Positions 1 to 64,000 of a stretch of DNA of 64,000 bases are shown piece after piece. The DNA is taken from NCBI GenBank assembly GCA_026645815.1, contig JAPKMR010000005.1:52720-116719 (forward strand), written 5' to 3'. Position 1 is the stretch's first letter. Every line of letters starts with the position of its first letter. The notes beneath the pieces are model-generated. The model had not been told where the DNA came from, searched no databases, and worked only from the letters and a program-made list of their open reading frames with translations. A program made the position numbers and the translations under genes. This DNA comes from Anaerolineae bacterium. Its GTDB lineage: Bacteria; Chloroflexota; Anaerolineae; B4-G1; SLSP01.

Positions 1-405
1 CATGTCATCAAATCTGCCGTTGATATCCAATCGCACACCACCTCCGGCGCGACAACCTTTGCACAGTATGGCGCGATAGCGGCCCTGGAAGGGCCTCAGG
101 ACGAGGTGGAAGCCATGCGTTGCGAATTCGAACGACGGCGCAATGTGCTATTGGCGGGTTTACAGACCCTGACGGGCATGACTTGCACCAAACCGGGGGG
201 CGCTTTTTACCTGTTCCCCAACATCGCCGCCACTGGTTTGAGCTCCATGGATTTCTCCCAACGGCTGTTGGAGGAATACCACGTGGCGATTGTGCCCGGC
301 GCGGCTTTCGGCGCGGATGCCAATGTGCGCTTCTCCTACGCCACCTCGATGGCGACCATTGAGAAAGGGTTGGAACGCTTACAGCGTTTCATGGAAAGCC
401 TGTAG
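1..405 (+). CDS. Class I/II aminotransferase, C-terminal part (5' cut by window)
   Basis: The reading frame is open from base 1 to the TAG at 403-405, so only about the last 134 residues of a PLP-dependent fold-type I aminotransferase are present. The visible part begins HVIKSAVDIQSHTTSGATTF, matching the region after the PLP lysine in aspartate-aminotransferase-like enzymes (the QShtTSgattfaQ motif), and continues with the C-terminal small domain (GGAFYLFPN, then R in VRFSYA, the usual substrate-carboxylate arginine region). Substrate specificity cannot be read from this fragment; aspartate aminotransferase is the closest impression. The lysine and N-terminal half lie upstream of the window. 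Confidence 0.88.
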   Translation, partial: HVIKSAVDIQSHTTSGATTFAQYGAIAALEGPQDEVEAMRCEFERRRNVLLAGLQTLTGMTCTKPGGAFYLFPNIAATGLSSMDFSQRLLEEYHVAIVPGAAFGADANVRFSYATSMATIEKGLERLQRFMESL

Positions 406-420
406 ACTCTGATACAACAA

Positions 421-462
421 ACACCGTCGTTCGTGGGATGACCTTCCCACGAACGACGGTGT
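421..462. terminator. Perfect 18-bp inverted repeat between convergent genes
   Basis: Arms 421-438 and 445-462 are perfectly complementary (ACACCGTCGTTCGTGGGA and its reverse complement) with a 6-nt loop. It sits between the convergent aminotransferase and GH13-type genes, so it probably ends transcription from both sides, although no long T-run follows. Confidence 0.7.
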
Positions 463-474
463 GCTTGCAAGAGT

Positions 475-3400
475 TTAGTCGAGTGCGTGTGCGGCTTCCA
501 ACAACTTCGCTACCTGGTATTCCGAGACTGCCTCGGCCTCAATTATCCGGCGAACCAGATTATAAACCCGCGCAATTTCTTCCGCGGCGGCAGCGGCAGC
601 GATTTGCGGTTGGCTGAGTGTTTCCACAGTTGCCAGCAGCAACACCCACCACAACAACTGTTCCAGCGCCTCTTTGTTGAACCACAGAATGCCCTCGTAG
701 CGATTCATCCCCAGATAAGCCTGGATAGGGCGTTCCTTTAACATGACGCGCAACATCTCGTAGGCGCTATCCCCGGTCTCGGTTGCCGCCGCCTCCAGCC
801 AGGCGCGGTAATCCAGAAGGATTTTGATAGTAGCAGCGGCTCTCTGGGAGTCTTCGGTTTCCAACCCGGCATCCTGCAAGGCGCCGGAGAAGACTTTTGC
901 CAAAAGCCACTCGTCCATCCAGATAGCAGTGATGGCGGTGTAGTTCTCTGCCCCCATGATTTTGCCCAACGGGTGCAGGAAGAGCCACCCCAGAACCGTC
1001 CCCAGAATTTCAGGGTCGTCGGTTTCCAGGCCCTCGGCGATAGCGGCTTCCGCGCCGAATACCATCCGCAACGGTCGCAAGCGCATTTCAGTGTCGGTTT
1101 CAACGGCGGTGCTCTCGGTGACCTCACCCGCAGGTGCTTCCGCAGCTTCGCCCGCTTCAGCGGCTTCGGCCTTTGGCTTCTCCACTAGCGAAGAAAGCGC
1201 CAGGATAGTCGCCAGCTTCTCGCGTACTTCACAAGCAATCGCTTCGGGGTCGCCGGTTCCCTGACTGCTGGTCTTAGCTGCATCCAGCAGGTCTTCCATC
1301 TTGGCCTCAACCTGATCCAGGACACGCTCAAGGTCATCTGGAGCAGCGAAGCGTGCCTCTGCCAACCAACGGAATGCTGGCGCGCTGATCAGCATTCGCA
1401 AGGGGGCGTGCAGGGGCTCCAGGAAGAGCTCCCGCAGGGCCTCCTCGATGCTGGGAACGCCGCGCCCGTGCAGATGGGCGGCAAGTTGCCCATAGTGCCC
1501 CCACTCATTATCCTGAAGCAGGTGGAAGTCCACGAAGACATGGACCTGATAGGCGTGGAGCTCGGTGTAAAGGCCCCGGTTATGGAGCTCCGCGCAGTTG
1601 CGGAGGTATTCCAGGTTATGTGCTGCATCGCGGAAGACGACATACATATCCGCACGGTTCGGAATGTCCAACCCCTCTGCGATCGCCTTTTGTACCAGGG
1701 TTTTCTCGCCATCGGCGCCTTTGATCACATAGGCGGCTGAGGTATGAATCCACCCCCGCGTTTCTGCGTAGCGGTTGTGATAGATCACCAGGGAATGCTC
1801 CCCGCGGGCCTTGTTGGTATAGGCAAAGACGTTCTCATCCACACGCCCTTCTGGCGTATAGTAATCGAAGAGCAGATAATGATCCACTTCGGCGAACAGG
1901 TAACGCTTGTGAAGCAGGGGGAAGACCTGTTGTTCATGGCGCTCAACCAACCAGGGGTCGAGATGCTCGTCCCAGTAGGCGCGGCGGAATTCCATGCCGT
2001 ATTTCTCGGCGTAACCTTCGACCTGCCCATGCCCGAACATCGGCAGTCCGGGCAGCGTTGCCATAAGTGTGCAGATTCCGAAGTACTTATCGCCCTTTCC
2101 GAACTGCTCCACGGCGGTCTTTTCGTCGGGATTGTTCATAAAGTTGACATAGCGTTTGAGAATCTGTGGGTCAAATTCCAGGGTGTTTTTGATGAGCTGG
2201 CGGTACTCGGCATTCTTCTCGTCGCGCAGCATGTTCATGAAGGCGCTGTTGTAGACGCGGTGCATGCCCAGGGTGCGGACGAAGTAACCTTCCATCATCC
2301 AGAAGGCTTCTGCCAGAAGCAGGGTGCCTGGGGATTCAGCCGCGACACGATCCACCACCTCGCGCCAGAACTCCTCCGGTATGGCAGCATCGAATTGCGC
2401 CTTGGTCATTCCATAATCCGCCCGTGAGGCGATATCGCCACCGGTCCCAGGCTCAGGGTACCAGAGCCGTTGGTAGTGGCGTTTTGCCAGCGTCATGGCG
2501 GCATCGAAGCGGATGATGGGCGAGCGGCGCGCCACTTCCAGGATGGTCTGAATGACAGCTTCGCGCACTTCGGGATTGAGGTAGTTGAGCTGTGCGGTAT
2601 CATTCCAGGGCATTGTAGTGCCATCATTGCCGTGGTAAATGTAGCGTGTGTCACCGGTCCAATGATCTACCCGTTTGAAGACCACTGCAGCATCGCTATG
2701 CGTGTAATAATGGTCTTCCAGATAGATGCCGACCCGTGGGTCTTCGCAGAGGTCTTCACCGTTGAAGCTATAGCTCGGGAAAGGGCTATAGGGTAGTTGG
2801 ATGAACCAATCGGGATGATACACCACCCATGAAGAATCAATGCCCATGTGATTGGGAACCATATCGCTACCCATGCGAATCCCTCGTTTCCAGGCGCGGG
2901 CTTTGAGGTCGTTGTAAGCCGCCTCACCGCCGAGGTCTTCCGCAATGCGGTAATCGTAGAGCGAATATGCCGAAGCGACCGCGTCGGAATTGCCCATGAT
3001 TTGCTTAATGCGTTTGGAAGCTTTGCTACGTTCCCAAAGTCCGATGAGCCACAACCCGCTAAGCCCCCAACTCGCCAACTTCTCCAGCTCCGCATCGGGA
3101 ATCTGGTCCAACCGGTTGATGGGCCGCTCATACTCCTTTGAAAGCTGATCGAGCCAGACATAGGCGTTTTTGGCAATGATGACCACCTGGGGCATCCAAT
3201 CGCTATCCGGGCTAAAAGCCTCAACCTCCAGCTCCTGACCCACAAATTCAAAGGGCAAGAGCGCCTCCGGTCCGGGTCCAAAGCCAAAGAAGGCTTTGCT
3301 TTCCTCCGCCAATAGATCGAGGCTGCTCAATAACCTGTACAGATAGCTACCCAGGAGCGTGACCCAACGGTTGCGAATAAACTCCAGCTGCGCTTCCAGC

Positions 3401-4074
3401 GAATGCGGCGCTTTGCGGATCGGTGCGAGGAGCATATCTACCAGGTTTTCATTATCAGGCCCGAACGGCGGTTGCGTATCGAAGAAATCGTGTAAACCCG
3501 TGAGAATCTCAGAGTAAGCGGGCAGGGTTTCCAGGGGAGCATCATCGAAAAGTTCCAGGAAGGGCATTCGCGCTGGATTGATATTGCTGAGCCACAGGAG
3601 AAGCAGCTCCTCGAGCACGATCTCGCGGTGAGACGTAGCTCCTGTTGCTCCGGCAAGGTAGGCTTCTGCACTCAATGTCCCACGGTAAACGGCAGTGGTG
3701 GGATATGTCGTTGCAAATGTCTTCAGGACTTCATCAAGCGCAGCCTTGCCCACACGGGCTTCCAAAAAGGCAAGTGCCTGCGCCATGACTTGTGGCACAC
3801 GCTCCGTTTGATACAGGTCAATGGTATGGTGCATGACCTCATCAATCAGCCCCATCGCGTTGATCTGTCCGGCGCCCACGGCTTGTTCGGGGTAAGTGAG
3901 CAAATCACGCCGGGAGTTGATCTTTTGCGCCAATTCTCGCGCCGCGTGGAAATTGGCGAAGATAACATTGCCATTGAGGGCGAAGAGCGTATCTTCGACC
4001 TCGTAGCGCTCACGGGCGGCGTGGGATACATGGAATTCTCGCATAGCTGGGTTACCTGGCGTGTAATCTGACAT
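475..4074 (-). CDS. Large GH13 alpha-amylase-family protein (1199 aa)
   Basis: The central part carries the four GH13 barrel signatures: DMVPNH near residue 404 (region I), IIRFDAAM near 520 with the Asp nucleophile position, LLLAEAFW near 585 with the Glu acid/base, and NNPDE near 645 (region IV, where the usual His-Asp pair is altered to PDE). About 300 N-terminal and 430 C-terminal residues match no domain I recognise; the C-terminal part is helical with an Ala/Glu-rich linker. No signal peptide is seen, so it is likely cytoplasmic and may act on storage or intracellular alpha-glucans or trehalose-type sugars. The ATG at 4074 has AAAGGAGC upstream. Exact substrate is not inferable. Confidence 0.8.
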   Translation of the reverse strand: MSDYTPGNPAMREFHVSHAARERYEVEDTLFALNGNVIFANFHAARELAQKINSRRDLLTYPEQAVGAGQINAMGLIDEVMHHTIDLYQTERVPQVMAQALAFLEARVGKAALDEVLKTFATTYPTTAVYRGTLSAEAYLAGATGATSHREIVLEELLLLWLSNINPARMPFLELFDDAPLETLPAYSEILTGLHDFFDTQPPFGPDNENLVDMLLAPIRKAPHSLEAQLEFIRNRWVTLLGSYLYRLLSSLDLLAEESKAFFGFGPGPEALLPFEFVGQELEVEAFSPDSDWMPQVVIIAKNAYVWLDQLSKEYERPINRLDQIPDAELEKLASWGLSGLWLIGLWERSKASKRIKQIMGNSDAVASAYSLYDYRIAEDLGGEAAYNDLKARAWKRGIRMGSDMVPNHMGIDSSWVVYHPDWFIQLPYSPFPSYSFNGEDLCEDPRVGIYLEDHYYTHSDAAVVFKRVDHWTGDTRYIYHGNDGTTMPWNDTAQLNYLNPEVREAVIQTILEVARRSPIIRFDAAMTLAKRHYQRLWYPEPGTGGDIASRADYGMTKAQFDAAIPEEFWREVVDRVAAESPGTLLLAEAFWMMEGYFVRTLGMHRVYNSAFMNMLRDEKNAEYRQLIKNTLEFDPQILKRYVNFMNNPDEKTAVEQFGKGDKYFGICTLMATLPGLPMFGHGQVEGYAEKYGMEFRRAYWDEHLDPWLVERHEQQVFPLLHKRYLFAEVDHYLLFDYYTPEGRVDENVFAYTNKARGEHSLVIYHNRYAETRGWIHTSAAYVIKGADGEKTLVQKAIAEGLDIPNRADMYVVFRDAAHNLEYLRNCAELHNRGLYTELHAYQVHVFVDFHLLQDNEWGHYGQLAAHLHGRGVPSIEEALRELFLEPLHAPLRMLISAPAFRWLAEARFAAPDDLERVLDQVEAKMEDLLDAAKTSSQGTGDPEAIACEVREKLATILALSSLVEKPKAEAAEAGEAAEAPAGEVTESTAVETDTEMRLRPLRMVFGAEAAIAEGLETDDPEILGTVLGWLFLHPLGKIMGAENYTAITAIWMDEWLLAKVFSGALQDAGLETEDSQRAAATIKILLDYRAWLEAAATETGDSAYEMLRVMLKERPIQAYLGMNRYEGILWFNKEALEQLLWWVLLLATVETLSQPQIAAAAAAEEIARVYNLVRRIIEAEAVSEYQVAKLLEAAHALD

Positions 4075-4265
4075 CGCTGCTCCTTTTGCGGTGATGTTGC
4101 CCTCATCTGGCGCTGCTTGTGAACTAAGTGAGGGTCGCTGCTATCGCTGATTCGAAATTTTCGGAAGCCGGCTTTGCAGGTTTATCCATGGTGCGGCTAT
4201 GGCATCGGGCTGTCGTAAGGCTAAACCTGCGCGTCGTTGCCATAATTTGGCGCGGTCAGGTGAGT

Positions 4266-4373
4266 CTAGTTCTGGAACAGAAACATCACCATACTGAGAA
4301 TCATGCTAATGAGTAAGATGACAGTGATCACGACAAAGACAATCTGAGAGGTTCTTCCCCGTTTTGAGTTCAT
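4266..4373 (-). CDS. Tiny single-pass membrane peptide (35 aa)
   Basis: ATG at 4371-4373 preceded by AGGTGAG at good spacing, and a 35-residue frame to TAG at 4266-4268. The peptide is a short basic head (MNSKRGRTSQ) followed by one continuous hydrophobic helix (IVFVVITVILLISMILSMVM) and FLFQN. It lies between a TATAAT promoter at 4428-4433 and the GH13-type gene, so it would be the first gene of that transcript. I do not recognise a family; small membrane peptides leading operons are plausible in this phylum, but that is inference. Confidence 0.6.
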   Translation of the reverse strand: MNSKRGRTSQIVFVVITVILLISMILSMVMFLFQN

Positions 4374-4427
4374 AATCTCACCTGGTCTGTTGACTATTCA
4401 GAGGCATTCAAGCCCCATTACCTTTAC

Positions 4428-4433
4428 ATTATA
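4428..4433 (-). promoter_or_regulatory. -10 element for the 35-aa peptide / GH13 transcript
   Basis: Minus-strand TATAAT. The -35 region is poor (GTCGCA-like at 16 bp). Located about 55 bp upstream of the tiny membrane ORF. Confidence 0.5.
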
Positions 4434-4512
4434 GCACAATTTGGCTCGTTGCGACGACGCGCAGGTGTTAGCGCTGTGGTTCGCTTGCCTGGCGCAGCCT
4501 GGTGAAAAATGA

Positions 4513-4543
4513 TTTTTTGGGTGCTTTACGCCCCCCAAAAAAA
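4513..4543. terminator. T-run/A-run hairpin
   Basis: TTTTTTGGG at 4513-4521 pairs with CCCAAAAAA at 4534-4542 around a 12-nt loop. Weak stem, but with U-runs on both strands. It lies in the divergent spacer between the tiny peptide gene and the LCP gene; the role is unclear. Confidence 0.4.
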
Positions 4544-4622
4544 CACTTTCAAAAACCGCAACTTCAGCCGCTCTTATGGTGGCAGGCGGGTAACGCTGAA
4601 CAGTTACACTTCTTCCTGCATT

Positions 4623-4650
4623 TTGCGTTTCATCCAGAGCGTGGTATGAT
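4623..4650 (+). promoter_or_regulatory. Promoter for the LCP gene
   Basis: TTGCGT at 4623-4628, 16-bp spacer, TATGAT at 4645-4650 preceded by TGG-like sequence, 60 bp upstream of the LCP start. Confidence 0.5.
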
Positions 4651-4710
4651 AGATGTCGCGGTTAGAGACCTTGAATCTCGGAAACCGTGGAAGAAGGAAT
4701 TGCAGGGGCT

Positions 4711-6258
4711 ATGTCTCGTTGGGTTCGCATTTTTGAATGGTTGATTTTTTCCGGGTTGTTGGTGCTGATTGTTCTGGGAGCGCGTTCTTGGGCTGAGGAC
4801 GCCCCCCGGGTTGCTCTGGTCACGGTGACGCCCTCAGCAGTTTCCACCACTCCCCCGACGGCTACGCCGACAGTGATAACGATTCCGCCGACGTGGACGC
4901 CGACCGCTACACCTACGCGCACGCCGCGTCCGACCGCCACACCCTCCCCCACGCTCACGCCTACGATTACCCCTACACCTTCGCCATTGGTATTGCCAGG
5001 ACCGGTTGCGATCATTTCGGAAACAGTCGTAGTTACTTCAACGATGCCACGACCGGAACCCTTCCCGATGGTTGCACAGCCTAAGGGGACGATCAACATC
5101 ATGCTTTTGGGGATGGACCGCAGCGGCGGAACGGAGACGGCACGCACCGATGTGATGATGATCGCCTCTATCTTCCCCGATGTGCCCTCGGTCAGCCTTA
5201 TCTCCATTCCACGTGACTACTATGCCTGGATTCCTAATTGGGGTTTGGACAAAATTAATACGACCTACCTTCGGGGGGTAAAAACGCACTATCCGGGCGG
5301 TGGTCCGGCGATTGTCAAAGCTGCCATCGAGTACAACTTTGGCATCCCCATTCACTATTATGCGATGGTGGACTTTGGCAGCTACCAACAAATCGTGGAT
5401 GCCGTCGGCGGTGTGGATGTGGTTGTCGAATGCCCCTTCCACGATACTTACCCTGATGAGGATTCGCCCGAAGGGCAAACGGATATTGACATGAATCCCG
5501 GAATCCATCATCTGGATGGCAAACATGCGCTCTGGTACGTTCGCTCCCGGTGGAATACATCCGATTTTGACCGGCATCGCCGGCAACAGCAGGTGCTGCG
5601 TGCGGTCATGCAGCAAGCGTTGACGCAGAACCTCCTCTCGCGCATTCCGGAGCTGTGGGGAGTATATCAGGATGCTGTAGAAACGGACCTCAAACTCACG
5701 GATATCATTTATTTGGGATCGGTGGGGGCGCGTCTGGATATGCGCGATATCAAGAGTCGCTTCATTCGTGGCGCTGATTTGCTCACTGCATGGACGGCGC
5801 CCAACGGCGGGGCTGTGCTCGTACCCAACTATGAAAACATGCGTAACTTCATTTCTGAGGCTGCTCAGCCCCCCGTGACTAGCCGGGCCTCACAGCGCGC
5901 CTTCCGGGTTGTTGTTGCTAATGCCACCGGTAACGCGGGGTGGGGGCACGTGGCTGCATATCGCCTGGGACTCGAAGGCTTTGAGGTGGTAGCGGTTGAG
6001 GAGGCTCCGGGAACGGCGCGTACAACCGTCATCAATTATATGACCACGAGCAAAGGCTCACCTGTCTATAAGTTTCAGCAACTCTACAAGCTGCAATCTG
6101 GCGATCTGATTGCTGAGCCGCTGGAGAACAGCGATGTGGACTTCCGTGTAACTCTGGGGTGGAACTACAACCCTTGCCTTGGAACGACCACGGCGATCTG
6201 GCACGCTACGCCTACACCTGCACCTACGCCCACGGCAACACCCGAGGGGCAGGAGTAA
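4711..6258 (+). CDS. LytR-CpsA-Psr (LCP) family cell-wall ligase
   Basis: LCP proteins transfer undecaprenyl-linked glycopolymers onto peptidoglycan outside the membrane. Order: short cytoplasmic N-terminus, one signal-anchor helix (WLIFSGLLVLIVLG), a Thr/Pro repeat linker of TPT/TPS units (about residues 40-95), the LCP catalytic domain starting INIMLLGMDRSGG with conserved Asp/Arg (ARTDVMM, SIPRD) and the R-x-R segment near YVRSRW, then a LytR_C-type domain (FRVVVANATGNAGWG) and a second short TP-rich tail. I chose ATG 4711 because it starts directly at the anchor; an in-frame GTG at 4687 would add 8 residues. It converges with mltG, also a cell-wall gene. Confidence 0.92.
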   Translation: MSRWVRIFEWLIFSGLLVLIVLGARSWAEDAPRVALVTVTPSAVSTTPPTATPTVITIPPTWTPTATPTRTPRPTATPSPTLTPTITPTPSPLVLPGPVAIISETVVVTSTMPRPEPFPMVAQPKGTINIMLLGMDRSGGTETARTDVMMIASIFPDVPSVSLISIPRDYYAWIPNWGLDKINTTYLRGVKTHYPGGGPAIVKAAIEYNFGIPIHYYAMVDFGSYQQIVDAVGGVDVVVECPFHDTYPDEDSPEGQTDIDMNPGIHHLDGKHALWYVRSRWNTSDFDRHRRQQQVLRAVMQQALTQNLLSRIPELWGVYQDAVETDLKLTDIIYLGSVGARLDMRDIKSRFIRGADLLTAWTAPNGGAVLVPNYENMRNFISEAAQPPVTSRASQRAFRVVVANATGNAGWGHVAAYRLGLEGFEVVAVEEAPGTARTTVINYMTTSKGSPVYKFQQLYKLQSGDLIAEPLENSDVDFRVTLGWNYNPCLGTTTAIWHATPTPAPTPTATPEGQE

Positions 6259-6273
6259 AACTCGCGATACATA

Positions 6274-6306
6274 ATAGAGGCGGCGCCAAGCGCCGCCTCT
6301 ATTTTT
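6274..6306 (+). terminator. Rho-independent terminator of the LCP gene
   Basis: Arms ATAGAGGCGGCG (6274-6285) and its complement (6291-6302), 5-nt loop, then TTTT. It may also serve mltG from the other strand. Confidence 0.88.
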
Positions 6307-6392
6307 ACCTGAGCACAAAGAACTGCTAGAACTCACCGCCCTTTGTCTCGTGCTTCTCGCGGGCACGTCAGGGCGCAAATCTGTTTACCACA

Positions 6393-7493
6393 TCACGGAT
6401 TGGTTGTGTAGGCCCCGCCGCACATCTCGAAGTGTTCCAGGTGTTCGGCTTCAATCTCCGCAAACAGGTGACTGCCGTCGTTCTTGTTACAGTCTACCAT
6501 GAAGAAATAGTAAGATGTCTCCGCCGGGAAGGCAGCTGCCTGGATGGCAGCTGCGCCGGGGCTGGCGATCGGCGCCGGCGGCAATCCCAGGGTGCGATAA
6601 GTATTGTACGGTGAATCTACTTCAAGATCCACAAAGTAGATAACCCGTTTCCACCACGTTCCTTCCTCAGGGCGATAGCCCAGGGCGTATTGAACCGTGG
6701 GGCAGGCTGCCAAAGGCCATCCGTCGCGTATCCGGTTGAGATAGACGCCTGCAATCACGGGACGTTCTGTATCTACTACGGCCTCACGCTCAACGATGGA
6801 TGCCAGGGTGATGCCCTCGAAGAGGCTCAGTCCATGCGCCGTGAAACCCTGTTGCACTTCGGGCGTCACCTGCTTCTCGAAGGCTGCCAGCATCCGTTCG
6901 ATCAAATCGTACGCAGTTGGCGCCTGGGGCAACCGGTAGGTATCGGGAAACAGGAAGCCTTCCAGAGTGGCGGTGACCGGAACCTGGGAGAGGAAGGGGA
7001 AACGGCTGACCAGGTCGGTTTGCGCCCATCCTGTTGTCGCCAGCTGGAGGAACTCGTCAGGATTGATGCCCGTCTCGGCTGAGACCAGGGTGATGACTTC
7101 TTCCAACCGCTTGCCCTCAGGAATGGTCACCTGAATATCGGGCGCGGCGGCATTCTGCATCGCGAGCGCGATTTCAGGAATAGTCATCGCGGCATTCAGG
7201 GTATAGCTACCGGCTTGAATATCCGCATCGAGTCCTTTATACTGCACATAGCGCCGGAAAAGCTCCGCATCCGTGATCAATCCCTCGCGTTGCAACCGGT
7301 TACCAATCACTTCGACACTCTGCCCCGGTTCCACCGTGAAAGTCACCGGAGTGTTATCGTCGCTGGCAGCCTGACTGAGAGCTTCGGTCTTGCTGTCAAT
7401 ATAGAAGCTCAGGTACATGGATTCTAGCGAACAGGATACGAGTAACAATACTGCCAATAAGCTCAGTAACGTAAAAGTATAACGGTTTTTCAT
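6393..7493 (-). CDS. mltG: Endolytic murein transglycosylase MltG (YceG-like)
   Basis: Cleaves nascent glycan strands at the membrane and so sets strand length. The N-terminus is hydrophobic and ends in a lipobox-like LLVSC, so it may be lipid-anchored rather than transmembrane. A LysM-like segment (TFTVEPGQSVEVIGNRL) is followed by the YceG domain with EGFLFPDTY, the catalytic glutamate context ASIVEREA and NTYRTLGLPPAPIASPG. At 366 aa it fits the family. It lies downstream of ruvX on the same strand, an arrangement also known near alaS in Firmicutes, and here alaS is on the same strand further upstream. Confidence 0.95.
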   Translation of the reverse strand: MKNRYTFTLLSLLAVLLLVSCSLESMYLSFYIDSKTEALSQAASDDNTPVTFTVEPGQSVEVIGNRLQREGLITDAELFRRYVQYKGLDADIQAGSYTLNAAMTIPEIALAMQNAAAPDIQVTIPEGKRLEEVITLVSAETGINPDEFLQLATTGWAQTDLVSRFPFLSQVPVTATLEGFLFPDTYRLPQAPTAYDLIERMLAAFEKQVTPEVQQGFTAHGLSLFEGITLASIVEREAVVDTERPVIAGVYLNRIRDGWPLAACPTVQYALGYRPEEGTWWKRVIYFVDLEVDSPYNTYRTLGLPPAPIASPGAAAIQAAAFPAETSYYFFMVDCNKNDGSHLFAEIEAEHLEHFEMCGGAYTTNP

Positions 7494-7569
7494 GGTACTC
7501 CTTGAGAAGTGCCTCAGCAGAAAGGGCTAAAGGCTATTGCTGACCGGGCTAAGCCGGTGCGTTTAGCTT

Positions 7570-7983
7570 TCAACTGCCACTCCTGAGATGCTCGAGATAG
7601 CTTTGCAGAATAATGGCTGCAGCGATGGCGTCAATCGCTTGTTTCCCCGGTTCGCGGCCCTGGCTGCGCAATACGTCTTCAGCCTCAACACTGGTAAGGC
7701 GTTCATCCCAAAATACCACCGGCAGATTTGCCGCCTGTGCCAGGGCCGACCCATAATCCCGCACCCAGGTGGCTTGGGCGCCTTCGGTGCCGTCCATATT
7801 GAGGGGTAGCCCGATAATCAGCGCGCCGACTTGATGCTGTTGCACCAGCGTCTCGATGTGGGCAAAGTCGGCGGTGCGTGAGCTGCGGTAGAACATTTCG
7901 AGGGGGCGTGCCAGCGTGCCGGTGCTATCACTCAAAGCGACGCCGATACGCCGATCTCCAAGATCAAGAGCCAGATAACGCAT
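7570..7983 (-). CDS. ruvX: RuvX/YqgF family RNase H-fold nuclease
   Basis: 137 aa, the usual size for the family (Holliday-junction resolvase-like; also implicated in pre-16S rRNA 5' processing). It begins MRYLALDLGDRRIGVALSD with the first catalytic Asp and the GDRRIGVA motif, then GLPLNMDGTEG, FWDERLTSVEA and IDAIAAAIIL supplying the other acidic residues. The ATG at 7983 is chosen because the conserved domain starts there; a possible upstream start at 8031 would overlap the preceding gene and add 16 unconserved residues. It lies between the baseplate-J-like gene and mltG, all minus strand. Confidence 0.95.
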   Translation of the reverse strand: MRYLALDLGDRRIGVALSDSTGTLARPLEMFYRSSRTADFAHIETLVQQHQVGALIIGLPLNMDGTEGAQATWVRDYGSALAQAANLPVVFWDERLTSVEAEDVLRSQGREPGKQAIDAIAAAIILQSYLEHLRSGS

Positions 7984-8018
7984 GATCACATCAAATGGGT
8001 GAGAACTGGAGAATCCAG

Positions 8019-9569
8019 TCACGGATTCCACTGGGCTGGAACGGTTTCGAATTGTGTTCTCAGCGCAAGCCGTGGCATGAAGGGAAACCAGTCCGGCTTG
8101 ATGGTTAGTTCCGGCGGCTGTGCCAGGGGCAGAGTTTCTGCCAACACTTCTTGAGCCGCAGCGATACGCAGCCCTTGTATATCACTCCGGGCCGTTTCGA
8201 GATCTAGCGAAGCTGTCGCCAGGGCATGTGCGGTCACATAGAACGTGAACCGTCCAGGGCCGATATCTTCTTCGGCGGATTCACCGTATTCAAAGCGCGT
8301 ATCGGTCAGCGTATAGCCTTCAGGCAGGGCGCGTGCCAGCTGCCGGAAAGCTACCGCCTGCACGTCGCGCGCCTGTACCGCTTCACCTGTCACTAATAAG
8401 CGCAGGGATAGCCCCAGTACCTCGGTTTGCTCACCGGTGAGGTGTGTGTAGGCTTCTTTGGGAACGGCCTGGATGACCAGAGTCTGGCGGGGCAAGAACT
8501 CCCCCGGTTCCAAATACTCGCTTTTTAGCAGCCCTTCATAGGCGTCATTGAGCACCTGCTGCGCGACCATGCTCCAGAGGCGTTCTTTATCAGCTTCAGA
8601 GACGGTGGCAACGATCTGGCTTTCCGCACCGGAAATCTGATTCGGGTTGGTCACTTTGAGCGCAAAACCTGCCATGCCCTCGATAAAGTTGATCTGGTAG
8701 GCATCTACATTCCCGCGCGGGCCTTCCTCAGTTGCCTCAATAGGTGCGCTTTCCTGTCCTAAAGGTGGCACCGTGATTTCGGCTGTGGTGACGAATCGCA
8801 CAGGGTAGGAGCCACCCGAGGTTCGAACGAGCGTCCCCTTCGGCACCCGATAGGGTTGTGCCAACAGGTTCGAGAACATCACATAGCCCGTGGCTTTGCC
8901 CGAGAATGCATAACTCTGCCCCGCTGGTCGAATCTCAGCGTAGCCTTCGAATTCATCGCCCACGCGATGGGAGGGAATGACGTTGCGCTGTAGGTCTACC
9001 TGCTCGAGGCTCGGGTCCACCGAGATGGGAATAATCAAGCTGTAGGTGTCGCTCTTTGGCGTCAGCTTCACTGTGGCTGATGGCGTTAACAGGAAGGCGA
9101 AACCGGCGAGCACAGCCAGCACTCCTAGCGCCAACAACCCTTCCAGCACCCAAAGCCACCATGGCTGGCGGTGCGATGCGGGTCGTTTGCGTGGCTGTGG
9201 GTCTTCAGCCCATGGCGGGCGGATTTGGGGTGATGGACGTTTGGGGCGTCGTTGCGCCGGGAATCTTTGATGTTGCGCGAAATATGCCTGGGCAGCTTCC
9301 TCGCTCGAGAAGACCGGGAATCCTGCCTGCCGTGCCAGGGGGCGCCGTTCTGGATCCTCTACCACCAGGGCAATATCGAGATCCTGCTCCACTCCGGCGC
9401 GCATGAGAAATTCGAAGTCTAGCGGGATGCTCCAGCCCTTATCCGAGGCTTCCCAGGGTAATACCAGGAGCAAGCGCTCGTCTGTGGCGCGACGTAACAT
9501 CTCGCGCACAGTATAACGATCATCTGTATTCGTGATTTGCAGAATCGTGAGCTCTCGTTGTTCTTCCAT
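8019..9569 (-). CDS. Membrane protein with baseplate-J-like extracytoplasmic domain
   Basis: About 516 aa. The N-terminal part (about 1-125) is a soluble alpha/beta-looking domain (ITNTDDRYTVREMLRRA), followed by a Pro/Arg-rich basic stretch, one transmembrane helix (WVLEGLLALGVLAVLAGFAFLL) and a large C-terminal region with a GYVMFSN...PKGTLV core and GPRGNV segment like baseplate J/gp47-type domains. It is found here just upstream of ruvX and mltG; function unknown. The start is uncertain: ATG 9569 fits the conserved-looking N-terminus, while a TTG at 9605 has GAGGA upstream. A TTGGCA-N16-CATACT pair directly precedes ATG 9569. Confidence 0.7.
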   Translation of the reverse strand: MEEQRELTILQITNTDDRYTVREMLRRATDERLLLVLPWEASDKGWSIPLDFEFLMRAGVEQDLDIALVVEDPERRPLARQAGFPVFSSEEAAQAYFAQHQRFPAQRRPKRPSPQIRPPWAEDPQPRKRPASHRQPWWLWVLEGLLALGVLAVLAGFAFLLTPSATVKLTPKSDTYSLIIPISVDPSLEQVDLQRNVIPSHRVGDEFEGYAEIRPAGQSYAFSGKATGYVMFSNLLAQPYRVPKGTLVRTSGGSYPVRFVTTAEITVPPLGQESAPIEATEEGPRGNVDAYQINFIEGMAGFALKVTNPNQISGAESQIVATVSEADKERLWSMVAQQVLNDAYEGLLKSEYLEPGEFLPRQTLVIQAVPKEAYTHLTGEQTEVLGLSLRLLVTGEAVQARDVQAVAFRQLARALPEGYTLTDTRFEYGESAEEDIGPGRFTFYVTAHALATASLDLETARSDIQGLRIAAAQEVLAETLPLAQPPELTIKPDWFPFMPRLALRTQFETVPAQWNP

Positions 9570-9710
9570 CGGGTGGCAGTATGCCACAACTTGGTGATTT
9601 GCCAAGCGCGTTCCTCGCGCCGTGCGTTTGGGGCGCCGAGCACCCGGTGCGCCATCGCCCTGGTCCTATCTGGCGAAGTGGTTTCCCGCAACTAAAGCGG
9701 GAGATGGAAA

Positions 9711-9746
9711 AGGTGTTTTGCCGCGGCGTGCCGTGGCAAAACACCT
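9711..9746. terminator. 17-bp hairpin (one mismatch)
   Basis: AGGTGTTTTGCCGCGGC pairs with GCCGTGGCAAAACACCT across a 2-nt gap. Lies downstream of the 417-aa membrane protein gene (minus strand). Confidence 0.6.
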
Positions 9747-9806
9747 GCCCATTATTCTTCCTTAGAGTGCTCGATGCGCAGCGACCTGGCTTTATATGGC
9801 CCTGGC

Positions 9807-11060
9807 TCAGCGACTCCGTCCGCGTGGTTGCGCTGTTGCTTCGGTAGTTTCGTTTTCCTCAGGTTTGCCGGCACCACGCAGATTGACCAGTTTGTTCAAC
9901 ATGTCGAACCAGAATGGCGCGCCCAAAGCCAGAGCGAAGATGGTCAGTAGCCATCCCCCAATACGCGAGAGCCATCCCATAAAGGTGCGTGGCATCAGTC
10001 CCAAATCTGGCGCGTCGTGATTTTGAGGGTCGGGCCAACCGACCGGGAGTTGCAGCGCATACAGCTCGGTGATGTAGCCGTCAATTTGGGTCAGAGGCGC
10101 TGTCTGGGTGGGGGAGATGGTGGAAGTGGGAGAAATTGTCGTGGTGGTGGTCAATACGGTTAAGCTGCCCAGCGTAGTGCTGAGCGTTTCCGTCGCTTGC
10201 ACGGTGCTCTCTTTTGTCGCTGTCACCCGTTGCTCAGCCGCGATGACCACCGCCTCGCGCAGCGTGGGGTCGCGATAGAGCGTATTGGCAATGAGGATAG
10301 TATCCACGTTGAGAGCCAGGGTCACGACTGCAGCAATGATCAGCGTGATGAGCTGCAATTTACGCTTGTACCAACCGGAGACACGCTCCATAGTGGTGTT
10401 GAACCAGGCTTCCAGATTGGCTTCGAAACGGTCCAGGCTGCCCTGTGCGTCGTCCAATAATGTCAACAACGCCTGTCTGGCGGGGTTCTCATTGGGAAGT
10501 TTCTCAACGACGGTTCGAATCTCTCCTAGTTCCGATGGCGGGCTATCGGCAATGAGACGGTGTTTCAGCCAGTCCGTGAACAAGTCTACAAGTGGCTTTC
10601 CCTCTGGGGGCGCCGGTTTTTTAGGGGTATCTTGTTCTCTTAATATGCTGGTGATGGTTTTGGCGAAAGTCGCTGGAGGAATGTAGGAGGGACCCCCGCG
10701 AGCGTCCACCGCTGTGAACTCCATTCCAGGCGCCCGTGAGGGTTGAGCGGGGCCTTTGCCTACCTTCTTTGCCACCGCGCGGTCTTCCATCTGTTTTTTC
10801 TTGCGTTTGTTAAAGGTTTTATCAAACGTCCCCTCGCGAAACAGACTCTTGATCAGACTGTGTTGGTAGAACTTTGTGGCGAGTTCGACTTGTTCTTCAT
10901 ACTCTCCACCCAGCATCTGTTTGATAGCTACTTTCAAGGTCGCCGCCCGCATTTCCCAGATTCGCGCGATGGCTTCATTGATGGTGGAAACAATGAGGCT
11001 CAGCAGAAAGTAGATCAGTGCCAGGCCGATGCCAACTTCGATCATTTGCAGGTTCAACAT
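9807..11060 (-). CDS. Uncharacterised three-helix membrane protein (417 aa)
   Basis: No family recognised with confidence. It opens with a membrane helix (VGIGLALIYFLLSLIVSTINEAIA), a pattern shared by uncharacterised proteins whose first helix is followed by a basic cytoplasmic stretch (MRAATLKVAIKQML, KRKKKQ). It then has a long soluble region, a second helix near 240 (LITLIIAAVVTLALNV), a Thr/Ser-rich outer segment with TTTTISPTSTISPTQT, and a third helix near 370 (WLLTIFALALGAPFWFDML). ATG 11060 is preceded by AAAGGGGG. It is adjacent to a zinc-ribbon membrane protein on the same strand. Confidence 0.75.
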   Translation of the reverse strand: MLNLQMIEVGIGLALIYFLLSLIVSTINEAIARIWEMRAATLKVAIKQMLGGEYEEQVELATKFYQHSLIKSLFREGTFDKTFNKRKKKQMEDRAVAKKVGKGPAQPSRAPGMEFTAVDARGGPSYIPPATFAKTITSILREQDTPKKPAPPEGKPLVDLFTDWLKHRLIADSPPSELGEIRTVVEKLPNENPARQALLTLLDDAQGSLDRFEANLEAWFNTTMERVSGWYKRKLQLITLIIAAVVTLALNVDTILIANTLYRDPTLREAVVIAAEQRVTATKESTVQATETLSTTLGSLTVLTTTTTISPTSTISPTQTAPLTQIDGYITELYALQLPVGWPDPQNHDAPDLGLMPRTFMGWLSRIGGWLLTIFALALGAPFWFDMLNKLVNLRGAGKPEENETTEATAQPRGRSR

Positions 11061-11108
11061 TGGAATCCCCCTTTCGTGTGCTGCAAAAGTAGCATGCGCT
11101 TCTTGGTC

Positions 11109-11504
11109 TTACTTGAGTTGATCCAGACGGTTACCACAAGCCGGGCAAGTTTTCCATCCATGGTGGATGTTATGCCCACAATAGGGACAGGCAGGGAGTC
11201 TGGATGAGGTGGGCACAGTCCCGGTGTGGTTGAGCCGTTGTACCACCAGGATAATCACGGCCATGTGTCCTATAGGGATGAGCAGGATGAGCAAGATAAT
11301 CAATATTGTTCCCAGCCAATCTGCAAAAGTGGGAGACGTTTCACAGTCGCGTCCGATGCATAGGGGAAGCCGCTGCTCTGTTTGAGGTTGATAGGGCCGA
11401 AAGCCTTCCATCAATGGCCCACGATTGACCGTGATGAGAAACGCCACCACTACGATGGCGCCCGTGATGAGCAGGGCGCGTGTGAGCCATTTAGAGCACT
11501 GCAT
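11109..11504 (-). CDS. Small membrane protein with C-terminal zinc ribbon
   Basis: 131 aa: helix at about 8-28 (ALLITGAIVVVAFLITV), a loop, a second helix at about 64-95 (WLGTILIILLILLIPIGHMAVIILVV), and a C-terminal CPYCGH...CPACGN ribbon with four cysteines that should bind one zinc. Likely co-transcribed with the 417-aa membrane protein 48 bp downstream. No function inferable. Confidence 0.75.
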   Translation of the reverse strand: MQCSKWLTRALLITGAIVVVAFLITVNRGPLMEGFRPYQPQTEQRLPLCIGRDCETSPTFADWLGTILIILLILLIPIGHMAVIILVVQRLNHTGTVPTSSRLPACPYCGHNIHHGWKTCPACGNRLDQLK

Positions 11505-11554
11505 GGTGGTGATCCTTTGCTGTGGGCCTCTTTATGGATGAAATTGATGCTTAC

Positions 11555-11560
11555 ATTGTA
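11555..11560 (-). promoter_or_regulatory. Possible -10 for the zinc-ribbon membrane protein operon
   Basis: Minus-strand GATACAAT about 50 bp upstream of ATG 11504; no clear -35. Confidence 0.35.
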
Positions 11561-11620
11561 TCATGGTTTTGGCCGAATTTTCCGAGGAACGGGCGCGTGC
11601 ATAAGAGCTTAATCCATTCC

Positions 11621-11659
11621 AAAACCAGGTCGCCAGCAGTGCGCTGGCGACCTGGTTTT
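11621..11659 (-). terminator. Terminator downstream of alaS
   Basis: Perfect 17-bp arms (11621-11637 and 11643-11659) with a 5-nt loop; the rim AAAACC/GGTTTT gives a short U-run on either strand. It lies just past the alaS stop. Confidence 0.8.
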
Positions 11660-11689
11660 CATACGCTTAGGCGCTGATTCTCAGCCTTC

Positions 11690-14410
11690 CTACTTCAGGC
11701 TCTCTTCCACCAACCCCGCGACTGCTGCCAGCGCTGCATCCAGTTTACTGGCGTCGCGCCCGCCCGCCTGGGCGATATCTGGACGCCCACCACCGCCGCC
11801 GCCGACGATCTGTGCAACCCGCTTGACCAGATTCCCCGCGTGGATGCCGCGCGCGTTCATCTCTTTCGTCGTCGCGGCGATGAACAACGGCTTGTCCTCG
11901 ATTACTGTTCCCAGAACGATAACGCCGCCGTTCATCTTGTCGCGGAACCAGTCTGCCATCTCCCGCAGCGTGTCCACATCGGGTGCTGTGACCCGCGCTG
12001 CGAGCACCGGTACGCCTGCTATCTCAGCAACCCGATTCAGCAACGCTTCGAAGTCCGTGCGCGCCAGCTTGCGGTGCAGCTGTTCAGCCTCCTTGTGCGC
12101 CGCGCGCAAATCTTCCAGCAAGCGTACGACGCGCTGCGGCGCTTGTTCGGGCGTGGTTTCCAGCGCTGTGGCAATCTGCTCTTGCCGTGCGCGCAGGGTC
12201 TGGATAGCATGCAAAGCGCCGCGCCCCGTGACCGCTTCAATGCGGCGGATTCCGGCGCCGATGCCGGTTTCGGTGGCGATTATAAAGGACCCAATATCGC
12301 CTGTGCGGGTGACGTGGGTGCCGCCGCACAGCTCCTGGCTGAAAGGTGCTTCCGGTTCACCCACGCGCAGCACGCGCACGATGTCTCCGTATTTCTCGCC
12401 AAACAGGGCAATCACGCCCTGGCTAAGCGCATCGCGGTACGCTTCCTGACGTGGCTCAACGCGATAATTGGCCAGGATGGCTTCAGTCACCAGTCGTTCG
12501 ATCTCGGCGCGCTGCTCAGGCGTCATGGGTTTCTCAAAATTGTAATCGAAGCGCAACCGTTCCGGCGTGACCAAAGAGCCTGCCTGAGCGACATGACTGC
12601 CGAGGACCTGGCGCAGTGCGCGATGCAACAGGTGTGTGGCTGTATGATTCCGGCGGATATCCCAGCGCCGTGCGACATCTACCTGCGCGAGCACTTTGTG
12701 CCCTAATTTGGGTTGCCCGCGTACCACTCGCCCGATATGCACGATGATTCCTTCGACCGGGCGTTGCATATCGGTGACTTCGATTTCCCAATCCGGCCCT
12801 GTGATGCGTCCGGTATCGCTGACCTGTCCGCCGGATTCCACATAGAAGCCCGTCGCACTCAGGACCACTTCCACGTCGTGGCCCTCGAGCGCGGTATCCA
12901 TTACTGCACCGCAGCTCAGCAGACCCACCACCTCCGCCTCAACCTCGAGCGGCCCATAGGGATCGTAGTGCAGGGCTTCCGGGTGAATGGATTCTACTGC
13001 TGCCGCCAGCTCAGTGTAGACCCGGGCGCGCGTATCATCTTCCATCTTGAAATCCCCAGCGGCGCGGGCGCGGGCGCGTTGCGCTTCACGTGCGGCGTGA
13101 TAGCCAGGCTCATCTACCTGGAAACCATATTCCCCGGCGATGTCCTTGGTCACCTCCAGGGGTAGACCCAGGGTGTCGTGCAGGAAAAAGGCATCCCCGC
13201 CGGGAATATCGCTCTGTCCGATGGCGCGGCGGGCGGTTATGATCTCATCGAGGCGCGCCAGCCCCTGATCCAGCGTGCGCAGGAAGCGTTCTTCCTCGCC
13301 CGTGATGGTTGCGGTGATAAAGTCAGCCCGCTGCGGGAGCTCTGGGAACTGCTGCCCCATCATTTCGATGAGCAGCGTCGCCAGCTCTGCCATGAATGGG
13401 CGATTGAAGCCCAACCGCCGTCCGAAGCGCACGGCGCGACGCAGCACCATCCGCAGTACATAGCCGCGTCCTTCGTTGGCGGGGAGCACGCCATCGCCAA
13501 TCAGGAAGGTGCAGGCGCGCACATGATCGGCGATGACGCGATAGGCAGTGAACTCGGCTTCGCGTTCCGCATCACTCTGTCCGGCAAGGCTCTGCGTTTT
13601 TTGGATGATAGGCCAGAAGAGATCCGTATGGTAGTTGGAGTCCACGTCCTGCAAGATAGCGGTCAGCCGTTCGAAACCCATGCCGGTATCTACGTGCTGC
13701 GCAGGGAGCGTTTCCAGGTCGTAATTACCCTTATTGTTGTATTGGATGAAAACCAGGTTCCAGATCTCGGTGAAGCGAGCGCAATCCCCGTTGACGCGGC
13801 AGACGTGACCCGCTACACCTTGCTTGTTGCAGGCTTCGGGACCTCGGTCGTAATGAATTTCGGAACACGGACCGCAGGGACCGGTCTCCCCCATCTCCCA
13901 GAAGTTATCCTTGCGCCCGAAGGCGAGGATGTGCTCGTGCAGTATGTCGGTCTCGGAGCGCCAGTAACCGGCAGCTTCTTCATCCGCGCCGAACTCTCCC
14001 TTATCGTCCTTGAAAACTGTTGCCCAAAGCCGGCTCTTGTCCAGACCGTAGACGCGGGTGAGCAAATCCCAGGCCCAGCCAATAGCCTCTTTCTTGTAAT
14101 AGTCGCCGAAGGACCAGTTCCCCAACATTTCGAAGAACGTATGGTGGGTGCCATCGCGTCCCACATCATCCAGGTCGTTGTGCTTGCCGGCGACGCGCAT
14201 GCATTTCTGCGTGTCAGCAGCTCGCGTGTAGGGGCGACTGCCTGCGCCGAGAAAGATATCCTTGAATTGATTCATACCTGCATTGGTGAAGAGCAGGGTG
14301 GGATCATCTTGCGGCACAAGATTGGCGCTGGGCACAATCGTGTGCCCGCGCTCAGCAAAGTAATCCAGGAACGCCTGGCGGATTTTTGCGCTCGTCAGTT
14401 TCTGGGTCAT
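11690..14410 (-). CDS. alaS: Alanyl-tRNA synthetase
   Basis: 906 aa, normal for the enzyme that charges tRNA-Ala. The N-terminal class II catalytic domain starts MTQKLTSAKIRQAFLDYFAE and includes DPTLLFTNAGMNQFKD and THHTFFEMLGNWSFGDYYK. The editing domain has the HTATH motif near residue 590 and CGGTH near 692 for zinc. The C-Ala/DHHA1 region ends with a glycine run followed by RPDIAQAGG. ATG 14410 is chosen because it begins the conserved domain and has GGAGGAAG upstream; the frame stays open further upstream only by running into repeat sequence. It has its own strong promoter and terminator. Confidence 0.98.
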   Translation of the reverse strand: MTQKLTSAKIRQAFLDYFAERGHTIVPSANLVPQDDPTLLFTNAGMNQFKDIFLGAGSRPYTRAADTQKCMRVAGKHNDLDDVGRDGTHHTFFEMLGNWSFGDYYKKEAIGWAWDLLTRVYGLDKSRLWATVFKDDKGEFGADEEAAGYWRSETDILHEHILAFGRKDNFWEMGETGPCGPCSEIHYDRGPEACNKQGVAGHVCRVNGDCARFTEIWNLVFIQYNNKGNYDLETLPAQHVDTGMGFERLTAILQDVDSNYHTDLFWPIIQKTQSLAGQSDAEREAEFTAYRVIADHVRACTFLIGDGVLPANEGRGYVLRMVLRRAVRFGRRLGFNRPFMAELATLLIEMMGQQFPELPQRADFITATITGEEERFLRTLDQGLARLDEIITARRAIGQSDIPGGDAFFLHDTLGLPLEVTKDIAGEYGFQVDEPGYHAAREAQRARARAAGDFKMEDDTRARVYTELAAAVESIHPEALHYDPYGPLEVEAEVVGLLSCGAVMDTALEGHDVEVVLSATGFYVESGGQVSDTGRITGPDWEIEVTDMQRPVEGIIVHIGRVVRGQPKLGHKVLAQVDVARRWDIRRNHTATHLLHRALRQVLGSHVAQAGSLVTPERLRFDYNFEKPMTPEQRAEIERLVTEAILANYRVEPRQEAYRDALSQGVIALFGEKYGDIVRVLRVGEPEAPFSQELCGGTHVTRTGDIGSFIIATETGIGAGIRRIEAVTGRGALHAIQTLRARQEQIATALETTPEQAPQRVVRLLEDLRAAHKEAEQLHRKLARTDFEALLNRVAEIAGVPVLAARVTAPDVDTLREMADWFRDKMNGGVIVLGTVIEDKPLFIAATTKEMNARGIHAGNLVKRVAQIVGGGGGGRPDIAQAGGRDASKLDAALAAVAGLVEESLK

Positions 14411-14469
14411 GGGTCTCTTCCTCCGTGGCGACATGCCGTAAGGGGATTCTTCCCCTTTACATGGCAGTG

Positions 14470-14497
14470 ATTGTAACCAAAAGAAGGCGCGTGTCAA
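14470..14497 (-). promoter_or_regulatory. alaS promoter
   Basis: Minus strand TTGACA (14492-14497), 16-bp spacer, TACAAT (14470-14475). The predicted leader of about 50 nt contains an AAGGGG/CCCCTT hairpin (about 14434-14455) before the ribosome-binding site. No T-box signature is seen. Confidence 0.8.
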
Positions 14498-14529
14498 CCA
14501 TGACGGGGTAAAAGCCCACCTGTGGGCTT

Positions 14530-14646
14530 CGCCGTCCACGAAAATCACAAAAACCACCCTCTGCGTCGCTTTGGCGCGCCAAAGTGTCTAAACGCATGGT
14601 CTCACCAATCTGACCTCTGAACTTCCCGATAATTTGCCCTAGACCC
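14530..14646 (+). repeat. Family A repeat, partial and degraded copy
   Basis: Matches the right half of the 248-bp family A element: it begins inside the central hairpin (CCGTCCACGAAAATCAC), runs through the conserved CTCTGCGTCGCTTTGGCGC...TCTAAACGCATGGTC block, and ends in a decayed terminal repeat (...TTTGCCCTAGACCC). The left half and its terminus are absent. With the alaS promoter and the downstream -10 it fills the 356-bp spacer. Confidence 0.85.
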
Positions 14647-14666
14647 CCACAAAACCGAATCTGGTA

Positions 14667-14672
14667 TATAAT
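14667..14672 (+). promoter_or_regulatory. -10 element for the membrane/PH-domain gene pair
   Basis: TATAAT in the context TGGTATATAAT, about 95 bp upstream of ATG 14767 and immediately after the family A fragment; weak -35. Confidence 0.5.
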
Positions 14673-14766
14673 GTTTTCAAGCACAAACATCTGGGGGTAG
14701 TGTGATGACCCCATCATTTTGCGATTTCCTGCACCTGAGGGTGAGTGATTTTGAGGAGGTGCTACT

Positions 14767-15048
14767 ATGAAAAAAACGAAGGAACCTTTTGACTTTCCCA
14801 AGTTCTTCCGGTTGCTGGGGCTGATGGGAATTATGCTGGTGGTGACCCTACTCGCTATGGCGATTATGCTAGCCCTTTATTCCTGGGTTGGCACATGGGG
14901 TGTCGCGGCATTTCTGTTAGCGTTATTCGTTGCTTCGAGGTTGATTGTGCGGCATTATGTTCCACGTATGTTGGCACAGGAAGCTCAAGCACCGGCGTCG
15001 GAAGCTGAGCGTCAGGAAGCACAAATTCAGGATGAGGAGGTGGGATAA
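14767..15048 (+). CDS. Small two-helix membrane protein
   Basis: 93 aa with GAGGAGGT upstream of ATG. Two adjacent membrane helices (about 18-42 and 45-65) follow a charged KKTKEPFDFPKFFR head; the C-terminal tail is acidic. Its stop TAA overlaps the next gene's ATG by one base, so the two are translationally coupled. No family recognised. Confidence 0.75.
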   Translation: MKKTKEPFDFPKFFRLLGLMGIMLVVTLLAMAIMLALYSWVGTWGVAAFLLALFVASRLIVRHYVPRMLAQEAQAPASEAERQEAQIQDEEVG

Positions 15049-15653
15049 TGTCTGAACAGCCAATCAGCTCGGAGATACAGAATCTGGTACAAGATGAGCA
15101 GGATGTCGGTGTGGTGCAAAAAGTGCACACGCGAATCCTGGAGTTGCTGACACATGGTGAGGAGTTGCGCTATATTGCGGTGCAGAAGAAGCCCGTCATC
15201 AACGTATTCCCCATGTGCATTGTGCTTACCACGCGGCGTTTTATCATCTACAAGCCGGAATTGATGGGGCAAGCGCAGTTTGAGGATTACATCTGGCGTG
15301 ACCTGAAAGATGTGGATTTGAAGGAAGACGTCATCGGTTCAACGGTGACCCTGCACACCGTGGATGAGAAAGAGCTCTCGGTGGGTTTCCTTCCCAAGAC
15401 ACAGGCCCGGCGTATCTACGCTATCGCCCAAGAGATGGAAGAAGAAATGCTTGAAGAGCGGCGGCGGCGGGATATGGAAGAGAAGCGTGCTGCAGCAGGC
15501 GGCATTTACATGCCAGGGTCCAATACGGCAACTGCCGCCTCGCGCGAAGATCCTGTAGAAGCCTTGAAGCAACTCAAGCGCTTGCTCGATGCTGGCTTGA
15601 TTACGCAACAAGAATACGATGTGAAAAAAGAGGAAATACTCCTGCGAATGTAG
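15048..15653 (+). CDS. PH-like domain protein with C-terminal SHOCT motif
   Basis: 201 aa. Residues about 25-125 look like a bacterial PH domain (VLTTRRFIIYKPE...YIWRDLKDVDLKED...STVTLHTVDEKELSVGFL). A Glu/Arg-rich helix follows, and the last 35 residues (LKQLKRLLDAGLITQQEYDVKKEEIL) are a typical SHOCT motif. Such proteins are usually membrane-associated adaptors of unknown function; coupling to the membrane protein before it suggests they work together. Confidence 0.75.
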   Translation: MSEQPISSEIQNLVQDEQDVGVVQKVHTRILELLTHGEELRYIAVQKKPVINVFPMCIVLTTRRFIIYKPELMGQAQFEDYIWRDLKDVDLKEDVIGSTVTLHTVDEKELSVGFLPKTQARRIYAIAQEMEEEMLEERRRRDMEEKRAAAGGIYMPGSNTATAASREDPVEALKQLKRLLDAGLITQQEYDVKKEEILLRM

Positions 15654-15681
15654 TGGCGCGCAAGCGCACAATAAGAAAGTG

Positions 15682-15721
15682 TTTTTGGACCCGGCGCCGT
15701 ACCCGGCGCCGGGTCCAAAAA
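15682..15721. terminator. 18-bp hairpin terminator with T-run and A-run rims
   Basis: TTTTTGGACCCGGCGCCG (15682-15699) pairs perfectly with 15704-15721 around a 4-nt loop. The rims make it bidirectional in principle; it ends the PH-domain operon. Confidence 0.85.
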
Positions 15722-15797
15722 ATACAAAAGAAGCCCCGCTTCGCCTGTTCATAGACCCTTCCCGGTTCTCAATCCGTGCTTTGCCCATATTTCCCTC

Positions 15798-15826
15798 TTG
15801 ACTTTTTGGACATTTTGTAATATATT
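15798..15826 (+). promoter_or_regulatory. Strong sigma-70-type promoter
   Basis: TTGACT (15798-15803), 17-bp spacer, TATATT (15821-15826); the best-scoring promoter by eye in this region, 47 bp upstream of the small gene at 15873. Confidence 0.75.
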
Positions 15827-15872
15827 TGTATTACATATATCGCAAAACAGCAAGACGACAAAGAGGTGTTCG

Positions 15873-16082
15873 ATGATGATCTGGGACTATCAGGCAGTTC
15901 GTGTCCAGCAGGAAATTCGCGGGCAGGTACGCCGTGAGCATTTGGCTAACCGCGTTTGGGCACAGCGTGAGACTTGTGAGCGCCCACTGGAGCGCTGGTT
16001 GATTCGGGTGCAGTGCGCCTTGCACGAGCGCTGGTCGCTTGTGCGCTTGCCCCAAACCGCAGCAGTGACTTGCATTTGCTAA
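15873..16082 (+). CDS. Small basic protein in its own transcription unit (69 aa)
   Basis: ATG at 15873 (a second ATG follows directly) preceded by AGAGGTG. The peptide starts MMIWDYQAVRVQQEIRGQVR, is rich in Arg and Trp, is predicted helical, and ends VTCIC. No family recognised. It is flanked by a strong promoter (15798-15826) and a canonical terminator (16127-16159), so the locus makes a discrete short transcript of about 320 nt; a dual RNA/peptide or non-coding role cannot be excluded. Confidence 0.6.
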   Translation: MMIWDYQAVRVQQEIRGQVRREHLANRVWAQRETCERPLERWLIRVQCALHERWSLVRLPQTAAVTCIC

Positions 16083-16126
16083 TTCGACGTTGGTTCTGAG
16101 CGCCGTATCTGCGCGAAATGCACCAG

Positions 16127-16159
16127 AACCGGAGCAGAGTTTCTCTGCTCCGGTTTTTA
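16127..16159 (+). terminator. Rho-independent terminator of the small gene
   Basis: AACCGGAGCAGAG (16127-16139), TTT loop, exact complement (16143-16155), followed by TTTTAT. Confidence 0.92.
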
Positions 16160-16162
16160 TTG

Positions 16163-16273
16163 GGGTGCGTTTTAACTTTGGGGCAAAAGCAAGATGGCTA
16201 TCATACAAATGCCTTTCTCTTCTGCGCCCTGTAGAGGCGCCTGAGATTTTCACCTCTGTTTTGAACCACGCTC
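16163..16273 (+). mobile_element. Family B MITE lacking the central hairpin
   Basis: Begins GGGTGCGTTTTAAC, carries the conserved TTTGGGGCAAAAGCAAGATGG and TGCGCCCTGTAGAGGCGCCTGAGATTTTCACC blocks and ends in a degraded TTGAACCACGCTC. It is about 111 bp against 161 bp for full copies; the difference is the missing central palindrome. A TATACT -10-like element for the next gene lies beyond it at 16313-16318. Confidence 0.8.
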
Positions 16274-16388
16274 TTTTATTTTGCCCAAGGTAACTTTAGG
16301 GCTATACTTTGCTCATTGTGCATGAGTGTCATCGGATACCACCAAATCAACTGAGGATTCCAAAGTTACTTTTCAGAAAGGAGCTACC

Positions 16389-17153
16389 ATGACTGAACAC
16401 GATAAGCGTATTCACCGTGAGTTTTTGAAAGCTGAGGGTTGGGTGCACTTCGGTGAGTTGCGCACCGACCAACAACAGCGTCTGCCGCGTCCACCGCTGC
16501 AACAGCCGTTCCCCGAAACTGCTCCGCGACTGCCGCTGATTCCCCCTGCCGAGTTGACCGTAGGGACGCTGCCGTTGCTTGAGGCGATGCGGCGCCGGGA
16601 AAGCCGCCGCAAGTATACCGAAGCCTTCCTCACGCTGGAAGAGCTCTCCTTTCTATTGTGGGCGACCCAGGGTGTGCGCGGAATTTTCCGCGATGGGGTG
16701 GCGGCTTTTCGCACGGTTCCCTCTGCCGGTGCGCGGCAGCCTTTTGAAACCTATCTCGTCATCAACCGGGTCGAGGGTGTGCAGCCCGGTCTGTACCGTT
16801 ATCTCTCGCTGGAGCACGAGCTGGGCTTTGTGCGCGAGGAACCGGACCTGGCTGCACGCGCCGCCGAAGCCTGCAACGGGCAGACTTTCGTCGCGCAGAG
16901 CGCAGTGACCTTCGTTTGGGTGGCAATCCCTTACCGCACGGAATGGCGTTACAGTATTATGTCACCCAAGCTCGTGGCGTTGGATGCGGGTCATGTCTGC
17001 CAGAATCTCTATCTGGCTGCTGAAGCCATTGGCGCCGGCACCTGTGCCATCGCTGCATACAATCAGGAGTTGGCAGATGCACTGGTTGGAGTGGACGGCG
17101 AGGACGAGTTTGTCATCTACTTTGCCCCTGTGGGTAAAGTCGCGACAGAATAG
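16389..17153 (+). CDS. SagB-type nitroreductase-fold oxidoreductase
   Basis: 254 aa, FMN-dependent nitroreductase fold of the SagB/ThcOx group. Visible: ESRRKYTEAFLTLEELSFLLWATQGV (FMN phosphate-binding Arg region), RTVPSAGARQPFETYLVIN (the SAGA motif), GLYRYL, and MSPKLVALDAGHVCQNLYLAAEAIGAGTCAIAAY near the C-terminus. The ATG at 16389 has AAAGGAGC upstream. In RiPP clusters such enzymes oxidise azolines, but no precursor, YcaO or transporter is nearby, so it is probably a free-standing oxidoreductase of unknown substrate. Confidence 0.88.
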   Translation: MTEHDKRIHREFLKAEGWVHFGELRTDQQQRLPRPPLQQPFPETAPRLPLIPPAELTVGTLPLLEAMRRRESRRKYTEAFLTLEELSFLLWATQGVRGIFRDGVAAFRTVPSAGARQPFETYLVINRVEGVQPGLYRYLSLEHELGFVREEPDLAARAAEACNGQTFVAQSAVTFVWVAIPYRTEWRYSIMSPKLVALDAGHVCQNLYLAAEAIGAGTCAIAAYNQELADALVGVDGEDEFVIYFAPVGKVATE

Positions 17154-17170
17154 CTGTTGAGATTCACCTT

Positions 17171-17217
17171 AGACACAATTTCGGTGCAGCGCGTCGCGCT
17201 GCACCGAAATTGTGTCT
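17171..17217. terminator. 23-bp perfect hairpin between convergent genes
   Basis: Arms 17171-17193 and 17195-17217 are exactly complementary around a single base. It separates the convergent SagB-type and HAS-barrel genes. Confidence 0.75.
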
Positions 17218-17253
17218 TGGTCTTCTTTGCCCCAGCGTCGAATCAGGTACCCC

Positions 17254-17877
17254 TCAGTTTTGCAGCCGTTGCAGGATAGTCTCCAGACGCAGCGGTTCAC
17301 GCCCCAGACGGCGGGCCAGGTAGCGCCCGGCGGTGAGCAGGTAATCCTGATAATCGGTCGTGCCGGTACCTCCGTGCAGGGGAGCTGCGCGCAGCAGGGC
17401 GCGCGTGATGAGTTCATCAGCGGGAACGTCGCGGTTTTCCAGCAGCGGGCGCAGGAAATCGGGCTGTGCGGTGATGGCGCGCACTTCAGCCGGCGTACAG
17501 ACATGGATGCGGTGCAGAATCATCGGGGGCTGCGGCGGCAGACCGTAGTGGTAGCCCGATTCATCGCCATAGGCAATGGCCACGACGGAAATCTCCACGG
17601 GCACGGCACGGACCTCGCGTTGGTCGCGGATGACTTCCTCATAGTTGGGGTCGCCCTCCACCACAGTGGCTGCCAGGTCGCGCAGAAAGGCATCGTCTTG
17701 CAATCGAATATCGTAGACCAGCCCAATCAGCTGCGACCTCCCCTGCTGAATAGGCGCGCGGACAAAGGTCCCAAATGTGGGCACTTCCGGTTCGGGGATG
17801 CGTGAGGCGATGACAAAGCTGCGAATATCAGCACGCAGGACATTGCCTATGGGAATTGAGGGCGCGTTATCGTTCAT
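17254..17877 (-). CDS. HAS-barrel-like protein downstream of nurA
   Basis: 207 aa. The N-terminal region (IGNVLRADIRSFVIASRIPE, then VPTFGTFVRAP and SQLIGLVYDIRL) resembles the HAS-barrel that caps HerA and ATP-synthase subunits. The HerA P-loop ATPase core does not follow: the frame ends in a helical C-terminus (RALLRAAPLHGGTGTTDYQDYLLTAGRYLARRLG). GGAGG precedes ATG 17877. It starts 38 bp after nurA, so the pair is almost certainly an operon and may be the NurA partner or an adaptor to a HerA encoded elsewhere. The assignment is from sequence impression only. Confidence 0.65.
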   Translation of the reverse strand: MNDNAPSIPIGNVLRADIRSFVIASRIPEPEVPTFGTFVRAPIQQGRSQLIGLVYDIRLQDDAFLRDLAATVVEGDPNYEEVIRDQREVRAVPVEISVVAIAYGDESGYHYGLPPQPPMILHRIHVCTPAEVRAITAQPDFLRPLLENRDVPADELITRALLRAAPLHGGTGTTDYQDYLLTAGRYLARRLGREPLRLETILQRLQN

Positions 17878-17915
17878 CGTGTGCCTCCAAAGCTCAGAAT
17901 TCGCCGCGCACGGCT

Positions 17916-19076
17916 CTAGAAGAAGCCCTTTTGCCGGGCTTTTTCGGACGTACGGGTAATAATGCCGTGTTCGAGCAGGCTGCGGTGTAGTAAACTTTCC
18001 AACGCGTTTTTGTCTTGATGGGTAACGAGTGCCAGCTCGTGTGCCCGCGCCAGGACGTAGGGATTTCCGTGCAAAATGTTAGCCTGGTGCAACAACACCG
18101 CGTGCAAGGTAATGGACCAATCCTCTCGCTCGGCAGCCCACCGTGGCGCCTCGATGCGCGCAATGACCGGCAGGCCTTGCTCGCCCAGGTTCAAATAGCA
18201 GAACCAAATCGGATGTCCTGCCACTTCGTGCTGCTTTTCATTCATGGGCGAAAGGCGCTTGAGCCAGACAGAGCGTTCACCGGGCGCCAGAAAGTGCGCC
18301 ATGAGCAGCTCATCATCCACGGCTTCGGGATGGCGTTCATCCTTATGGCGGGGTTGCCCATTGTCATCCAGGCGGCTTTGCCAGAGCAATTCGAGCAGCG
18401 CCTTCCCGCCAGGGCGCTCGATGAAGCCCACGGGCATGCCTCCTACCTCGCGCAAGCGATCAAAGGCAGCGAAGTACGCCGGCAGCAGGCTCTCGCGCTC
18501 TTCACTGGTCCTTCCGCTATAAGGCCAGAGCAAGGGGCCATCGGTGAGTGTCAGAATCGGTGTGGGTACACCCTCCGCGCGAACTTGCTCAGCCAGGGAA
18601 GTCGCCATAGCCATTTCAGCGATGGCGCGCCGCATGCCCAACTGCCCGGTGATGAGCAACCCTTCATCATCATAAAGCTCCCGCTCTGCAAAGTGCAGCT
18701 CCGCCTGTTGCAGCGGGGTGGGGGCTTGCCCATTGTAGCGAAAAACCAATGCGCCAGCCTGGAGGACATAATAAAGCGCGATAGCGTGCCGGTCGGGTGG
18801 AATCTGCGAGCCATCTACGCCGATGACGACTGTGCCGCGTGGCGGAGCAGCTGCTGTGCTGAGCCGGTTTTCCAGGGGCAAATCCAGTGGTGGAATAGCA
18901 ATTTCCTGTCCCGGCTCTAGTGCCTGAGGAAGACGTTCCCGCAAGGTGGCAGCTGGAGGGGCCATTTTCAGCCAGTGAAGCGCATATTGCAGCTCTATTT
19001 CTGCTTGCTGGCTGTATGCCTGGGTCTGTTGGCTCAGGGCTTCGATAGCGCTCTTCAGGCGTTCAAGACGTAACAT
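17916..19076 (-). CDS. nurA: NurA domain 5'-3' nuclease
   Basis: 386 aa. NurA nucleases work with the HerA translocase in DNA-end resection. The NurA fold is indicated by VVIGVDGSQIPPDR (first catalytic Asp), FAERELYDDEGLL, LTLTDGPLLWPYSG (second acidic motif) and IERPGGKALLELL. The protein starts MLRLERLKSAIEALSQQ with a helical N-terminus. The ATG at 19076 lies 7 nt after a perfect TATAAT, so the mRNA is probably leaderless; longer in-frame starts up to 19154 would place the promoter inside the gene. No herA occurs in this window. Confidence 0.85.
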   Translation of the reverse strand: MLRLERLKSAIEALSQQTQAYSQQAEIELQYALHWLKMAPPAATLRERLPQALEPGQEIAIPPLDLPLENRLSTAAAPPRGTVVIGVDGSQIPPDRHAIALYYVLQAGALVFRYNGQAPTPLQQAELHFAERELYDDEGLLITGQLGMRRAIAEMAMATSLAEQVRAEGVPTPILTLTDGPLLWPYSGRTSEERESLLPAYFAAFDRLREVGGMPVGFIERPGGKALLELLWQSRLDDNGQPRHKDERHPEAVDDELLMAHFLAPGERSVWLKRLSPMNEKQHEVAGHPIWFCYLNLGEQGLPVIARIEAPRWAAEREDWSITLHAVLLHQANILHGNPYVLARAHELALVTHQDKNALESLLHRSLLEHGIITRTSEKARQKGFF

Positions 19077-19083
19077 GGATTGC

Positions 19084-19111
19084 ATTATAACGCAGCTGAG
19101 CTTGACGGCAA
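19084..19111 (-). promoter_or_regulatory. nurA promoter (likely leaderless transcript)
   Basis: TTGCCG (19106-19111), 16-bp spacer, TATAAT (19084-19089). The expected start point coincides with ATG 19076. Confidence 0.7.
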
Positions 19112-19379
19112 CTGCTATCTTGAGAAAACTGTTCAGACTTCCATTATAAGGCACACACTGTAAAGTCCGTTAAAAAACACTTCTTCTGAGCGGGCTTCAG
19201 CTCCAGGTTGGGAAGGGGGGATGGGGCGCTTGCAACGCGCTAACGGGGGATGGCACGGCGTTCCGCCGTTCGCTGCGACGGACGCGGCTTTAGCAGCATC
19301 CTTTGGGAGGTTTGTGTAAGATAGTTGCACTTTTAGGTGACGATTTTCCCAAATTCTCTTAGATTTTGGGATTTCCCTA
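19112..19379. other. Divergent spacer nurA / dcw cluster
   Basis: No convincing gene. It contains a GC-rich dyad around 19255-19290 (CGGCGTTCCGCCG core) and an A/T-rich inverted repeat CCCAAATT...ATTTTGGG at about 19349-19371 just before the mraZ promoter, which could be an additional operator. Confidence 0.45.
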
Positions 19380-19408
19380 TTGCAAAATTTGGGAAAGTGG
19401 GCTATAAT
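19380..19408 (+). promoter_or_regulatory. dcw cluster promoter (PmraZ)
   Basis: TTGCAA (19380-19385), 17-bp spacer, TATAAT (19403-19408). It lies 88 bp upstream of mraZ and is overlapped at its downstream edge by the MraZ box array. Confidence 0.88.
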
Positions 19409-19443
19409 GTGGTAGAAAGTGGTAAAGAGTGGGGGGAAGTGGG
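19409..19443 (+). promoter_or_regulatory. MraZ operator: four GTGG boxes at 10-bp period
   Basis: GTGGT, GTGGT, GTGGG and GTGGG start at 19409, 19419, 19429 and 19439, each separated by 5 bp and so on the same DNA face. MraZ is known to bind direct repeats of this type just upstream of its own gene and repress the dcw operon. Placement directly after the -10 fits autorepression. A further GTGGG at 19397 is out of phase. Confidence 0.9.
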
Positions 19444-19496
19444 GATTTTTTCCCTCTCCCCTGTTTTGGTTTTATGCTTACTGGAGTTCAACTCAC

Positions 19497-19934
19497 ATGT
19501 TTCTGGGTCAGGCTGAATATTCACTCGATGACAAGGGCCGTGTGATCATCCCCTCTCGCTATCGCGAGACGTTGGGAGAGCGCGTCATTGTCACGCGTTC
19601 ACTTGATCCTTGTATCACATTATACCCCATGGACGTGTGGATGGAACTCGCTCAAAAAGTCAATGCGCTGCCCATGACCTCAGTTCCGGGACGCGCATTG
19701 CGCCGCCTCCTTTTTGCGGATGCTGCTGATGTCACCTCTGATCGCCAGGGGCGAATCCTGTTACCCGATCGCCTGCGCGAACATGCAGGTTTAGAGCTCT
19801 CCAGTGCTGTCCTTGTGGTGGGCCTGGATCGTTACATCGAATTTTGGAATCCCGAACGCTGGGCGGAACAAAATGCTCGCGAGTTAGCCATGCTAGAGGA
19901 AGACCCGGCGCTATGGGAGAAGCTGCAGATTTGA
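19497..19934 (+). CDS. mraZ: Transcriptional regulator MraZ
   Basis: 145 aa with two SpoVT/AbrB-like swapped-hairpin repeats: [20 protein letters not shown] and [20 protein letters not shown], each with the conserved DxxGR(V/I)xxP core. ATG 19497 begins [11 protein letters not shown], as in homologues, with TGGAG upstream; the longer frame back to 19419 overlaps the operator and is not used. It autoregulates the cluster through the box array at 19409-19443. Confidence 0.97.
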
Positions 19935-20905
19935 GCGTGACGTCTGCAGCCCGGGATTTGCCAAGACATCTTCCCGTGCTGCTAAACGAAGTGCTGGAGG
20001 GTCTTGCAGCCAAATCCGGCGGGATGTACATTGACGGGACGGTTGGGGGCGGGGGACATGCGGCGGCTCTGCTAGAAGCCAGCGCACCGGATGGATGCTT
20101 GCTGGGCTTCGATAGAGATCCCCACGCAGTAGCTCGTGCGCAAGCGCGACTTCAGGCTTTCGGTTCGAGAGTTCGCATCATCCATACAGCCTATACGGCT
20201 TTGGAAGCCGTCGCCCAGGTTGAGGGATTTCTGTCTGTTGATGGCGTGCTCTTGGACCTGGGTTTTTCATCTTACCAGGTAGATGACCCGGAACGCGGTT
20301 TTGCTTTTCGGCATGAGGGACCGTTGGATATGCGTTTTGATCCAACGACTTCGGAGCCTACGGCGGCGGAACTGGTCAATGAATTACCGGAGAGCGAGCT
20401 GGCGGCGTTGTTGTGGCGTTATGGCGAAGAGCCGCGCAGCCGGGTGATTGCCAGAGCTATTGTGGCTGCGCGACCGGTACACAGCACGCAACATCTGGCG
20501 CAGGTCATCTTCGCCGCGGTAGGGCGTGGGTCTTCGCGTTCGGTGCACGGGGAGCGTCGCCCGGCGACACACCCGGCGACACGCACTTTTCAGGCGCTAC
20601 GCATTGTAGTCAATGGGGAATTGGAGGCGTTGGAAGCGGTCTTACCGCAAACGCTCACCGTTTTGCGACCCGGTGGGCGACTGGCAGTGATTACGTTTCA
20701 CTCATTAGAGGATCGTATGGTAAAGCGTTTTTTCCAGCAGGCAGTGCATCCCTGCATTTGCCCGCCCGCAGCACCAATTTGCACGTGCGGGCGGCAGCCT
20801 ACGTTGCGGCTGATAACGCGTAAACCACTTACGCCCGGCGCTGACGAGCTCGCGGCTAATCCGCGTAGCCGTAGCGCCAAATTGCGTATCGCAGAGAGGT
20901 TATAG
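19913..20905 (+). CDS. rsmH: 16S rRNA (cytosine1402-N4)-methyltransferase
   Basis: 330 aa, SAM-dependent. Visible motifs: [28 protein letters not shown] (SAM loop), [62 protein letters not shown] and the C-terminal [13 protein letters not shown] 19913 overlaps the mraZ end by 22 nt and has GAGGAAG upstream. Second gene of the cluster, as usual. Confidence 0.97.
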
Positions 20906-20906
20906 C

Positions 20907-21233
20907 ATGAGCGTGACCTGGCAGAAACGGACCCATGGTGTTCAACGGCACAAGGAAGCCTTTGATCGTGCGTTAGCGCGAGTGTTTTTGGGAGGCGTCA
21001 TCGTGGTCACCCTGTTAGGCTCACTTTACCTGGGACTGGTGGCGATGAACACGCGACTTTCAGGACAGGTCTGGCAGATGGAAGAGGGTATTGCGGAATG
21101 GCGTCGCCAGAATGAGGCGCTGACGGTGGAGATTGCTCGCTTGAGCAGCATTCCGGTGTTGCAACAGCGTTCGATAGCCCTGGGTTATGCACCCGCGGCA
21201 AATATACATTATCTAGTCTTACCCGAGCCATAG
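20907..21233 (+). CDS. FtsL-like divisome membrane protein
   Basis: 108 aa: basic cytoplasmic N-terminus, one helix (FLGGVIVVTLLGSLYLGLVAM), then a coiled coil (SGQVWQMEEGIAEWRRQNEALTVEIARL) and a short tail. Size, topology and position between rsmH and ftsI fit FtsL/DivIC, although sequence conservation in this family is too low for certainty. It starts 1 nt after the rsmH stop. Confidence 0.8.
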   Translation: MSVTWQKRTHGVQRHKEAFDRALARVFLGGVIVVTLLGSLYLGLVAMNTRLSGQVWQMEEGIAEWRRQNEALTVEIARLSSIPVLQQRSIALGYAPAANIHYLVLPEP

Positions 21234-21234
21234 C

Positions 21235-22959
21235 ATGTTACGCGATCCAGAATCTCGTTTACGCTTGATTGCCTTATTACTGATTGCACTGCTGCTCCTG
21301 ATTGTGGGGCAGCTGGTGCGTTTACAGGTCTTTGAGCATCCGCGGTACGTGGCTGAGGCAAAGCAGATGCTCGAACGTCAGTATTCGCTACCGGCAGCGC
21401 CTATGGGTAAAGTGCTGGATCGCAACGGGGCGCTTTTGGTGGGCAACCTTCCAGTTTTTGAGGTGGATGCCTATCTGGAACGCGACGATGAGACGGCAGA
21501 TATTATCCCGAAGCTGGCGGTGGTGTTGAACCGCCCCGAATTGGAATTGCAGGCAGCACTGACCTTCAGAGAATCCTATACCAGGACGCATTTGTGGGCG
21601 CCTTTGGCGCGGGATGTGACTTCCGATACCGTGAAGCAGGTGCGAGCGATGGGCCTGCCCTGGGTCACCATCACACCCACCTGGAAGCGCTATTATACCG
21701 AAGCGGCGCTGGCCTCACATGTGTTGGGTTTTGTCAATGCTGAGGGCTATGGCTATGGGGTGCAGGCTTATCAATGGCGCCTGCTCTACACCCCCCCTGA
21801 ACTCTCTGCAGGTGTGATTTCCGGGCAGAATAAGCCCTTGCCCGAGGAGGTTGCCAAACGGGCAAACACGCCCGTTCCCGGTGTCACTTTGAGGCTGACG
21901 CTTGATCGCACGATTCAAGCCTACGTCGAAGGGGAGTTGGATAAAGCCTTGCTGGAATATAAGGCAGAAGCCGGTACAGTTATTGTCATGAATCCTCAAA
22001 CGGGAGAGATTCTGGCAATGGTCAGCCGTCCTGCATATGAGCCTACACGGTATGCCGATTATGCGCTGACCAATCAAACTGGACTTTTTGTGGATCCGGC
22101 GATCAGCAAAGCTTATGAACCTGGCTCGGTGTTCAAGCTGATTCCCGCGGCGGCAGCGCTGGATTCGGGCCTGGTGGATACTAACTGGACGTACGAGGAT
22201 ACGGGAGTAATTGAGTACGGCGGCGTGGTGGTACGAAATTCGGATCGCAGTGCCCACGGAACGCAGAACCTTGAAGGCTTGTTGGCGCGTTCGCTCAATG
22301 TTGGGGCGGCCACATTGACCACCCGTGTTTTAGGGGCAGAACGTTTTTACAAATATGTGACCGCTTTTGGTTTTGGACAAGTCACGCACATTGAGCTGGC
22401 GAATGAGATGCAGGGCTTGGTTCACATGCCCGAAGACTGGGATTGGCAAGATGGTTTTCTGGCGACCAATTCTTTCGGGCAGGGAATCGCCGTGACACCT
22501 TTGCAGATGGCGACGGCGGTAGCCGCCATCGCCAATGATGGTGTCATGATGCGACCCTACATCGTTGCCGAGCGCATTTCGTCGGATGGCAACAGTGTGC
22601 GGATTGACCAGACGCCCTTGGGACAGCCCATCTCGGCTGAAGCCGCCCAAACGTTGACCGAATTGATGGCGCGTTCCCTCGAGACGCGGATGAAGCAGGC
22701 CACGGTTCCGGGGTATCGCGTCGCCGGCAAATCCGGCACGGCCCAGATTCCGGTCTCCGGCGTCTATGACCCGAATCACGTTATCGCCTCCTTCGTGGGT
22801 TTTGGCCCGTTGCCAGACCCGCAGGTGTTGATTCTGGTGAAATTGGACCGCCCGGCGATTGATCCCGCGTTGCGTTGGGGTTCACAGACGGCAGCGCCGC
22901 TTTTCCAGCGGATTGCAGCGCGGCTGTTTGTCCTGTTGCATATCCCGCCGGCGGAATAA
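21235..22959 (+). CDS. ftsI: Division peptidoglycan transpeptidase (PBP3-type)
   Basis: 574 aa class B PBP that crosslinks septal peptidoglycan. N-terminal anchor helix (LIALLLIALLLLIVGQLVRLQ), dimerisation/pedestal domain, then the transpeptidase with SVFK near residue 298 (catalytic Ser), SLN near 353 and KSGT near 498. No C-terminal PASTA domains. It starts 1 nt after the ftsL-like gene. Normally followed by murE, which is absent here. Confidence 0.97.
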   Translation: MLRDPESRLRLIALLLIALLLLIVGQLVRLQVFEHPRYVAEAKQMLERQYSLPAAPMGKVLDRNGALLVGNLPVFEVDAYLERDDETADIIPKLAVVLNRPELELQAALTFRESYTRTHLWAPLARDVTSDTVKQVRAMGLPWVTITPTWKRYYTEAALASHVLGFVNAEGYGYGVQAYQWRLLYTPPELSAGVISGQNKPLPEEVAKRANTPVPGVTLRLTLDRTIQAYVEGELDKALLEYKAEAGTVIVMNPQTGEILAMVSRPAYEPTRYADYALTNQTGLFVDPAISKAYEPGSVFKLIPAAAALDSGLVDTNWTYEDTGVIEYGGVVVRNSDRSAHGTQNLEGLLARSLNVGAATLTTRVLGAERFYKYVTAFGFGQVTHIELANEMQGLVHMPEDWDWQDGFLATNSFGQGIAVTPLQMATAVAAIANDGVMMRPYIVAERISSDGNSVRIDQTPLGQPISAEAAQTLTELMARSLETRMKQATVPGYRVAGKSGTAQIPVSGVYDPNHVIASFVGFGPLPDPQVLILVKLDRPAIDPALRWGSQTAAPLFQRIAARLFVLLHIPPAE

Positions 22960-22977
22960 GAGCGGTTGGAAAAACTG

Positions 22978-24468
22978 ATGGCACGTCCGAATAATCAAGA
23001 ATCCCTACAGCGCTGTTTGACACTGGCAGACCTGATCGAAGGTTTGGGCGGAATTCGCCCCTCGAATCTGGAACTGCCGGTGAGCCTTGTGATAGATTCG
23101 CGCAAGGCAGAGCCTGGGACGGTTTTCCTTGCATTCCGCGGCGAGAATGTGGACGGACACGCCTTTGTGAGTGATGCTTTCACCCGGGGCGCCGTGGCGG
23201 CGGTGGTAGATGCCGCGGCGTTTGCCGCTGACGTTTCGATTCTGGATCTCACACAGGACCCACAGCCGGGTGTGGCGGTGGATCCGCCCGTGATTATTCG
23301 CGTGCCTGATGTGTTGCAGAGCCTCCAGAGGGCGGCTGCTTTCTGGCGTCAGCAGTTTGATGTTCGCGTCATTGGCATAACCGGCAGTGTGGGGAAAACA
23401 ACCACAAAGGAAGTGACCACACGGGTTCTGCAGCAGCGTTACCGTGTCCTGCACAGCACGGGTTCGTACAATAACGAGATTGGATTGCCGCTGACCCTGC
23501 TACAGCTGACTTCTGAGCACGAGCTCGTGGTGCTGGAGATGGGGATGTACGTGCAGGGCGATATCCGCAGTCTTGCGAAGATTGCGCGCCCACAGATTGG
23601 CATCCTGACCAATGTGGAGCCAGTACATGCGGAGCGTGCGGGAACACTGGAGAACATTGCCTTGGGAAAGCGTGAGCTGGTCGAGGCGCTGCCACCTGCA
23701 CCGGAGGGCTTGGCGATTCTCAATTACGATGACCCCCGGGTGCGAGCCATGGCAGAAGTGGCGCAGGCGCGTGTCTTCACCTACGGTTTGGATCCACAGG
23801 CAGACTTGTGGGCTGATGAGGTGGAGAGCCTGGGTCTGGAAGGGATGCGCGCCCGATTGCACTATGGGCAGGAGTCTTGGGATGTGTTTGCGCCGCTCTT
23901 AGGGCGGCATAGCGTTCATACGCTGCTGCGTGCTGCAGCGGTGGGCCTGACATCCGGGCTGAGCTGGCAGGAGATTATTGTGGGTTTACAGACGCCAGGA
24001 GCGCAGTTGCGACTGGTCTCAGTGCGGGGACCACGGCAGAGTTTGGTGCTCGATGATACCTATAACTCCAGCCCACCTTCGGCCCTGGCGGCACTCAATC
24101 TGTTGGCAGACCTTGGTGCATCAAGGCTTGGTGCGCCAGGCCTTGGCGGGCGCGGCATCGCGGTATTGGGCGATATGCTGGAGCTGGGCAAATACGAGGA
24201 AGACGGGCATCTCACAGTGGGCTGTCATACTGCAGCTGTCGCAGCACAATTGGTGACGGTGGGACCTCGGGGTGCGCTCATTGCTCGTGGCGCTCGTTCC
24301 TGTGGCATGTCCTCCGAACAGGTGCACGAAGTTGCCAATAACGAGGAAGCTCTTGCGTGCTTGTTGGCGCTGCTCGAGCCAAACGATGTGATCTTGGTCA
24401 AGGGATCGCGTGCGATGCACATGGAAGAGATTGTACAAGCCTTGGTGCGCGCGGCAGGGGAGCAATAG
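22978..24468 (+). CDS. murF: UDP-MurNAc-tripeptide:D-Ala-D-Ala ligase
   Basis: About 496 aa Mur ligase adding D-Ala-D-Ala to the UDP-MurNAc-tripeptide. Motifs: DSRKAEPGTVFLAFRGENVDGH (N-domain), GITGSVGKTTTKE P-loop near 140, SYNNEIGLPLTLL, EMGM, and LDDTYNSSPPSALAALN in the C-domain. ATG 22978 is preferred; a TTG at 22966 would add four residues. MurF follows ftsI directly. Confidence 0.96.
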   Translation: MARPNNQESLQRCLTLADLIEGLGGIRPSNLELPVSLVIDSRKAEPGTVFLAFRGENVDGHAFVSDAFTRGAVAAVVDAAAFAADVSILDLTQDPQPGVAVDPPVIIRVPDVLQSLQRAAAFWRQQFDVRVIGITGSVGKTTTKEVTTRVLQQRYRVLHSTGSYNNEIGLPLTLLQLTSEHELVVLEMGMYVQGDIRSLAKIARPQIGILTNVEPVHAERAGTLENIALGKRELVEALPPAPEGLAILNYDDPRVRAMAEVAQARVFTYGLDPQADLWADEVESLGLEGMRARLHYGQESWDVFAPLLGRHSVHTLLRAAAVGLTSGLSWQEIIVGLQTPGAQLRLVSVRGPRQSLVLDDTYNSSPPSALAALNLLADLGASRLGAPGLGGRGIAVLGDMLELGKYEEDGHLTVGCHTAAVAAQLVTVGPRGALIARGARSCGMSSEQVHEVANNEEALACLLALLEPNDVILVKGSRAMHMEEIVQALVRAAGEQ

Positions 24469-24476
24469 AGGTCGCT

Positions 24477-25853
24477 ATGTTGACGCCTGAAGACACAGTG
24501 GTGATTCTGGGATTCGCACGACAGGGCAAGGCGCTGGCGCGTTACTTCGCCGGGCAGGGTGTGTCTGTCGTGGTTTCAGACCGGCGCTCTTCGGAGGCGT
24601 TGGCTGCTGATATCGCAGAGCTCGACACATTGCCAATCCGTTATGTGCTCGGCGCACATCCCGAGAGTTTGCTGGATAACTGCACGCTCTTATGTCTGAG
24701 CGGCGGAGTCTCGGCGGATTTGCCCCTGGTGGTTGAGGCGCAGCGGCGCGGTATCCCGGTGAGCAACGACGCCGATGAATTCCTTCGGAACTCTCCGGCG
24801 CCTGTATTGGGCATTACCGGTTCGGCGGGTAAGACCACCACTACCGCGCTCGTGGGCGCCATGATTCGCGAAGCCGGTTTCCAAACCTGGGTTGGGGGCA
24901 ATATCGGCAATCCATTGATTAGCGATTTGGCGCGCATGACGCCTGCTGACCGGGTAGTGATGGAACTGTCGAGTTTCCAGCTGGAATTGATGTCGTGCAG
25001 CCCGCACATTGCCGCGGTGCTCAACATCACTCCCAACCATCTCGACCGGCACAAGACCATGGAAGCCTATATTGCGGCTAAGGCTCATATCGTCACCCAC
25101 CAAAACTCGGAGGATGTGGCGGTCCTGAGTTTTGATGAGCCGAATGCACGCGGGTTGGCGCATCAAACGCCGGCGCAGGTGCGCTATTTTAGCGGTTCGT
25201 CCGAGGTGGAGACGGGAGCATTCCTGCGGGGTGAGACTCTGATCTTACGCCGCGAGAATCAGGAGTGGGAAATCTGCCACAGGCGTGATATTCGCTTGCG
25301 TGGCTTTCACAATGCCGTCAACACATTAGCAGCGGTAGTTCTGAGCGATGCTGCCGGCGCCCCCGTCGAGGCGATGCGTCGCGCTATTATGAATTTCACC
25401 GGTGTTGAACACCGGTTGGAAGTTGTTCGACGCTGGCGCAACGTGCTATGGATCAACGATTCGATAGCAACGGCGCCCGAACGGGTACTGGCAGCTTTGG
25501 CAGCATTCGATGAGCCTTTGGTACTTCTGGCGGGCGGACGCGACAAGGATTTGTTTTGGGAGACTTTTGCGTTTGAGGTGGTGCGACGCGTGCGGGTGTT
25601 GGTGCTATTTGGCGAGGCAATGTCGTTGATTGATGCGCACGTAAGTAACGCGCTGCTGGAAGCCACCGGTCCACGCAAACTGGAGAAAATCATCCATGCA
25701 GGTACGCTGGAGCAGGCTGTTAGTGAAGCGGCGCGCTGGGCGCAATCCGGTGAGGTGGTTTTGCTCTCGCCCGGTGGTACGAGTTACGACGCGTTCCGTG
25801 ACTTTGCAGAGCGGGGGGAACAATTCCGCACCTTGGTGCGTGCGCTCAAGTAG
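24477..25853 (+). CDS. murD: UDP-MurNAc-L-Ala:D-Glu ligase
   Basis: 458 aa. N-domain VVILGFARQGKALARYFAGQG, P-loop GITGSAGKTTTTALVG near 115, GGNIGNPL, MELSSFQLE, NITPNHLDRHKTMEAY, ending in the MurD-type ILLAGGRDKD-like segment (VLLAGGRDKDL) and LLSPGGTSYDAFRDFAERGEQF. The ATG at 24477 is 8 nt after murF; the open frame further upstream lies inside murF. mraY, usually between murF and murD, is not here. Confidence 0.97.
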   Translation: MLTPEDTVVILGFARQGKALARYFAGQGVSVVVSDRRSSEALAADIAELDTLPIRYVLGAHPESLLDNCTLLCLSGGVSADLPLVVEAQRRGIPVSNDADEFLRNSPAPVLGITGSAGKTTTTALVGAMIREAGFQTWVGGNIGNPLISDLARMTPADRVVMELSSFQLELMSCSPHIAAVLNITPNHLDRHKTMEAYIAAKAHIVTHQNSEDVAVLSFDEPNARGLAHQTPAQVRYFSGSSEVETGAFLRGETLILRRENQEWEICHRRDIRLRGFHNAVNTLAAVVLSDAAGAPVEAMRRAIMNFTGVEHRLEVVRRWRNVLWINDSIATAPERVLAALAAFDEPLVLLAGGRDKDLFWETFAFEVVRRVRVLVLFGEAMSLIDAHVSNALLEATGPRKLEKIIHAGTLEQAVSEAARWAQSGEVVLLSPGGTSYDAFRDFAERGEQFRTLVRALK

Positions 25854-25871
25854 TTGCGCGAAAGGTAAAAC

Positions 25872-27047
25872 ATGGCAGCAAAAGCAAAGAACAAACCCGT
25901 GCACATAGACTCGCTCCTGCTGGTGACGGTGGCAGCGCTAGTATCTTTTGGCCTGCTCATGCTCTACAGCGCCACGCTTTATGTGGATGTCTCTTTCTGG
26001 CATCAGCAGATCAGGTGGGTGTTTCTGGGCTTGCTGGCTATGGCAGCTGCAGCCTATTTCCCTTACACACTCTTGCAGAAGCTGGCAGTCCCCATCATTT
26101 TCGCCACCATTGTGCTGCTGATCGTGGTGCTCCTATTCGGCAATACGATTCTGGGCGCACAGCGTTCTTTCGAAGTGTTGGGCATTTCAATTCAGCCGGG
26201 TGTGCTGGCGCGACTGGCAACGGTCATCTATATCGCTGCCTGGTTGTCTTCCAAGGGCGAGCAATTACATCAGTTGCGCTATGGATTGTTTCCCTTTGCT
26301 GTAATTTTAGGCGTACTGTGTGCCCTGGTAGCCTTGCAACCGGACCTGAGCATTGCATTGTTGCTCGCGGCGACAGGGTTTTTGATGTTCTTCTTCGCCG
26401 GTGGCGATCCAATCCAGATTTTTCTTTCGTTGTTGATAGGGGGCGGGGCTTTCGGCATGATAGCATGGCAACTGACCCATGCCCGCGAACGCCTGATCAA
26501 TTACGTGGCTGCATTGAAGGACCCCTCGCAACTATCCTACCATGCACAGCGCTCGGTGATGGCCATAGCTGAGGGTGGGTTTTTTGGTCTAGGCATCGGC
26601 AATGGACGTTTGAAAACCGGTTATCTGCCTGTACCGCACACCGATTCGATCTTTGCCGTAATCGGTGAAGAAGCGGGGTTGATTGGCCTGTTGTTAGTGC
26701 TGGGGCTTTTTACATTATTTGCTTACCGTGGTTATCGCATTGCACTGGAAACTTCAGACCCCTTTGGCGCGTTGCTGGCTTTCGGTGTAACGACGATGAT
26801 CGTCCTGGCGGCATTGTTGAATATCTTGGTTATGACGGGTTTAGTGCCGTTTACTGGGACGGCGTTGCCCTTCTTTTCTTATGGTGGTTCGGAGATGTTG
26901 GTCACTCTGACCGGTGTGGGCTTGCTCGTGGGGATTTCCCGTGGGCGCCCCAAAGGAGACTGGAATGCGATTCTGGATCGTAGCTGGCGGAACTGGCGGG
27001 CACGTTTATCCCGCGATGTCCGTCGTGCAGGCCTTCCGGGACATTAA
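25872..27047 (+). CDS. ftsW: SEDS-family septal glycosyltransferase FtsW
   Basis: 391 aa, about ten membrane helices. SEDS hallmarks: QPDLSIALLLA (the catalytic Asp region), the loop YHAQRSVMAIAEGGFFGLGIGNGRLKTGYLPVPHTDSIFAVIGEEAGLIG, and FTGTALPFFSYGGSEMLVTL near the C-terminus. It polymerises lipid II with FtsI. The C-terminal tail runs 83 nt past the murG start. Confidence 0.96.
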   Translation: MAAKAKNKPVHIDSLLLVTVAALVSFGLLMLYSATLYVDVSFWHQQIRWVFLGLLAMAAAAYFPYTLLQKLAVPIIFATIVLLIVVLLFGNTILGAQRSFEVLGISIQPGVLARLATVIYIAAWLSSKGEQLHQLRYGLFPFAVILGVLCALVALQPDLSIALLLAATGFLMFFFAGGDPIQIFLSLLIGGGAFGMIAWQLTHARERLINYVAALKDPSQLSYHAQRSVMAIAEGGFFGLGIGNGRLKTGYLPVPHTDSIFAVIGEEAGLIGLLLVLGLFTLFAYRGYRIALETSDPFGALLAFGVTTMIVLAALLNILVMTGLVPFTGTALPFFSYGGSEMLVTLTGVGLLVGISRGRPKGDWNAILDRSWRNWRARLSRDVRRAGLPGH

Positions 27048-28062
27048 CCCTGAAGCCCAGCTGACCTGGATTGGCGGCAAGGGGGGCATGGAAGCCGACC
27101 TGATTGCACCCCTGGATGTGCCGTTTGTGGCCATTCCGGCGGGTGGGGTGCATGGAGTTGGAGGCCTGCGGGCGCTTTCGAATGCCTGGCAATTAATGCG
27201 CGGGTTCTTCACCGCGTGGCGGCTATTGCGGCACGAGCGTCCTGCGGCAGTGTTGACCACGGGCGGTTATGTGAGCCCTCCGGTAGCGCTAGCCGCCTGG
27301 TTGAGTCGTGTGCCGGTGTTGTTGTATTTGCCGGATATCGAGCCTGGATTATCGTTTCGTTGGGTTGCGCGTCTGGCGAAAAAGATCGCCGTAACCGTGG
27401 AGGATTCTCGAGCTTTTTTACCTGCCCACAAAGTGGTGGTCACGGGATATCCTTTGCGCAAGGACTTGCAGTGTTGGGAGCGCGCGGCAGCGCGACAGCC
27501 ACTGGGATTGAATGCTGATTTGCCTGTGCTCCTGATCCTGGGGGGCAGTCGCGGGGCGCGTTCTATCAATGAGGCCGTGCTGGCGCAGCTGCCGGCGCTT
27601 TTAGCGGAGACTCAGTTGGTGCACATGACGGGGTCGCTGGATTGGGAGAAAGTGGCGGCGAGAGCGGAATCGCTCCCGGCAGCTTTGCGCGAGCGCTACC
27701 GCCCCTTTGCCTATCTGCATGATGAGATGGGGGCAGCCCTGGCAGCGGCGGATTTGGCGCTTTCGCGTGCGGGCGCCTCGGTGTTAGGTGAATTTCCCGC
27801 CTTCGGGTTGCCGGCAATTTTGGTGCCGTATCCGTATGCCTGGCGCTATCAGAAGGTCAATGCGGAGTGGCTAGCGCAGCGTGATGCGGCAATCGTAGTG
27901 GCGGATGCTGAGCTCGCGGCTACGATATTGCCTTTGGTTCGTGAACTGTTGCAATCATCGGAGCGCAGGGCAGCGATGACTGCTAACGTACAGACTTTGG
28001 CGCGTCCGGATGCGGCGCGAGACATCGCTCAGCTCTGGCTTGCATTAGGACAGGGGGCTTGA
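26965..28062 (+). CDS. murG: Lipid II synthase (MurNAc-PP-lipid GlcNAc transferase)
   Basis: 365 aa GT28. It starts MRFWIVAGGTGGHVYPAMSV, the canonical N-terminal glycine loop, so ATG 26965 is secure; GGAG precedes it inside ftsW. Other motifs: GGMEADLI, TTGGYVSPPVALAAW, LILGGSRGARSINEAV and SRAGASVLGEFPAFGLPAILVPYPYA. It overlaps ftsW by 83 nt in another frame, a longer overlap than anywhere else in the cluster. Confidence 0.97.
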   Translation: MRFWIVAGGTGGHVYPAMSVVQAFRDINPEAQLTWIGGKGGMEADLIAPLDVPFVAIPAGGVHGVGGLRALSNAWQLMRGFFTAWRLLRHERPAAVLTTGGYVSPPVALAAWLSRVPVLLYLPDIEPGLSFRWVARLAKKIAVTVEDSRAFLPAHKVVVTGYPLRKDLQCWERAAARQPLGLNADLPVLLILGGSRGARSINEAVLAQLPALLAETQLVHMTGSLDWEKVAARAESLPAALRERYRPFAYLHDEMGAALAAADLALSRAGASVLGEFPAFGLPAILVPYPYAWRYQKVNAEWLAQRDAAIVVADAELAATILPLVRELLQSSERRAAMTANVQTLARPDAARDIAQLWLALGQGA

Positions 28063-28063
28063 G

Positions 28064-28600
28064 ATGGTGCCTCTCGAAACTGTGTTCGTAGGTCTGGTGA
28101 TCTTTTTTGGGCTGGTTGGCATGTTGCGCGGCTGGGCTAAGGAACTGTTGGTGACCTTTGCCGTTATTTTGGGGCGCTTCATCGAATTGGTGTTCTGGCA
28201 ATATGTGCCTGTGGTGAACACATCCTTGAAATCCCTGGCAGAGAGCAGCCCGAGCAGCTGGTTCTACGTGCGCCTGGGCATCTTTGTGATCATCGTGTGC
28301 TTCGGCTATGCCACGACCAAGATCTCGGCTGCATTGGGCGCAAAAGCCCGCAAAGATAAACTGCAGGATGGTCTGTTAGGCTTTTTCCTGGGCTTGCTCA
28401 ACGGTTTTCTGGTGGTAGGCATGGTGTGGGGTTTCATGGCCGATCCGAAGTTGAATTATGCGGTGTGGAATATCACGCCACCTATGTCGGATTTTGCTAA
28501 TAGTCTGGTGCCTTATTTGCCGTTAGGTTGGTTGGAAGGTGAAGCACTCTTCGTAGCCGTGGCGATTGCTTTTGCCTGTGTCTTGGTGGTCTTTGTCTAA
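28064..28600 (+). CDS. CvpA-family membrane protein inside the dcw cluster
   Basis: 178 aa with four membrane helices and the CvpA-like opening (VFVGLVIFFGLVGMLRGWAKELL) and a conserved LGLLNGFLVVGMVWG helix. It starts 1 nt after the murG stop, so it is translationally linked to murG. CvpA proteins are linked to envelope homeostasis and colicin V export; a role in cell-wall synthesis is suggested only by position. Confidence 0.75.
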   Translation: MVPLETVFVGLVIFFGLVGMLRGWAKELLVTFAVILGRFIELVFWQYVPVVNTSLKSLAESSPSSWFYVRLGIFVIIVCFGYATTKISAALGAKARKDKLQDGLLGFFLGLLNGFLVVGMVWGFMADPKLNYAVWNITPPMSDFANSLVPYLPLGWLEGEALFVAVAIAFACVLVVFV

Positions 28601-28612
28601 GGCGGCATCTCT

Positions 28613-30019
28613 GTGAAACTCGAGCAATTCAGAAGAATCCATATCGTGGGCATTGGCGGCGCAGGTATGTCGGGGATTGGGCGCGTGCTCCAGGCGCGGG
28701 GCTTTGCTGTGCAAGGCTCTGACCGGAGCGCCGGACGTCTGGTAAACGACCTGTGTGCGGAAGGAATTCCGGTTATCCTGGGGCATGCGGCGGAGAACCT
28801 TGGCGCTGCCGACCTGGTGCTGGCGTCTTCGGCCATTCCGGATGATAACGTGGAGCTGCAAGCCGCACGCGAGCGGGGCATTCCCGTGCTGCGCCGTTCC
28901 GATATCCTGCCCCTGTTGCTGGCAGAATATCAGGTCATCGCGGTTGCCGGGGCGCACGGCAAGACGACCGTTACCGGCATGATTGCGACGGTGTTATTGG
29001 CCGCCGGCATGGATCCTTCGTACATCATCGGTGGAATCGTGGCGAATCTGGGCGGCAACGCCCGCGCCGGCAAGGGAACTTATTTCATCATCGAGGCCGA
29101 TGAGTATCGCAACACTTTCCTGGCATTGGAACCAGATATTGCTGTGGTCACGAATGTGGAATTTGATCACCCGGATTGTTTCGCCAGTCCGCGTTTTTTG
29201 CGTCTGGCGTTCGGGGATTTCGTCAGCCGTATTCGGCCCGAAGGTGCGCTGGTGACCTGCAATGATGACCCGGTGGCTCACGCCGTGGGGGTCGCCTATC
29301 ACGCTGGCGGCGGTGACTTGCATCTGTACGGGCTGGCTGAAGGGGAAGGTGTCGCCTGGCGCGCGGTGGACATCGTGGTTAACGATTTGGGGGGCGTGGA
29401 TTTCACGGCCCTGGTTCATGAGAGGCCCGAGGGGCGCGTGCGCTTGCCAATTCCGGGTGCGCATAACGTGCTCAATGCGCTGGCTACACTTGCCGTGGTA
29501 ACGCAAGTGGGCGTCTCGTTTGAGGTGGCTGCGGCTGCGCTTGAGACATTCTCCGGCACCGCGCGGCGCTTTGAACTATTAGGCTCCGCCGCTGCGGTTA
29601 CGGTCATTGACGATTACGCGCACCACCCCACACAGATCCGTGTGGTGCTGGCAGCTGCACGTGCTCGTTACCCTGGGCAGCGCTTACTTGCGGTCTGGCA
29701 ACCGCATACATTTAGCCGTATCAAAGCGCTGTGGTCGGATTTCATGCGGGCATTTACCGATGCAGATTATGTGATTGTCTTACCGGTGTATGCAGCCCGC
29801 GAGGTGGATGATGGCAGCTTCAATCAAAATGATCTGGCTGCCCAACTCGAGCACCCGGTGACTGTGCCGGCGCTTTCATTGGATGACGCGGTGCAGCAGC
29901 TGGCAGATGTGGTAGCTGGAGGGGATGTGGTCCTGCTCATGGGTGCCGGTGATGAATATGTTATCGGAGAGCGCTTGTTGGCACGATTGCGAAAGGAGAA
30001 CGCCGTATGTCAAGATTGA
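28613..30019 (+). CDS. murC: UDP-MurNAc:L-Ala ligase
   Basis: 468 aa. Starts at GTG 28613 with AAGGCGG upstream. Motifs: RIHIVGIGGAGMSGIGRVL, GSDRSAGRL, VAGAHGKTTVTGMIAT (P-loop near 110), EADEYRNTFLALEPDIAVVTNVEFDHPDCF, VIDDYAHHPTQIR (C-domain) and VWQPHTFSRIKAL. The first cytoplasmic ligase of the pathway. Confidence 0.97.
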   Translation: MKLEQFRRIHIVGIGGAGMSGIGRVLQARGFAVQGSDRSAGRLVNDLCAEGIPVILGHAAENLGAADLVLASSAIPDDNVELQAARERGIPVLRRSDILPLLLAEYQVIAVAGAHGKTTVTGMIATVLLAAGMDPSYIIGGIVANLGGNARAGKGTYFIIEADEYRNTFLALEPDIAVVTNVEFDHPDCFASPRFLRLAFGDFVSRIRPEGALVTCNDDPVAHAVGVAYHAGGGDLHLYGLAEGEGVAWRAVDIVVNDLGGVDFTALVHERPEGRVRLPIPGAHNVLNALATLAVVTQVGVSFEVAAAALETFSGTARRFELLGSAAAVTVIDDYAHHPTQIRVVLAAARARYPGQRLLAVWQPHTFSRIKALWSDFMRAFTDADYVIVLPVYAAREVDDGSFNQNDLAAQLEHPVTVPALSLDDAVQQLADVVAGGDVVLLMGAGDEYVIGERLLARLRKENAVCQD

Positions 30020-30162
30020 TGGAAGCTTTGACTCGGTTGGTGCGGGTACAAGGGCGGAAAAAATCCCGCTATCGCGCTTACCAATCACAGGTGCTGACAA
30101 CCAAGTTGCGATTGGTAGAACGCGAAACCGGCACAACGTCGCGGAGGTCAATGCCACGGTGA
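30007..30162 (+). CDS. Small basic helical protein overlapping murC and murB (51 aa)
   Basis: ATG at 30007 is preceded by AAAGGAG at 29992-29998 (8-nt spacing), one of the best ribosome-binding sites in the cluster. The frame ends at TGA 30160-30162. It overlaps the end of murC by 13 nt and the murB GTG by 3 nt (GTGA), a typical coupled arrangement. The product (MSRLMEALTRLVRVQGRKKS...) is strongly basic with an amphipathic N-terminal helix. No known family. Alternatively it is only a translational relay that delivers ribosomes to murB. Confidence 0.65.
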   Translation: MSRLMEALTRLVRVQGRKKSRYRAYQSQVLTTKLRLVERETGTTSRRSMPR

Positions 30163-31091
30163 AACGCGATTATGCGGCGCGCCTGGATACGCTCTCGCAG
30201 CAGCTAGGCTCCCATGCCATTCGGCAGGGAAGCCTGGCGAAGTATTCCATGGCGGGTATTGGCGGACCGGCGGATTTGCTGGTCATCGCCCATGATCGCG
30301 AAACATTGATTCAGGCCGTGGTGGGAGCGCGTGCCTTGGACTTGCCCGCGCGGATCTTCGGAGGCTTGACGAATTGCCTGATTTGTGACGCGGGCTTCCA
30401 GGGTGTTGCCATCTTGAATCAGGTGCGTGGTTACCGCTTGGATGCGGATCATCGCTTGCACGCCGAATCTGGCGCGATTATCGCACCGATAGCACGGGTG
30501 GCGGTCGGGCGCGGTTTGGGAGGCTTGACCTGGGCTGTGGGGCTGCCGGGCACAGTCGGTGGCATGGTCGTGAACAATGCCGGCGCTTTTGGTGGAGAGA
30601 CCTCCAACAATCTGGTCGCAGCAGAGGTGCTGAATCCTGAAGGGGATGTCACGCAGGTTGAGCCAGCATGGTTCGACTTCGAGTATCGCCGCAGCCGCCT
30701 TAAGGGTTCTTCCGAGGGTTGGGTTCTGCTCTCTGCGATATTTCAGCTCCGGCCTACAGAAGTCGCGCATCTCCAGGCTAAGGCCGACGAGTACACGGCG
30801 CGACGGCAGCGGACACAACCTCCGGGACGGACTCTGGGTTCTACGTTCAAGAATCCACCTGGAGATTACGCGGGACGGTTGATCGAAGCCGCCGGTTTGA
30901 AGGGGCAGCGCATGGGTGGTGTGGTGATTTCCGACCGGCACGCGAATTTCTTCATCAACGATGGGCAAGGGACTGCTACTGACTATCAGGCGTTGATTTG
31001 TCTGGCGCAAACCGAAGTCGAAAGGCAGTTTGGCGTGCATCTCGAGCCGGAGATTGAGTTCTTCGGACTGGAGTGTCATTGTGGTGGATAG
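30159..31091 (+). CDS. murB: UDP-N-acetylenolpyruvylglucosamine reductase
   Basis: 310 aa FAD enzyme. Motifs: [101 protein letters not shown] and a final E in LEPEIEFFG. The usual GGGSN of the FAD loop reads GGLTN. The start at GTG 30159 has GGAGGT about 11 nt upstream; the longer frame back to 29925 crosses the 51-aa ORF and murC and is not used. Confidence 0.94.
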
Positions 31092-32211
31092 GTTGAAGAT
31101 TGCGGTGCTCTTTGGTGGGCGTTCGGGCGAGCATGAAGTGAGTCTCGCTTCTGCGCGCTCCGTCATGTCGGCTCTGGACCCTGCCAAATACGAGATCATC
31201 CAGGTTGGAATTACACGGCAAGGTGCATGGATTGTGGGAGCAGACGTGCTTGCCGCGCTGCAATCTGAGGCGTTTGAGGGGACGCAGCCCGTCGCATTAT
31301 TCCCGGACCCAACCCGACGAGGTCTATGGGATATAGAAAACCTGGAAGAATCAGCGCGCTTGCATCTGTTCTCCCGTGTGGATGTGGTTTTCCCGGTATT
31401 GCACGGCACTTTTGGTGAAGATGGAACTTTGCAGGGGCTACTGGAACTGGCAGACGTGCCCTATGTGGGCTGCGGCGCGCTGGCTTCTGCCGTAGCGATG
31501 GATAAAGTGCTCTTCAAAGACGTCTGCAAGGCGCATAAACTGCCTATGGCAGCCTATGTCGGTGTGAGTCGCCGGCGCTGGGAACACGAACCGCAGGCAG
31601 TGCTTGATGAGATTGAGCGTGAACTGACTTACCCGCTTTTTACCAAGCCGGCTAACCTGGGGTCCTCGGTCGGAATCAGCAAGTGCCGCGGACGTTCAGA
31701 CTTACTGGAGGGGCTGCACGAAGCCGCTCGCTACGACCGGCGCATTTTGGTGGAGAAGGCGGTCCCGGCGGCGCGGGAGATTGAGGTGAGTGTGTTGGGC
31801 AACGAGGCGCCTTCAGCCTCTGTGCCCGGCGAGGTCATTCCCAGTCGCGAGTTCTATGATTACGCGGCGAAATACCTGGATGAGGGCGCGCGCGCCTCCC
31901 AACTGCTGATTCCTGCTCCTATCAGCGCGGCTTTGACCGAGCAGGTACGTGAACTGGCCGTTCGGGCTTATCGTGCCATTGATGGCGCCGGGATGGCGCG
32001 GGCAGATTTTCTGCTCGATGGCGAGAGCGGCGCCCTGTATTTAAATGAATTGAATACTATCCCGGGCTTTACCAAGATCAGCATGTATCCCAAACTGTGG
32101 GAAGCAACCGGGATTCCTTATTCGCAATTGTTGAGCTGGTTGATTGATCTTGCGCTGGACAGGCACGGCGAGAACAGACGTTCTGAACGTGTGTATCGCC
32201 CTACGGCGTGA
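31081..32211 (+). CDS. ddl: D-alanine--D-alanine ligase
   Basis: 376 aa ATP-grasp enzyme. [99 protein letters not shown] and [22 protein letters not shown] are all present. GTG 31081 has GGAG at 7 nt and overlaps the murB stop; no ATG is available at the conserved N-terminus. Confidence 0.97.
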
Positions 32212-32265
32212 GTGTGTTGAGTGGTTATTTGGGACGATATTATTGTCAATTATTGGGGGCTTGAT

Positions 32266-33066
32266 ATGGCAAAGCGAAGTTACCCTCGAACCGCAGCATT
32301 ATTGGGACCACAACCGGTGGTCGGTCAGCAGTCACGGGATAATTACCGTAGCGCCAAGAGCGCCGCACCGGCGCTCAGGATTCCGTGGCGGGCTTTGTTG
32401 CCGGCGTTATTGCTCGCAGGGGTGTTGCTGTGGCTGTGGTTGGACCCCAGCTGGTATGTGGATGCGACGCGGGTCCATGTAACCGGCTCCACGGTGGTGG
32501 AGACCTGTCGTGATGTGGCGGTAGCGGGGCAGGTGTTAGGGCTACATGGCTTATGGCTACGGCCCAGTGCCGTCATTTCAGAAGTCCTCGCGGCGGTGCC
32601 GGTGGTCATTGAGGCGGATGCCTCTTGTAAGCTCTATCCGGCAGAATGCACGATCAGCGTGAAAGAGCGCGAACCGGTGTTGGCATGGGTCTCTATCGAA
32701 GGAGCCTCATGGGTAGATGCTGAGGGCTTCGTGATGCCGGTACGTTCAGAACGCCAGGACCTGCCCGTGGTCAACGGCCCTTTGCCTGCCGGTGGAAGCG
32801 TGCCCTTATCGGTGCTCGAAGGTGTGCAGGCTTTGCAGGCGTTGCAATTGCCGGGAGGGGCGTTGGGATATCACCCGCAGCGTGGTCTGGTGTGGTATAG
32901 CCCTGAGGGAATAACCATTGCCTTCGGTGTGGGTGTAGATATGGCGCCCCGCTGGGAATTTTGTGAGCGCTTATTGACGCAACTGCGTGCACAGGGTATC
33001 AACCCGAGCGCGGTTGATGTACAGGTTGTCGCTGCGCCGGTGTACAAACTGAGTGGTGCATGGTGA
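32266..33066 (+). CDS. ftsQ: FtsQ/DivIB-type cell division protein
   Basis: 266 aa bitopic protein: basic cytoplasmic region, helix LPALLLAGVLLWLWL, a POTRA-like domain (VHVTGSTVVETCRDVAVAGQ...VKEREPVLAWVSIEG) and the beta domain. ATG 32266 (MAKRSYPRT) has a GGGGG motif upstream; the ORF opening at 32221 is not needed. Position between ddl and ftsA is canonical. Confidence 0.9.
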   Translation: MAKRSYPRTAALLGPQPVVGQQSRDNYRSAKSAAPALRIPWRALLPALLLAGVLLWLWLDPSWYVDATRVHVTGSTVVETCRDVAVAGQVLGLHGLWLRPSAVISEVLAAVPVVIEADASCKLYPAECTISVKEREPVLAWVSIEGASWVDAEGFVMPVRSERQDLPVVNGPLPAGGSVPLSVLEGVQALQALQLPGGALGYHPQRGLVWYSPEGITIAFGVGVDMAPRWEFCERLLTQLRAQGINPSAVDVQVVAAPVYKLSGAW

Positions 33067-33120
33067 GCTCTGGGGATTGCCTGGAAGCCCAAGATATGGG
33101 ATGCTGCGTGAGGTAACGAC

Positions 33121-34350
33121 ATGGAACGATCGGTAGTAGGGATTGACGTTGGAAGCCATAAGATCGAAGTGTTGGTGGGCGAAGTCAGCGAGAATGGCGA
33201 GACCCGGATTGTTGGGGTAGGGCAGACGCCCGCTCGTGGCGTGCGCAAAGGGGTCATCGTCAACGTTGCCGATGCAACGGCGGCGATTTCTGAGGCGGTA
33301 GCACGGGCGGAACAGAGCTCCGGTTACCAAATCGAGCGTGCGTATGTCAGCATCAATGGCGCACATATTAGCTCCCGCAACAGCCCCGGTGTGGTTGGGG
33401 TGTCGCGCCGCGAACGCGGCATCACTCCGGATGATGTAGATCGGGCTTTGGAAGCTGCCGGGGCAATTGCGTTGCCCCAGAACCAGGAATTATTGCACAT
33501 TATTCCCCGTGCTTATACGGTTGATGGACAAAACGGCGTGCATGATCCTTTGGGAATGCATGGCTTTCGGCTGGAGGTGGAGGCGCACGTCGTCATGGGG
33601 TCCTCTACGGCCATCCAGAACCTCACCAAATGTGTCAATGGCGCGGGAGTCGAGGTAAGTGAGCTGGTTTTGAGCAGCCTGGCAGCGGGCGCCGCCTTGC
33701 TCTCAAACACAGAGAAGGATATGGGGGTCGTGTTGGTTGATATCGGCGAGGGCACGACCGATATTGCGATCTTCATTGAGGGGACTATCTGGTATACACG
33801 TACCTTGCCCATGGGCGGTGAGTATGTCACCAATGATATTGCCATTGGCTTGCGCCTGCCGCCAGAAACGGCGGAAGAGGTGAAGTTGAGCTATGGGCAC
33901 GCGATGGTGGCGCAGGTCTCTGAAGATGAGCGCTTCACGATTTCGCCCTATGGCGAGAGTGCCCCGGTGGTGGTGCCTCGCTGGAAGCTCGCACAGATTG
34001 TCATGGCGCGCAGCGAGGAGATCCTGGAAAACGTGCAACAGGAAATCAAGCGCTCGGGATATGATGGCTTGTTGCCGGCAGGTTTGGTCTTGTGCGGTGG
34101 TACAGCACGGTTGCCAGGGATACGAGACCTGGCACGGGATATTTTCGATCTGCCGGTACAAATCGGAACCCCGCGCGGGCTTGGTGGATTGGCAGATAAG
34201 GTGGCGTCCCCTGCTTCGGCGGTGGGAGTGGGGTTGCTGAAATGGACCCCGATGTGGGAAGACGTGGGTGGCGCCAATGCCTGGAAGTCTTCTCGAATGT
34301 CATGGTGGAAACGGTTGGGAACATGGTTAAAGACTTTGATGCCAGGTTAA
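33121..34350 (+). CDS. ftsA: Cell division actin-like protein FtsA
   Basis: 409 aa. [18 protein letters not shown] (phosphate 1), [15 protein letters not shown] in the 1C domain, [15 protein letters not shown] near 205 (phosphate 2), [14 protein letters not shown] (adenosine motif) and a C-terminal basic amphipathic helix ([13 protein letters not shown]) for membrane attachment. Anchors FtsZ to the membrane. Confidence 0.97.
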
Positions 34351-34408
34351 TGCATATCAGGGACAAATTACAGTTCGGGCTAGCGTTTATTTCTATGGAG
34401 GTGACAAG

Positions 34409-35479
34409 ATGGGTGTTGTAGGTGAGAATTTCGCGCAGATTCGGGTTATTGGTGTGGGTGGCGGCGGCAGCAATGCCGTTAACCGGATGATCGAAGAGGG
34501 TCTCCAGGGTGTGGATTTCATCTCCGTCAATACGGATGCGCAGGCGTTGATGCTTTCGGACGCCCCCAAGCGCGTACGCCTGGGGGATAACGTGACCCGT
34601 GGGCTGGGCGCTGGCGGCAATCCCGAGCTCGGACAGAAGGCTGCGGAGGAATCCGCTGGCGAGATCCTCGAAGTCCTCGATGGCGCCGACATGGTTTTCG
34701 TGACCGCGGGTATGGGTGGCGGCACCGGCACGGGAGCAGCTCCGGTCATTGCTCGCATCGCCAAAGAGCAGGTGAAAGCACTGACTATTGGTGTCGTGAC
34801 GCGCCCCTTCACCTTCGAAGGCTCGCGCCGGCAGCGCTCGGCAATTGACGGCATCGAGGCGCTCAAGCATGTGGTGGATACACTGATTGTGATCCCCAAT
34901 GACCGCTTGCTGGAGATTACCGAGAAGCGGATGAGCATGCTCAACGCTTTTGCGGTCGCCGATGATGTGTTGCGTCAGGGCATCCAGGGCATCACCGAGG
35001 TCATCACCGTGCCCGGGCTGATCAACCTGGACTTCGCTGATGTCAAGGCGATTATGCAGGAAGGCGGCGCGGCTTTGATGGCCATTGGGCGTGCCAGCGG
35101 CGATAACCGGGCTGTGGAAGCGGCGCAACAGGCGATTTCAAGCCGGTTGTTGGACGTGACCATCGAAGGCGCGCGGGGCATCCTCCTGAACATTGCCGGT
35201 GGGCCAAACATGACCTTGTTTGAGGTGAACGAAGCGGCATCGCTCATCCGTGAGACCGCGCATCAGGAGGTCAATCTGATCTTCGGCGCCGTGGTGGACC
35301 CGAATATTGGCGACGATATTCGCGTGACCGTGGTGGCGACCGGTTTTGATCAGGAAGACACTCCCGTTCGCGTGCAGGCGCAGCAGGCCCGGCGTGAGAT
35401 ACGGGAGAGCATTCTGGTCCCACAGGCGATTGATCCCAATAACGTCGAAATCCCAACCTTCCTGCGCCGTCGTTCCTGA
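34409..35479 (+). CDS. ftsZ: Cell division tubulin-like GTPase FtsZ
   Basis: 356 aa. [14 protein letters not shown], the tubulin signature [10 protein letters not shown] at about 102-111, NDRLLEI, and the C-terminal tail peptide [11 protein letters not shown] that should bind FtsA. The disordered linker before the tail is short (about 25 residues). Strong ribosome-binding site TGGAGGTGACAAG. Last gene of the cluster; the 209 bp after it contain no clear terminator. Confidence 0.98.
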
Positions 35480-35688
35480 TTCACGTTACGATTGCTGACG
35501 CAGGTATGCTTTGTTGCGACTGATAACCTGCCTTCGTGGAGGCACTTGATCAACCGAACGGTTTGCGTGCGGCTGTGGAAAACCGCGGCTATGGTTAGCC
35601 ACGGCTAGTATTAGCCGCATGCACCCCGTATCTTGGTCGCGCCTGTTGGTGACGGCGGGTGCTTGCCTTGAAAGCAATGAGGAGAGGG

Positions 35689-36027
35689 ATGGAGACACTG
35701 TTTCACCTATGGGTCCCCTATCTGGTGACGGCGGTCGAAATTTGTGGCGCAATAGTCATTGTCCTGGAAGTGCTGCGCACCACTGGCTATTATCTCTACG
35801 GCTTTTTCCGGCGTGAGAGGCTCAACATCCCGCAATTGCGGTTGGCTTTGGGGCAGAGCATGGTGATGGGCCTGGAATTTCAGGTTGCCGCGGATATTCT
35901 CAAGACCGCGCTTTCGCCGCAGTGGAGTAACCTGGCGCTATTAGGCGCTTTGGTTGCATTACGTACGGTGTTGAATTACCTTTTGGAACGCGAACTGGCG
36001 CATATTGCCGATCAATGCCAGATATAG
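35689..36027 (+). CDS. DUF1622-family membrane protein
   Basis: 112 aa, the usual length of this uncharacterised family: helix with the EICGAIVIVLEVLRTTGYYLYGFF segment, the LRLALGQSMVMGLEFQVAADILKTAL motif, and a second helical region with ALVALRTVLNYLLERELAH. ATG 35689 follows GAGGAGAGG. Membrane protein of unknown function. Confidence 0.85.
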   Translation: METLFHLWVPYLVTAVEICGAIVIVLEVLRTTGYYLYGFFRRERLNIPQLRLALGQSMVMGLEFQVAADILKTALSPQWSNLALLGALVALRTVLNYLLERELAHIADQCQI

Positions 36028-36183
36028 TTTCGCCAGGGTGTAATTGATTGCGATAACATCTTGTCACTCGGCCAATAACGCGGACGTCCTTATCTCACCG
36101 GACGCCCGCGTTTTGGTTGTACCGGCACACTCGTATTTGCCCAAGAGAATTTTGGCGCATGCGGGTTAAAGCCCATACCTCGA

Positions 36184-36431
36184 GGGTATACGACAGAATG
36201 TTGGAGAACAATAAGACCGTCATCTTGCAAACAAACCGCATCAGCGAGCAACTTTCTGCGCCGCAGTACTCGGCGCTTCTTTCTGCAAGTGTGATTTTCG
36301 TGGACGGGCGAAGCCCCGTCCACGAAAATCACAAAAAACCACCCTCTGCGTCGCTTTGGCGCGTCAAAGTGTCTAAACGCATGGTCTCACCAATCTGACC
36401 TCTGAATTTCCCAACAATCTGTCCTATACCC
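36184..36431 (+). mobile_element. Family A MITE, complete copy (248 bp)
   Basis: Starts GGGTATACGACAGAAT and ends with the imperfect inverted copy ATCTGTCCTATACCC. It is flanked by 9-bp direct repeats ATACCTCGA (36175-36183) and ATACCTCAA (36432-36440), 8/9 identical, as expected of target duplication. It contains a GCGCCG/CGGCGC hairpin and the central 18-bp hairpin GTGATTTTCGTGGACGGG (36291-36308) with its complement (36315-36332). No transposase is encoded. It fills most of the spacer 36028-36492. Confidence 0.9.
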
Positions 36432-36454
36432 ATACCTCAAACCGAACGTTTCTA

Positions 36455-36463
36455 TGGTATAAT
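36455..36463 (+). promoter_or_regulatory. Extended -10 promoter for the ABC transporter genes
   Basis: TGGTATAAT, 30 bp upstream of the ABC ATPase start and 24 bp beyond the family A element; no good -35, as typical of extended -10 promoters. Confidence 0.65.
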
Positions 36464-36492
36464 GAGAGAGTGTGGTTAGAGGAGGGTTTGAA

Positions 36493-37461
36493 ATGATCGA
36501 GATGGTGAACCTGACCAAGCAGTTTGAGACCGTTTTGGCTGTAGATGGTATCCACCTCACCGTGCAACCGGGCGAAGTGTTGGCATTATTGGGTCCCAAC
36601 GGCGCGGGAAAAACCACTACTGTACGCATGCTCTCAGCAATTTTGAAGCCCACTGCGGGACACGCTACCGTTGCCGGTTATGATGTTGCAAGTCAGAGCC
36701 TTGAGGTCCGTCGCTGCGTGGGTGTGCTCACCGAGTCGCCCGGATTATACCAACGGATGTCCGGACAGGAATACCTCGACTTCTTCGGTGAAGTGCGTGG
36801 GTTGGAGCCACAGGCGCGCCTGGCGCGGATTGCGCACCTGGCAGACTGGTTCGAGATGAGTGGGGTCTTGGACCGCCGCTTGGGAGAATATTCTAAGGGC
36901 ATGGCGCAGAAAGTGGCGTTGATGCGTACCCTGCTGCACGATCCGGCAGTATTATTGCTCGATGAACCCACTTCAGCGATGGACCCGCAAAGCGCTCGCC
37001 TGGTACGCGATACGATCCTGCAGCTCCGCAGCACCCAGCGATCTATCATTATCTGTACCCACAACCTTGTCGAGGCTGAAGAACTTGCCGACCGTATAGC
37101 CATCATTAGACAAGGGCGCATCGTGGTGCAGGGAACTCCCGCAGAGCTGAAAACACGCTTGCTGGGCGCCCCGCTTATGGAAGTGCGTTTTTCGCAACCA
37201 GGGCTTAATGGGGCTGCATCTTTGGTAGCGCGCTTCGCTCAGATAGAAGGTGTGGGGGAGGATACCATGCGGATGGAGTTCATCCGTTATCGCACTGATC
37301 GCCCTGGCGAGGTCAATTCAGCAATCCTGGAAGCCTTGTTGGCAGCGGGAATGCAGGTTTTTTCCCTCAGTGAAGTGCCACAAAGCCTTGAAAGCGTTTA
37401 CCTGCGTGTGATTGCAGGCAGGCAAGGCTCGGCTGAAGGCACAGCGGCAGTAGACGCATAG
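36493..37461 (+). CDS. ABC transporter ATP-binding protein
   Basis: 322 aa, single ABC domain of the ABC-2 exporter (drug/NatA-like) type. LLGPNGAGKTTTVRML (Walker A), YSKGMAQKVALMRTLLHDPAVLLLDEPTSAMDP (variant signature SKGMAQ plus Walker B) and ICTHNLVEAEELADRI (H-loop). ATG 36493 follows GAGGAGGG. Pairs with the permease 163 bp downstream; substrate unknown. Confidence 0.92.
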   Translation: MIEMVNLTKQFETVLAVDGIHLTVQPGEVLALLGPNGAGKTTTVRMLSAILKPTAGHATVAGYDVASQSLEVRRCVGVLTESPGLYQRMSGQEYLDFFGEVRGLEPQARLARIAHLADWFEMSGVLDRRLGEYSKGMAQKVALMRTLLHDPAVLLLDEPTSAMDPQSARLVRDTILQLRSTQRSIIICTHNLVEAEELADRIAIIRQGRIVVQGTPAELKTRLLGAPLMEVRFSQPGLNGAASLVARFAQIEGVGEDTMRMEFIRYRTDRPGEVNSAILEALLAAGMQVFSLSEVPQSLESVYLRVIAGRQGSAEGTAAVDA

Positions 37462-37624
37462 CTGTTTCCTAATCTACACTACTTTTTTGCAGATAGGCGT
37501 GCCCACATCTTAGTTGAGGTGCTGTACGCCCAATGAACGGATGAACTCCATCCGCTTTGTCCTATAGGCCGCTTGTGGAGTAGGCAGTACGGATTCCTGC
37601 GGTGACTATCGAGGGGGGAGGAGT

Positions 37625-39115
37625 ATGGCAATGGAGCAGGATAGAGGTGTACCCGAAGTTTCGTTGCGCGCCTGGTGGGCACAGCTACGAGCTGAGTTGA
37701 AGCCGGCGTTGGTGTTAATGCGTCGCGAGATCAAAGATACCTTGCGCGATTGGCGCATCCTGGCGCCGATTCTGTTGTTGGTCACGGTATTCCCCTTCCT
37801 AGCCAATACCGCGGCAGCAGAGGGTTTGAGTTTTGTCAATCAATACGGCGCGAATCTGCTTATTGAGCGCATGTTCCCCTTCCTGATGTTGGTGGTCGGC
37901 TTTTTCCCCAGTACTTTTTCGCTCGTTATCGCACTTGAGACCTTTGTTGGCGAGAAAGAGCGCCGCAGTCTGGAACCTTTGCTGGCTACACCCCTCACGG
38001 ACCTGCAACTCTACATTGGTAAAACATTGGCGGCTATCATACCCCCGGTTATTGCCAGCTATATCGGCATGATTTTCTACACGTTGTTGCTCGGTTTCAC
38101 TATCGGCTGGTGGCCCACAGTCTCGCTCTTCTTCGTGGCTTTCGTTCTCTCGACGGCACAGGCGTTGGTGATGGTGAGCGCCGCCGTAATTGTCTCGGCT
38201 CAATCCACAAGCGTGCGCGCGGCAAATCTGGTTGCCAGTTTCATCATTATTCCAATGACGCTGTTATTGCAGGCGGAAGCGGGATTGCTGCTCTTTAACA
38301 ACTTTGTTGGCTTGTGGTTGATTGCTCTGGCCTTATTGGTGGTAACGATCCTGTTCATGCGTATGGGCATCGCGCTCTTCAACCGTGAGCGTTTATTGGG
38401 GCAGGAGATTGATCAACTCAACTTCACCAAAGGCTTGCGGGCGTTCTGGGCCGGTTTCTGGCCTCAGAATGGCTTGTGGCATCTCTACCGGTATGAAGTT
38501 CCGCATGTATTGCGTTTGCTGCGACCCCATCTCGTATTTACGATTCTGGTGGCTTTGGGTGGCGGCGCCCTGATCGGATTGTGGGGCGCTCAGCGCTTCC
38601 CATTTCCATCCGGCGCGATGGATTTCTCCCAGTATGCGGACTTGGAAACGTTTTCTGAGGCGGTCGAGGCCTCGGGCTTATTGTCGGGGTTTTCGACGTG
38701 GGCAATTTGGGGACACAATGTGCGTTCGTTATTCACTGCCACCCTGTTGGGCTTTCTCTCCATCGGTGTTGTCGCCGTGCTCCTGTTGGCGGCGCCGATA
38801 GCCATCATTGCCTATCTTGTTCCACAGTTGGGGGGCATAGGTATCAATCCCTGGTTGTTGTTGGCAACCGGCGTATTGCCACATGGTATCTTTGAAATTG
38901 CAGCAGCCCTACTGGTGACAGCCTATGCGCTTAGACTGGGAACCGTGCTCTTGCGTCCGCCGGAGAAAGATGGCGGGATGATGGATCTGGCGCGCGACCT
39001 GGGTCAGTACTGCAAACTTTTCCTGAGTGTGGCTTTGCCGCTGTTGTTGTTAGCCGCATGGATCGAAGCGGAAGTGTCCTCCCGCTTGATGATCAGTTTT
39101 CTCGGCAGTCTCTGA
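37625..39115 (+). CDS. ABC-2 permease fused to a SpoIIM-like domain
   Basis: 496 aa, about ten membrane helices. The N-terminal half is an ABC-2 permease (RREIKDTLRDWRILAPILLLVT..., ETFVGEKERRSLEPLLATPLTDLQLYIGK). The C-terminal half resembles stage II sporulation protein M/DUF95, with GHNVRSLFTATLLGFLSIGV and the hallmark TGVLPHGIFEIAAALL. GGAGG-type site before ATG. It should form an exporter with the preceding ATPase. A fusion of these two membrane modules is worth noting. Confidence 0.85.
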   Translation: MAMEQDRGVPEVSLRAWWAQLRAELKPALVLMRREIKDTLRDWRILAPILLLVTVFPFLANTAAAEGLSFVNQYGANLLIERMFPFLMLVVGFFPSTFSLVIALETFVGEKERRSLEPLLATPLTDLQLYIGKTLAAIIPPVIASYIGMIFYTLLLGFTIGWWPTVSLFFVAFVLSTAQALVMVSAAVIVSAQSTSVRAANLVASFIIIPMTLLLQAEAGLLLFNNFVGLWLIALALLVVTILFMRMGIALFNRERLLGQEIDQLNFTKGLRAFWAGFWPQNGLWHLYRYEVPHVLRLLRPHLVFTILVALGGGALIGLWGAQRFPFPSGAMDFSQYADLETFSEAVEASGLLSGFSTWAIWGHNVRSLFTATLLGFLSIGVVAVLLLAAPIAIIAYLVPQLGGIGINPWLLLATGVLPHGIFEIAAALLVTAYALRLGTVLLRPPEKDGGMMDLARDLGQYCKLFLSVALPLLLLAAWIEAEVSSRLMISFLGSL

Positions 39116-39116
39116 G

Positions 39117-39225
39117 GTGTGCGTTTCAACTTCGGGGTAAAAGTACGATGACTATTGTGCAGGTGTCAGGGCTTTGAGTGATTTTGTGCGGTGGGGCTGC
39201 ACCTCACCGCACAAAATCACCTTTC
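39117..39225 (+). mobile_element. Family B MITE, right-truncated copy
   Basis: Opens GGTGTGCGTTTCAACTT and contains the GGGGTAAAAG block and a central 19-bp hairpin GTGATTTTGTGCGGTGGGG (39178-39196) with its complement to 39220. The right arm after CTTTCTT is missing; the stop of the minus-strand gene lies there. It separates two convergent genes and probably terminates both. Confidence 0.8.
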
Positions 39226-39450
39226 TTATGGTGAGACAATATTTGGTTCGGGGGCGGGGACGACACGGCAGGTGACGTGAATATAAGCGAATTCACCGTG
39301 GGGTGGCAGAAGATCCTTGGTCTCGATAATCTCACACCATACATCGCCCAGGCGCACTTTCTCTCCCACATAGGGCATGGTGGTCTGGTTGACGATAGCG
39401 CCAGGGTGTGCGTGATTGGGAATGACGTAACTGACTTTGTAAATCATCAT
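39226..39450 (-). CDS. Small conserved-looking hypothetical protein (74 aa)
   Basis: MIYKVSYVIPNHAHPGAIVNQTTMPYVGEKVRLGDVWCEI...; predicted beta-rich, no family recognised. The start ATG (39448-39450) overlaps the TGA of the cNMP-binding gene (ATGA arrangement) with GAGGAG upstream, so the two are coupled. Its stop lies at the truncated edge of the family B repeat, so the C-terminus could have been altered by that insertion. Confidence 0.65.
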   Translation of the reverse strand: MMIYKVSYVIPNHAHPGAIVNQTTMPYVGEKVRLGDVWCEIIETKDLLPPHGEFAYIHVTCRVVPAPEPNIVSP

Positions 39451-39905
39451 TCGCACTCCTCACGCTGCTGTAGCGAGATATTGCGGTGCCGTAGTTTGAA
39501 GGCGAGATCGCGTGCCAGGTTGTACATGATCCGGTAACCGGTGAGATGCTCTCGGTCGCAATAATCCAATAGCAGCTTGCCGTGAATGATCAGAACCTCG
39601 GCGCTCTCAGAGACACAGCTGATAGTGGCTGACCGGGGACCGGAATCCAACATGGATATTTCTCCGAAGCCCTGTCCTGCGCCAAGGAGTACCAGGGTGG
39701 GTCCATCGGCAGCGCCGAGGCAACCCACTTTCACTTGCCCTGAGAGCACAATGAAGAATTCATCCCCGGCTTCTTCTTCACGGACGATGATATCGCCGCG
39801 TTGGAAGGTGCGTTTCTCTCCCAGGTCTGCAAGTGCTTGTATCTGCTCAATATCGAGACCAGCAAAAAGATCCGCCGTCCGTAGCACATCAATGGGTGTG
39901 GTCAT
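39447..39905 (-). CDS. Stand-alone cyclic nucleotide-binding domain protein
   Basis: 152 aa. One cNMP domain: FAGLDIEQIQALADLGEKRTFQRGDIIVREEEAGDEFFIVLSGQVKVG, then GFGEISMLDSGPRSATISCVSESAEVL, which contains the phosphate-binding cassette form (GEISMLDSGPRSA). A helical tail follows, but no helix-turn-helix is seen, so it is not a CRP-type activator by itself. ATG 39905 follows AGGAGGAAG. Divergent to the large cyclase-like gene about 800 bp away, which may supply its ligand. Confidence 0.85.
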   Translation of the reverse strand: MTTPIDVLRTADLFAGLDIEQIQALADLGEKRTFQRGDIIVREEEAGDEFFIVLSGQVKVGCLGAADGPTLVLLGAGQGFGEISMLDSGPRSATISCVSESAEVLIIHGKLLLDYCDREHLTGYRIMYNLARDLAFKLRHRNISLQQREECE

Positions 39906-39990
39906 TCTTCCTCCTATGCTGAGGTGAGGATGAGCTGGCTTCGCCACTCTGACTTACAATTCAAGCGCTAACAACTCACCTCTCAATTTC

Positions 39991-40019
39991 ATTATACGCA
40001 TAATTGTGTTTGGGAGCAA
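39991..40019 (-). promoter_or_regulatory. Promoter of the cNMP-binding gene
   Basis: TTGCTC (40014-40019), 17-bp spacer, TATAAT (39991-39996) on the minus strand, about 85 bp upstream of ATG 39905. Confidence 0.7.
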
Positions 40020-40030
40020 GCTCCGTAACT

Positions 40031-40183
40031 GGGGGAATTCCAACTTTGGGGTAAAAGCAAGCTGATTGCCATACCAAAGTTTTCTCTTTAGGTGATTTTT
40101 ACAGCGTGGCGCAGCCACGCTGTAAAAATCACCTTTTTCTTGCGCCCTGTAGGGGTGCCTGAGATTGCGCCCTCAAAGTACAC
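40031..40183 (+). mobile_element. Family B MITE, older copy in tandem
   Basis: Left end decayed (GGGGGAATTCCAACTTTGGG), then the GGTAAAAGCAAGC block and a perfect 21-bp central hairpin (40090-40110 and 40114-40134) whose stem (ACAGCGTGGC) is unlike the neighbouring copy. Next come the GCGCCCTGTAGGGGTGCCTGAG block and a decayed right end (CAAAGTACAC). Abuts the next copy directly. Confidence 0.82.
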
Positions 40184-40344
40184 GGGTGCGTTTCAACTTT
40201 GGGGTAAAAGCAAGACGACTGTTATACAAATGCCTTTCTTTGGTTGATTTTTGGCGGTGGGGCTTTGCCCCACCGCCAAAAATCAACTTTTTCTGCGCCC
40301 TGTAGGGGCGCTTGAGATTTTCACCCCCGTTTTGAAACGCACCC
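40184..40344 (+). mobile_element. Family B MITE, complete copy (161 bp)
   Basis: Perfect 13-bp ends GGGTGCGTTTCAA and TTGAAACGCACCC. Central 21-bp perfect hairpin at 40243-40263/40267-40287 with a TTT loop and stem GATTTTTGGCGGTGGGGC. No target duplication is visible; the left flank is the preceding copy. Confidence 0.9.
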
Positions 40345-40383
40345 ATCGCGAAACAGCGTTTCTCATTTGATTGATTAACCCTC

Positions 40384-40631
40384 GGGTATAGAACAAATTA
40401 TTGGGAAGTTCAGAGGTCAGATTGGTGAGACCATGCGTTTAGACACTTTGACGTGCCAAAGCGACGCAGAGGGTGGTTTTTTGTGATTTTCGTGGACGGG
40501 GGAAGCCCCGTCCACGAAAATCGCGCTTGCAGAAAGAAGCGCCGAGTACGGCGGCGCAGAGCGTTGGTCGCTGATGCGGGTTGCTTGCAAGATGACGGTC
40601 TTATTTTTCTCCAATATTCTGTCGTATACCC
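40384..40631 (-). mobile_element. Family A MITE, complete copy, reverse orientation (248 bp)
   Basis: Exactly the same length as the copy at 36184 and more than 90% identical by eye over the whole element, with both GGGTATA ends. Flanks TTAACCCTC (40375-40383) and TTACCCCCC (40632-40640) agree at 7 of 9 positions, consistent with an aged 9-bp duplication. Together with the two family B copies it fills the 810-bp spacer 39906-40715. Confidence 0.9.
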
Positions 40632-40653
40632 TTACCCCCCTCAAGGGTTGGGG

Positions 40654-40659
40654 TATAAT
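40654..40659 (+). promoter_or_regulatory. -10 element for the cyclase-like gene
   Basis: GGGTATAATG, 57 bp upstream of ATG 40716 and 22 bp beyond the family A element; weak -35. Confidence 0.6.
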
Positions 40660-40715
40660 GCAAAATATTGGAAGATACCCGGCAGTGATTTGTCTGACAC
40701 TCCAGAGGCGGATCA

Positions 40716-43700
40716 ATGAATATCCCTATGTTGCTCCCTTTTGTACCCGTTGACCGGCGACATGCGCTCTATCAGGGCACGCCGCTCCCCGACCGCACAC
40801 GAGGTGCCGCGCTCTTTGCCGATATCTCTGGCTTTACCCCGCTCACTGCGGCCCTTGCTGCCGAGTTAGGCCGTCAGCGTGGCGCAGAGGTAGTGCTGAA
40901 TTATCTCAACCCCATCTATGAAGCGCTCATCACCGAACTGCATACCTATCATGGGAGCGTTATCGGCTTTGCAGGGGATTCTATCACCTGCTGGATTGCG
41001 GAGGAAGCAGAAGAAACGGCAGATGAGTGCTCTGCCCTTCACGCCGCGTCGCTTTCTGCGGTGACGTGTGCTTTCGCCATGCAAAACATCATGGCGCGGA
41101 TGGGGCACGTCATCACGCCAGGGGGAGAAGAAATCACCCTTTCCATCAAAATCGCCGTTGCTGCTGGTCCGGCACGGCGTTTTCTGGTGGGGCACCCCAA
41201 GCAACAGCTATTCGAAGCACTCGCAGGTGTAACGCTGGAACGCATGGCTGCAGCCGAACATCAGGCGGAAAAGGGCGATGTCATGGTTAGCGCAGAAGTA
41301 ACCGAGATTCTGGGTGATGCAATCACCGTCGCCGAATGGCGCACCGAGGCGGAGACCAGGCGCCTCTTCGCCCGCGTAAGCGGACTACCTCGCCCCGCTC
41401 AGCCACATCCCTGGCCCCAGCTGCCGGTCAGCGCCCTGTCGCCGGAGCAACTGCAACCCTGGTTGGCTGCTCCCATCACTGAGCGCCTGCTAAGCGGCGC
41501 GACCTACCTTGCCGAACTGCGCCCGGCAACGTCGCTATTCCTCAAATTCGAGGGCATTGACTATGATGGCGATGATGCCGCCGGGCACAAACTTGATACC
41601 TTTATCCGCTGGGTGCAGGAAATCCTCTACCGTTATGGCGGGACCATGCGCCAGCTGACTATCGGTGATAAGGGCAGTAACCTCCTCGCGGTTTTCGGCG
41701 CACCGGTGGCGCATGATGATGACAACGCCCGAGCCATTGCCGCGGCGCTGGAGCTGCGCACACCTTCTGCCGAGCTACCTTACATCACACCGCCTCAAAT
41801 TGGCGTGAGCCAGGGGTTGGTATGGGCTGGAGCATGCGGCGGGCGCTTGCGCTGTATCTACACCGTGATGGGCGATGAAGTCAACATGGCAGCTCGGCTC
41901 ATGGGGAAGGCGGCGCCTGGGCAGATTCTGGTCAACCAGAGCGTGGCTGATGACACCGTGCGCAGTTATGAGGTCGAATCCCTCGGTCCGATGCAGCTGA
42001 AGGGGCGCGCTGAACCGTTAGCCGTCTCGGCAATCACCGGCAAAAGGCAAGCGCGATTGAGCGCGCTCTTCAACACGCCGTTGGTAGGGCGGGAGGACTT
42101 CCTCAGCAGTATGCACACTCTGCTGCACGCACCGGGTCAGATTCTGCGCCTGGAGGGATCTGCCGGGGTGGGCAAAAGCCACCTGGCAACAGTCTTCGCG
42201 GAACAGGTTGCTGCATCCGGTTGGCAAGTGGCGCTCGGACTATGTCAGAGCATCAGCCAGGGAGCGGCTTATACCCCCTGGCGGCAGCTATTCGCAATGG
42301 CGCTGGGGATAAGCAATACGATGACCCCCGAAGCCCAAGCGGCACAAGTCGTAGAACGGCTTACGAAGGTTAATTCAACCTGGGAAACCAGGCTCCCGCT
42401 GCTCAACGAGCTTCTGGACCTGCCGTTGCCCGAGAATGATATGACCGCAGCACTGGACCCCAAGTTGCGCCAACAAGCGCTCTTTGCATTGGTCGCCGAA
42501 ATCCTGCAAACCTGGGCCAAACGGCAACCATTGCTGCTCATCCTGGAAGACGTACACTGGATGGATGAAGCCTCTGCCGCGTTGACGGTTGCTATCGCGC
42601 GCGCGCTCTATCACAGCCCAGCGGCACTGCTACTGGTGCAACGCCCGCCGCTGGAGGAGCAGCGCATCCTGCCAGAATTGGAGCCGCTCTCGAAACACCA
42701 TCACCTGCTACTCGGCGATCTCTCACCGGAAGGCGTGGGGGCGCTGGTGCGCAATCGTTTGGGTGGCGATGTGGAACAGCTCGCGCTCGATCTGATTTTT
42801 GCCCAGGCGCAGGGAAATCCATTCTTCACCGAGGAACTGGTAGATGCGCTGTGCGAGGCAGGCTATCTGGTGCATAGGGAGGCTGAGGGTAAATGGCAGC
42901 TCTCCGAACCGGCTTTCGAAGCGCTGCTCGATGCGAATTGTATCAGCAAAATAGAGAGCAACTGGCAGATGGTGGAGAACCCGCCCCTGAGCGCCACAGC
43001 CTTCGATATCCCGGATTCCGTACACGGAACGGTATTGGCGCGCATGGATCGCCTGCCAGAGGCACACAAGCTCACCCTGAAGGTTGCCAGCGTCATCGGG
43101 CGTACATTCCAACTGGCTGCTCTGCAATCTGTACACCCCAGCTCGCCGCCGCGCGAGGGGTTGCGCGCGCAGATCGAGGCGATGGGGCAACGTGATTTCG
43201 TGCGGCTGGAAACCGCGCTGGAGGAAAATCCCGTCTACATATTCAAGCACAACACGACGCAAGAAGTGGCTTACGATACGTTGCTCTACGCGCAGCGGCA
43301 AGAGCTCCACGGCGCGGTAGGCGCGTGGTACGAGCAGACTTACGGCGAGGAACGCCCTCTGGAAGCGCTCACGCTCGACTCGCCCCTGGCGGCACATTAT
43401 CCGGTGCTAGCACATCACTGGCGCAATGCCGGACAGCCTGAGCGTGAATGCGTTTACGCGGGACTGGCGGGGGAACAAGCCGCGAAGCAATATGCCAATG
43501 AAAGCGCGCTACGATATTTCAGCCGCGCGCTGGAGCTCACGCCAGAGATGCAGCCTGCCGCACGCTACAAACTACTCCTGGGACGTGAGGGCGTCAACGA
43601 TTGGCTCAGTCGCCGCGACCAGCAAGCTGCCGATTTGGAAGCGCTCGTAGCGTTGAGCGACACGCTTGCCGACGAGGCCAGGCGCGCGACCGTGCAGCTC

Positions 43701-44882
43701 CGCTACGCCAACTACTATCGTTACATTGATGCGTATCCTGCTGCACTGGAAGCCGCACAACGCGCCATCGCCGCAGCTCAGGTCGCTGCAGATCCTCTCA
43801 CCGAGACCCGCGCCACCCACGAGATGGGACGCATTGCACTGATGCAAGGCGACTATACCACCGCCAGAACACACTTGAGTCAGGCGCTCGATCTGGCGCG
43901 CACTCACCAAAATACACGCGACGAAGCCCGTAGCCTCTACGACCTGGGTAGCGTCTACTACCAGCAACAACAATACACAGAAGCCCAGCAACACTACCAT
44001 CAGGCCCAGGAGCGGTATCATATCAGTAGCTATCGCCCCGGTGAGATCCAATGCCTGATCATGTTCGGGGCGCTCTACTACCAACATGGTGAGTACACTG
44101 CGGCACAGACAAGCTACACCGAGGCCTTGGCGCTCAGCCGGGCCATCGGGTGGCGTTATGCCGAAACTTACCTCCTTGGCTCGTTGGGTAACAGCACTTT
44201 CGATCTGGGTGATTATATCGTGGCCCAGAGCTACCACGAAAGCGCCCATATGGTCGCGCAGTCAATCAACTACCAGTATCAGGAAGCAGTCAGCCTGGAT
44301 ACCCTCAGCTTGATCCACCATCTTCAAGAAGATCACGCGCGCGCCCGTGACTACGCCGAGCGCGCCCTGGTGCTTAACCAACAGATTGGTGACAGACGCA
44401 GCGAGGGTTACAGTACCAATCATCTGGGATTAGCACTCACCGGACTGGGGGATTTTGTTGCGGCTCAGACTGCCTTTGAGGAAGCGTTGGCCATCCGGCG
44501 GGAATTGGAGCAAATTGCACTGACGATGGATGATCTCGCCGGACTGGCGCGGGTCGCCCTGGCGCGCAGCAACCAAGCAGGGGCTTATGCTCAGGTCCAA
44601 GAGATTCTCTCCTGGTTGGCAGAGAATAGCCCCGATGGAATCGAATTCCCGGTATGGGTGTATTTGACTTGTTACAAGGTGCTTAGCGCCAACGGCACTG
44701 ACCCGGAAACGCAAGCCCGCGCCCGTGATGTACTGGAAACTGGCTATCAGTTGTTGCAGAAGCGGGCGAGACAGATTCAGGATGAGGTCATCCGCCGCCA
44801 GTTCCTGGAGCAGGTACCCTTCAACCGGGCTTTGCTGGCGGTCTGGGGACTGCATAGACATGACTTTCCATCCCAGGTGTAA
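40716..44882 (+). CDS. sAC-like tandem cyclase - P-loop NTPase - TPR protein (1388 aa)
   Basis: Domain order matches animal soluble adenylyl cyclase: C1 (about 20-215), C2 (about 265-445), P-loop NTPase with NTPLVGRE and GSAGVGKSHL (about 450-800), Walker-B-like LLILEDVHWMD, then about ten TPR-like repeats (950-1300). C1 keeps the metal-binding positions (LFADISGFT, GFAGDSITCW) but lacks the N-x-x-x-R pair (TLERMAA). C2 lacks the first Asp (LFLKFEG) but keeps TIGDKGSNLLAVFG and VMGDEVNMAARL. The two may therefore build one shared active site. GAGGCGG precedes ATG. Catalytic competence is inferred, not shown. Confidence 0.88.
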   Translation: MNIPMLLPFVPVDRRHALYQGTPLPDRTRGAALFADISGFTPLTAALAAELGRQRGAEVVLNYLNPIYEALITELHTYHGSVIGFAGDSITCWIAEEAEETADECSALHAASLSAVTCAFAMQNIMARMGHVITPGGEEITLSIKIAVAAGPARRFLVGHPKQQLFEALAGVTLERMAAAEHQAEKGDVMVSAEVTEILGDAITVAEWRTEAETRRLFARVSGLPRPAQPHPWPQLPVSALSPEQLQPWLAAPITERLLSGATYLAELRPATSLFLKFEGIDYDGDDAAGHKLDTFIRWVQEILYRYGGTMRQLTIGDKGSNLLAVFGAPVAHDDDNARAIAAALELRTPSAELPYITPPQIGVSQGLVWAGACGGRLRCIYTVMGDEVNMAARLMGKAAPGQILVNQSVADDTVRSYEVESLGPMQLKGRAEPLAVSAITGKRQARLSALFNTPLVGREDFLSSMHTLLHAPGQILRLEGSAGVGKSHLATVFAEQVAASGWQVALGLCQSISQGAAYTPWRQLFAMALGISNTMTPEAQAAQVVERLTKVNSTWETRLPLLNELLDLPLPENDMTAALDPKLRQQALFALVAEILQTWAKRQPLLLILEDVHWMDEASAALTVAIARALYHSPAALLLVQRPPLEEQRILPELEPLSKHHHLLLGDLSPEGVGALVRNRLGGDVEQLALDLIFAQAQGNPFFTEELVDALCEAGYLVHREAEGKWQLSEPAFEALLDANCISKIESNWQMVENPPLSATAFDIPDSVHGTVLARMDRLPEAHKLTLKVASVIGRTFQLAALQSVHPSSPPREGLRAQIEAMGQRDFVRLETALEENPVYIFKHNTTQEVAYDTLLYAQRQELHGAVGAWYEQTYGEERPLEALTLDSPLAAHYPVLAHHWRNAGQPERECVYAGLAGEQAAKQYANESALRYFSRALELTPEMQPAARYKLLLGREGVNDWLSRRDQQAADLEALVALSDTLADEARRATVQLRYANYYRYIDAYPAALEAAQRAIAAAQVAADPLTETRATHEMGRIALMQGDYTTARTHLSQALDLARTHQNTRDEARSLYDLGSVYYQQQQYTEAQQHYHQAQERYHISSYRPGEIQCLIMFGALYYQHGEYTAAQTSYTEALALSRAIGWRYAETYLLGSLGNSTFDLGDYIVAQSYHESAHMVAQSINYQYQEAVSLDTLSLIHHLQEDHARARDYAERALVLNQQIGDRRSEGYSTNHLGLALTGLGDFVAAQTAFEEALAIRRELEQIALTMDDLAGLARVALARSNQAGAYAQVQEILSWLAENSPDGIEFPVWVYLTCYKVLSANGTDPETQARARDVLETGYQLLQKRARQIQDEVIRRQFLEQVPFNRALLAVWGLHRHDFPSQV

Positions 44883-44917
44883 AGGCATGCACAGAGAATG
44901 AGGTTTTTTGAAATATG

Positions 44918-44944
44918 CGTCAGGCGAGCGATGCTCGCCTGACG
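44918..44944. terminator. 12-bp hairpin between convergent genes
   Basis: CGTCAGGCGAGC (44918-44929), loop GAT, exact complement (44933-44944), then TACATTTTCC; TTTTTT precedes it for the opposite strand. Confidence 0.75.
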
Positions 44945-44976
44945 TACATTTTCCTTCTGATCTGCAATTACGGATT

Positions 44977-47900
44977 CTATGGGTTGATATTCCTCAACAC
45001 CAAAGGGAGAAACACGCGATACTCTGGAGATCCCCCTAATGGGACGTACCAGGCGCGAGAGTTCTTCCATTCCGCCGTTTGCGGGTAGAGATGCCCACCT
45101 ACCGTGAAACGCACCACGCGCCCGTCTGCGCCGCAACCATCACCCGTATCGGAAACCGCCATGGCCCGATAGGCCAAACCCCCAGCCCAGGCAACTACGG
45201 TGCCGCGACCACACGTAACACCGTTGATGGTAGTCGTGACGGGCAATCCAGCCTGGGGCGTAAAACCCCCAATTGGCGTGACCAGCCCATAGAAGGTGGC
45301 AGGCGGCAACGCAGCAGCCTGCGCGCTCTGGGGATTCAACTCCCCTGGCGCGGACACTTTGAGGAAGAGGGTGATGCTGTCGGTTGCGTGAATCCAATAG
45401 CCCCGCGGTGACTCCAGATATGTGAGATCATTCACCAGGCTTGCATACTCTGGATGCTCTGTTGTGACAGCGACATCATAAATACGCCATTGCGCCGTAG
45501 TCAGTGGATCGTAGGTCGCTATCTGTGTGTAATGCCCGGCAATCGAAGCCAGCGCGTCCGCCACCGTGCGGCGCGGCAGGTTGAGGTAACCAAAAAGGTT
45601 CCAACCAGGACCGTAGAGCGGCACATCGAGCGTGGAGAGCAGCGCATAGGTGCCCTCGCCGTTGCCAGGCATCTGTGCCGTCGCCTGATTATGGTCCGTA
45701 TCCAGCGTCGTAGGCAAGCGCTGCCACCCGCTGCTGCCTTCCGGTTGGAAGTGCAGATGGATAGTATGTTCATAACCTTCCGGCACATCGCGCTGGTGAT
45801 AGTTGAACATGAGCGCGCGCGGCGTATCCACACTGGAGACAAAGCGATAGCCCTTCCCCACCGGCGTCAACCAGGATGGGAGATTGGGCAATTCGCTGAG
45901 CGCCTGTAGCGATGTTGTCCCCGCTTCGGCGAAGAGGTTATCGGTATTGAAGATTGTCACCTGCCCATCGCCCGAAGCCACCGGCGCCCCCAACTGCCGG
46001 GAATTGGCTCCCCAGGCCCGGTAGTTACCACCGCCCACGAAAGCACCCTGGTTCGGACCCCAAGGTGGGCTGAGGAAAATCTGCGTCAACGCCTCACGCT
46101 GACCCTCTTGACCCGGCACCCACACGCGCACGAAACCCTCAAACGAGGGGTTGTCCAGGACCATCTGCCGGGTGTAAACGAGTGGGTTTCCCGGTTTGGC
46201 CGTCATCGCGGTCCAGGGAGCATTTGTCGCGCCTCCATCAGCTGCACCGTAGGCAGGGTAAATCTGCACGTTGAGACCGCTCACCGAGGTCTTCAACGTG
46301 ACCGTAATTGCCCAAGTTTGTGAGGTAACCGCATTGACGACGATGAGCGGTTGCCAATCGCTCACCGTGGCTACCGACACTGAACGTTGCCCGGCTTGCA
46401 GTGCAGGAATGCAACCCATCGTCGCTGCGTTGGTTGCCTCGTTGTAAGGGCCAAAGACGCAGAGCCGGTCACCCGGCGTAGCCCCACGCACTTTCACGCG
46501 GTCGCCGCCGCCCACCGTTGCCCCCAACGCGACCACGCTGTCATCGGTGAGCGCAGTCGTTCCCTGCGTTTGGAAGAGATAGCCCTGCGCCCGTGGCACG
46601 GCAAGCAGTTCGCCCGTCGCTTTGCGGAGATCGAAGAAGGCTGGAGGCAAAGTTATCGCGGGTGTGAGCGGCGCCTGCACACGCACCCGGGTAACTTCCA
46701 AGGGCAACAGGCTCGGGCCAGTGTTAAGTGCTCCAGGCTGCACCAGATCCCCGTAGAAAGTACGCACTGTTTCCCAGTCCGTGCGGTCGAGAAGGTGGGC
46801 TGCCACTGTATCCAGGCATTCTCCTACCCATCCCGTCCGCGTGAGGAACTCGCTGTAAGCATCATCGTAAGTGCTGGTCATGAAACTGCCGCGACAATCG
46901 GTGGAGATAGGCAAACCATCCTGCACGCCGATGTAGTTATCCGGCAGATAGAGCAGGTAGTGCGAGAGTTCGTGGGCAAAAGCCCGCTGCCAATCAGCGC
47001 TCAGCTCTGCCAGGCTTTGCCCAAAGGGGTCCCAGTTCGGCCCCATGCGAATTTGCCCCGGGCCATAGGCGTTGGTGATGGCGCCACTCACTCCCAAATC
47101 GTCGCGCAGTTCGTCCGTTACGCCGCCCATGCTGGCGCGGGGACGAATGCCGTTCTGCGCGTACATCACTACATCCGAGGAAAGCCACTGCGCTCGCTCC
47201 TGGTGCACGCGGATTTCACCAATCGCAATCTGCCCATCGCTCACATCGTACAGCACTTCTGACGCGCGTTTGATAGCCTCATCGAGATCAGCCAGAAAAG
47301 TGCCATCGTTGCGCGCATCCCATTCCAGGCTGAGGTCAAGGTTAAAGAGCAGCAGAGGGTGATTCGACGCCACATTCAGCGTCTGAACACCCAAAGCAGT
47401 CACCGTATGTGCAGACAGTCCCGAAGCTGTGGGCACGCCGCTGGAATAGTAGAGCGTATAGGTGTTGGTCGCACTGATGGGAGCGATAGCCACAAGCCGG
47501 TCCCCTAGATGCAGTTCGCCCCGCCCCTGAAGATAGCCCTGGGCATCCGTGAAGTAGGACTGTCCAGCACTGTTGGCATAGGGAGCTGCCCGCAGCGCTT
47601 CGCTCTGGAAGTGGAAAACCTGCGCCCCCACCATCGGCTGAGCGCCCTGCATGACGCGAATCTGGTTTCCACGCACCCGGAAAGGATAAGTGGCGGCAGC
47701 AGCGTAGGGCCACTGATAGGGTCCGGGGAGGCCGTTCTCAACAGGAGCAAAATCGGGATAGGCGACAATACGGAAGACAACATTGTCGGAACGCCCAAAG
47801 AAGCCGCTGGCGTTCACATCCCAGGTGTAGATTTGTAACGTGCCCGTGGGCCAGGGGGAGGCTTCCAGGTCTTGGGTAATCACACCGCTCGCTGCCACAG

Positions 47901-50277
47901 CAGGATACCATTTGCCGCCGCCATCAGGTGAGAAGAAGGCGCGAACGTATCCCACCGGATCACTCTCGCCATCATAAAGGTAGTAAGCAATGTCAATATC
48001 GCCGGAGAGGATTTCTGCGGAAGTGTAAAACGCACCTTCGGCAGTTAAACCCGGATAGCCCATGCGGATGGTTGGTGGGGTATTCACCAACCACTTGGGC
48101 CAGCGGATGTTGTTGAGATAGACCGCGTTCTGTTCATCCATATTGCCCGCGACGATGTCGGGCAAACCATCATCATCCATGTCGCCGATAGCCACGCTGA
48201 GCGTGTTCTCAATAGCTTCGCCAAAGGTTGCTGCAGGCGTTGTCCAATTGAATAGACCCACGCCATCGTTGAGGTAGACGGCATTCTGTTCGCCATTGTT
48301 GCCCACCACAATATCCAAATCGCTATCAGCATCGAGATCGGCAACCGCTACGGCATACGTCCAATCCGCACCAGGACCAAAAGGCCGGTTGATCGGGAAA
48401 CCTGCAGCGCCGTCATTGAAGTAGACGGAATTCTGCTGTCCCTCATTGCCCACAACAACATCCAAAGCACCATCAGCATTGAGGTCACCCACAGTGACAC
48501 TACGGGTCCAATCGTCCTCCGGACCAAAGGGTAAACGTGTCGCGAAGTTGCCGTTGCCATCGTTAAGATAGATGGCATTTTGTTCATTGTAGTTACCTGC
48601 AACAATATCGAGGTCGCCATCGTTATCGAGGTCGCCCAGTGCAATGCCGAAGGTCCATTCATCGCCGATGCCAAACGGTCGCGCGGCGGCGAAAGCGCCT
48701 GCGCCGGCATTCAGGTAAATCCGGTTAAAACCGCTCTGATAGCCTGCAACTACATCGAGATCATTGTCGCCGTCCAAATCCCCTACCGCGATGGCCTGAG
48801 TTGTATCGCCCGCTGCACCAAAGGTGGCGCCAGACGAGAAATCTCCGCTGCCATCATTGTGGTAGACACGCCCAATGACACCGAGGTTTCCCACAATGAG
48901 GTCCAGATCGTAATCGCCATCCATATCGCCCAAGGCGACGGTAGAGATCAATCCTGCTCCTGCGGTGAAACCGGTGGAGAATTCCCCCATGCCATCGCCC
49001 TCATATACCGTCAGACCGTTACCGGCATCCCCTAGCACCAAATCGAGATAGCCATCGCCGGTAAGGTCGCCGGCGGCGATGCTGCGCGTGACGTCAGTAT
49101 CGGCGCCAAAGGGAAGCACCGTCGGGAAACCGCCACCACCGTCGTTGAGGTAGACCATGTTCTGCTCGACGCTGGTCCCCACGGCGATGTCCAAGGCCCC
49201 GTCGCCATCAAAGTCGCCGGCTGAGATTGCCTGTGCACTATCTGACCCCGGACCGAATGGTCGAGACGATGGAAAATCGCCGGTTCCAGTATTGAAATAG
49301 ACCTGGTTAAGCTCCAGGTTGTTGCCGACCACGATATCCACATCACCATCACCGTCCATATCCGCAGCTGTCACACTGGTCGTTTGAGCGGGCGTGATGT
49401 TCAGCGTAGCACCAAGCGCAAACGCTCCCGCGCCATCATTAAGATAAACCTCTGTCGCAGCGCCATTGTTGCCCACGACGATATCCATGCTCTGATCGCC
49501 GTCAAAGTCAGCAACTGCCAGACTGGCATCCTGACCATCGCCGAAAGTGTCGAGAAAATCGAAAGCGCCTGCCTGGTCATTGATGTAAAGCCGGTTGGGA
49601 CCATTGGCGCTGCCGATGATGATATCCAGCCAACCATCATCATCCAAATCCGCCAGAGCCACGCTGGAAGTCGCATTTGCCGTAAGTGACGCTGCCAATG
49701 TGAACGCATTGCCCGCGTTGTTGTGGAAGACCAGATCCGCGCCTACAGCAGTGCCGCAGACCAGATCAAAGTAACCATCACCATCCACATCTCCCATCGC
49801 CACGCTAGTCATTCCATAGGCTGCACTGCCGAAGGATACCTCTGCCGTGAAATCGCCCGTACCATCGTTCAGGTAAACCACGCCGGTGTCGCCGGCGCGA
49901 ATCACGACCAGATCCAGTGCACCATCGGCATCACTATCACCCACCGCAAGAGCTAGCACATCATCCTCAGGATCGCCAACCGCCAATTCAGCCGGGAAAT
50001 CGCCCCGACCATTGTTGAGATAGAGGGAACTACCATCCTCGTTACCCGCAACGATGTCCATGTCCCCATCGCCGTCCATATCGCCGACAGCGATGGCTGA
50101 GGTAAGGCTATCGCCAGGGCCGAAGGGGAGTGGTTTGATAAAACCCGGCGTCCCCGCCAGAACTCCAGGAAGGGCGATAAGGAAAAAAGTTACCAGAATC
50201 ATAACGCCAGCCAACATCGCTGCCAACGCCAATCGGCGCACACCATGCGATCCCGGAAAAATCTCAGCTGCTTTCAT
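44977..50277 (-). CDS. Secreted FG-GAP/VCBS repeat protein with HELSH metalloprotease-like region (1766 aa)
   Basis: A signal sequence or anchor (ALAAMLAGVMILVTFFLIALPGVLA) is followed by 14 FG-GAP/VCBS repeats of about 47 residues. Each has a calcium-loop D-x-D-x-D-G motif (GDMDGDGDMDIVAGN type) and a YLNDG turn, likely forming two propeller-type domains. A beta-rich region follows. Near residue 1100 AFAHELSHYLLYLPDNYIG contains an HExxH-type zinc site, so this part may be a metallopeptidase. The C-terminus ends EYRVFLPLVLRNINP, a tail pattern seen in many secreted Chloroflexota proteins. ATG 50277 has AAGGAGGAAAC upstream; the frame upstream to 50460 looks non-coding. Confidence 0.85.
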   Translation of the reverse strand: MKAAEIFPGSHGVRRLALAAMLAGVMILVTFFLIALPGVLAGTPGFIKPLPFGPGDSLTSAIAVGDMDGDGDMDIVAGNEDGSSLYLNNGRGDFPAELAVGDPEDDVLALAVGDSDADGALDLVVIRAGDTGVVYLNDGTGDFTAEVSFGSAAYGMTSVAMGDVDGDGYFDLVCGTAVGADLVFHNNAGNAFTLAASLTANATSSVALADLDDDGWLDIIIGSANGPNRLYINDQAGAFDFLDTFGDGQDASLAVADFDGDQSMDIVVGNNGAATEVYLNDGAGAFALGATLNITPAQTTSVTAADMDGDGDVDIVVGNNLELNQVYFNTGTGDFPSSRPFGPGSDSAQAISAGDFDGDGALDIAVGTSVEQNMVYLNDGGGGFPTVLPFGADTDVTRSIAAGDLTGDGYLDLVLGDAGNGLTVYEGDGMGEFSTGFTAGAGLISTVALGDMDGDYDLDLIVGNLGVIGRVYHNDGSGDFSSGATFGAAGDTTQAIAVGDLDGDNDLDVVAGYQSGFNRIYLNAGAGAFAAARPFGIGDEWTFGIALGDLDNDGDLDIVAGNYNEQNAIYLNDGNGNFATRLPFGPEDDWTRSVTVGDLNADGALDVVVGNEGQQNSVYFNDGAAGFPINRPFGPGADWTYAVAVADLDADSDLDIVVGNNGEQNAVYLNDGVGLFNWTTPAATFGEAIENTLSVAIGDMDDDGLPDIVAGNMDEQNAVYLNNIRWPKWLVNTPPTIRMGYPGLTAEGAFYTSAEILSGDIDIAYYLYDGESDPVGYVRAFFSPDGGGKWYPAVAASGVITQDLEASPWPTGTLQIYTWDVNASGFFGRSDNVVFRIVAYPDFAPVENGLPGPYQWPYAAAATYPFRVRGNQIRVMQGAQPMVGAQVFHFQSEALRAAPYANSAGQSYFTDAQGYLQGRGELHLGDRLVAIAPISATNTYTLYYSSGVPTASGLSAHTVTALGVQTLNVASNHPLLLFNLDLSLEWDARNDGTFLADLDEAIKRASEVLYDVSDGQIAIGEIRVHQERAQWLSSDVVMYAQNGIRPRASMGGVTDELRDDLGVSGAITNAYGPGQIRMGPNWDPFGQSLAELSADWQRAFAHELSHYLLYLPDNYIGVQDGLPISTDCRGSFMTSTYDDAYSEFLTRTGWVGECLDTVAAHLLDRTDWETVRTFYGDLVQPGALNTGPSLLPLEVTRVRVQAPLTPAITLPPAFFDLRKATGELLAVPRAQGYLFQTQGTTALTDDSVVALGATVGGGDRVKVRGATPGDRLCVFGPYNEATNAATMGCIPALQAGQRSVSVATVSDWQPLIVVNAVTSQTWAITVTLKTSVSGLNVQIYPAYGAADGGATNAPWTAMTAKPGNPLVYTRQMVLDNPSFEGFVRVWVPGQEGQREALTQIFLSPPWGPNQGAFVGGGNYRAWGANSRQLGAPVASGDGQVTIFNTDNLFAEAGTTSLQALSELPNLPSWLTPVGKGYRFVSSVDTPRALMFNYHQRDVPEGYEHTIHLHFQPEGSSGWQRLPTTLDTDHNQATAQMPGNGEGTYALLSTLDVPLYGPGWNLFGYLNLPRRTVADALASIAGHYTQIATYDPLTTAQWRIYDVAVTTEHPEYASLVNDLTYLESPRGYWIHATDSITLFLKVSAPGELNPQSAQAAALPPATFYGLVTPIGGFTPQAGLPVTTTINGVTCGRGTVVAWAGGLAYRAMAVSDTGDGCGADGRVVRFTVGGHLYPQTAEWKNSRAWYVPLGGSPEYRVFLPLVLRNINP

Positions 50278-50403
50278 ATCTGTGTTTCCTCCTTGAAATC
50301 CAATACCGTACCAATTAGTCGCTATCCGAAAATACTCGCGGCACGGTTGAGTGCGTATCTGAATACTTGGTATTGAGCCGCTCAAGCAGCTTTTATAGGA
50401 GTA

Positions 50404-50434
50404 TTTTGTGGTGAGGTTTCGCCCCACCACAAAA
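50404..50434. terminator. Hairpin with TTTTGTGGTG/CACCACAAAA arms
   Basis: 13-bp near-perfect stem with U-runs on both strands, downstream of holB (minus strand) and upstream of the FG-GAP gene. A TTGAGCCGCTCAA palindrome at 50373-50385 could be an operator for the latter. Confidence 0.65.
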
Positions 50435-50466
50435 ACACCGCATTGCCAGGTCACAAGCAAAGCGCA

Positions 50467-51459
50467 TTAATTGAGCTCGGGCCACTCAAGGAACAGCGTT
50501 TCCAGTAAGAGCCGGGTATTCGCGTTGCGCAGCAGATCAGCTTGCGTTGTGGCAAGTGTGCGCAACATGCGGGTCGTAGAGGTCACATCTAGCCGGGCGG
50601 CAAGTGCCTCGAGAGCTGCGCGCTGCTCCAGGAACATCAAATCCTGGGGAGTCGCTTGTTGGAGCAACAGCACATCGCGCCAGCCTAAACGCCAATATTC
50701 AAGCAGCTGCGGCAAATCCGCCGAATTTTGAGCCAGTGTCTGCGCAAGTTCAAAACGTGCGGGCAAATCCATCTTCAGCAATGCCAGCAGTTTTTCGAGC
50801 GTGGCTTCCATGGCTTGCAGGTGTGTTGGGTCCGTGAGCGCGCGCACCGCCCAGCCCATCCGCCCACCGGAAAGCCGGGCAATGCGCCATGCCTGCGCCT
50901 CCTCCACCCTCCAACGTTCCATCAAGGCTTTAGCAATGGTGGCATCGTCGAGAGGGCGCAACGGGAAATGCTGGCTTCGCGAGACAATGGTGGGGAGTAA
51001 CGTATCGGCATCGGTCGCCAACAAAATCAGATAGGCATAGGCGGGAGGTTCTTCGAGTGTCTTCAGCAGTGCATTGCCGGCATTGGGATTCAGCAATTCC
51101 ACATCAGCAATCACAGCAATCTTGTGCGCGCTCTCGTTAGGTGTCAACGAGAGAAACCTTTCCATCTCGCGGATTTGCTCAATCTTTACCCCACGGCCCT
51201 GCGTTTCTGGTTCAACCAACCGCAAGTCCGGATGGTTGCCGGAAGCAGTTCGCCGGCAGGCAGAACATGTCCCACAGGGACGCTGCAATGGCTCCACTGC
51301 CTCGCATAGCAGCGCCTGAGCCAGGGTCAAAGCCAGAGTGTGTTTTCCGACGCTCTCCGGTCCCGTAATAAGCAAAGACTGGGATAATGTTCCCTCAATC
51401 ACAGCATTCTGAAGTTGCTGTACCAGCCAGTGATACCCTACAATTCCCCAGTTCTCCAA
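50467..51459 (-). CDS. holB: DNA polymerase III delta' subunit (clamp loader)
   Basis: 330 aa. Starts LENWGIVGYHWLVQQLQNAV, typical of delta'/DnaX N-termini. LLITGPESVGKHTLALTLAQALLC is the degenerate P-loop, CGTCSACRRTASGNHPDL supplies the zinc cysteines, then VIADVELLNPNAGNALLKTLEEPP and LLPTIVSRSQHF (sensor 1/SRC-like motif, here SRS). TTG 51459 has GAGGAGG 7 nt upstream; the frame further upstream is not conserved in character. Confidence 0.92.
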   Translation of the reverse strand: MENWGIVGYHWLVQQLQNAVIEGTLSQSLLITGPESVGKHTLALTLAQALLCEAVEPLQRPCGTCSACRRTASGNHPDLRLVEPETQGRGVKIEQIREMERFLSLTPNESAHKIAVIADVELLNPNAGNALLKTLEEPPAYAYLILLATDADTLLPTIVSRSQHFPLRPLDDATIAKALMERWRVEEAQAWRIARLSGGRMGWAVRALTDPTHLQAMEATLEKLLALLKMDLPARFELAQTLAQNSADLPQLLEYWRLGWRDVLLLQQATPQDLMFLEQRAALEALAARLDVTSTTRMLRTLATTQADLLRNANTRLLLETLFLEWPELN

Positions 51460-51568
51460 AGCCAACCTCCTCGAAAAGCATCGCTCCAGGCTGCAACAAA
51501 ACACCGGGTAAACTACGCTTAGTAAGCCGGTGTGCCGGGTTGAGCCATCCGCAGCCAATCCAGGAAAA

Positions 51569-52132
51569 TCAAGCCCACAATGCCTGCGCCCCACCCTCAA
51601 CAAAATGCAACAATGTCTCCAGCAGCACGTCACGGTTCTCCAGGGTCACGTAGACCACCATCGTAACGGGTTCTGGCAGGCGCTCAAGCGCTTCAGCCAA
51701 TAGTTCGGGGCGAATCACCAGTACAGACATACGGCAGCAATCTACCCTCAGCCACTCCAAAACCGGCAACCAGCCCCGCCCTAATCTGAATTCCAACGGG
51801 CCTAGTTCATCCACAACGAGCACATCTGTGGGCAAGGCGCCCTTCAGCGATTGAAGCCCGCGGTCCAGCGCCGCTCCATCCATACGAAAGCGCCCCAATT
51901 CCGCCCCGGCGCCATCATCAAAGGGGAGGGTCAGTGGATATTGTTCGCCGCTATGGAGTTCCATGACCTCAAGGTCGTGAGGACCGGTGTGAATGGTAAG
52001 CAGACCGGCAACGTCTATCGTATCTGCGCACAGACGGGCGACCAGTTTTTGACACAGGGTGCTCTTACCCACTTGGCGTGGACCACTAAGCAGAATGATA
52101 CGCGGCGCTGGTTGAGGGTGATTAGACATCAT
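51569..52132 (-). CDS. THEP1-type nucleoside-triphosphatase
   Basis: 187 aa small P-loop NTPase: IILLSGPRQVGKSTLCQKLVARL (Walker A), GLLTIHTG, ELGRFRMDGAALDRGLQSLKGALPTDVLVVDELGPLEFRLGRGW (Walker B DELGPLE) fit the THEP1/NTPase_1 family, which hydrolyses NTPs; its cellular role is unclear. The ATG at 52132 (a second follows) lies 7 nt after TACAAT, so the transcript may be leaderless. 110 bp upstream of holB on the same strand. Confidence 0.85.
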   Translation of the reverse strand: MMSNHPQPAPRIILLSGPRQVGKSTLCQKLVARLCADTIDVAGLLTIHTGPHDLEVMELHSGEQYPLTLPFDDGAGAELGRFRMDGAALDRGLQSLKGALPTDVLVVDELGPLEFRLGRGWLPVLEWLRVDCCRMSVLVIRPELLAEALERLPEPVTMVVYVTLENRDVLLETLLHFVEGGAQALWA

Positions 52133-52139
52133 GCACTCG

Positions 52140-52145
52140 ATTGTA
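52140..52145 (-). promoter_or_regulatory. -10 element 7 nt before the THEP1 start
   Basis: Minus-strand TACAAT; same spacing to ATG as at nurA. No clear -35. Confidence 0.45.
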
Positions 52146-52257
52146 TCAATAGAATGATGCGGAGTCCCAGCACGCCGGGTTTCCCAACAGCGTACTCCCG
52201 TACGCAACGGCATAGCGCTTCTATGCGGGGAAAAACACCGTGCAGGGAATTCCTGTT

Positions 52258-52288
52258 AAAAAAAAGGGTCGGATATAACTCCCGACCC
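52258..52288 (-). terminator. ssrA terminator
   Basis: Minus strand GGGTCGG, 9-nt loop, CCGACCC, then a run of seven or more T. It follows the tmRNA 3' end directly. Confidence 0.9.
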
Positions 52289-52291
52289 TGA

Positions 52292-52686
52292 GTGGAGATG
52301 GCGGGAATCGAACCCGCGTCCGAAGAATTCTGCAACAAGCGTCTACGAGTGTAGCCGGTGTTTTCGTTCTCGTTCGGTGGGTCGCAACCGACCGCGCCGC
52401 ATCCGAACCAGCCGATAGTCTTGACTCGCCTTATCGGCGTAAGGCGGGCTGCGCGCTGATTTTATTACACCTTACCCCAGCATATCAGCGAACTGCTGGA
52501 GGGGCGTGACCGGATCCCCGGTCAGGTCGTGGGGTCAATCACCCGCTGCTTACGCAGCGACGGCGACCGGCGCCCAGCGGTTTGCCATAGGAGTGGCATT
52601 TGTTTTTTGCTCCTGGGTTTACGGGAACGGAGCCTCCCCGACTCGCAGCCTGCGACAAACCTTCCCCGTCGAAACCTATCATCCCC
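52292..52686 (-). ncRNA. ssrA: Transfer-messenger RNA (tmRNA)
   Basis: The 5' end GGGGATGATAGGTTTCGACG pairs as a 7-bp acceptor stem (GGGGATG with CATCTCC), and the 3' part has the T-arm GGTTCGATTCC. CCA is not encoded (CTC follows the discriminator A). An internal reading frame ends NRWAPVAVAA followed by TAA, a plausible degradation tag; the resume codon could be the GAG or a nearby codon about 20 residues before the stop. GC-rich pseudoknot-like stems follow the tag. It rescues stalled ribosomes with SmpB, which is not in this window. Confidence 0.97.
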
Positions 52687-52692
52687 ACGTTT

Positions 52693-52701
52693 ATTATACC
52701 A
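52693..52701 (-). promoter_or_regulatory. ssrA extended -10 promoter
   Basis: Minus-strand TGGTATAAT (hexamer at 52693-52698), about 7 nt before the predicted RNA 5' end. Confidence 0.75.
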
Positions 52702-52738
52702 CAAAATGCATGGCAGATGGTAACTGTTCAGCGTTCCC

Positions 52739-52852
52739 GGGTGCGTTTCAAAACGAGGGTGAAACTCTCCTGCGCCCCTACAGGGCGCAGGAGAGTATTG
52801 ATTTTTGGCGGCGGGGCTTTGCCCCGCCGCCAAAAATCAATCAAAGAAACTG
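52739..52852 (-). mobile_element. Family B MITE, truncated, reverse orientation
   Basis: Begins GGGTGCGTTTCAAAACG (the right end of the family), with an extra small hairpin around CTCCTGCGCC. A perfect 21-bp central hairpin (52797-52817/52821-52841, GGCGGCGGGGC stem) follows, and the sequence ends soon after CAATCAAAGAAA. About 50 bp of the other arm are missing next to the glycosyltransferase stop, so the hairpin is probably that gene's terminator. Confidence 0.85.
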
Positions 52853-52868
52853 CAGGCAAGAGTTCGCC

Positions 52869-53603
52869 TTATACCCCATCATATTTACCGGCGTGGACAT
52901 GGCTGCGAATGGCTAACACTTCACAGAACATGCGGTAGGCATCACGCAAAGGATGGATGCTGCCGCCCTTGCCATAATACCAGGGAATCCCGACCTCGAT
53001 GATGGGGAAGCCCCAACGGCGAGCGATTGCCAGCACCTCAACATCGAAAGCAAAGCCATCAACGTGTTGAACTGCAAAGATGCGCTGCCCGACCTCGCGT
53101 CTAAAGGCCTTGAAGCCGCACTGCGTATCTTGAATCCCCGGCACCGCCAGGACCCGCACCATGAAATTGAAGACTCGCCCCATGAGATGCCGGTAAAAAG
53201 GCTCGTTGAAACGCTGCGCACCAGGAGCCTCGCGGGAACCGATCGCGATATCATAATCTCCACCCAGGCGCTCCGGGAAAAAGCGAGGCAACTCCTCAAT
53301 GGGCATGGCGAGGTCCGCATCACAGATGAAGACATAGCGTCCATCCGCCTCGAACATCCCCTTGCGAACAGCCGCGCCTTTCCCCTGAATGGGCTGATCC
53401 ACCACGCGCAGGCAAGGATGCCCGACAGCGATTGCTAGAGCGATGTCACCGGTCTCGTCACGGCTGTTGTTATTGACAACGAGTACGTTCAGAGATACAG
53501 GCGCCGCTTCCACAAAGTCAATCACACGCCGCAAGGTCTCTGGTAGCCGGTGCGCCTCATTATAAGCGGGAATCACGATGGTCATCAGTGGGTTTTCACC
53601 CAT
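52869..53603 (-). CDS. Family 2 glycosyltransferase (dolichyl/polyprenyl-phosphate sugar synthase type)
   Basis: 244 aa, GT-A fold: MTIVIPAYNEAHRLPETLRRV, NNNSRDETGDIA, GKGAAVRKGMFEADGRYVFICDADLAMP (DxD-type metal site), GSREAPGAQR and QDTQCGFKAFRRE fit DPM1/DPG-synthase-like enzymes that load a polyprenyl phosphate. No membrane helices. ATG 53603 has GGAG at 6 nt; a GTG at 53642 without a site would add 13 residues. Last gene of a minus-strand run with the PHP gene. Confidence 0.93.
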   Translation of the reverse strand: MGENPLMTIVIPAYNEAHRLPETLRRVIDFVEAAPVSLNVLVVNNNSRDETGDIALAIAVGHPCLRVVDQPIQGKGAAVRKGMFEADGRYVFICDADLAMPIEELPRFFPERLGGDYDIAIGSREAPGAQRFNEPFYRHLMGRVFNFMVRVLAVPGIQDTQCGFKAFRREVGQRIFAVQHVDGFAFDVEVLAIARRWGFPIIEVGIPWYYGKGGSIHPLRDAYRMFCEVLAIRSHVHAGKYDGV

Positions 53604-53656
53604 TTTATGCTCCAAAAGTTCCTCCAGTATCAGCTCGTTCACGCATAACCAGGCGC

Positions 53657-54451
53657 TTACAAAGGGATCCAGTTCACAATCTGGCGCTCGCGATAGTGCG
53701 CCAGACGGAAAAAGCCCGCTTCTTTCGCCAGCAACCGGGCCTGCTCGAAATGCTGCCCCACACGCCGCGACTGGTGCGCATCAGAACCAAAAACCAGGAT
53801 TTCGCCGCCCAGAGCGCGATACCGGCGCAACACATATAGTTCAGGGCAAGGCTCATCAAGCCCGCGAGACCAGGGCGAGGTGTTAATCTCCAGGCCTTTA
53901 CCGCGCGCGATGACCGATTCGAGGATAGCATCCACAATTGCGGCATAGTTCTCGATGGGAAGCGTCTGTTGCAGTTGCGCCCACGAGTCACGTCGCACCA
54001 AGTCAAAATGCGCCAAAACGTCAAATTCGCCATCACGCGCCAGGAGGAGCATTTCCCGGAAGTAGCGGTCGTAAGCCACCTCGATACCGTCTTCAAAAGC
54101 GACGGGCAACCAGCCTGGAATATCATCAGCCCAATGGGTCGAGCCGAGGACGTAATCCCAAGGCCAAACCTCCAAAGTAGTACGCACCTGCTCAGGAAAA
54201 CAGTGTGGGTTGCCGATCTCGATACCGGCAAGCACCTCAAGCGTGCCCTGCCACTGTGCCTGAAGCGGTCGCAGCTCTGCAAAATAGGCTTCGAAATTCA
54301 GGAAACCCGTTGCATCATCTTCCGGAATCCACTCCAGGTGATCGGTGAAAGCGAATCCCTGCAAACCGGCTCGATGCGCGGCTTTAGCCATGGAGGCCAT
54401 CGTCGAATGGGCATCGCAAGAGTGGTGAGAGTGAACGTGATAATCAAACAT
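53657..54451 (-). CDS. PHP-domain phosphoesterase (histidinol-phosphatase HisJ-like)
   Basis: 264 aa. Metal ligands are visible in DYHVHSHHSCDAH, FTDHLEW, GIEIG, GSTHWADD, LAHFDLVRR and FGSDAHQ, the full PHP set. The HisJ/YtvP group dephosphorylates histidinol phosphate, but no his genes are near, so specificity is open. ATG 54451 starts 5 nt after the previous gene's stop. Confidence 0.9.
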   Translation of the reverse strand: MFDYHVHSHHSCDAHSTMASMAKAAHRAGLQGFAFTDHLEWIPEDDATGFLNFEAYFAELRPLQAQWQGTLEVLAGIEIGNPHCFPEQVRTTLEVWPWDYVLGSTHWADDIPGWLPVAFEDGIEVAYDRYFREMLLLARDGEFDVLAHFDLVRRDSWAQLQQTLPIENYAAIVDAILESVIARGKGLEINTSPWSRGLDEPCPELYVLRRYRALGGEILVFGSDAHQSRRVGQHFEQARLLAKEAGFFRLAHYRERQIVNWIPL

Positions 54452-54456
54452 AGCCT

Positions 54457-55545
54457 TTATTGTCGTTTGGTCCAGTTTTCCAAATCCAGATAAGCCTCTT
54501 CCAACTCCGGAAGGTGTTGCACCCGCGATAGTTTGATACCCAATTGCCCCATCGGCATTGCCAATAGATTGTACAAACGCTCGGAAGCAATGAGCATACG
54601 CTTGGGGCGCCCCTCCCACTGCTCAAAAAGCGCAAGCAACGCAGGCAATACCTGGGGCCATAAATCTTCCAGAGATGGATAAGCCAACAGCAGTTTTGCG
54701 TCCAGCACAATACCCTGATGAGAATCAACCACTAACAGTGTATAGGGCAGATATGGCGGCAAGTCCCCCTCTTCAACCGGCATGGCTAACAGTGCCAAAT
54801 GTACCTGCATCTCATCGTTTTTCAAGGGCAGTTTACGCCGCAGGTCAGCAAAGTCTTCCACAGATAGCGGATTAGCACTGGCAATAGCCGGATATTGAAG
54901 GGAGAATACCTGTTGTTTGAAGACCCACTCTCCACCTTCAAGTTCACGTAGTATCAAGGGCAAGGTAGTGGGAAGCGTGGCAATCTCTATCAGTGGAGAA
55001 ATCGAGACTTCACCGCGCTGCTGTGCCTGAGCTACGATCAGAGATTGCTCTAGCAGTGTCGTTAGAAAACGCACCTGAGGTCCAGTGATATGCCAGGGAA
55101 GCCGGACAGGGCTAAAGACGCGAAAGAGAGGCCAGAGTTTGCGCCCGCGAATCCGCACTTTGATATCCTGTACAATCTGCCAATCCAACTCAGTGATCCT
55201 CTCCCGCTGTTCGAAGGAAGCCTGCAATTGTGGCGTCTCAAACAACATCATGCCATGCTCGTGTTCCTCCAAGAAGGAGCTGGCATACTTCATCCCCCGC
55301 AGGGCTGTGAGATAAGTTCCCAGGCCCGCCTCGCCGAGGTAGGCGATCAAAGCATAATGCTCACCGATTTCACCGGTAATGGAGCAAAAACCAACCTCAC
55401 CGGTTTCCGGATTTTGCACAGCAAATAACTGGTCCTCTGACATCCAATCCCAGGGCGCTGCAGCCTTAAAAGCCTCAGCTGCGTGGAAAAGACGCCGCCA
55501 CTCCTCTACAGTACCTTGAGGCTCGGGCCAATCATACGTGGACAT
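54457..55545 (-). CDS. Uncharacterised protein, DUF7309/DUF6930-like (362 aa)
   Basis: Strong site AAGGAGGTC before ATG 55545. The N-terminal part (PWDWMSEDQLFAVQNPETGEVGFCSITG, then ALIAYLGEAGLGTY) and C-terminal part (LLVVDSHQGIVLDAKLLLAYPSLEDLWPQVLPALLALFEQWEGRPKRMLIASERL) look like the two halves of a paired-DUF family known from many bacteria. I name the DUFs from memory with moderate certainty. Soluble; function unknown. Heads the operon with the PHP and glycosyltransferase genes. Confidence 0.7.
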   Translation of the reverse strand: MSTYDWPEPQGTVEEWRRLFHAAEAFKAAAPWDWMSEDQLFAVQNPETGEVGFCSITGEIGEHYALIAYLGEAGLGTYLTALRGMKYASSFLEEHEHGMMLFETPQLQASFEQRERITELDWQIVQDIKVRIRGRKLWPLFRVFSPVRLPWHITGPQVRFLTTLLEQSLIVAQAQQRGEVSISPLIEIATLPTTLPLILRELEGGEWVFKQQVFSLQYPAIASANPLSVEDFADLRRKLPLKNDEMQVHLALLAMPVEEGDLPPYLPYTLLVVDSHQGIVLDAKLLLAYPSLEDLWPQVLPALLALFEQWEGRPKRMLIASERLYNLLAMPMGQLGIKLSRVQHLPELEEAYLDLENWTKRQ

Positions 55546-55607
55546 TACAGACCTCCTTCATGCAGATTGCACGGTAGCGAATATCGCTCACCCCGAAGAG
55601 AGAGCAC

Positions 55608-56564
55608 CTAGAGGACCTGCTCGGGCGCTTTGCAGAACAAGTCTCCGGGAGCTTGTGGTGGCGTTAGAAAGCGGAGCACACCGGCTTCCAATCCAATGAT
55701 TGCGGGGGTCTCACCAAAGGGGTCGCCATCCAGATGTACGGCCACACAGGGAGCGGTCTCCAGCTGTATCCGGCGTGCCAGCACCTGAATTACAGCAGGG
55801 TCATTGAGGTGCCGTTGACCAAACAACATGTGCAAAAAATGGCGCACCACATAACCAAGACCCAGACCCTTGAAGACAAAGATATCCAGCATCCCATCAT
55901 CCATGTAGGCATGGCGGGCAATGGTAAAGAAAGCCGCGTAGAGCTGAATATTGCTGGCGACAATGAGCAACGCCCGGGTATTGAAAGCCCGTCCTTCGAC
56001 GGAAACCCGCGTACGGAAACCCTTGAACCAGGAAGCCACTGAGAAAGCGGCAATGATGTAAGGCAAAGTGCGCAACCGCTTGGCATAGCGGGTACGCGGT
56101 TCCAGTTGTGCGGCAATCTCAGCGTCCAGGCCTGCGCCAGCCCAACACACAAAATACCGCCCGTTGATGACGCCCGCATCCACGCGCTGCACACGACTTC
56201 TCAGCAAGCTATCGGCAACCTCACTAACCTGGTAGGGTGGGACGGGGGAGAGAATCGGCATGTGCATCTGATGCGCCAGGATATTCCCGGTGCCCACAGG
56301 CACAATGCCCAAAATGGTGTTCGATCCAACCAGGCCATTGGCAGCCTCATTGATTGTGCCATCACCGCCGGCAACCAATACGAGGTCTAAGCCATCACGG
56401 GCAGCCTGACGAGACAGCCACATGGCATCCCCAGACTTGTGGGTTTCGACCAATTCAAGTTGCCAGCCATTGGCGCCCAAATCTTCCGCCAGGCGCTTGA
56501 GGACGCGAGTCATATCCCAGGGACCCGCAGTGGGATTATAGATCAACAACGTTCGGAAAGCCAT
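55608..56564 (-). CDS. Diacylglycerol-kinase-family lipid kinase
   Basis: 318 aa YegS/DgkB-like. LLIYNPTAGPW, LVLVAGGDGTINEAANGLVGSNTILGIVPVGTGNILAHQM (ATP site GGDGT and GTGN), CWAGAGLDAEIA, and a C-terminal domain with FFTIARHAYMDDGMLDIFVFKG and VHLDGDPFGETP. Phosphorylates a lipid such as diacylglycerol or a sphingoid-like alcohol. ATG 56564 chosen; an upstream TTG at 56570 is possible. Confidence 0.93.
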   Translation of the reverse strand: MAFRTLLIYNPTAGPWDMTRVLKRLAEDLGANGWQLELVETHKSGDAMWLSRQAARDGLDLVLVAGGDGTINEAANGLVGSNTILGIVPVGTGNILAHQMHMPILSPVPPYQVSEVADSLLRSRVQRVDAGVINGRYFVCWAGAGLDAEIAAQLEPRTRYAKRLRTLPYIIAAFSVASWFKGFRTRVSVEGRAFNTRALLIVASNIQLYAAFFTIARHAYMDDGMLDIFVFKGLGLGYVVRHFLHMLFGQRHLNDPAVIQVLARRIQLETAPCVAVHLDGDPFGETPAIIGLEAGVLRFLTPPQAPGDLFCKAPEQVL

Positions 56565-56633
56565 AGGCAAATGAGACTCGCTCTATTCTTCCTGATTTGC
56601 TTCGAGACTTGATGTAGCACAGAATCAAGTGGG

Positions 56634-56661
56634 AGTATAACACAAGACATGGGAGCAACAA
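56634..56661 (-). promoter_or_regulatory. Promoter of the lipid kinase gene
   Basis: TTGTTG (56656-56661), 16-bp spacer, TATACT (56634-56639), about 70 bp before ATG 56564. Confidence 0.65.
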
Positions 56662-56730
56662 CTTACGCCACACGGGCAACTGCTCAGAATTCCACCGTGA
56701 GGTAGGAATCTCAGATAAGGTCCGCCAGAA

Positions 56731-56767
56731 AGGTGGGTTTGCTGTGCTGCGCACGGCAAACCCGCCT
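56731..56767. terminator. 16-bp imperfect hairpin after ecfT
   Basis: AGGTGGGTTTGCTGTG pairs with CACGGCAAACCCGCCT (two wobble positions) around 6 nt. Lies downstream of the ECF operon; a second small dyad GCTTGCC/GGCAAGC follows at about 56789-56802. Confidence 0.55.
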
Positions 56768-56830
56768 TCAAAACACCTCAGTGGCAGCTTGCCGTGGCAA
56801 GCGGGAGAGCGCCATCAGAAACGTGCCACC

Positions 56831-57610
56831 CTATAATGCCGGAAAGATCAGACTCATCCCCCAGGCAACAGCAAAACCCAGGGTACTCAGCACCAACACC
56901 CACCAATCCGCACGCCGCATACGCAGCTCGCGCCAGGTGGTACGGTGTTCGGTGTAACCAAGCCCACGCGCTGCCAGCGCTAAGGTGAGCTGCTCGCTCA
57001 AGCGCAGTGCACCAATGATGATGGCAATCAGCACAGGCTGGTATTCCTGCGCCCGGCGGAGCAGGTTGCCCTCTGCCACCCAACCGCGCGAGGCTTGCGC
57101 CTCACGCACGGTAGCTGTAAGATTGCCTATGGCAGGCAAAAAACGCAGCGTCAGACTGAGAGTCAACCCCCAGTTATAGGGCAAGCCCAACCGCACAAAG
57201 GCGCGCACCAGAGCACGTTGGTCTGTAGTGAACAACAACCCGCCAGTCAGAAAAGCCATTACCAGCACCCGCAGCGCCAACAACATCGCATTGGATATCC
57301 CGCCCAAACTGAGGGTCAACGGCCCAATTTGCGCCACGATACTGCCGGAGGGTGAGAAAAGAGGCTGCAAAATCAGCATCAGGAACACCAACAGGCGCAT
57401 TTGTTGCCATAGCCATCCCAAGGTGCGCCAGCGAACACCCGCAAAACGCAACGTGAGCAACAAGACCGCCACAGATAACGCTTGCGTAAGTGGGTGCGTC
57501 CACCGGAAAGCCAGGATCAAGCCCAGCAACATCATCCAGAGTTTCACCCTGGGGTCGCAGCGATGCAACCAGGACCGTCCGGGCACATAGAGATCGAGGG
57601 CAAAGCTCAC
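56831..57610 (-). CDS. ecfT: ECF transporter transmembrane subunit EcfT
   Basis: 259 aa. Several membrane helices and the CbiQ/EcfT features: LDPRVK-like opening (HRCDPRVKLWMMLLGLILAF) and the C-terminal coupling-helix motifs with Ala-Arg-Gly (REAQASRGW and LALAARGLGY) that contact the ATPases. GTG 57610 overlaps the TGA of the ATPase gene (GTGA) with GGGGGAG upstream. Confidence 0.92.
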   Translation of the reverse strand: MSFALDLYVPGRSWLHRCDPRVKLWMMLLGLILAFRWTHPLTQALSVAVLLLTLRFAGVRWRTLGWLWQQMRLLVFLMLILQPLFSPSGSIVAQIGPLTLSLGGISNAMLLALRVLVMAFLTGGLLFTTDQRALVRAFVRLGLPYNWGLTLSLTLRFLPAIGNLTATVREAQASRGWVAEGNLLRRAQEYQPVLIAIIIGALRLSEQLTLALAARGLGYTEHRTTWRELRMRRADWWVLVLSTLGFAVAWGMSLIFPAL

Positions 57611-59103
57611 GCTATCTCCCCCCACGGCAGATGTGGCAGAATCTCAGGCGGTGTACCATCTGCAGTAATTCGGCCCTCGTGCAACACGATGACACGATCT
57701 GCCAACCGGGCTAAGGCCATCTCATGCGTGACGAGGACCAGGGTGGTGCCAGCAGCACGGCGCTCAGCCAACCAGGCAAGCAACTGCTGTCGCCCGCGCC
57801 CATCGAGACCAGCAGTGGGTTCATCGAGAATGAGAATAGGAGGGTCAAGTGCAGCCAATGTCGCCAGAGTCACCGCCCGCTGCCGTCCGTAACCCAGAAT
57901 TGCCGGAGGTGATGCGGCGACATCATGCAGGCCGAAAAGCGCCAACGCGCTTTCGACACGGGCATCAACATCAGGAAGCCGCAGGCGGCGTGGTCCGTAG
58001 GTGAGTTCTTCGCGAACTGCCGCAGCAAAGAGCTGCTGTTCCGGGCGCTGAAAGAGAAAACCCACTTCGCGCGCCAGCTGCCCGGTTGAGCGCAACGCTG
58101 TATCCTGTCCCATAACATGGACGGTCCCCATGGTGGGACGCAACAAACCGTTGAAATGGCGTGCCAATGTTGTTTTCCCGGAGCCATTAGTGCCTATCAG
58201 AGCGACGTATTCCCCACGAGAGACTGTCAGATTGATACCATGAAGCACCGCCAGGCCATTAGGGTAGCGGAAGCGGAGATTCCGAGCCTCCAGAGCAGGG
58301 GGTGAAGTAATGACACTCCGGGTATCGCGCAGCCTATCCCAGGCTTCTGCCGGGCAAAGGATTCCCGCAGCCTCCAAACGCTCCCTGTGAGCGACAAGGT
58401 CAGCCGCAGAAGCCGGAGCGGCAAGAACGCCGCCCTCCAGCAAGGCAACCTTGTGTGAGTGAGCCACTTCGCTGAAATCCGGCGTGGTAAACAACAGTGT
58501 AGAGCCTTCCTGGCGCAACAATTCGAGGGCGGCGAGCACTTCAGTCTGTCCCACCGGGTCTAAACCCTGGAGCGGCTCATCAAGCAATAATACTTGGGGA
58601 CGCATCGCCCACAACGCTGCCAAGGCCAGGCGCTTCTGTTGCCCTCCAGAAAGCTGCCAGGGGGCGCGATGCCGTTGATCGAGCAAGCCAAAGCGGCGCA
58701 AGGCCAACATCACCTGAGCGCCGATGACTTCTGGCGGCACCTCAAGTGCTTCCAGCCCCCAAGCGACCTCATCTTCAGCCGTGGTATTGAAGAGCTGTAC
58801 CGCAGCATCCTGGAAGAGCAGACCCACCAGGCGCGGTGACGGCGCGGACGCAAGAATATCGTGACCGGCGAGGCGCAAACTGCCCTGTAGCTGCCCATCA
58901 GTGTGGCGGGGCGCCAATCCGGCGAGCACATGGCACAGAGTGCTCTTGCCACCACCGCTGCTGCCCGCGACCGTTAAGGCTGTTCCGGATTCAACTTGCA
59001 GATCGAGATGCTGAAAGACGGTCTGAGAAACGGTCGCGCCATCATAAGATGGGTAGCTAAAACTCAGATCCTGGGCTAAGATTGCAGGCGCAGCTGCAGA
59101 CAT
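57607..59103 (-). CDS. ECF transporter ATPase, two ABC domains fused
   Basis: 498 aa, EcfA and EcfA' in one chain. Domain 1: VAGSSGGGKSTLCHVLAGL, LSGGQQKRLALAALWAM, VLLLDEPLQGLDP. Domain 2: LIGTNGSGKTTLARHFNGLL, a degenerate signature GYGRQRAVTLATLAAL instead of LSGGQ, and ILDEPTAGLDGRG. The domain-2 signature change suggests the two nucleotide sites are not equivalent. ATG 59103 overlaps the S-component TGA by one base. Confidence 0.93.
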   Translation of the reverse strand: MSAAAPAILAQDLSFSYPSYDGATVSQTVFQHLDLQVESGTALTVAGSSGGGKSTLCHVLAGLAPRHTDGQLQGSLRLAGHDILASAPSPRLVGLLFQDAAVQLFNTTAEDEVAWGLEALEVPPEVIGAQVMLALRRFGLLDQRHRAPWQLSGGQQKRLALAALWAMRPQVLLLDEPLQGLDPVGQTEVLAALELLRQEGSTLLFTTPDFSEVAHSHKVALLEGGVLAAPASAADLVAHRERLEAAGILCPAEAWDRLRDTRSVITSPPALEARNLRFRYPNGLAVLHGINLTVSRGEYVALIGTNGSGKTTLARHFNGLLRPTMGTVHVMGQDTALRSTGQLAREVGFLFQRPEQQLFAAAVREELTYGPRRLRLPDVDARVESALALFGLHDVAASPPAILGYGRQRAVTLATLAALDPPILILDEPTAGLDGRGRQQLLAWLAERRAAGTTLVLVTHEMALARLADRVIVLHEGRITADGTPPEILPHLPWGEIA

Positions 59104-59612
59104 CAAAGCCTTTCCCGCTCATGATAGCGCGTGATAGGAGGATAGGCGCGCTTCACAGCCAAATAGAGTGAGACGCCAAGAACGGCGCCGACGACACTCT
59201 GCAGGGTATTAGGCAGCGTTTCAGTGAGCGCCGCGGCGATACCCAAAAGGAAAATCTCAGCGACAAAGTAACCGGCAACCACAATAGCACTGCCACAGAC
59301 AACGGCTAACACCACTATGCCCGTTGTCATCCGGCGCCGGACAAGCCATCCCATCAGCCAACCCTGAAGACCATGGACCAAAAATGAAATGAGCGCAAAC
59401 TGTGGATAACCTCCATAGAGGTCAGCGAGGCCCGTGCCCAATGCGCCAGCCACACCACCCACCCACGGACCGAAAGCAAATGCACTAAAGGCGATCGCGG
59501 CATCGCCCAAATGCAGGTAGCCCCCCGCGGCTGTAGGCAGGCGCACCGCCACAGTCAACACAAAAACCAACGCAGCCATCAAAGCAGTCAGTGTCAGGCG
59601 TCGAATTGTCAT
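59103..59612 (-). CDS. ECF transporter substrate-binding S component
   Basis: 169 aa, about six helices, with the S-component pattern LTLTALMAALVFVLTVAVRLP, GGYLHLGDAAIAFSAFAFGPWVGGVAGALGTGLADLYGGYPQFALISFLVHGLQGWLMGWL. The GD...GP...G..G...AD...GY...K/HG motifs match the riboflavin/HMP/queuosine-precursor type family (PF07155-like). The vitamin or nucleobase cannot be assigned. AAAGGA precedes the ATG. First gene of the ecfS-AA-T operon, behind a structured leader. Confidence 0.88.
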   Translation of the reverse strand: MTIRRLTLTALMAALVFVLTVAVRLPTAAGGYLHLGDAAIAFSAFAFGPWVGGVAGALGTGLADLYGGYPQFALISFLVHGLQGWLMGWLVRRRMTTGIVVLAVVCGSAIVVAGYFVAEIFLLGIAAALTETLPNTLQSVVGAVLGVSLYLAVKRAYPPITRYHERERL

Positions 59613-59639
59613 GACCTATCCTTTCATTCACACTTGAAT

Positions 59640-59758
59640 TGCTATGGGTATGGCACCGATGATGGGCGCGCCGGGTACAGAGTGCCAGGAGCTGCACAAG
59701 AACCATGTGCAAAAGTCGGGATTCGGTGCTTTCCAATCATCTGTGGGATACCCTATTG
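59640..59758 (-). ncRNA. Structured leader of the ECF operon (candidate riboswitch)
   Basis: In the minus-strand transcript, GGGTAT (59748-59753) pairs with ATACCC (59646-59651), and inside it GCACCGA (59723-59729) pairs with TCGGTGC (59653-59659). The enclosed part contains a TGCACA/TGTGCA hairpin (59693-59711). An 18-nt single-stranded bulge with CCCACAGATGATTGG lies on the 5' side between the two helices. The promoter at 59765-59792 would start RNA just before the outer helix, and the helix ends 33 nt before the ATG. It matches no riboswitch consensus I know (TPP, FMN, cobalamin, THF, preQ1). Confidence 0.55.
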
Positions 59759-59764
59759 CCAAGC

Positions 59765-59792
59765 ATCATAGCATAGCTAAGGTTTCTTGCAA
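59765..59792 (-). promoter_or_regulatory. ECF operon promoter
   Basis: TTGCAA (59787-59792), 16-bp spacer, TATGAT (59765-59770) on the minus strand, about 155 bp upstream of the S-component ATG. Confidence 0.75.
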
Positions 59793-59918
59793 GAAGAATG
59801 GGGGATACGACAAATTAACAGGGAAAACTAGAAGAGGGTCCGCAAACAGACTAAGAGGGTCTTTTCTATGTTTAGGGCGCGCAACGCGTCCAAAAACACT
59901 TCTCAGGAAAACACATGC

Positions 59919-59949
59919 GAACCGGGGGCTGTCCCATAGCCCCCGGTTC
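59919..59949. terminator. 12-bp perfect hairpin upstream of the ECF promoter
   Basis: GAACCGGGGGCT pairs with AGCCCCCGGTTC around a 7-nt loop. Probably insulates the ECF operon from rlmN. Between it and rlmN, apart from the hairpin at 60100, nothing else is clear (a TATACT at 60006 on the plus strand has no gene behind it). Confidence 0.6.
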
Positions 59950-60099
59950 TACAGAAGGAGGAGAATCTGACTTAACGCTGGTTTGTGTCTAAGCCCCTGT
60001 TGTGTCTATACTATACCGCACATGCAGAAATGCTGCTTGACGGAAATCTTACGCTTTTCTTACGACTTCACGCTAACGATGGTCATTGGAAACCCAATG

Positions 60100-60123
60100 C
60101 CCCCTGTCTACCATTACAGGGGG
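60100..60123 (-). terminator. Hairpin directly after rlmN
   Basis: CCCCCTGT (60100-60107) pairs with ACAGGGGG (60116-60123); 8-nt loop; lies 17 nt beyond the rlmN stop. Confidence 0.6.
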
Positions 60124-60140
60124 AATCAGGTTAGCAGCGC

Positions 60141-61184
60141 TCACAACTGCTGCACGCGTTTCCGTAACTGCCCACAACCGGCACTGATATCGCCGCCACG
60201 GCGCAATCGCACAGTGTGTGCGATGTGCTGGCGCTCCAATACCTCCGTGAAAGCCGCAATGCGTTCTTGAGACGAAGGGCGTCCAGCGAAATCCGCAGTC
60301 GGGTTGAGAGGAATGAAATTGACATGCGCCAGCAAACCGCGCAGCCGGGCTGCAAGGGCTTCGGCTTGTTCCAGAGTGTCATTGACTTCGTGAATCAGCA
60401 CCCACTCAAAAGTCACGCGGCGGTTGGTCGCCTGTAGATAAGCATGCACGGCGTTGAAGAGCGCATCCAGGGGGTATTTGCGGTTCACCGGCATGAGCTG
60501 TTGTCGCAGCGCATCAGTAGCGGCATGCAGGGAGATTGCCAGGTTGACCTGCAAAGACTCCTCTGCAAGGCGGCGAATCCCCGGCACGATGCCGGCGGTG
60601 CTGAGCGTGATACGCCGCTGTCCCATACCCCAGCCCTGTGGATGAACCAGTAGACGGATAGCAGCCAGAGTGGCATCATAATTCAACAGCGGTTCACCCA
60701 TCCCCATCAACACGATATTGGAAAGGCTCTCCCCACGGGTTGAGAGCTCCCGTTGCAGGTGCAGCGCCTGCGCAATGATCTCACCGCTGCTCAGCTGCCG
60801 GACAAAGCCCATCTGCCCGGTAGCGCAGAAGGCACAACCCATGGCGCAACCCACCTGCGTGGAGAGGCACGCACTATGGCGCTCAATGTAGTTCATCAGC
60901 ACCACCTCGACCTGCTCGCCATCGGCCAGAGCCAGCAGGTCTTTACGGGTCTCGCCATCGAGAGACTCTTGCCGCGAAAGAACGTGAGGGACCGCCAGCG
61001 TGGTATTCGCAGCCAGTTGCTGACGCAAGGCTTTGGGAAGAGAACTCATCGCGTCAAAATCGGTGACCAAGCGCCGGTAGAGCCACTCCCAGATTTGCCG
61101 GGCACGGTAAGAAGGCTGTCCCCAGGCAACCAGTTGCGCTTCCAGTTCTGGGAGGTCCAAATCATAAAGGTTCGGTTTTTCCAT
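60141..61184 (-). CDS. rlmN: 23S rRNA A2503/tRNA A37 C2-methyltransferase
   Basis: About 347 aa radical-SAM enzyme. GCAMGCAFCATGQMGF contains the CxxxCxxC iron-sulfur motif near 115-122. Others: LSNIVLMGMGEPLLNYD, QRRITLSTAGIVPGIRRLAEE, NLAISLHAATDALRQQLMPVNRKYPLD, WVLIHEVNDT, VNFIPLNPT, and the catalytic Cys near the C-terminus in ISAGCGQLR. ATG 61184 chosen; ATGs at 61193/61196 and GTG 61190 are alternatives around the AGGAG site. Confidence 0.96.
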   Translation of the reverse strand: MEKPNLYDLDLPELEAQLVAWGQPSYRARQIWEWLYRRLVTDFDAMSSLPKALRQQLAANTTLAVPHVLSRQESLDGETRKDLLALADGEQVEVVLMNYIERHSACLSTQVGCAMGCAFCATGQMGFVRQLSSGEIIAQALHLQRELSTRGESLSNIVLMGMGEPLLNYDATLAAIRLLVHPQGWGMGQRRITLSTAGIVPGIRRLAEESLQVNLAISLHAATDALRQQLMPVNRKYPLDALFNAVHAYLQATNRRVTFEWVLIHEVNDTLEQAEALAARLRGLLAHVNFIPLNPTADFAGRPSSQERIAAFTEVLERQHIAHTVRLRRGGDISAGCGQLRKRVQQL

Positions 61185-61317
61185 ACCCACCATCATCTCC
61201 TGAACGAGGGTTATAGAGTCATTGCAGGTGTTCAGCGTTCTCCCGTTTGCTAGAACGAAGAGCGACTAAAGCTGCAATTTTCGGAAGTGTTTTTCTGCCA
61301 CACACTGCTCCTGGCTA

Positions 61318-62727
61318 TCAGCCCTCCAGGCGTGCGCGCCACGCTACCGCCAGCGCCTTCAGATCATCATAAATCAAGTCGGGGTGAATGGGCGAGCGAT
61401 GCACATCCTCAAGGCTATTGATGCCCGAAAGCACCATCGCCGTGGGCATCCCGAGCTGCAGCCCTCCCAGAATATCGGTATCCAGCCGGTCACCAATCAC
61501 CAGGGTGGTTTCGGGGCTGGCGTGCATTCTGAGCATGGCTTGCTCATAGAGTACCGGCGCGGGTTTGCCGATAACAAACGGCGCCACATCCGTGGCGGCT
61601 TCAAGCAACGCTAACTGCGCCCCCGCTCCTGGAACAAGCCCCTTTTCCAAAGGAAAAGAGCGATCAGGATTGGTGCCGATGAAGCGCGCTCCCTGGCGAA
61701 TCAACAAAGTGGCTTTTGCCATATCCTTCCAAGTGAAAGTAGGATTCCAACCCACAACCACATAATCGGCAGTGTCCCCATCAGTGAGAATGAATCCATG
61801 GCGAGCAAGCACTTCGCGCAGCCCCGGTCCACCCACCACGTAGACAGTTGCACAGGGGGGAGCATGTTGGGCGAGATAATCACCGGTAGCCTCGGCAGAA
61901 TTCAGCACATGCTCGGGGGTGGTAGAAATGCCCAGGTGCGCCAGTTTTTCAACATAGTGGGCCACGGACTGATTGGCATTGTTAGTCACCAGCATATAAT
62001 CCAATCCACGCTCCTCCAACAAAGCAAAGAAATCCCGCAAGCCGGGCAAGGGATTGGAGCCGCGCCAGAGAACGCCGTCCATATCGGAAATCACGGCGCG
62101 AATTGAGGGTAGGAGTGCCGCTGAATCCTGGCGCGCGGATTGCAACTGCTTGTACGCATCAGGGGTGTCGGCATCGGCAAGCAGGAGAGGGTCCGTCACA
62201 GGATAGGGCAGGATCTTTTCAGCATGGGCCTTGAAAAGGGCCCGTCCACCCACATCTGCCGCCAATTGCGCCAGTTCAGGGAATAAGAGCTGGTCAAAAA
62301 GCACCGGGCTACCCAGGCGCCCTTCCCAGGTAGGGGCCACAATTCCAGGGTGTGGCGCAGTGTCGCGCCACTGGCTTACCAGAGATCGAAGAAGATGGGG
62401 TGTAACAAAGGGTTGATCCACTTGTAGGAAGACGGCAGCAGGGCTATGCATCAGAGCTGACACGCTCAGCGCCACACTTGAGCCAAGCCCTTCGGTCCAG
62501 CGATAGTTACGCAAGATGCTCACAGGTCTCTCGGCAAGCGCCGGAGCAATGCGCTCGGCCTCAGCGCCGAGAATCACGATAATCGGACTGAGTCCGGCTG
62601 TCCAGGCAACATCAGCAAGATGCGCAACCAGAGGGCGACCCTCCCACTCCAACAACTGCTTGGGTTGCCCAAAACGAGAAGACCCCCCGGCAGCGAGCAA
62701 TACGGCAGCGACAGCGTTGTCTGACAT
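61318..62727 (-). CDS. Fusion: MobA-like NTP transferase + NagD-like HAD phosphatase
   Basis: 469 aa. Residues about 1-195 form a MobA/MocA-like nucleotidyltransferase: AVLLAAGGSSRFGQPKQLLEW (NTP loop), FLQVDQPFVTP (metal Asp) and GRLGSPVLFD. Residues about 205-469 form a HAD-IIA (NagD/PGP-like) phosphatase: VISDMDGVLWRGSNPLPG (DxDGV nucleophile), LVTNNANQS, VGWNPTFTWKDMAKATLLI, GTNPDRSFP, IGKPAPVLYEQA and VIGDRLDTDILGG. AAGGAG precedes ATG 62727. Fusing an NTP transferase to a phosphatase suggests successive or opposing steps on a phosphorylated sugar or alcohol. It follows a GntR/UTRA regulator by 13 bp. Confidence 0.88.
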   Translation of the reverse strand: MSDNAVAAVLLAAGGSSRFGQPKQLLEWEGRPLVAHLADVAWTAGLSPIIVILGAEAERIAPALAERPVSILRNYRWTEGLGSSVALSVSALMHSPAAVFLQVDQPFVTPHLLRSLVSQWRDTAPHPGIVAPTWEGRLGSPVLFDQLLFPELAQLAADVGGRALFKAHAEKILPYPVTDPLLLADADTPDAYKQLQSARQDSAALLPSIRAVISDMDGVLWRGSNPLPGLRDFFALLEERGLDYMLVTNNANQSVAHYVEKLAHLGISTTPEHVLNSAEATGDYLAQHAPPCATVYVVGGPGLREVLARHGFILTDGDTADYVVVGWNPTFTWKDMAKATLLIRQGARFIGTNPDRSFPLEKGLVPGAGAQLALLEAATDVAPFVIGKPAPVLYEQAMLRMHASPETTLVIGDRLDTDILGGLQLGMPTAMVLSGINSLEDVHRSPIHPDLIYDDLKALAVAWRARLEG

Positions 62728-62740
62728 AGAAGGCTCCTTC

Positions 62741-63475
62741 TCAATCACGTCGCAGCGTCATGCGTAACCGGTAATACTCTCCCTTGAAAACGCTGTCGCT
62801 GTACATGACCAATTTGTGGTGGGAATCAAAAGTCCGGCGACGAGTCACCAGCACGGCTAAAGGAGGAGACGCCTGCAATAGCTCGCATTCTTCAGGACTG
62901 GCCAAAAGCGCGTGCACTGTCTGTGTGCCCTGTGAAAGACGCAGCCCATAATACTCTTCAAGCGTTTTGTACATAGATTCGATGTCCAAAGTGAGGAGGT
63001 CAGGGAAAAGCGCAAAGGGCAGATAAAACGTCTCGATGCAGATAGGGGCATCATAGGCCGACCGCAAATTCTGGATGAGGATAACTTGCTCACCCTGTAG
63101 CAGGTTGAGATTACGAGCTGCCATGAAATTCGCACTGATCACACGGCGCTGCAACACACGCGTGGTAAAAGGCAAACCATCTGCAGCCATTTGCTCCGGA
63201 AAATCATATAAGCGCAATTGGAAGTCATCAGAAGGCAAAGCCACATAATAACCACTACCTGGGCGGGAGTAAATGGACCCTTCATTGCTAAGCCACCGCA
63301 GCGCCCGCTGAACGGTCGTACGGCTGACGCCATGCTCAGCTGCCAGGTAACGTTCAGAGGGCAATTTCTGTCCGGGGGCAAGCGCACCAGACTTGATAGA
63401 TTCACGTAAAATGAGATATAACTGCTGATGCAATGCGGCTTCTTTAGCCGCATCCAGGCGCTTTGTCTTCGGCAT
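62741..63475 (-). CDS. GntR-family regulator with UTRA effector domain
   Basis: 244 aa. N-terminal winged helix: LYLILRESIKSGALAPGQKLPSERYLAAEHGVSRTTVQRALRWLSNEGSIYSRPGSGYYVA. The C-terminal UTRA domain (ANFMAARNLNLLQGEQVILIQNLRSAYDAPICIETFYLPFALFPDL, ending VMYSDSVFKGEYYRLRM) usually binds a sugar phosphate or similar. GGAGGAAG precedes ATG 63475. Likely controls its own operon with the NTP transferase-HAD gene. Confidence 0.93.
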   Translation of the reverse strand: MPKTKRLDAAKEAALHQQLYLILRESIKSGALAPGQKLPSERYLAAEHGVSRTTVQRALRWLSNEGSIYSRPGSGYYVALPSDDFQLRLYDFPEQMAADGLPFTTRVLQRRVISANFMAARNLNLLQGEQVILIQNLRSAYDAPICIETFYLPFALFPDLLTLDIESMYKTLEEYYGLRLSQGTQTVHALLASPEECELLQASPPLAVLVTRRRTFDSHHKLVMYSDSVFKGEYYRLRMTLRRD

Positions 63476-63581
63476 CACTTCCTCCGCCCACAAATGGCAC
63501 ACTTTGACATGAGAGCTGGCACCCAACCACCAGCTGCAGGCCTGGCATAGCCCGAAAAATCTGTACGTTAGTGTAGTGCGG

Positions 63582-63587
63582 ATTATA
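63582..63587 (-). promoter_or_regulatory. -10 element for the GntR operon
   Basis: Minus-strand TATAAT about 107 bp upstream of ATG 63475; the spacer contains a TTAGTGTAGTG/CACTACACTAA-type sequence (63569-63579) that might be an operator. Confidence 0.5.
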
Positions 63588-63624
63588 CGCGATTGTGAGA
63601 CACCCGCCACCCAATGGAAGGAAA

Positions 63625-63785
63625 GGGTGCGTTTCAAAACGGGGGCGAAAATCTCAGGCGCTCCCACAGGGCGCAGAAAAAATTGATTTTTGGCGGTGGG
63701 GCAAAGCCCCACCGCCAAAAATCAATCAAAGAAAGGTGTTTGTATGATGATCATCTTGCTTTTGCCTCAAAGTTGAAACGCACCC
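63625..63785 (-). mobile_element. Family B MITE, complete copy with target duplication (161 bp)
   Basis: Ends GGGTGCGTTTCAA and TTGAAACGCACCC. Identical length to the copy at 40184. Perfect 8-bp flanking repeats GAAGGAAA (63617-63624 and 63786-63793). Central 21-bp perfect hairpin 63682-63702/63706-63726 with AAA loop. Reverse orientation. Confidence 0.92.
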
Positions 63786-63882
63786 GAAGGAAAGAGGGTC
63801 TGCAAACGGACGAAGGGGGGTCCTTTTTTATGTTTTCGAGGCACCCTACAGCCAATCATTTGTCCTAGATTCCAAAACCTGC

Positions 63883-64000
63883 GGGTATACGACAGAATAT
63901 TGGGAAAAATAAGATTGGCATCTTGCAAATGGCCCTTGTCAGCGCTCAAACATCTGCGTCGCCGTACTCGGCGCTTCTTTCTGCTGGTGTGATTTTCGTG
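63883..64000 (+). mobile_element. Family A MITE, cut by the window end
   Basis: Starts GGGTATACGACAGAATATTGG and follows the left half of the family through GTACTCGGCGCTTCTTTCTG to GTGATTTTCGTG, where the window ends inside the central hairpin. It lies 97 bp from the family B copy, as in the cluster at 40184-40631. Confidence 0.88.

Follow-up and report, generated by a model that had tools for sequence, protein, structure and literature searches.

The hairpin with a GATTTT/AAAATC rim that recurs in the Anaerolineae genome studied here forms the centre of two MITE families, in which it is inherited. The concerted changes of its two arms and the flips of its loop most likely result from polymerase template switching during replication, a reading to which we assign a probability of about two in three. 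In such an event, the nascent strand would take the other arm as its template, and a change in one arm would thereby be passed on to its partner (arm homogenisation); if synthesis crossed to the opposite strand and ran through the loop, the loop would be left inverted (spacer inversion). As a minority event, the whole stem may now and then be replaced from the hairpin of another copy, or of the other family, via the GATTTT/AAAATC rim. Template switching is favoured because arm homogenisation and spacer inversion are its two published marks, as described in a study on Saccharomyces (PMC8604942), and the two marks are found here, with an arm homogenisation that goes beyond that of the terminal repeats of the same copies.

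The window (the whole stretch of DNA analysed, 64,000 nucleotides) is part of a draft genome with 227 contigs and a size of 4.94 Mb, hereafter G000. The initial annotation had proposed two MITE families with one kind of hairpin, a view that is borne out; the ends of A and B differ, and hybrid hairpins exist. MITE B is a short inverted-repeat element of ~160 bp with the ends GGGTGCGTTTCAA, present in many copies, and MITE A is ~249 bp long with the ends GGGTATACGACAG. The following copies and hairpins lie in the window:

14549-14646, + strand: partial MITE A copy
16163-16273, + strand: full-length MITE B without hairpin, target duplication 7 of 8
36183-36431, + strand: full MITE A copy, hairpin 36290-36333 with stem CGTGGACGGG, target duplication 8 of 9
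39117-39220, + strand: MITE B with only the left half recognisable, hairpin 39178-39220 with stem GTGCGGTGGGG
40031-40183, + strand: old MITE B copy, ~30% diverged, adjoining the 40184 copy, hairpin 40090-40134
40090-40134, no strand: hairpin of the old B copy, stem ACAGCGTGGC, loop GCA
40184-40344, + strand: full MITE B copy with hairpin, no target duplication here
40243-40287, no strand: hairpin with a 21-bp stem and loop TTT, stem subtype GGCGGTGGGGC
40384-40632, - strand: full MITE A copy, hairpin 40483-40524
52739-52849, - strand: MITE B with only the right half recognisable, hairpin 52797-52841
52764-52796, no strand: small second palindrome extended to a 14-bp stem, one arm having been rewritten to complement its partner
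63625-63786, - strand: full MITE B copy with 8-bp target duplication, hairpin 63682-63726

Terminal repeats and target duplications mark both families as MITEs. Of the 59 full MITE B copies found in ~1.92 Mb of G000 (~39% of the genome), 27 are bordered by an 8-bp duplication of the target in which 7 or 8 positions agree (mismatched flank pairs reach this in 5 of 3422 cases), as are 32 of 55 copies in the related genomes G002 and G003; a 9-bp duplication (8 or 9 of 9 matching) accompanies 9 of the 20 scored A copies. Insertion is also documented by empty sites, aligned at four loci: the B copy at L215 of G002 is absent from the G000 locus L174, whose flanks are 93-94% identical and which keeps one copy of the target region, not letter-perfect; L197/L152 is similar to this case, and L220/L098 and L254/L150 are less clean. 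Seven full-length B copies have no hairpin (six share one junction, and the seventh is shorter by a base), among them the copy at 16163-16273, which the initial annotation had rightly described as lacking it. Three of the seven (window 16163, L135 and L163) have a target duplication of 7 or 8 of 8; the hairpin is thus dispensable for movement.

MITE B matches were found in 4 of 24 genomes of the family (G000, G002, G003 and, weakly, G013); the element was present in three of the five genomes of the genus examined and was not found in the same-genus genomes G001 and G004. The stricter GTGATTTT rim pattern has 2 sites in one of four genomes of other genera. Most intergenic places common to two genomes hold separate B insertions, and one hairpin is truly shared. 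Among the separate insertions, L085:9212 in G000 and L233:659 in G002 occupy one and the same intergenic region in two species, which probably reflects target hot spots. A further repeat family (GTAGCAG..GCGTTACACCCCGCACACTGCCC), invaded by MITE B copies, was observed at L031 (C11:1-260) and L108 (C13:640-1110); no alleles were found within the G000 draft, the apparent pair L031/L108 merely having this other repeat in common. A MITE B copy also sits at the rim of an A-like hairpin in G002 (L203:1431), at a place where the matching G000 locus (L118:7600-7845) has a hybrid A hairpin.

The pattern GATTTT-N15-45-AAAATC, counted over the whole genome, has 277 sites in G000 against 3 of the reversed pattern, which excludes chance as the origin of the hairpins; 276 sites were counted in G002 and 115 in G003, and RNA folding gave z scores of -7.1 to -9.1 in the four stretches tested. 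In the window, the hairpins start at 36290, 39178, 40090, 40243, 40483, 52797 and 63682, those within 39178-40287 lying between open reading frames, and no Rfam match at gathering score was obtained in window 36000-41000. The perfect palindrome claimed for the full B copies stands for 40090-40134, 40243-40287, 52797-52841 and 63682-63726, which have 21-bp stems with a 3-nt loop, but not for 39178-39220, which has a 16-bp stem and an irregular centre. Likewise, the GTGATTTT/AAAATCAC rim attributed to family A is present in the hairpins 36290-36333 and 40483-40524, the latter with one rim mismatch.

The inheritance of the hairpin is apparent from the comparison of stem types with trees built from the flanks, the hairpin removed. 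With regard to the two main B subtypes in 29 G000 copies, the flank tree, in which branch support is weak as in all these trees, requires 3 changes, against 9.5 after shuffling (0 of 1000 as low), and again 3 changes in the 200 of 1000 bootstrap trees examined. When all seven B stem classes are considered (59 copies, with 3 of the 10 copies in the class "none" not truly hairpin-less), 17 changes are needed against 33 shuffled; the figures are 6 against 9.8 for the B stem in G002 (18 copies) and 4 against 7.6 for the two stem types of family A (22 copies). The stem type is therefore inherited with the flanks in B and A, and the insertion or replacement of a hairpin module finds no support as the main process. 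The initial annotation had favoured replacement, palindrome conversion or separate insertion of a hairpin; of these three, palindrome conversion is the one that fits our results. Nor do the stem interiors differ completely between copies, as had been stated: the stems at 40253 and 52807 are one paired change apart, and the most different stem (40101) lies inside copy 40031, whose flanks are themselves ~30% off any other full copy, so that the contrast between 40101 and 40253 is that of an old copy with a young one.

Whole stems have been exchanged, in some cases between the two families, but this seems to be the minority process. The copy L100:9354, with flanks 3.5% from those of window 40184, has another stem type and another loop; hybrid hairpins, seen in family A and in G002, have one arm of each type (L118:7706, L119:561, L165:6828, L009:1499 and L077:1503, with mirrored hybrids at L197 and L192 of G002), and at L012, L084 and L120 a B half on one side of the hairpin is joined to A-like sequence on the other. 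These cases, together with the few sister pairs with many paired changes described below, would be expected if the hairpin were a module exchanged between copies and families, loops included, by recombination or conversion through the common rims. As the general explanation we consider such exchange unlikely, though with a real chance of being right: the stem type tracks the flanks in both families, of the 50 kinds of paired change 36 are private to one copy of their stem type, with no donor within the ~39% of the genome covered, and a flipped loop on an unchanged stem would require a flipped-loop donor every time.

Evidence for template switching at the arms comes from paired changes. From 114 full B copies in three genomes, we removed 3 containing N and 12 whose stem could not be used; the remaining 99, with usable arms, provided 38 disjoint sister pairs, whose arms were compared with gaps, since the ungapped version overcounted paired changes (131 to 17). 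The hairpin arms show 40 paired and 33 one-arm changes, and the 13-bp terminal repeats of the same copies, used as a control (35 of the 38 pairs usable), show 1 paired and 51 one-arm changes (Fisher odds ratio 62, p 2e-11, the events being not fully independent). At least one paired change occurs in 20 of 38 pairs for the hairpin and in 1 of 35 for the terminal repeats. Only 0 to 4 matches remain when the partner position is slid by 1-3 positions, and re-dealing the arms among the pairs gives a mean of 2.3 paired changes, with a maximum of 16 in 2000. The claim that point mutation alone is unlikely is upheld by these numbers, as independent point mutation would give far fewer paired changes. 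Restricted to the full G000 copies, the contrast is weaker (odds ratio 6.3, p 0.0012): the stem has 11 paired and 27 unpaired changes, and the terminal repeats have 5 and 77. Five of the 38 pairs, with at least 3 paired changes each, hold 21 of the 40 and look like swaps of the whole stem; when they are left out, the count is 19 paired and 27 one-arm changes. The only orthologous insertion with a hairpin in both genomes (L096:2858 and L256:6426) shows one paired change, several unpaired ones and no loop flip.

The distribution of these changes over flank divergence (up to 0.05, 0.05-0.10 and 0.10-0.15) is informative. Paired hairpin changes number 2, 22 and 16 in the three bins, one-arm hairpin changes 11, 11 and 11, and one-arm changes in the terminal repeats 7, 19 and 25. 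The one-arm hairpin changes thus look transient, because they stay level while paired changes rise, and a level count, as opposed to the growing count of the terminal repeats, is what would be expected if one-arm changes were copied to the other arm or erased. In the closest pairs (up to 5% flank divergence), the 11 one-arm against 2 paired changes speak against arm copying. Stepwise compensatory change tracking the flanks, which the initial annotation had regarded as the sign of ordinary drift, is seen in part: few paired changes occur in the closest pairs and many in the more diverged ones, and one-arm changes are level.

The scarcity of paired changes below 5% flank divergence could also reflect selection for an intact stem, whether needed for transposition, termination or the stability of an RNA, with compensatory substitutions fixed stepwise. 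The stem arms of full G000 copies, at 2.6% per arm off their type consensus against 6.5% for the terminal repeats, agree with this, and assignment to the nearest type flatters the stem in that comparison. We find such selection quite improbable as the explanation, because the hairpin-less copies at window 16163, L135 and L163 carry target duplications and because copies with a single recognisable half are not poorer in paired changes: 32 paired and 35 one-arm changes were counted in 40 such copies (10 of the 32 in three copies of a catch-all stem type), and full copies show 11 paired and 26 one-arm changes (50 copies) and the others 17 and 20 (17 copies). Selection explains neither the random orientation of the loop nor the rewriting of several bases in the small second palindrome of B. 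At 52764-52796, this rewriting spans ~8 bases of one arm, and at L013, L030 and L080 it is the opposite arm that has been rewritten, so multi-base rewriting goes in both directions; the second palindrome displays the same arm-copying pattern as the main hairpin in a coarser form.

The orientation of the loop is random relative to the flanks, with one quick tree dissenting. In G000 (29 copies), the orientation changes 9 times on the flank tree and 9.8 times after shuffling, with 8-11 changes in 200 bootstrap trees, and a first quick tree gave 10 against 9.8; another quick tree, with 51 copies, gave 6 against 9.8 (8 of 1000 shuffles as low), so that the loop may carry some inherited signal. The values are 5 against 5.4 in G002 (22 copies), and 3 against 3.0 (8 copies) and 2 against 2.5 (7 copies) in family A. 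The copies L158 and L141 of G000 have identical whole flanks and opposite loops, each with its own target duplication, and L191 and L185 of G003 are identical over 96 end bases and have opposite loops. In the 15 pairs with up to 5% flank divergence, the loop is flipped in 6, the same in 6 and different in 3.

The main doubt about the flips is that all the genomes are drafts, in which palindromes within repeats can have their loops misplaced by assembly. Thus, the flips, and perhaps some of the paired arms, might be assembly errors at palindromes inside near-identical repeats, in drafts of 227 to 460 contigs where several contigs end inside these repeats and three G003 copies have N runs in the hairpin centre. 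We hold this to be very improbable as a general cause, given that the same pattern is present in three genome assemblies and two MITE families, and that the stem subtype, located within a few bases of the loop, tracks the flanks. In addition, the k87 in the contig names of a record matching G002, which from assembler naming habits we take to be a k-mer size of 87, would, if so read, span the 45-nt hairpin. In the three G003 copies (L236, L238 and L249), 10 to 13 N stand exactly at the hairpin centre, due to sequencing or assembly trouble or to masking.

As another way of producing both patterns, the hairpin might be opened and rejoined either way at each jump, by transposition or its repair, with the loop reset at random and the arms re-copied, a reading that we regard as rather unlikely; if it were true, the MITE centre would be a palindrome proofreading itself through its own mobility. 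Under template switching in replication, which we prefer, a genome full of near-identical hairpins would be a natural assay of this process in a bacterium, in which loop orientation would count inversions, paired changes would count arm copying and the terminal repeats would give the background. Moreover, paired ("compensatory") changes in bacterial stems would then not need to signal selection for RNA structure.

A number of reports bear on this model. Template switching at short inverted repeats has been described for Saccharomyces genes, with arm homogenisation and spacer inversion, the inversion being ascribed there to an inter-strand switch (PMC8604942). As there, the arms homogenise, a spacer only a few bases long and flanked by perfect arms is inverted, and several bases can change per event. 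The yeast study deals with 39 protein-coding genes and 10 spacer inversions, whereas here one hairpin kind occurs in hundreds of copies in bacterial MITEs; half of the comparable loops are flipped already below 5% flank divergence, and the mechanism is deduced from sequence (PMC8604942). A template-switch origin and upkeep of RNA stems has been proposed for paired changes, and, as in that work, "compensatory" pairs are explained here by copying from the other arm; that work concerns RNA genes, in contrast to the intergenic mobile repeats of this study, which include copies without one recognisable half (PMC8794818). The elements resemble the bacterial MITEs of a recent review in being short, with terminal repeats, target duplications and possible strong secondary structure, and the words "hairpin", "template switch" and "gene conversion" are absent from the part of its text consulted (PMC10969869). 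In the open-access literature (subscription papers being outside the scope), we found no paper joining MITE hairpins with template switching.

REP elements with a Y1 transposase are likewise intergenic palindromes in many copies. Unlike them, the present hairpin forms the middle of a longer element that duplicates its target, and a link with a Y1 transposase, which the initial annotation had proposed to look for, found no support: no GATTTT..AAAATC hairpin lies at the five Y1 loci (L001-L005, 2.8-3.3 kb searched at each; five matches, four above the cut-off). The proposed role as a bidirectional terminator also had to be abandoned, since in window 36000-41000 a T tail beyond the hairpin exists on one strand only. 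Inside the hairpin, the G+C stem has a T run before it and an A run after it, opposite to the order in an intrinsic terminator, and a T run beyond the whole hairpin is present only on the + side of the element; a scan of 36000-41000 gave terminator-like calls on the whole hairpins 39178, 40090 and 40243 on the + strand only.

An autonomous partner was not found in the ~39% of the genome covered nor at 13 transposase loci: no pair of MITE ends surrounds the 12 DDE_Tnp_1 loci and the one ISL3 locus, with one end-like site at four of them, and the nine spans of 0.5-4 kb that are bounded by B or A ends have at best a target match of 3 of 8. At L268:1190 (C22), a MITE B copy adjoins a DDE_Tnp_1 gene; a second end was not found there, and the proximity is probably due to chance. 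Other repeats were also observed. A MITE B right half with a quite different hairpin (TTTTTGGACGCGGCGCCG..) is located at L085:18729-18850, and a similar hairpin at window 15682-15721. A perfect 23-bp stem with a 1-nt loop, with no relation to the GATTTT rim, is found at window 17171-17217, and coding tandem repeats with a step near 147 bp occupy window 48101-50098.
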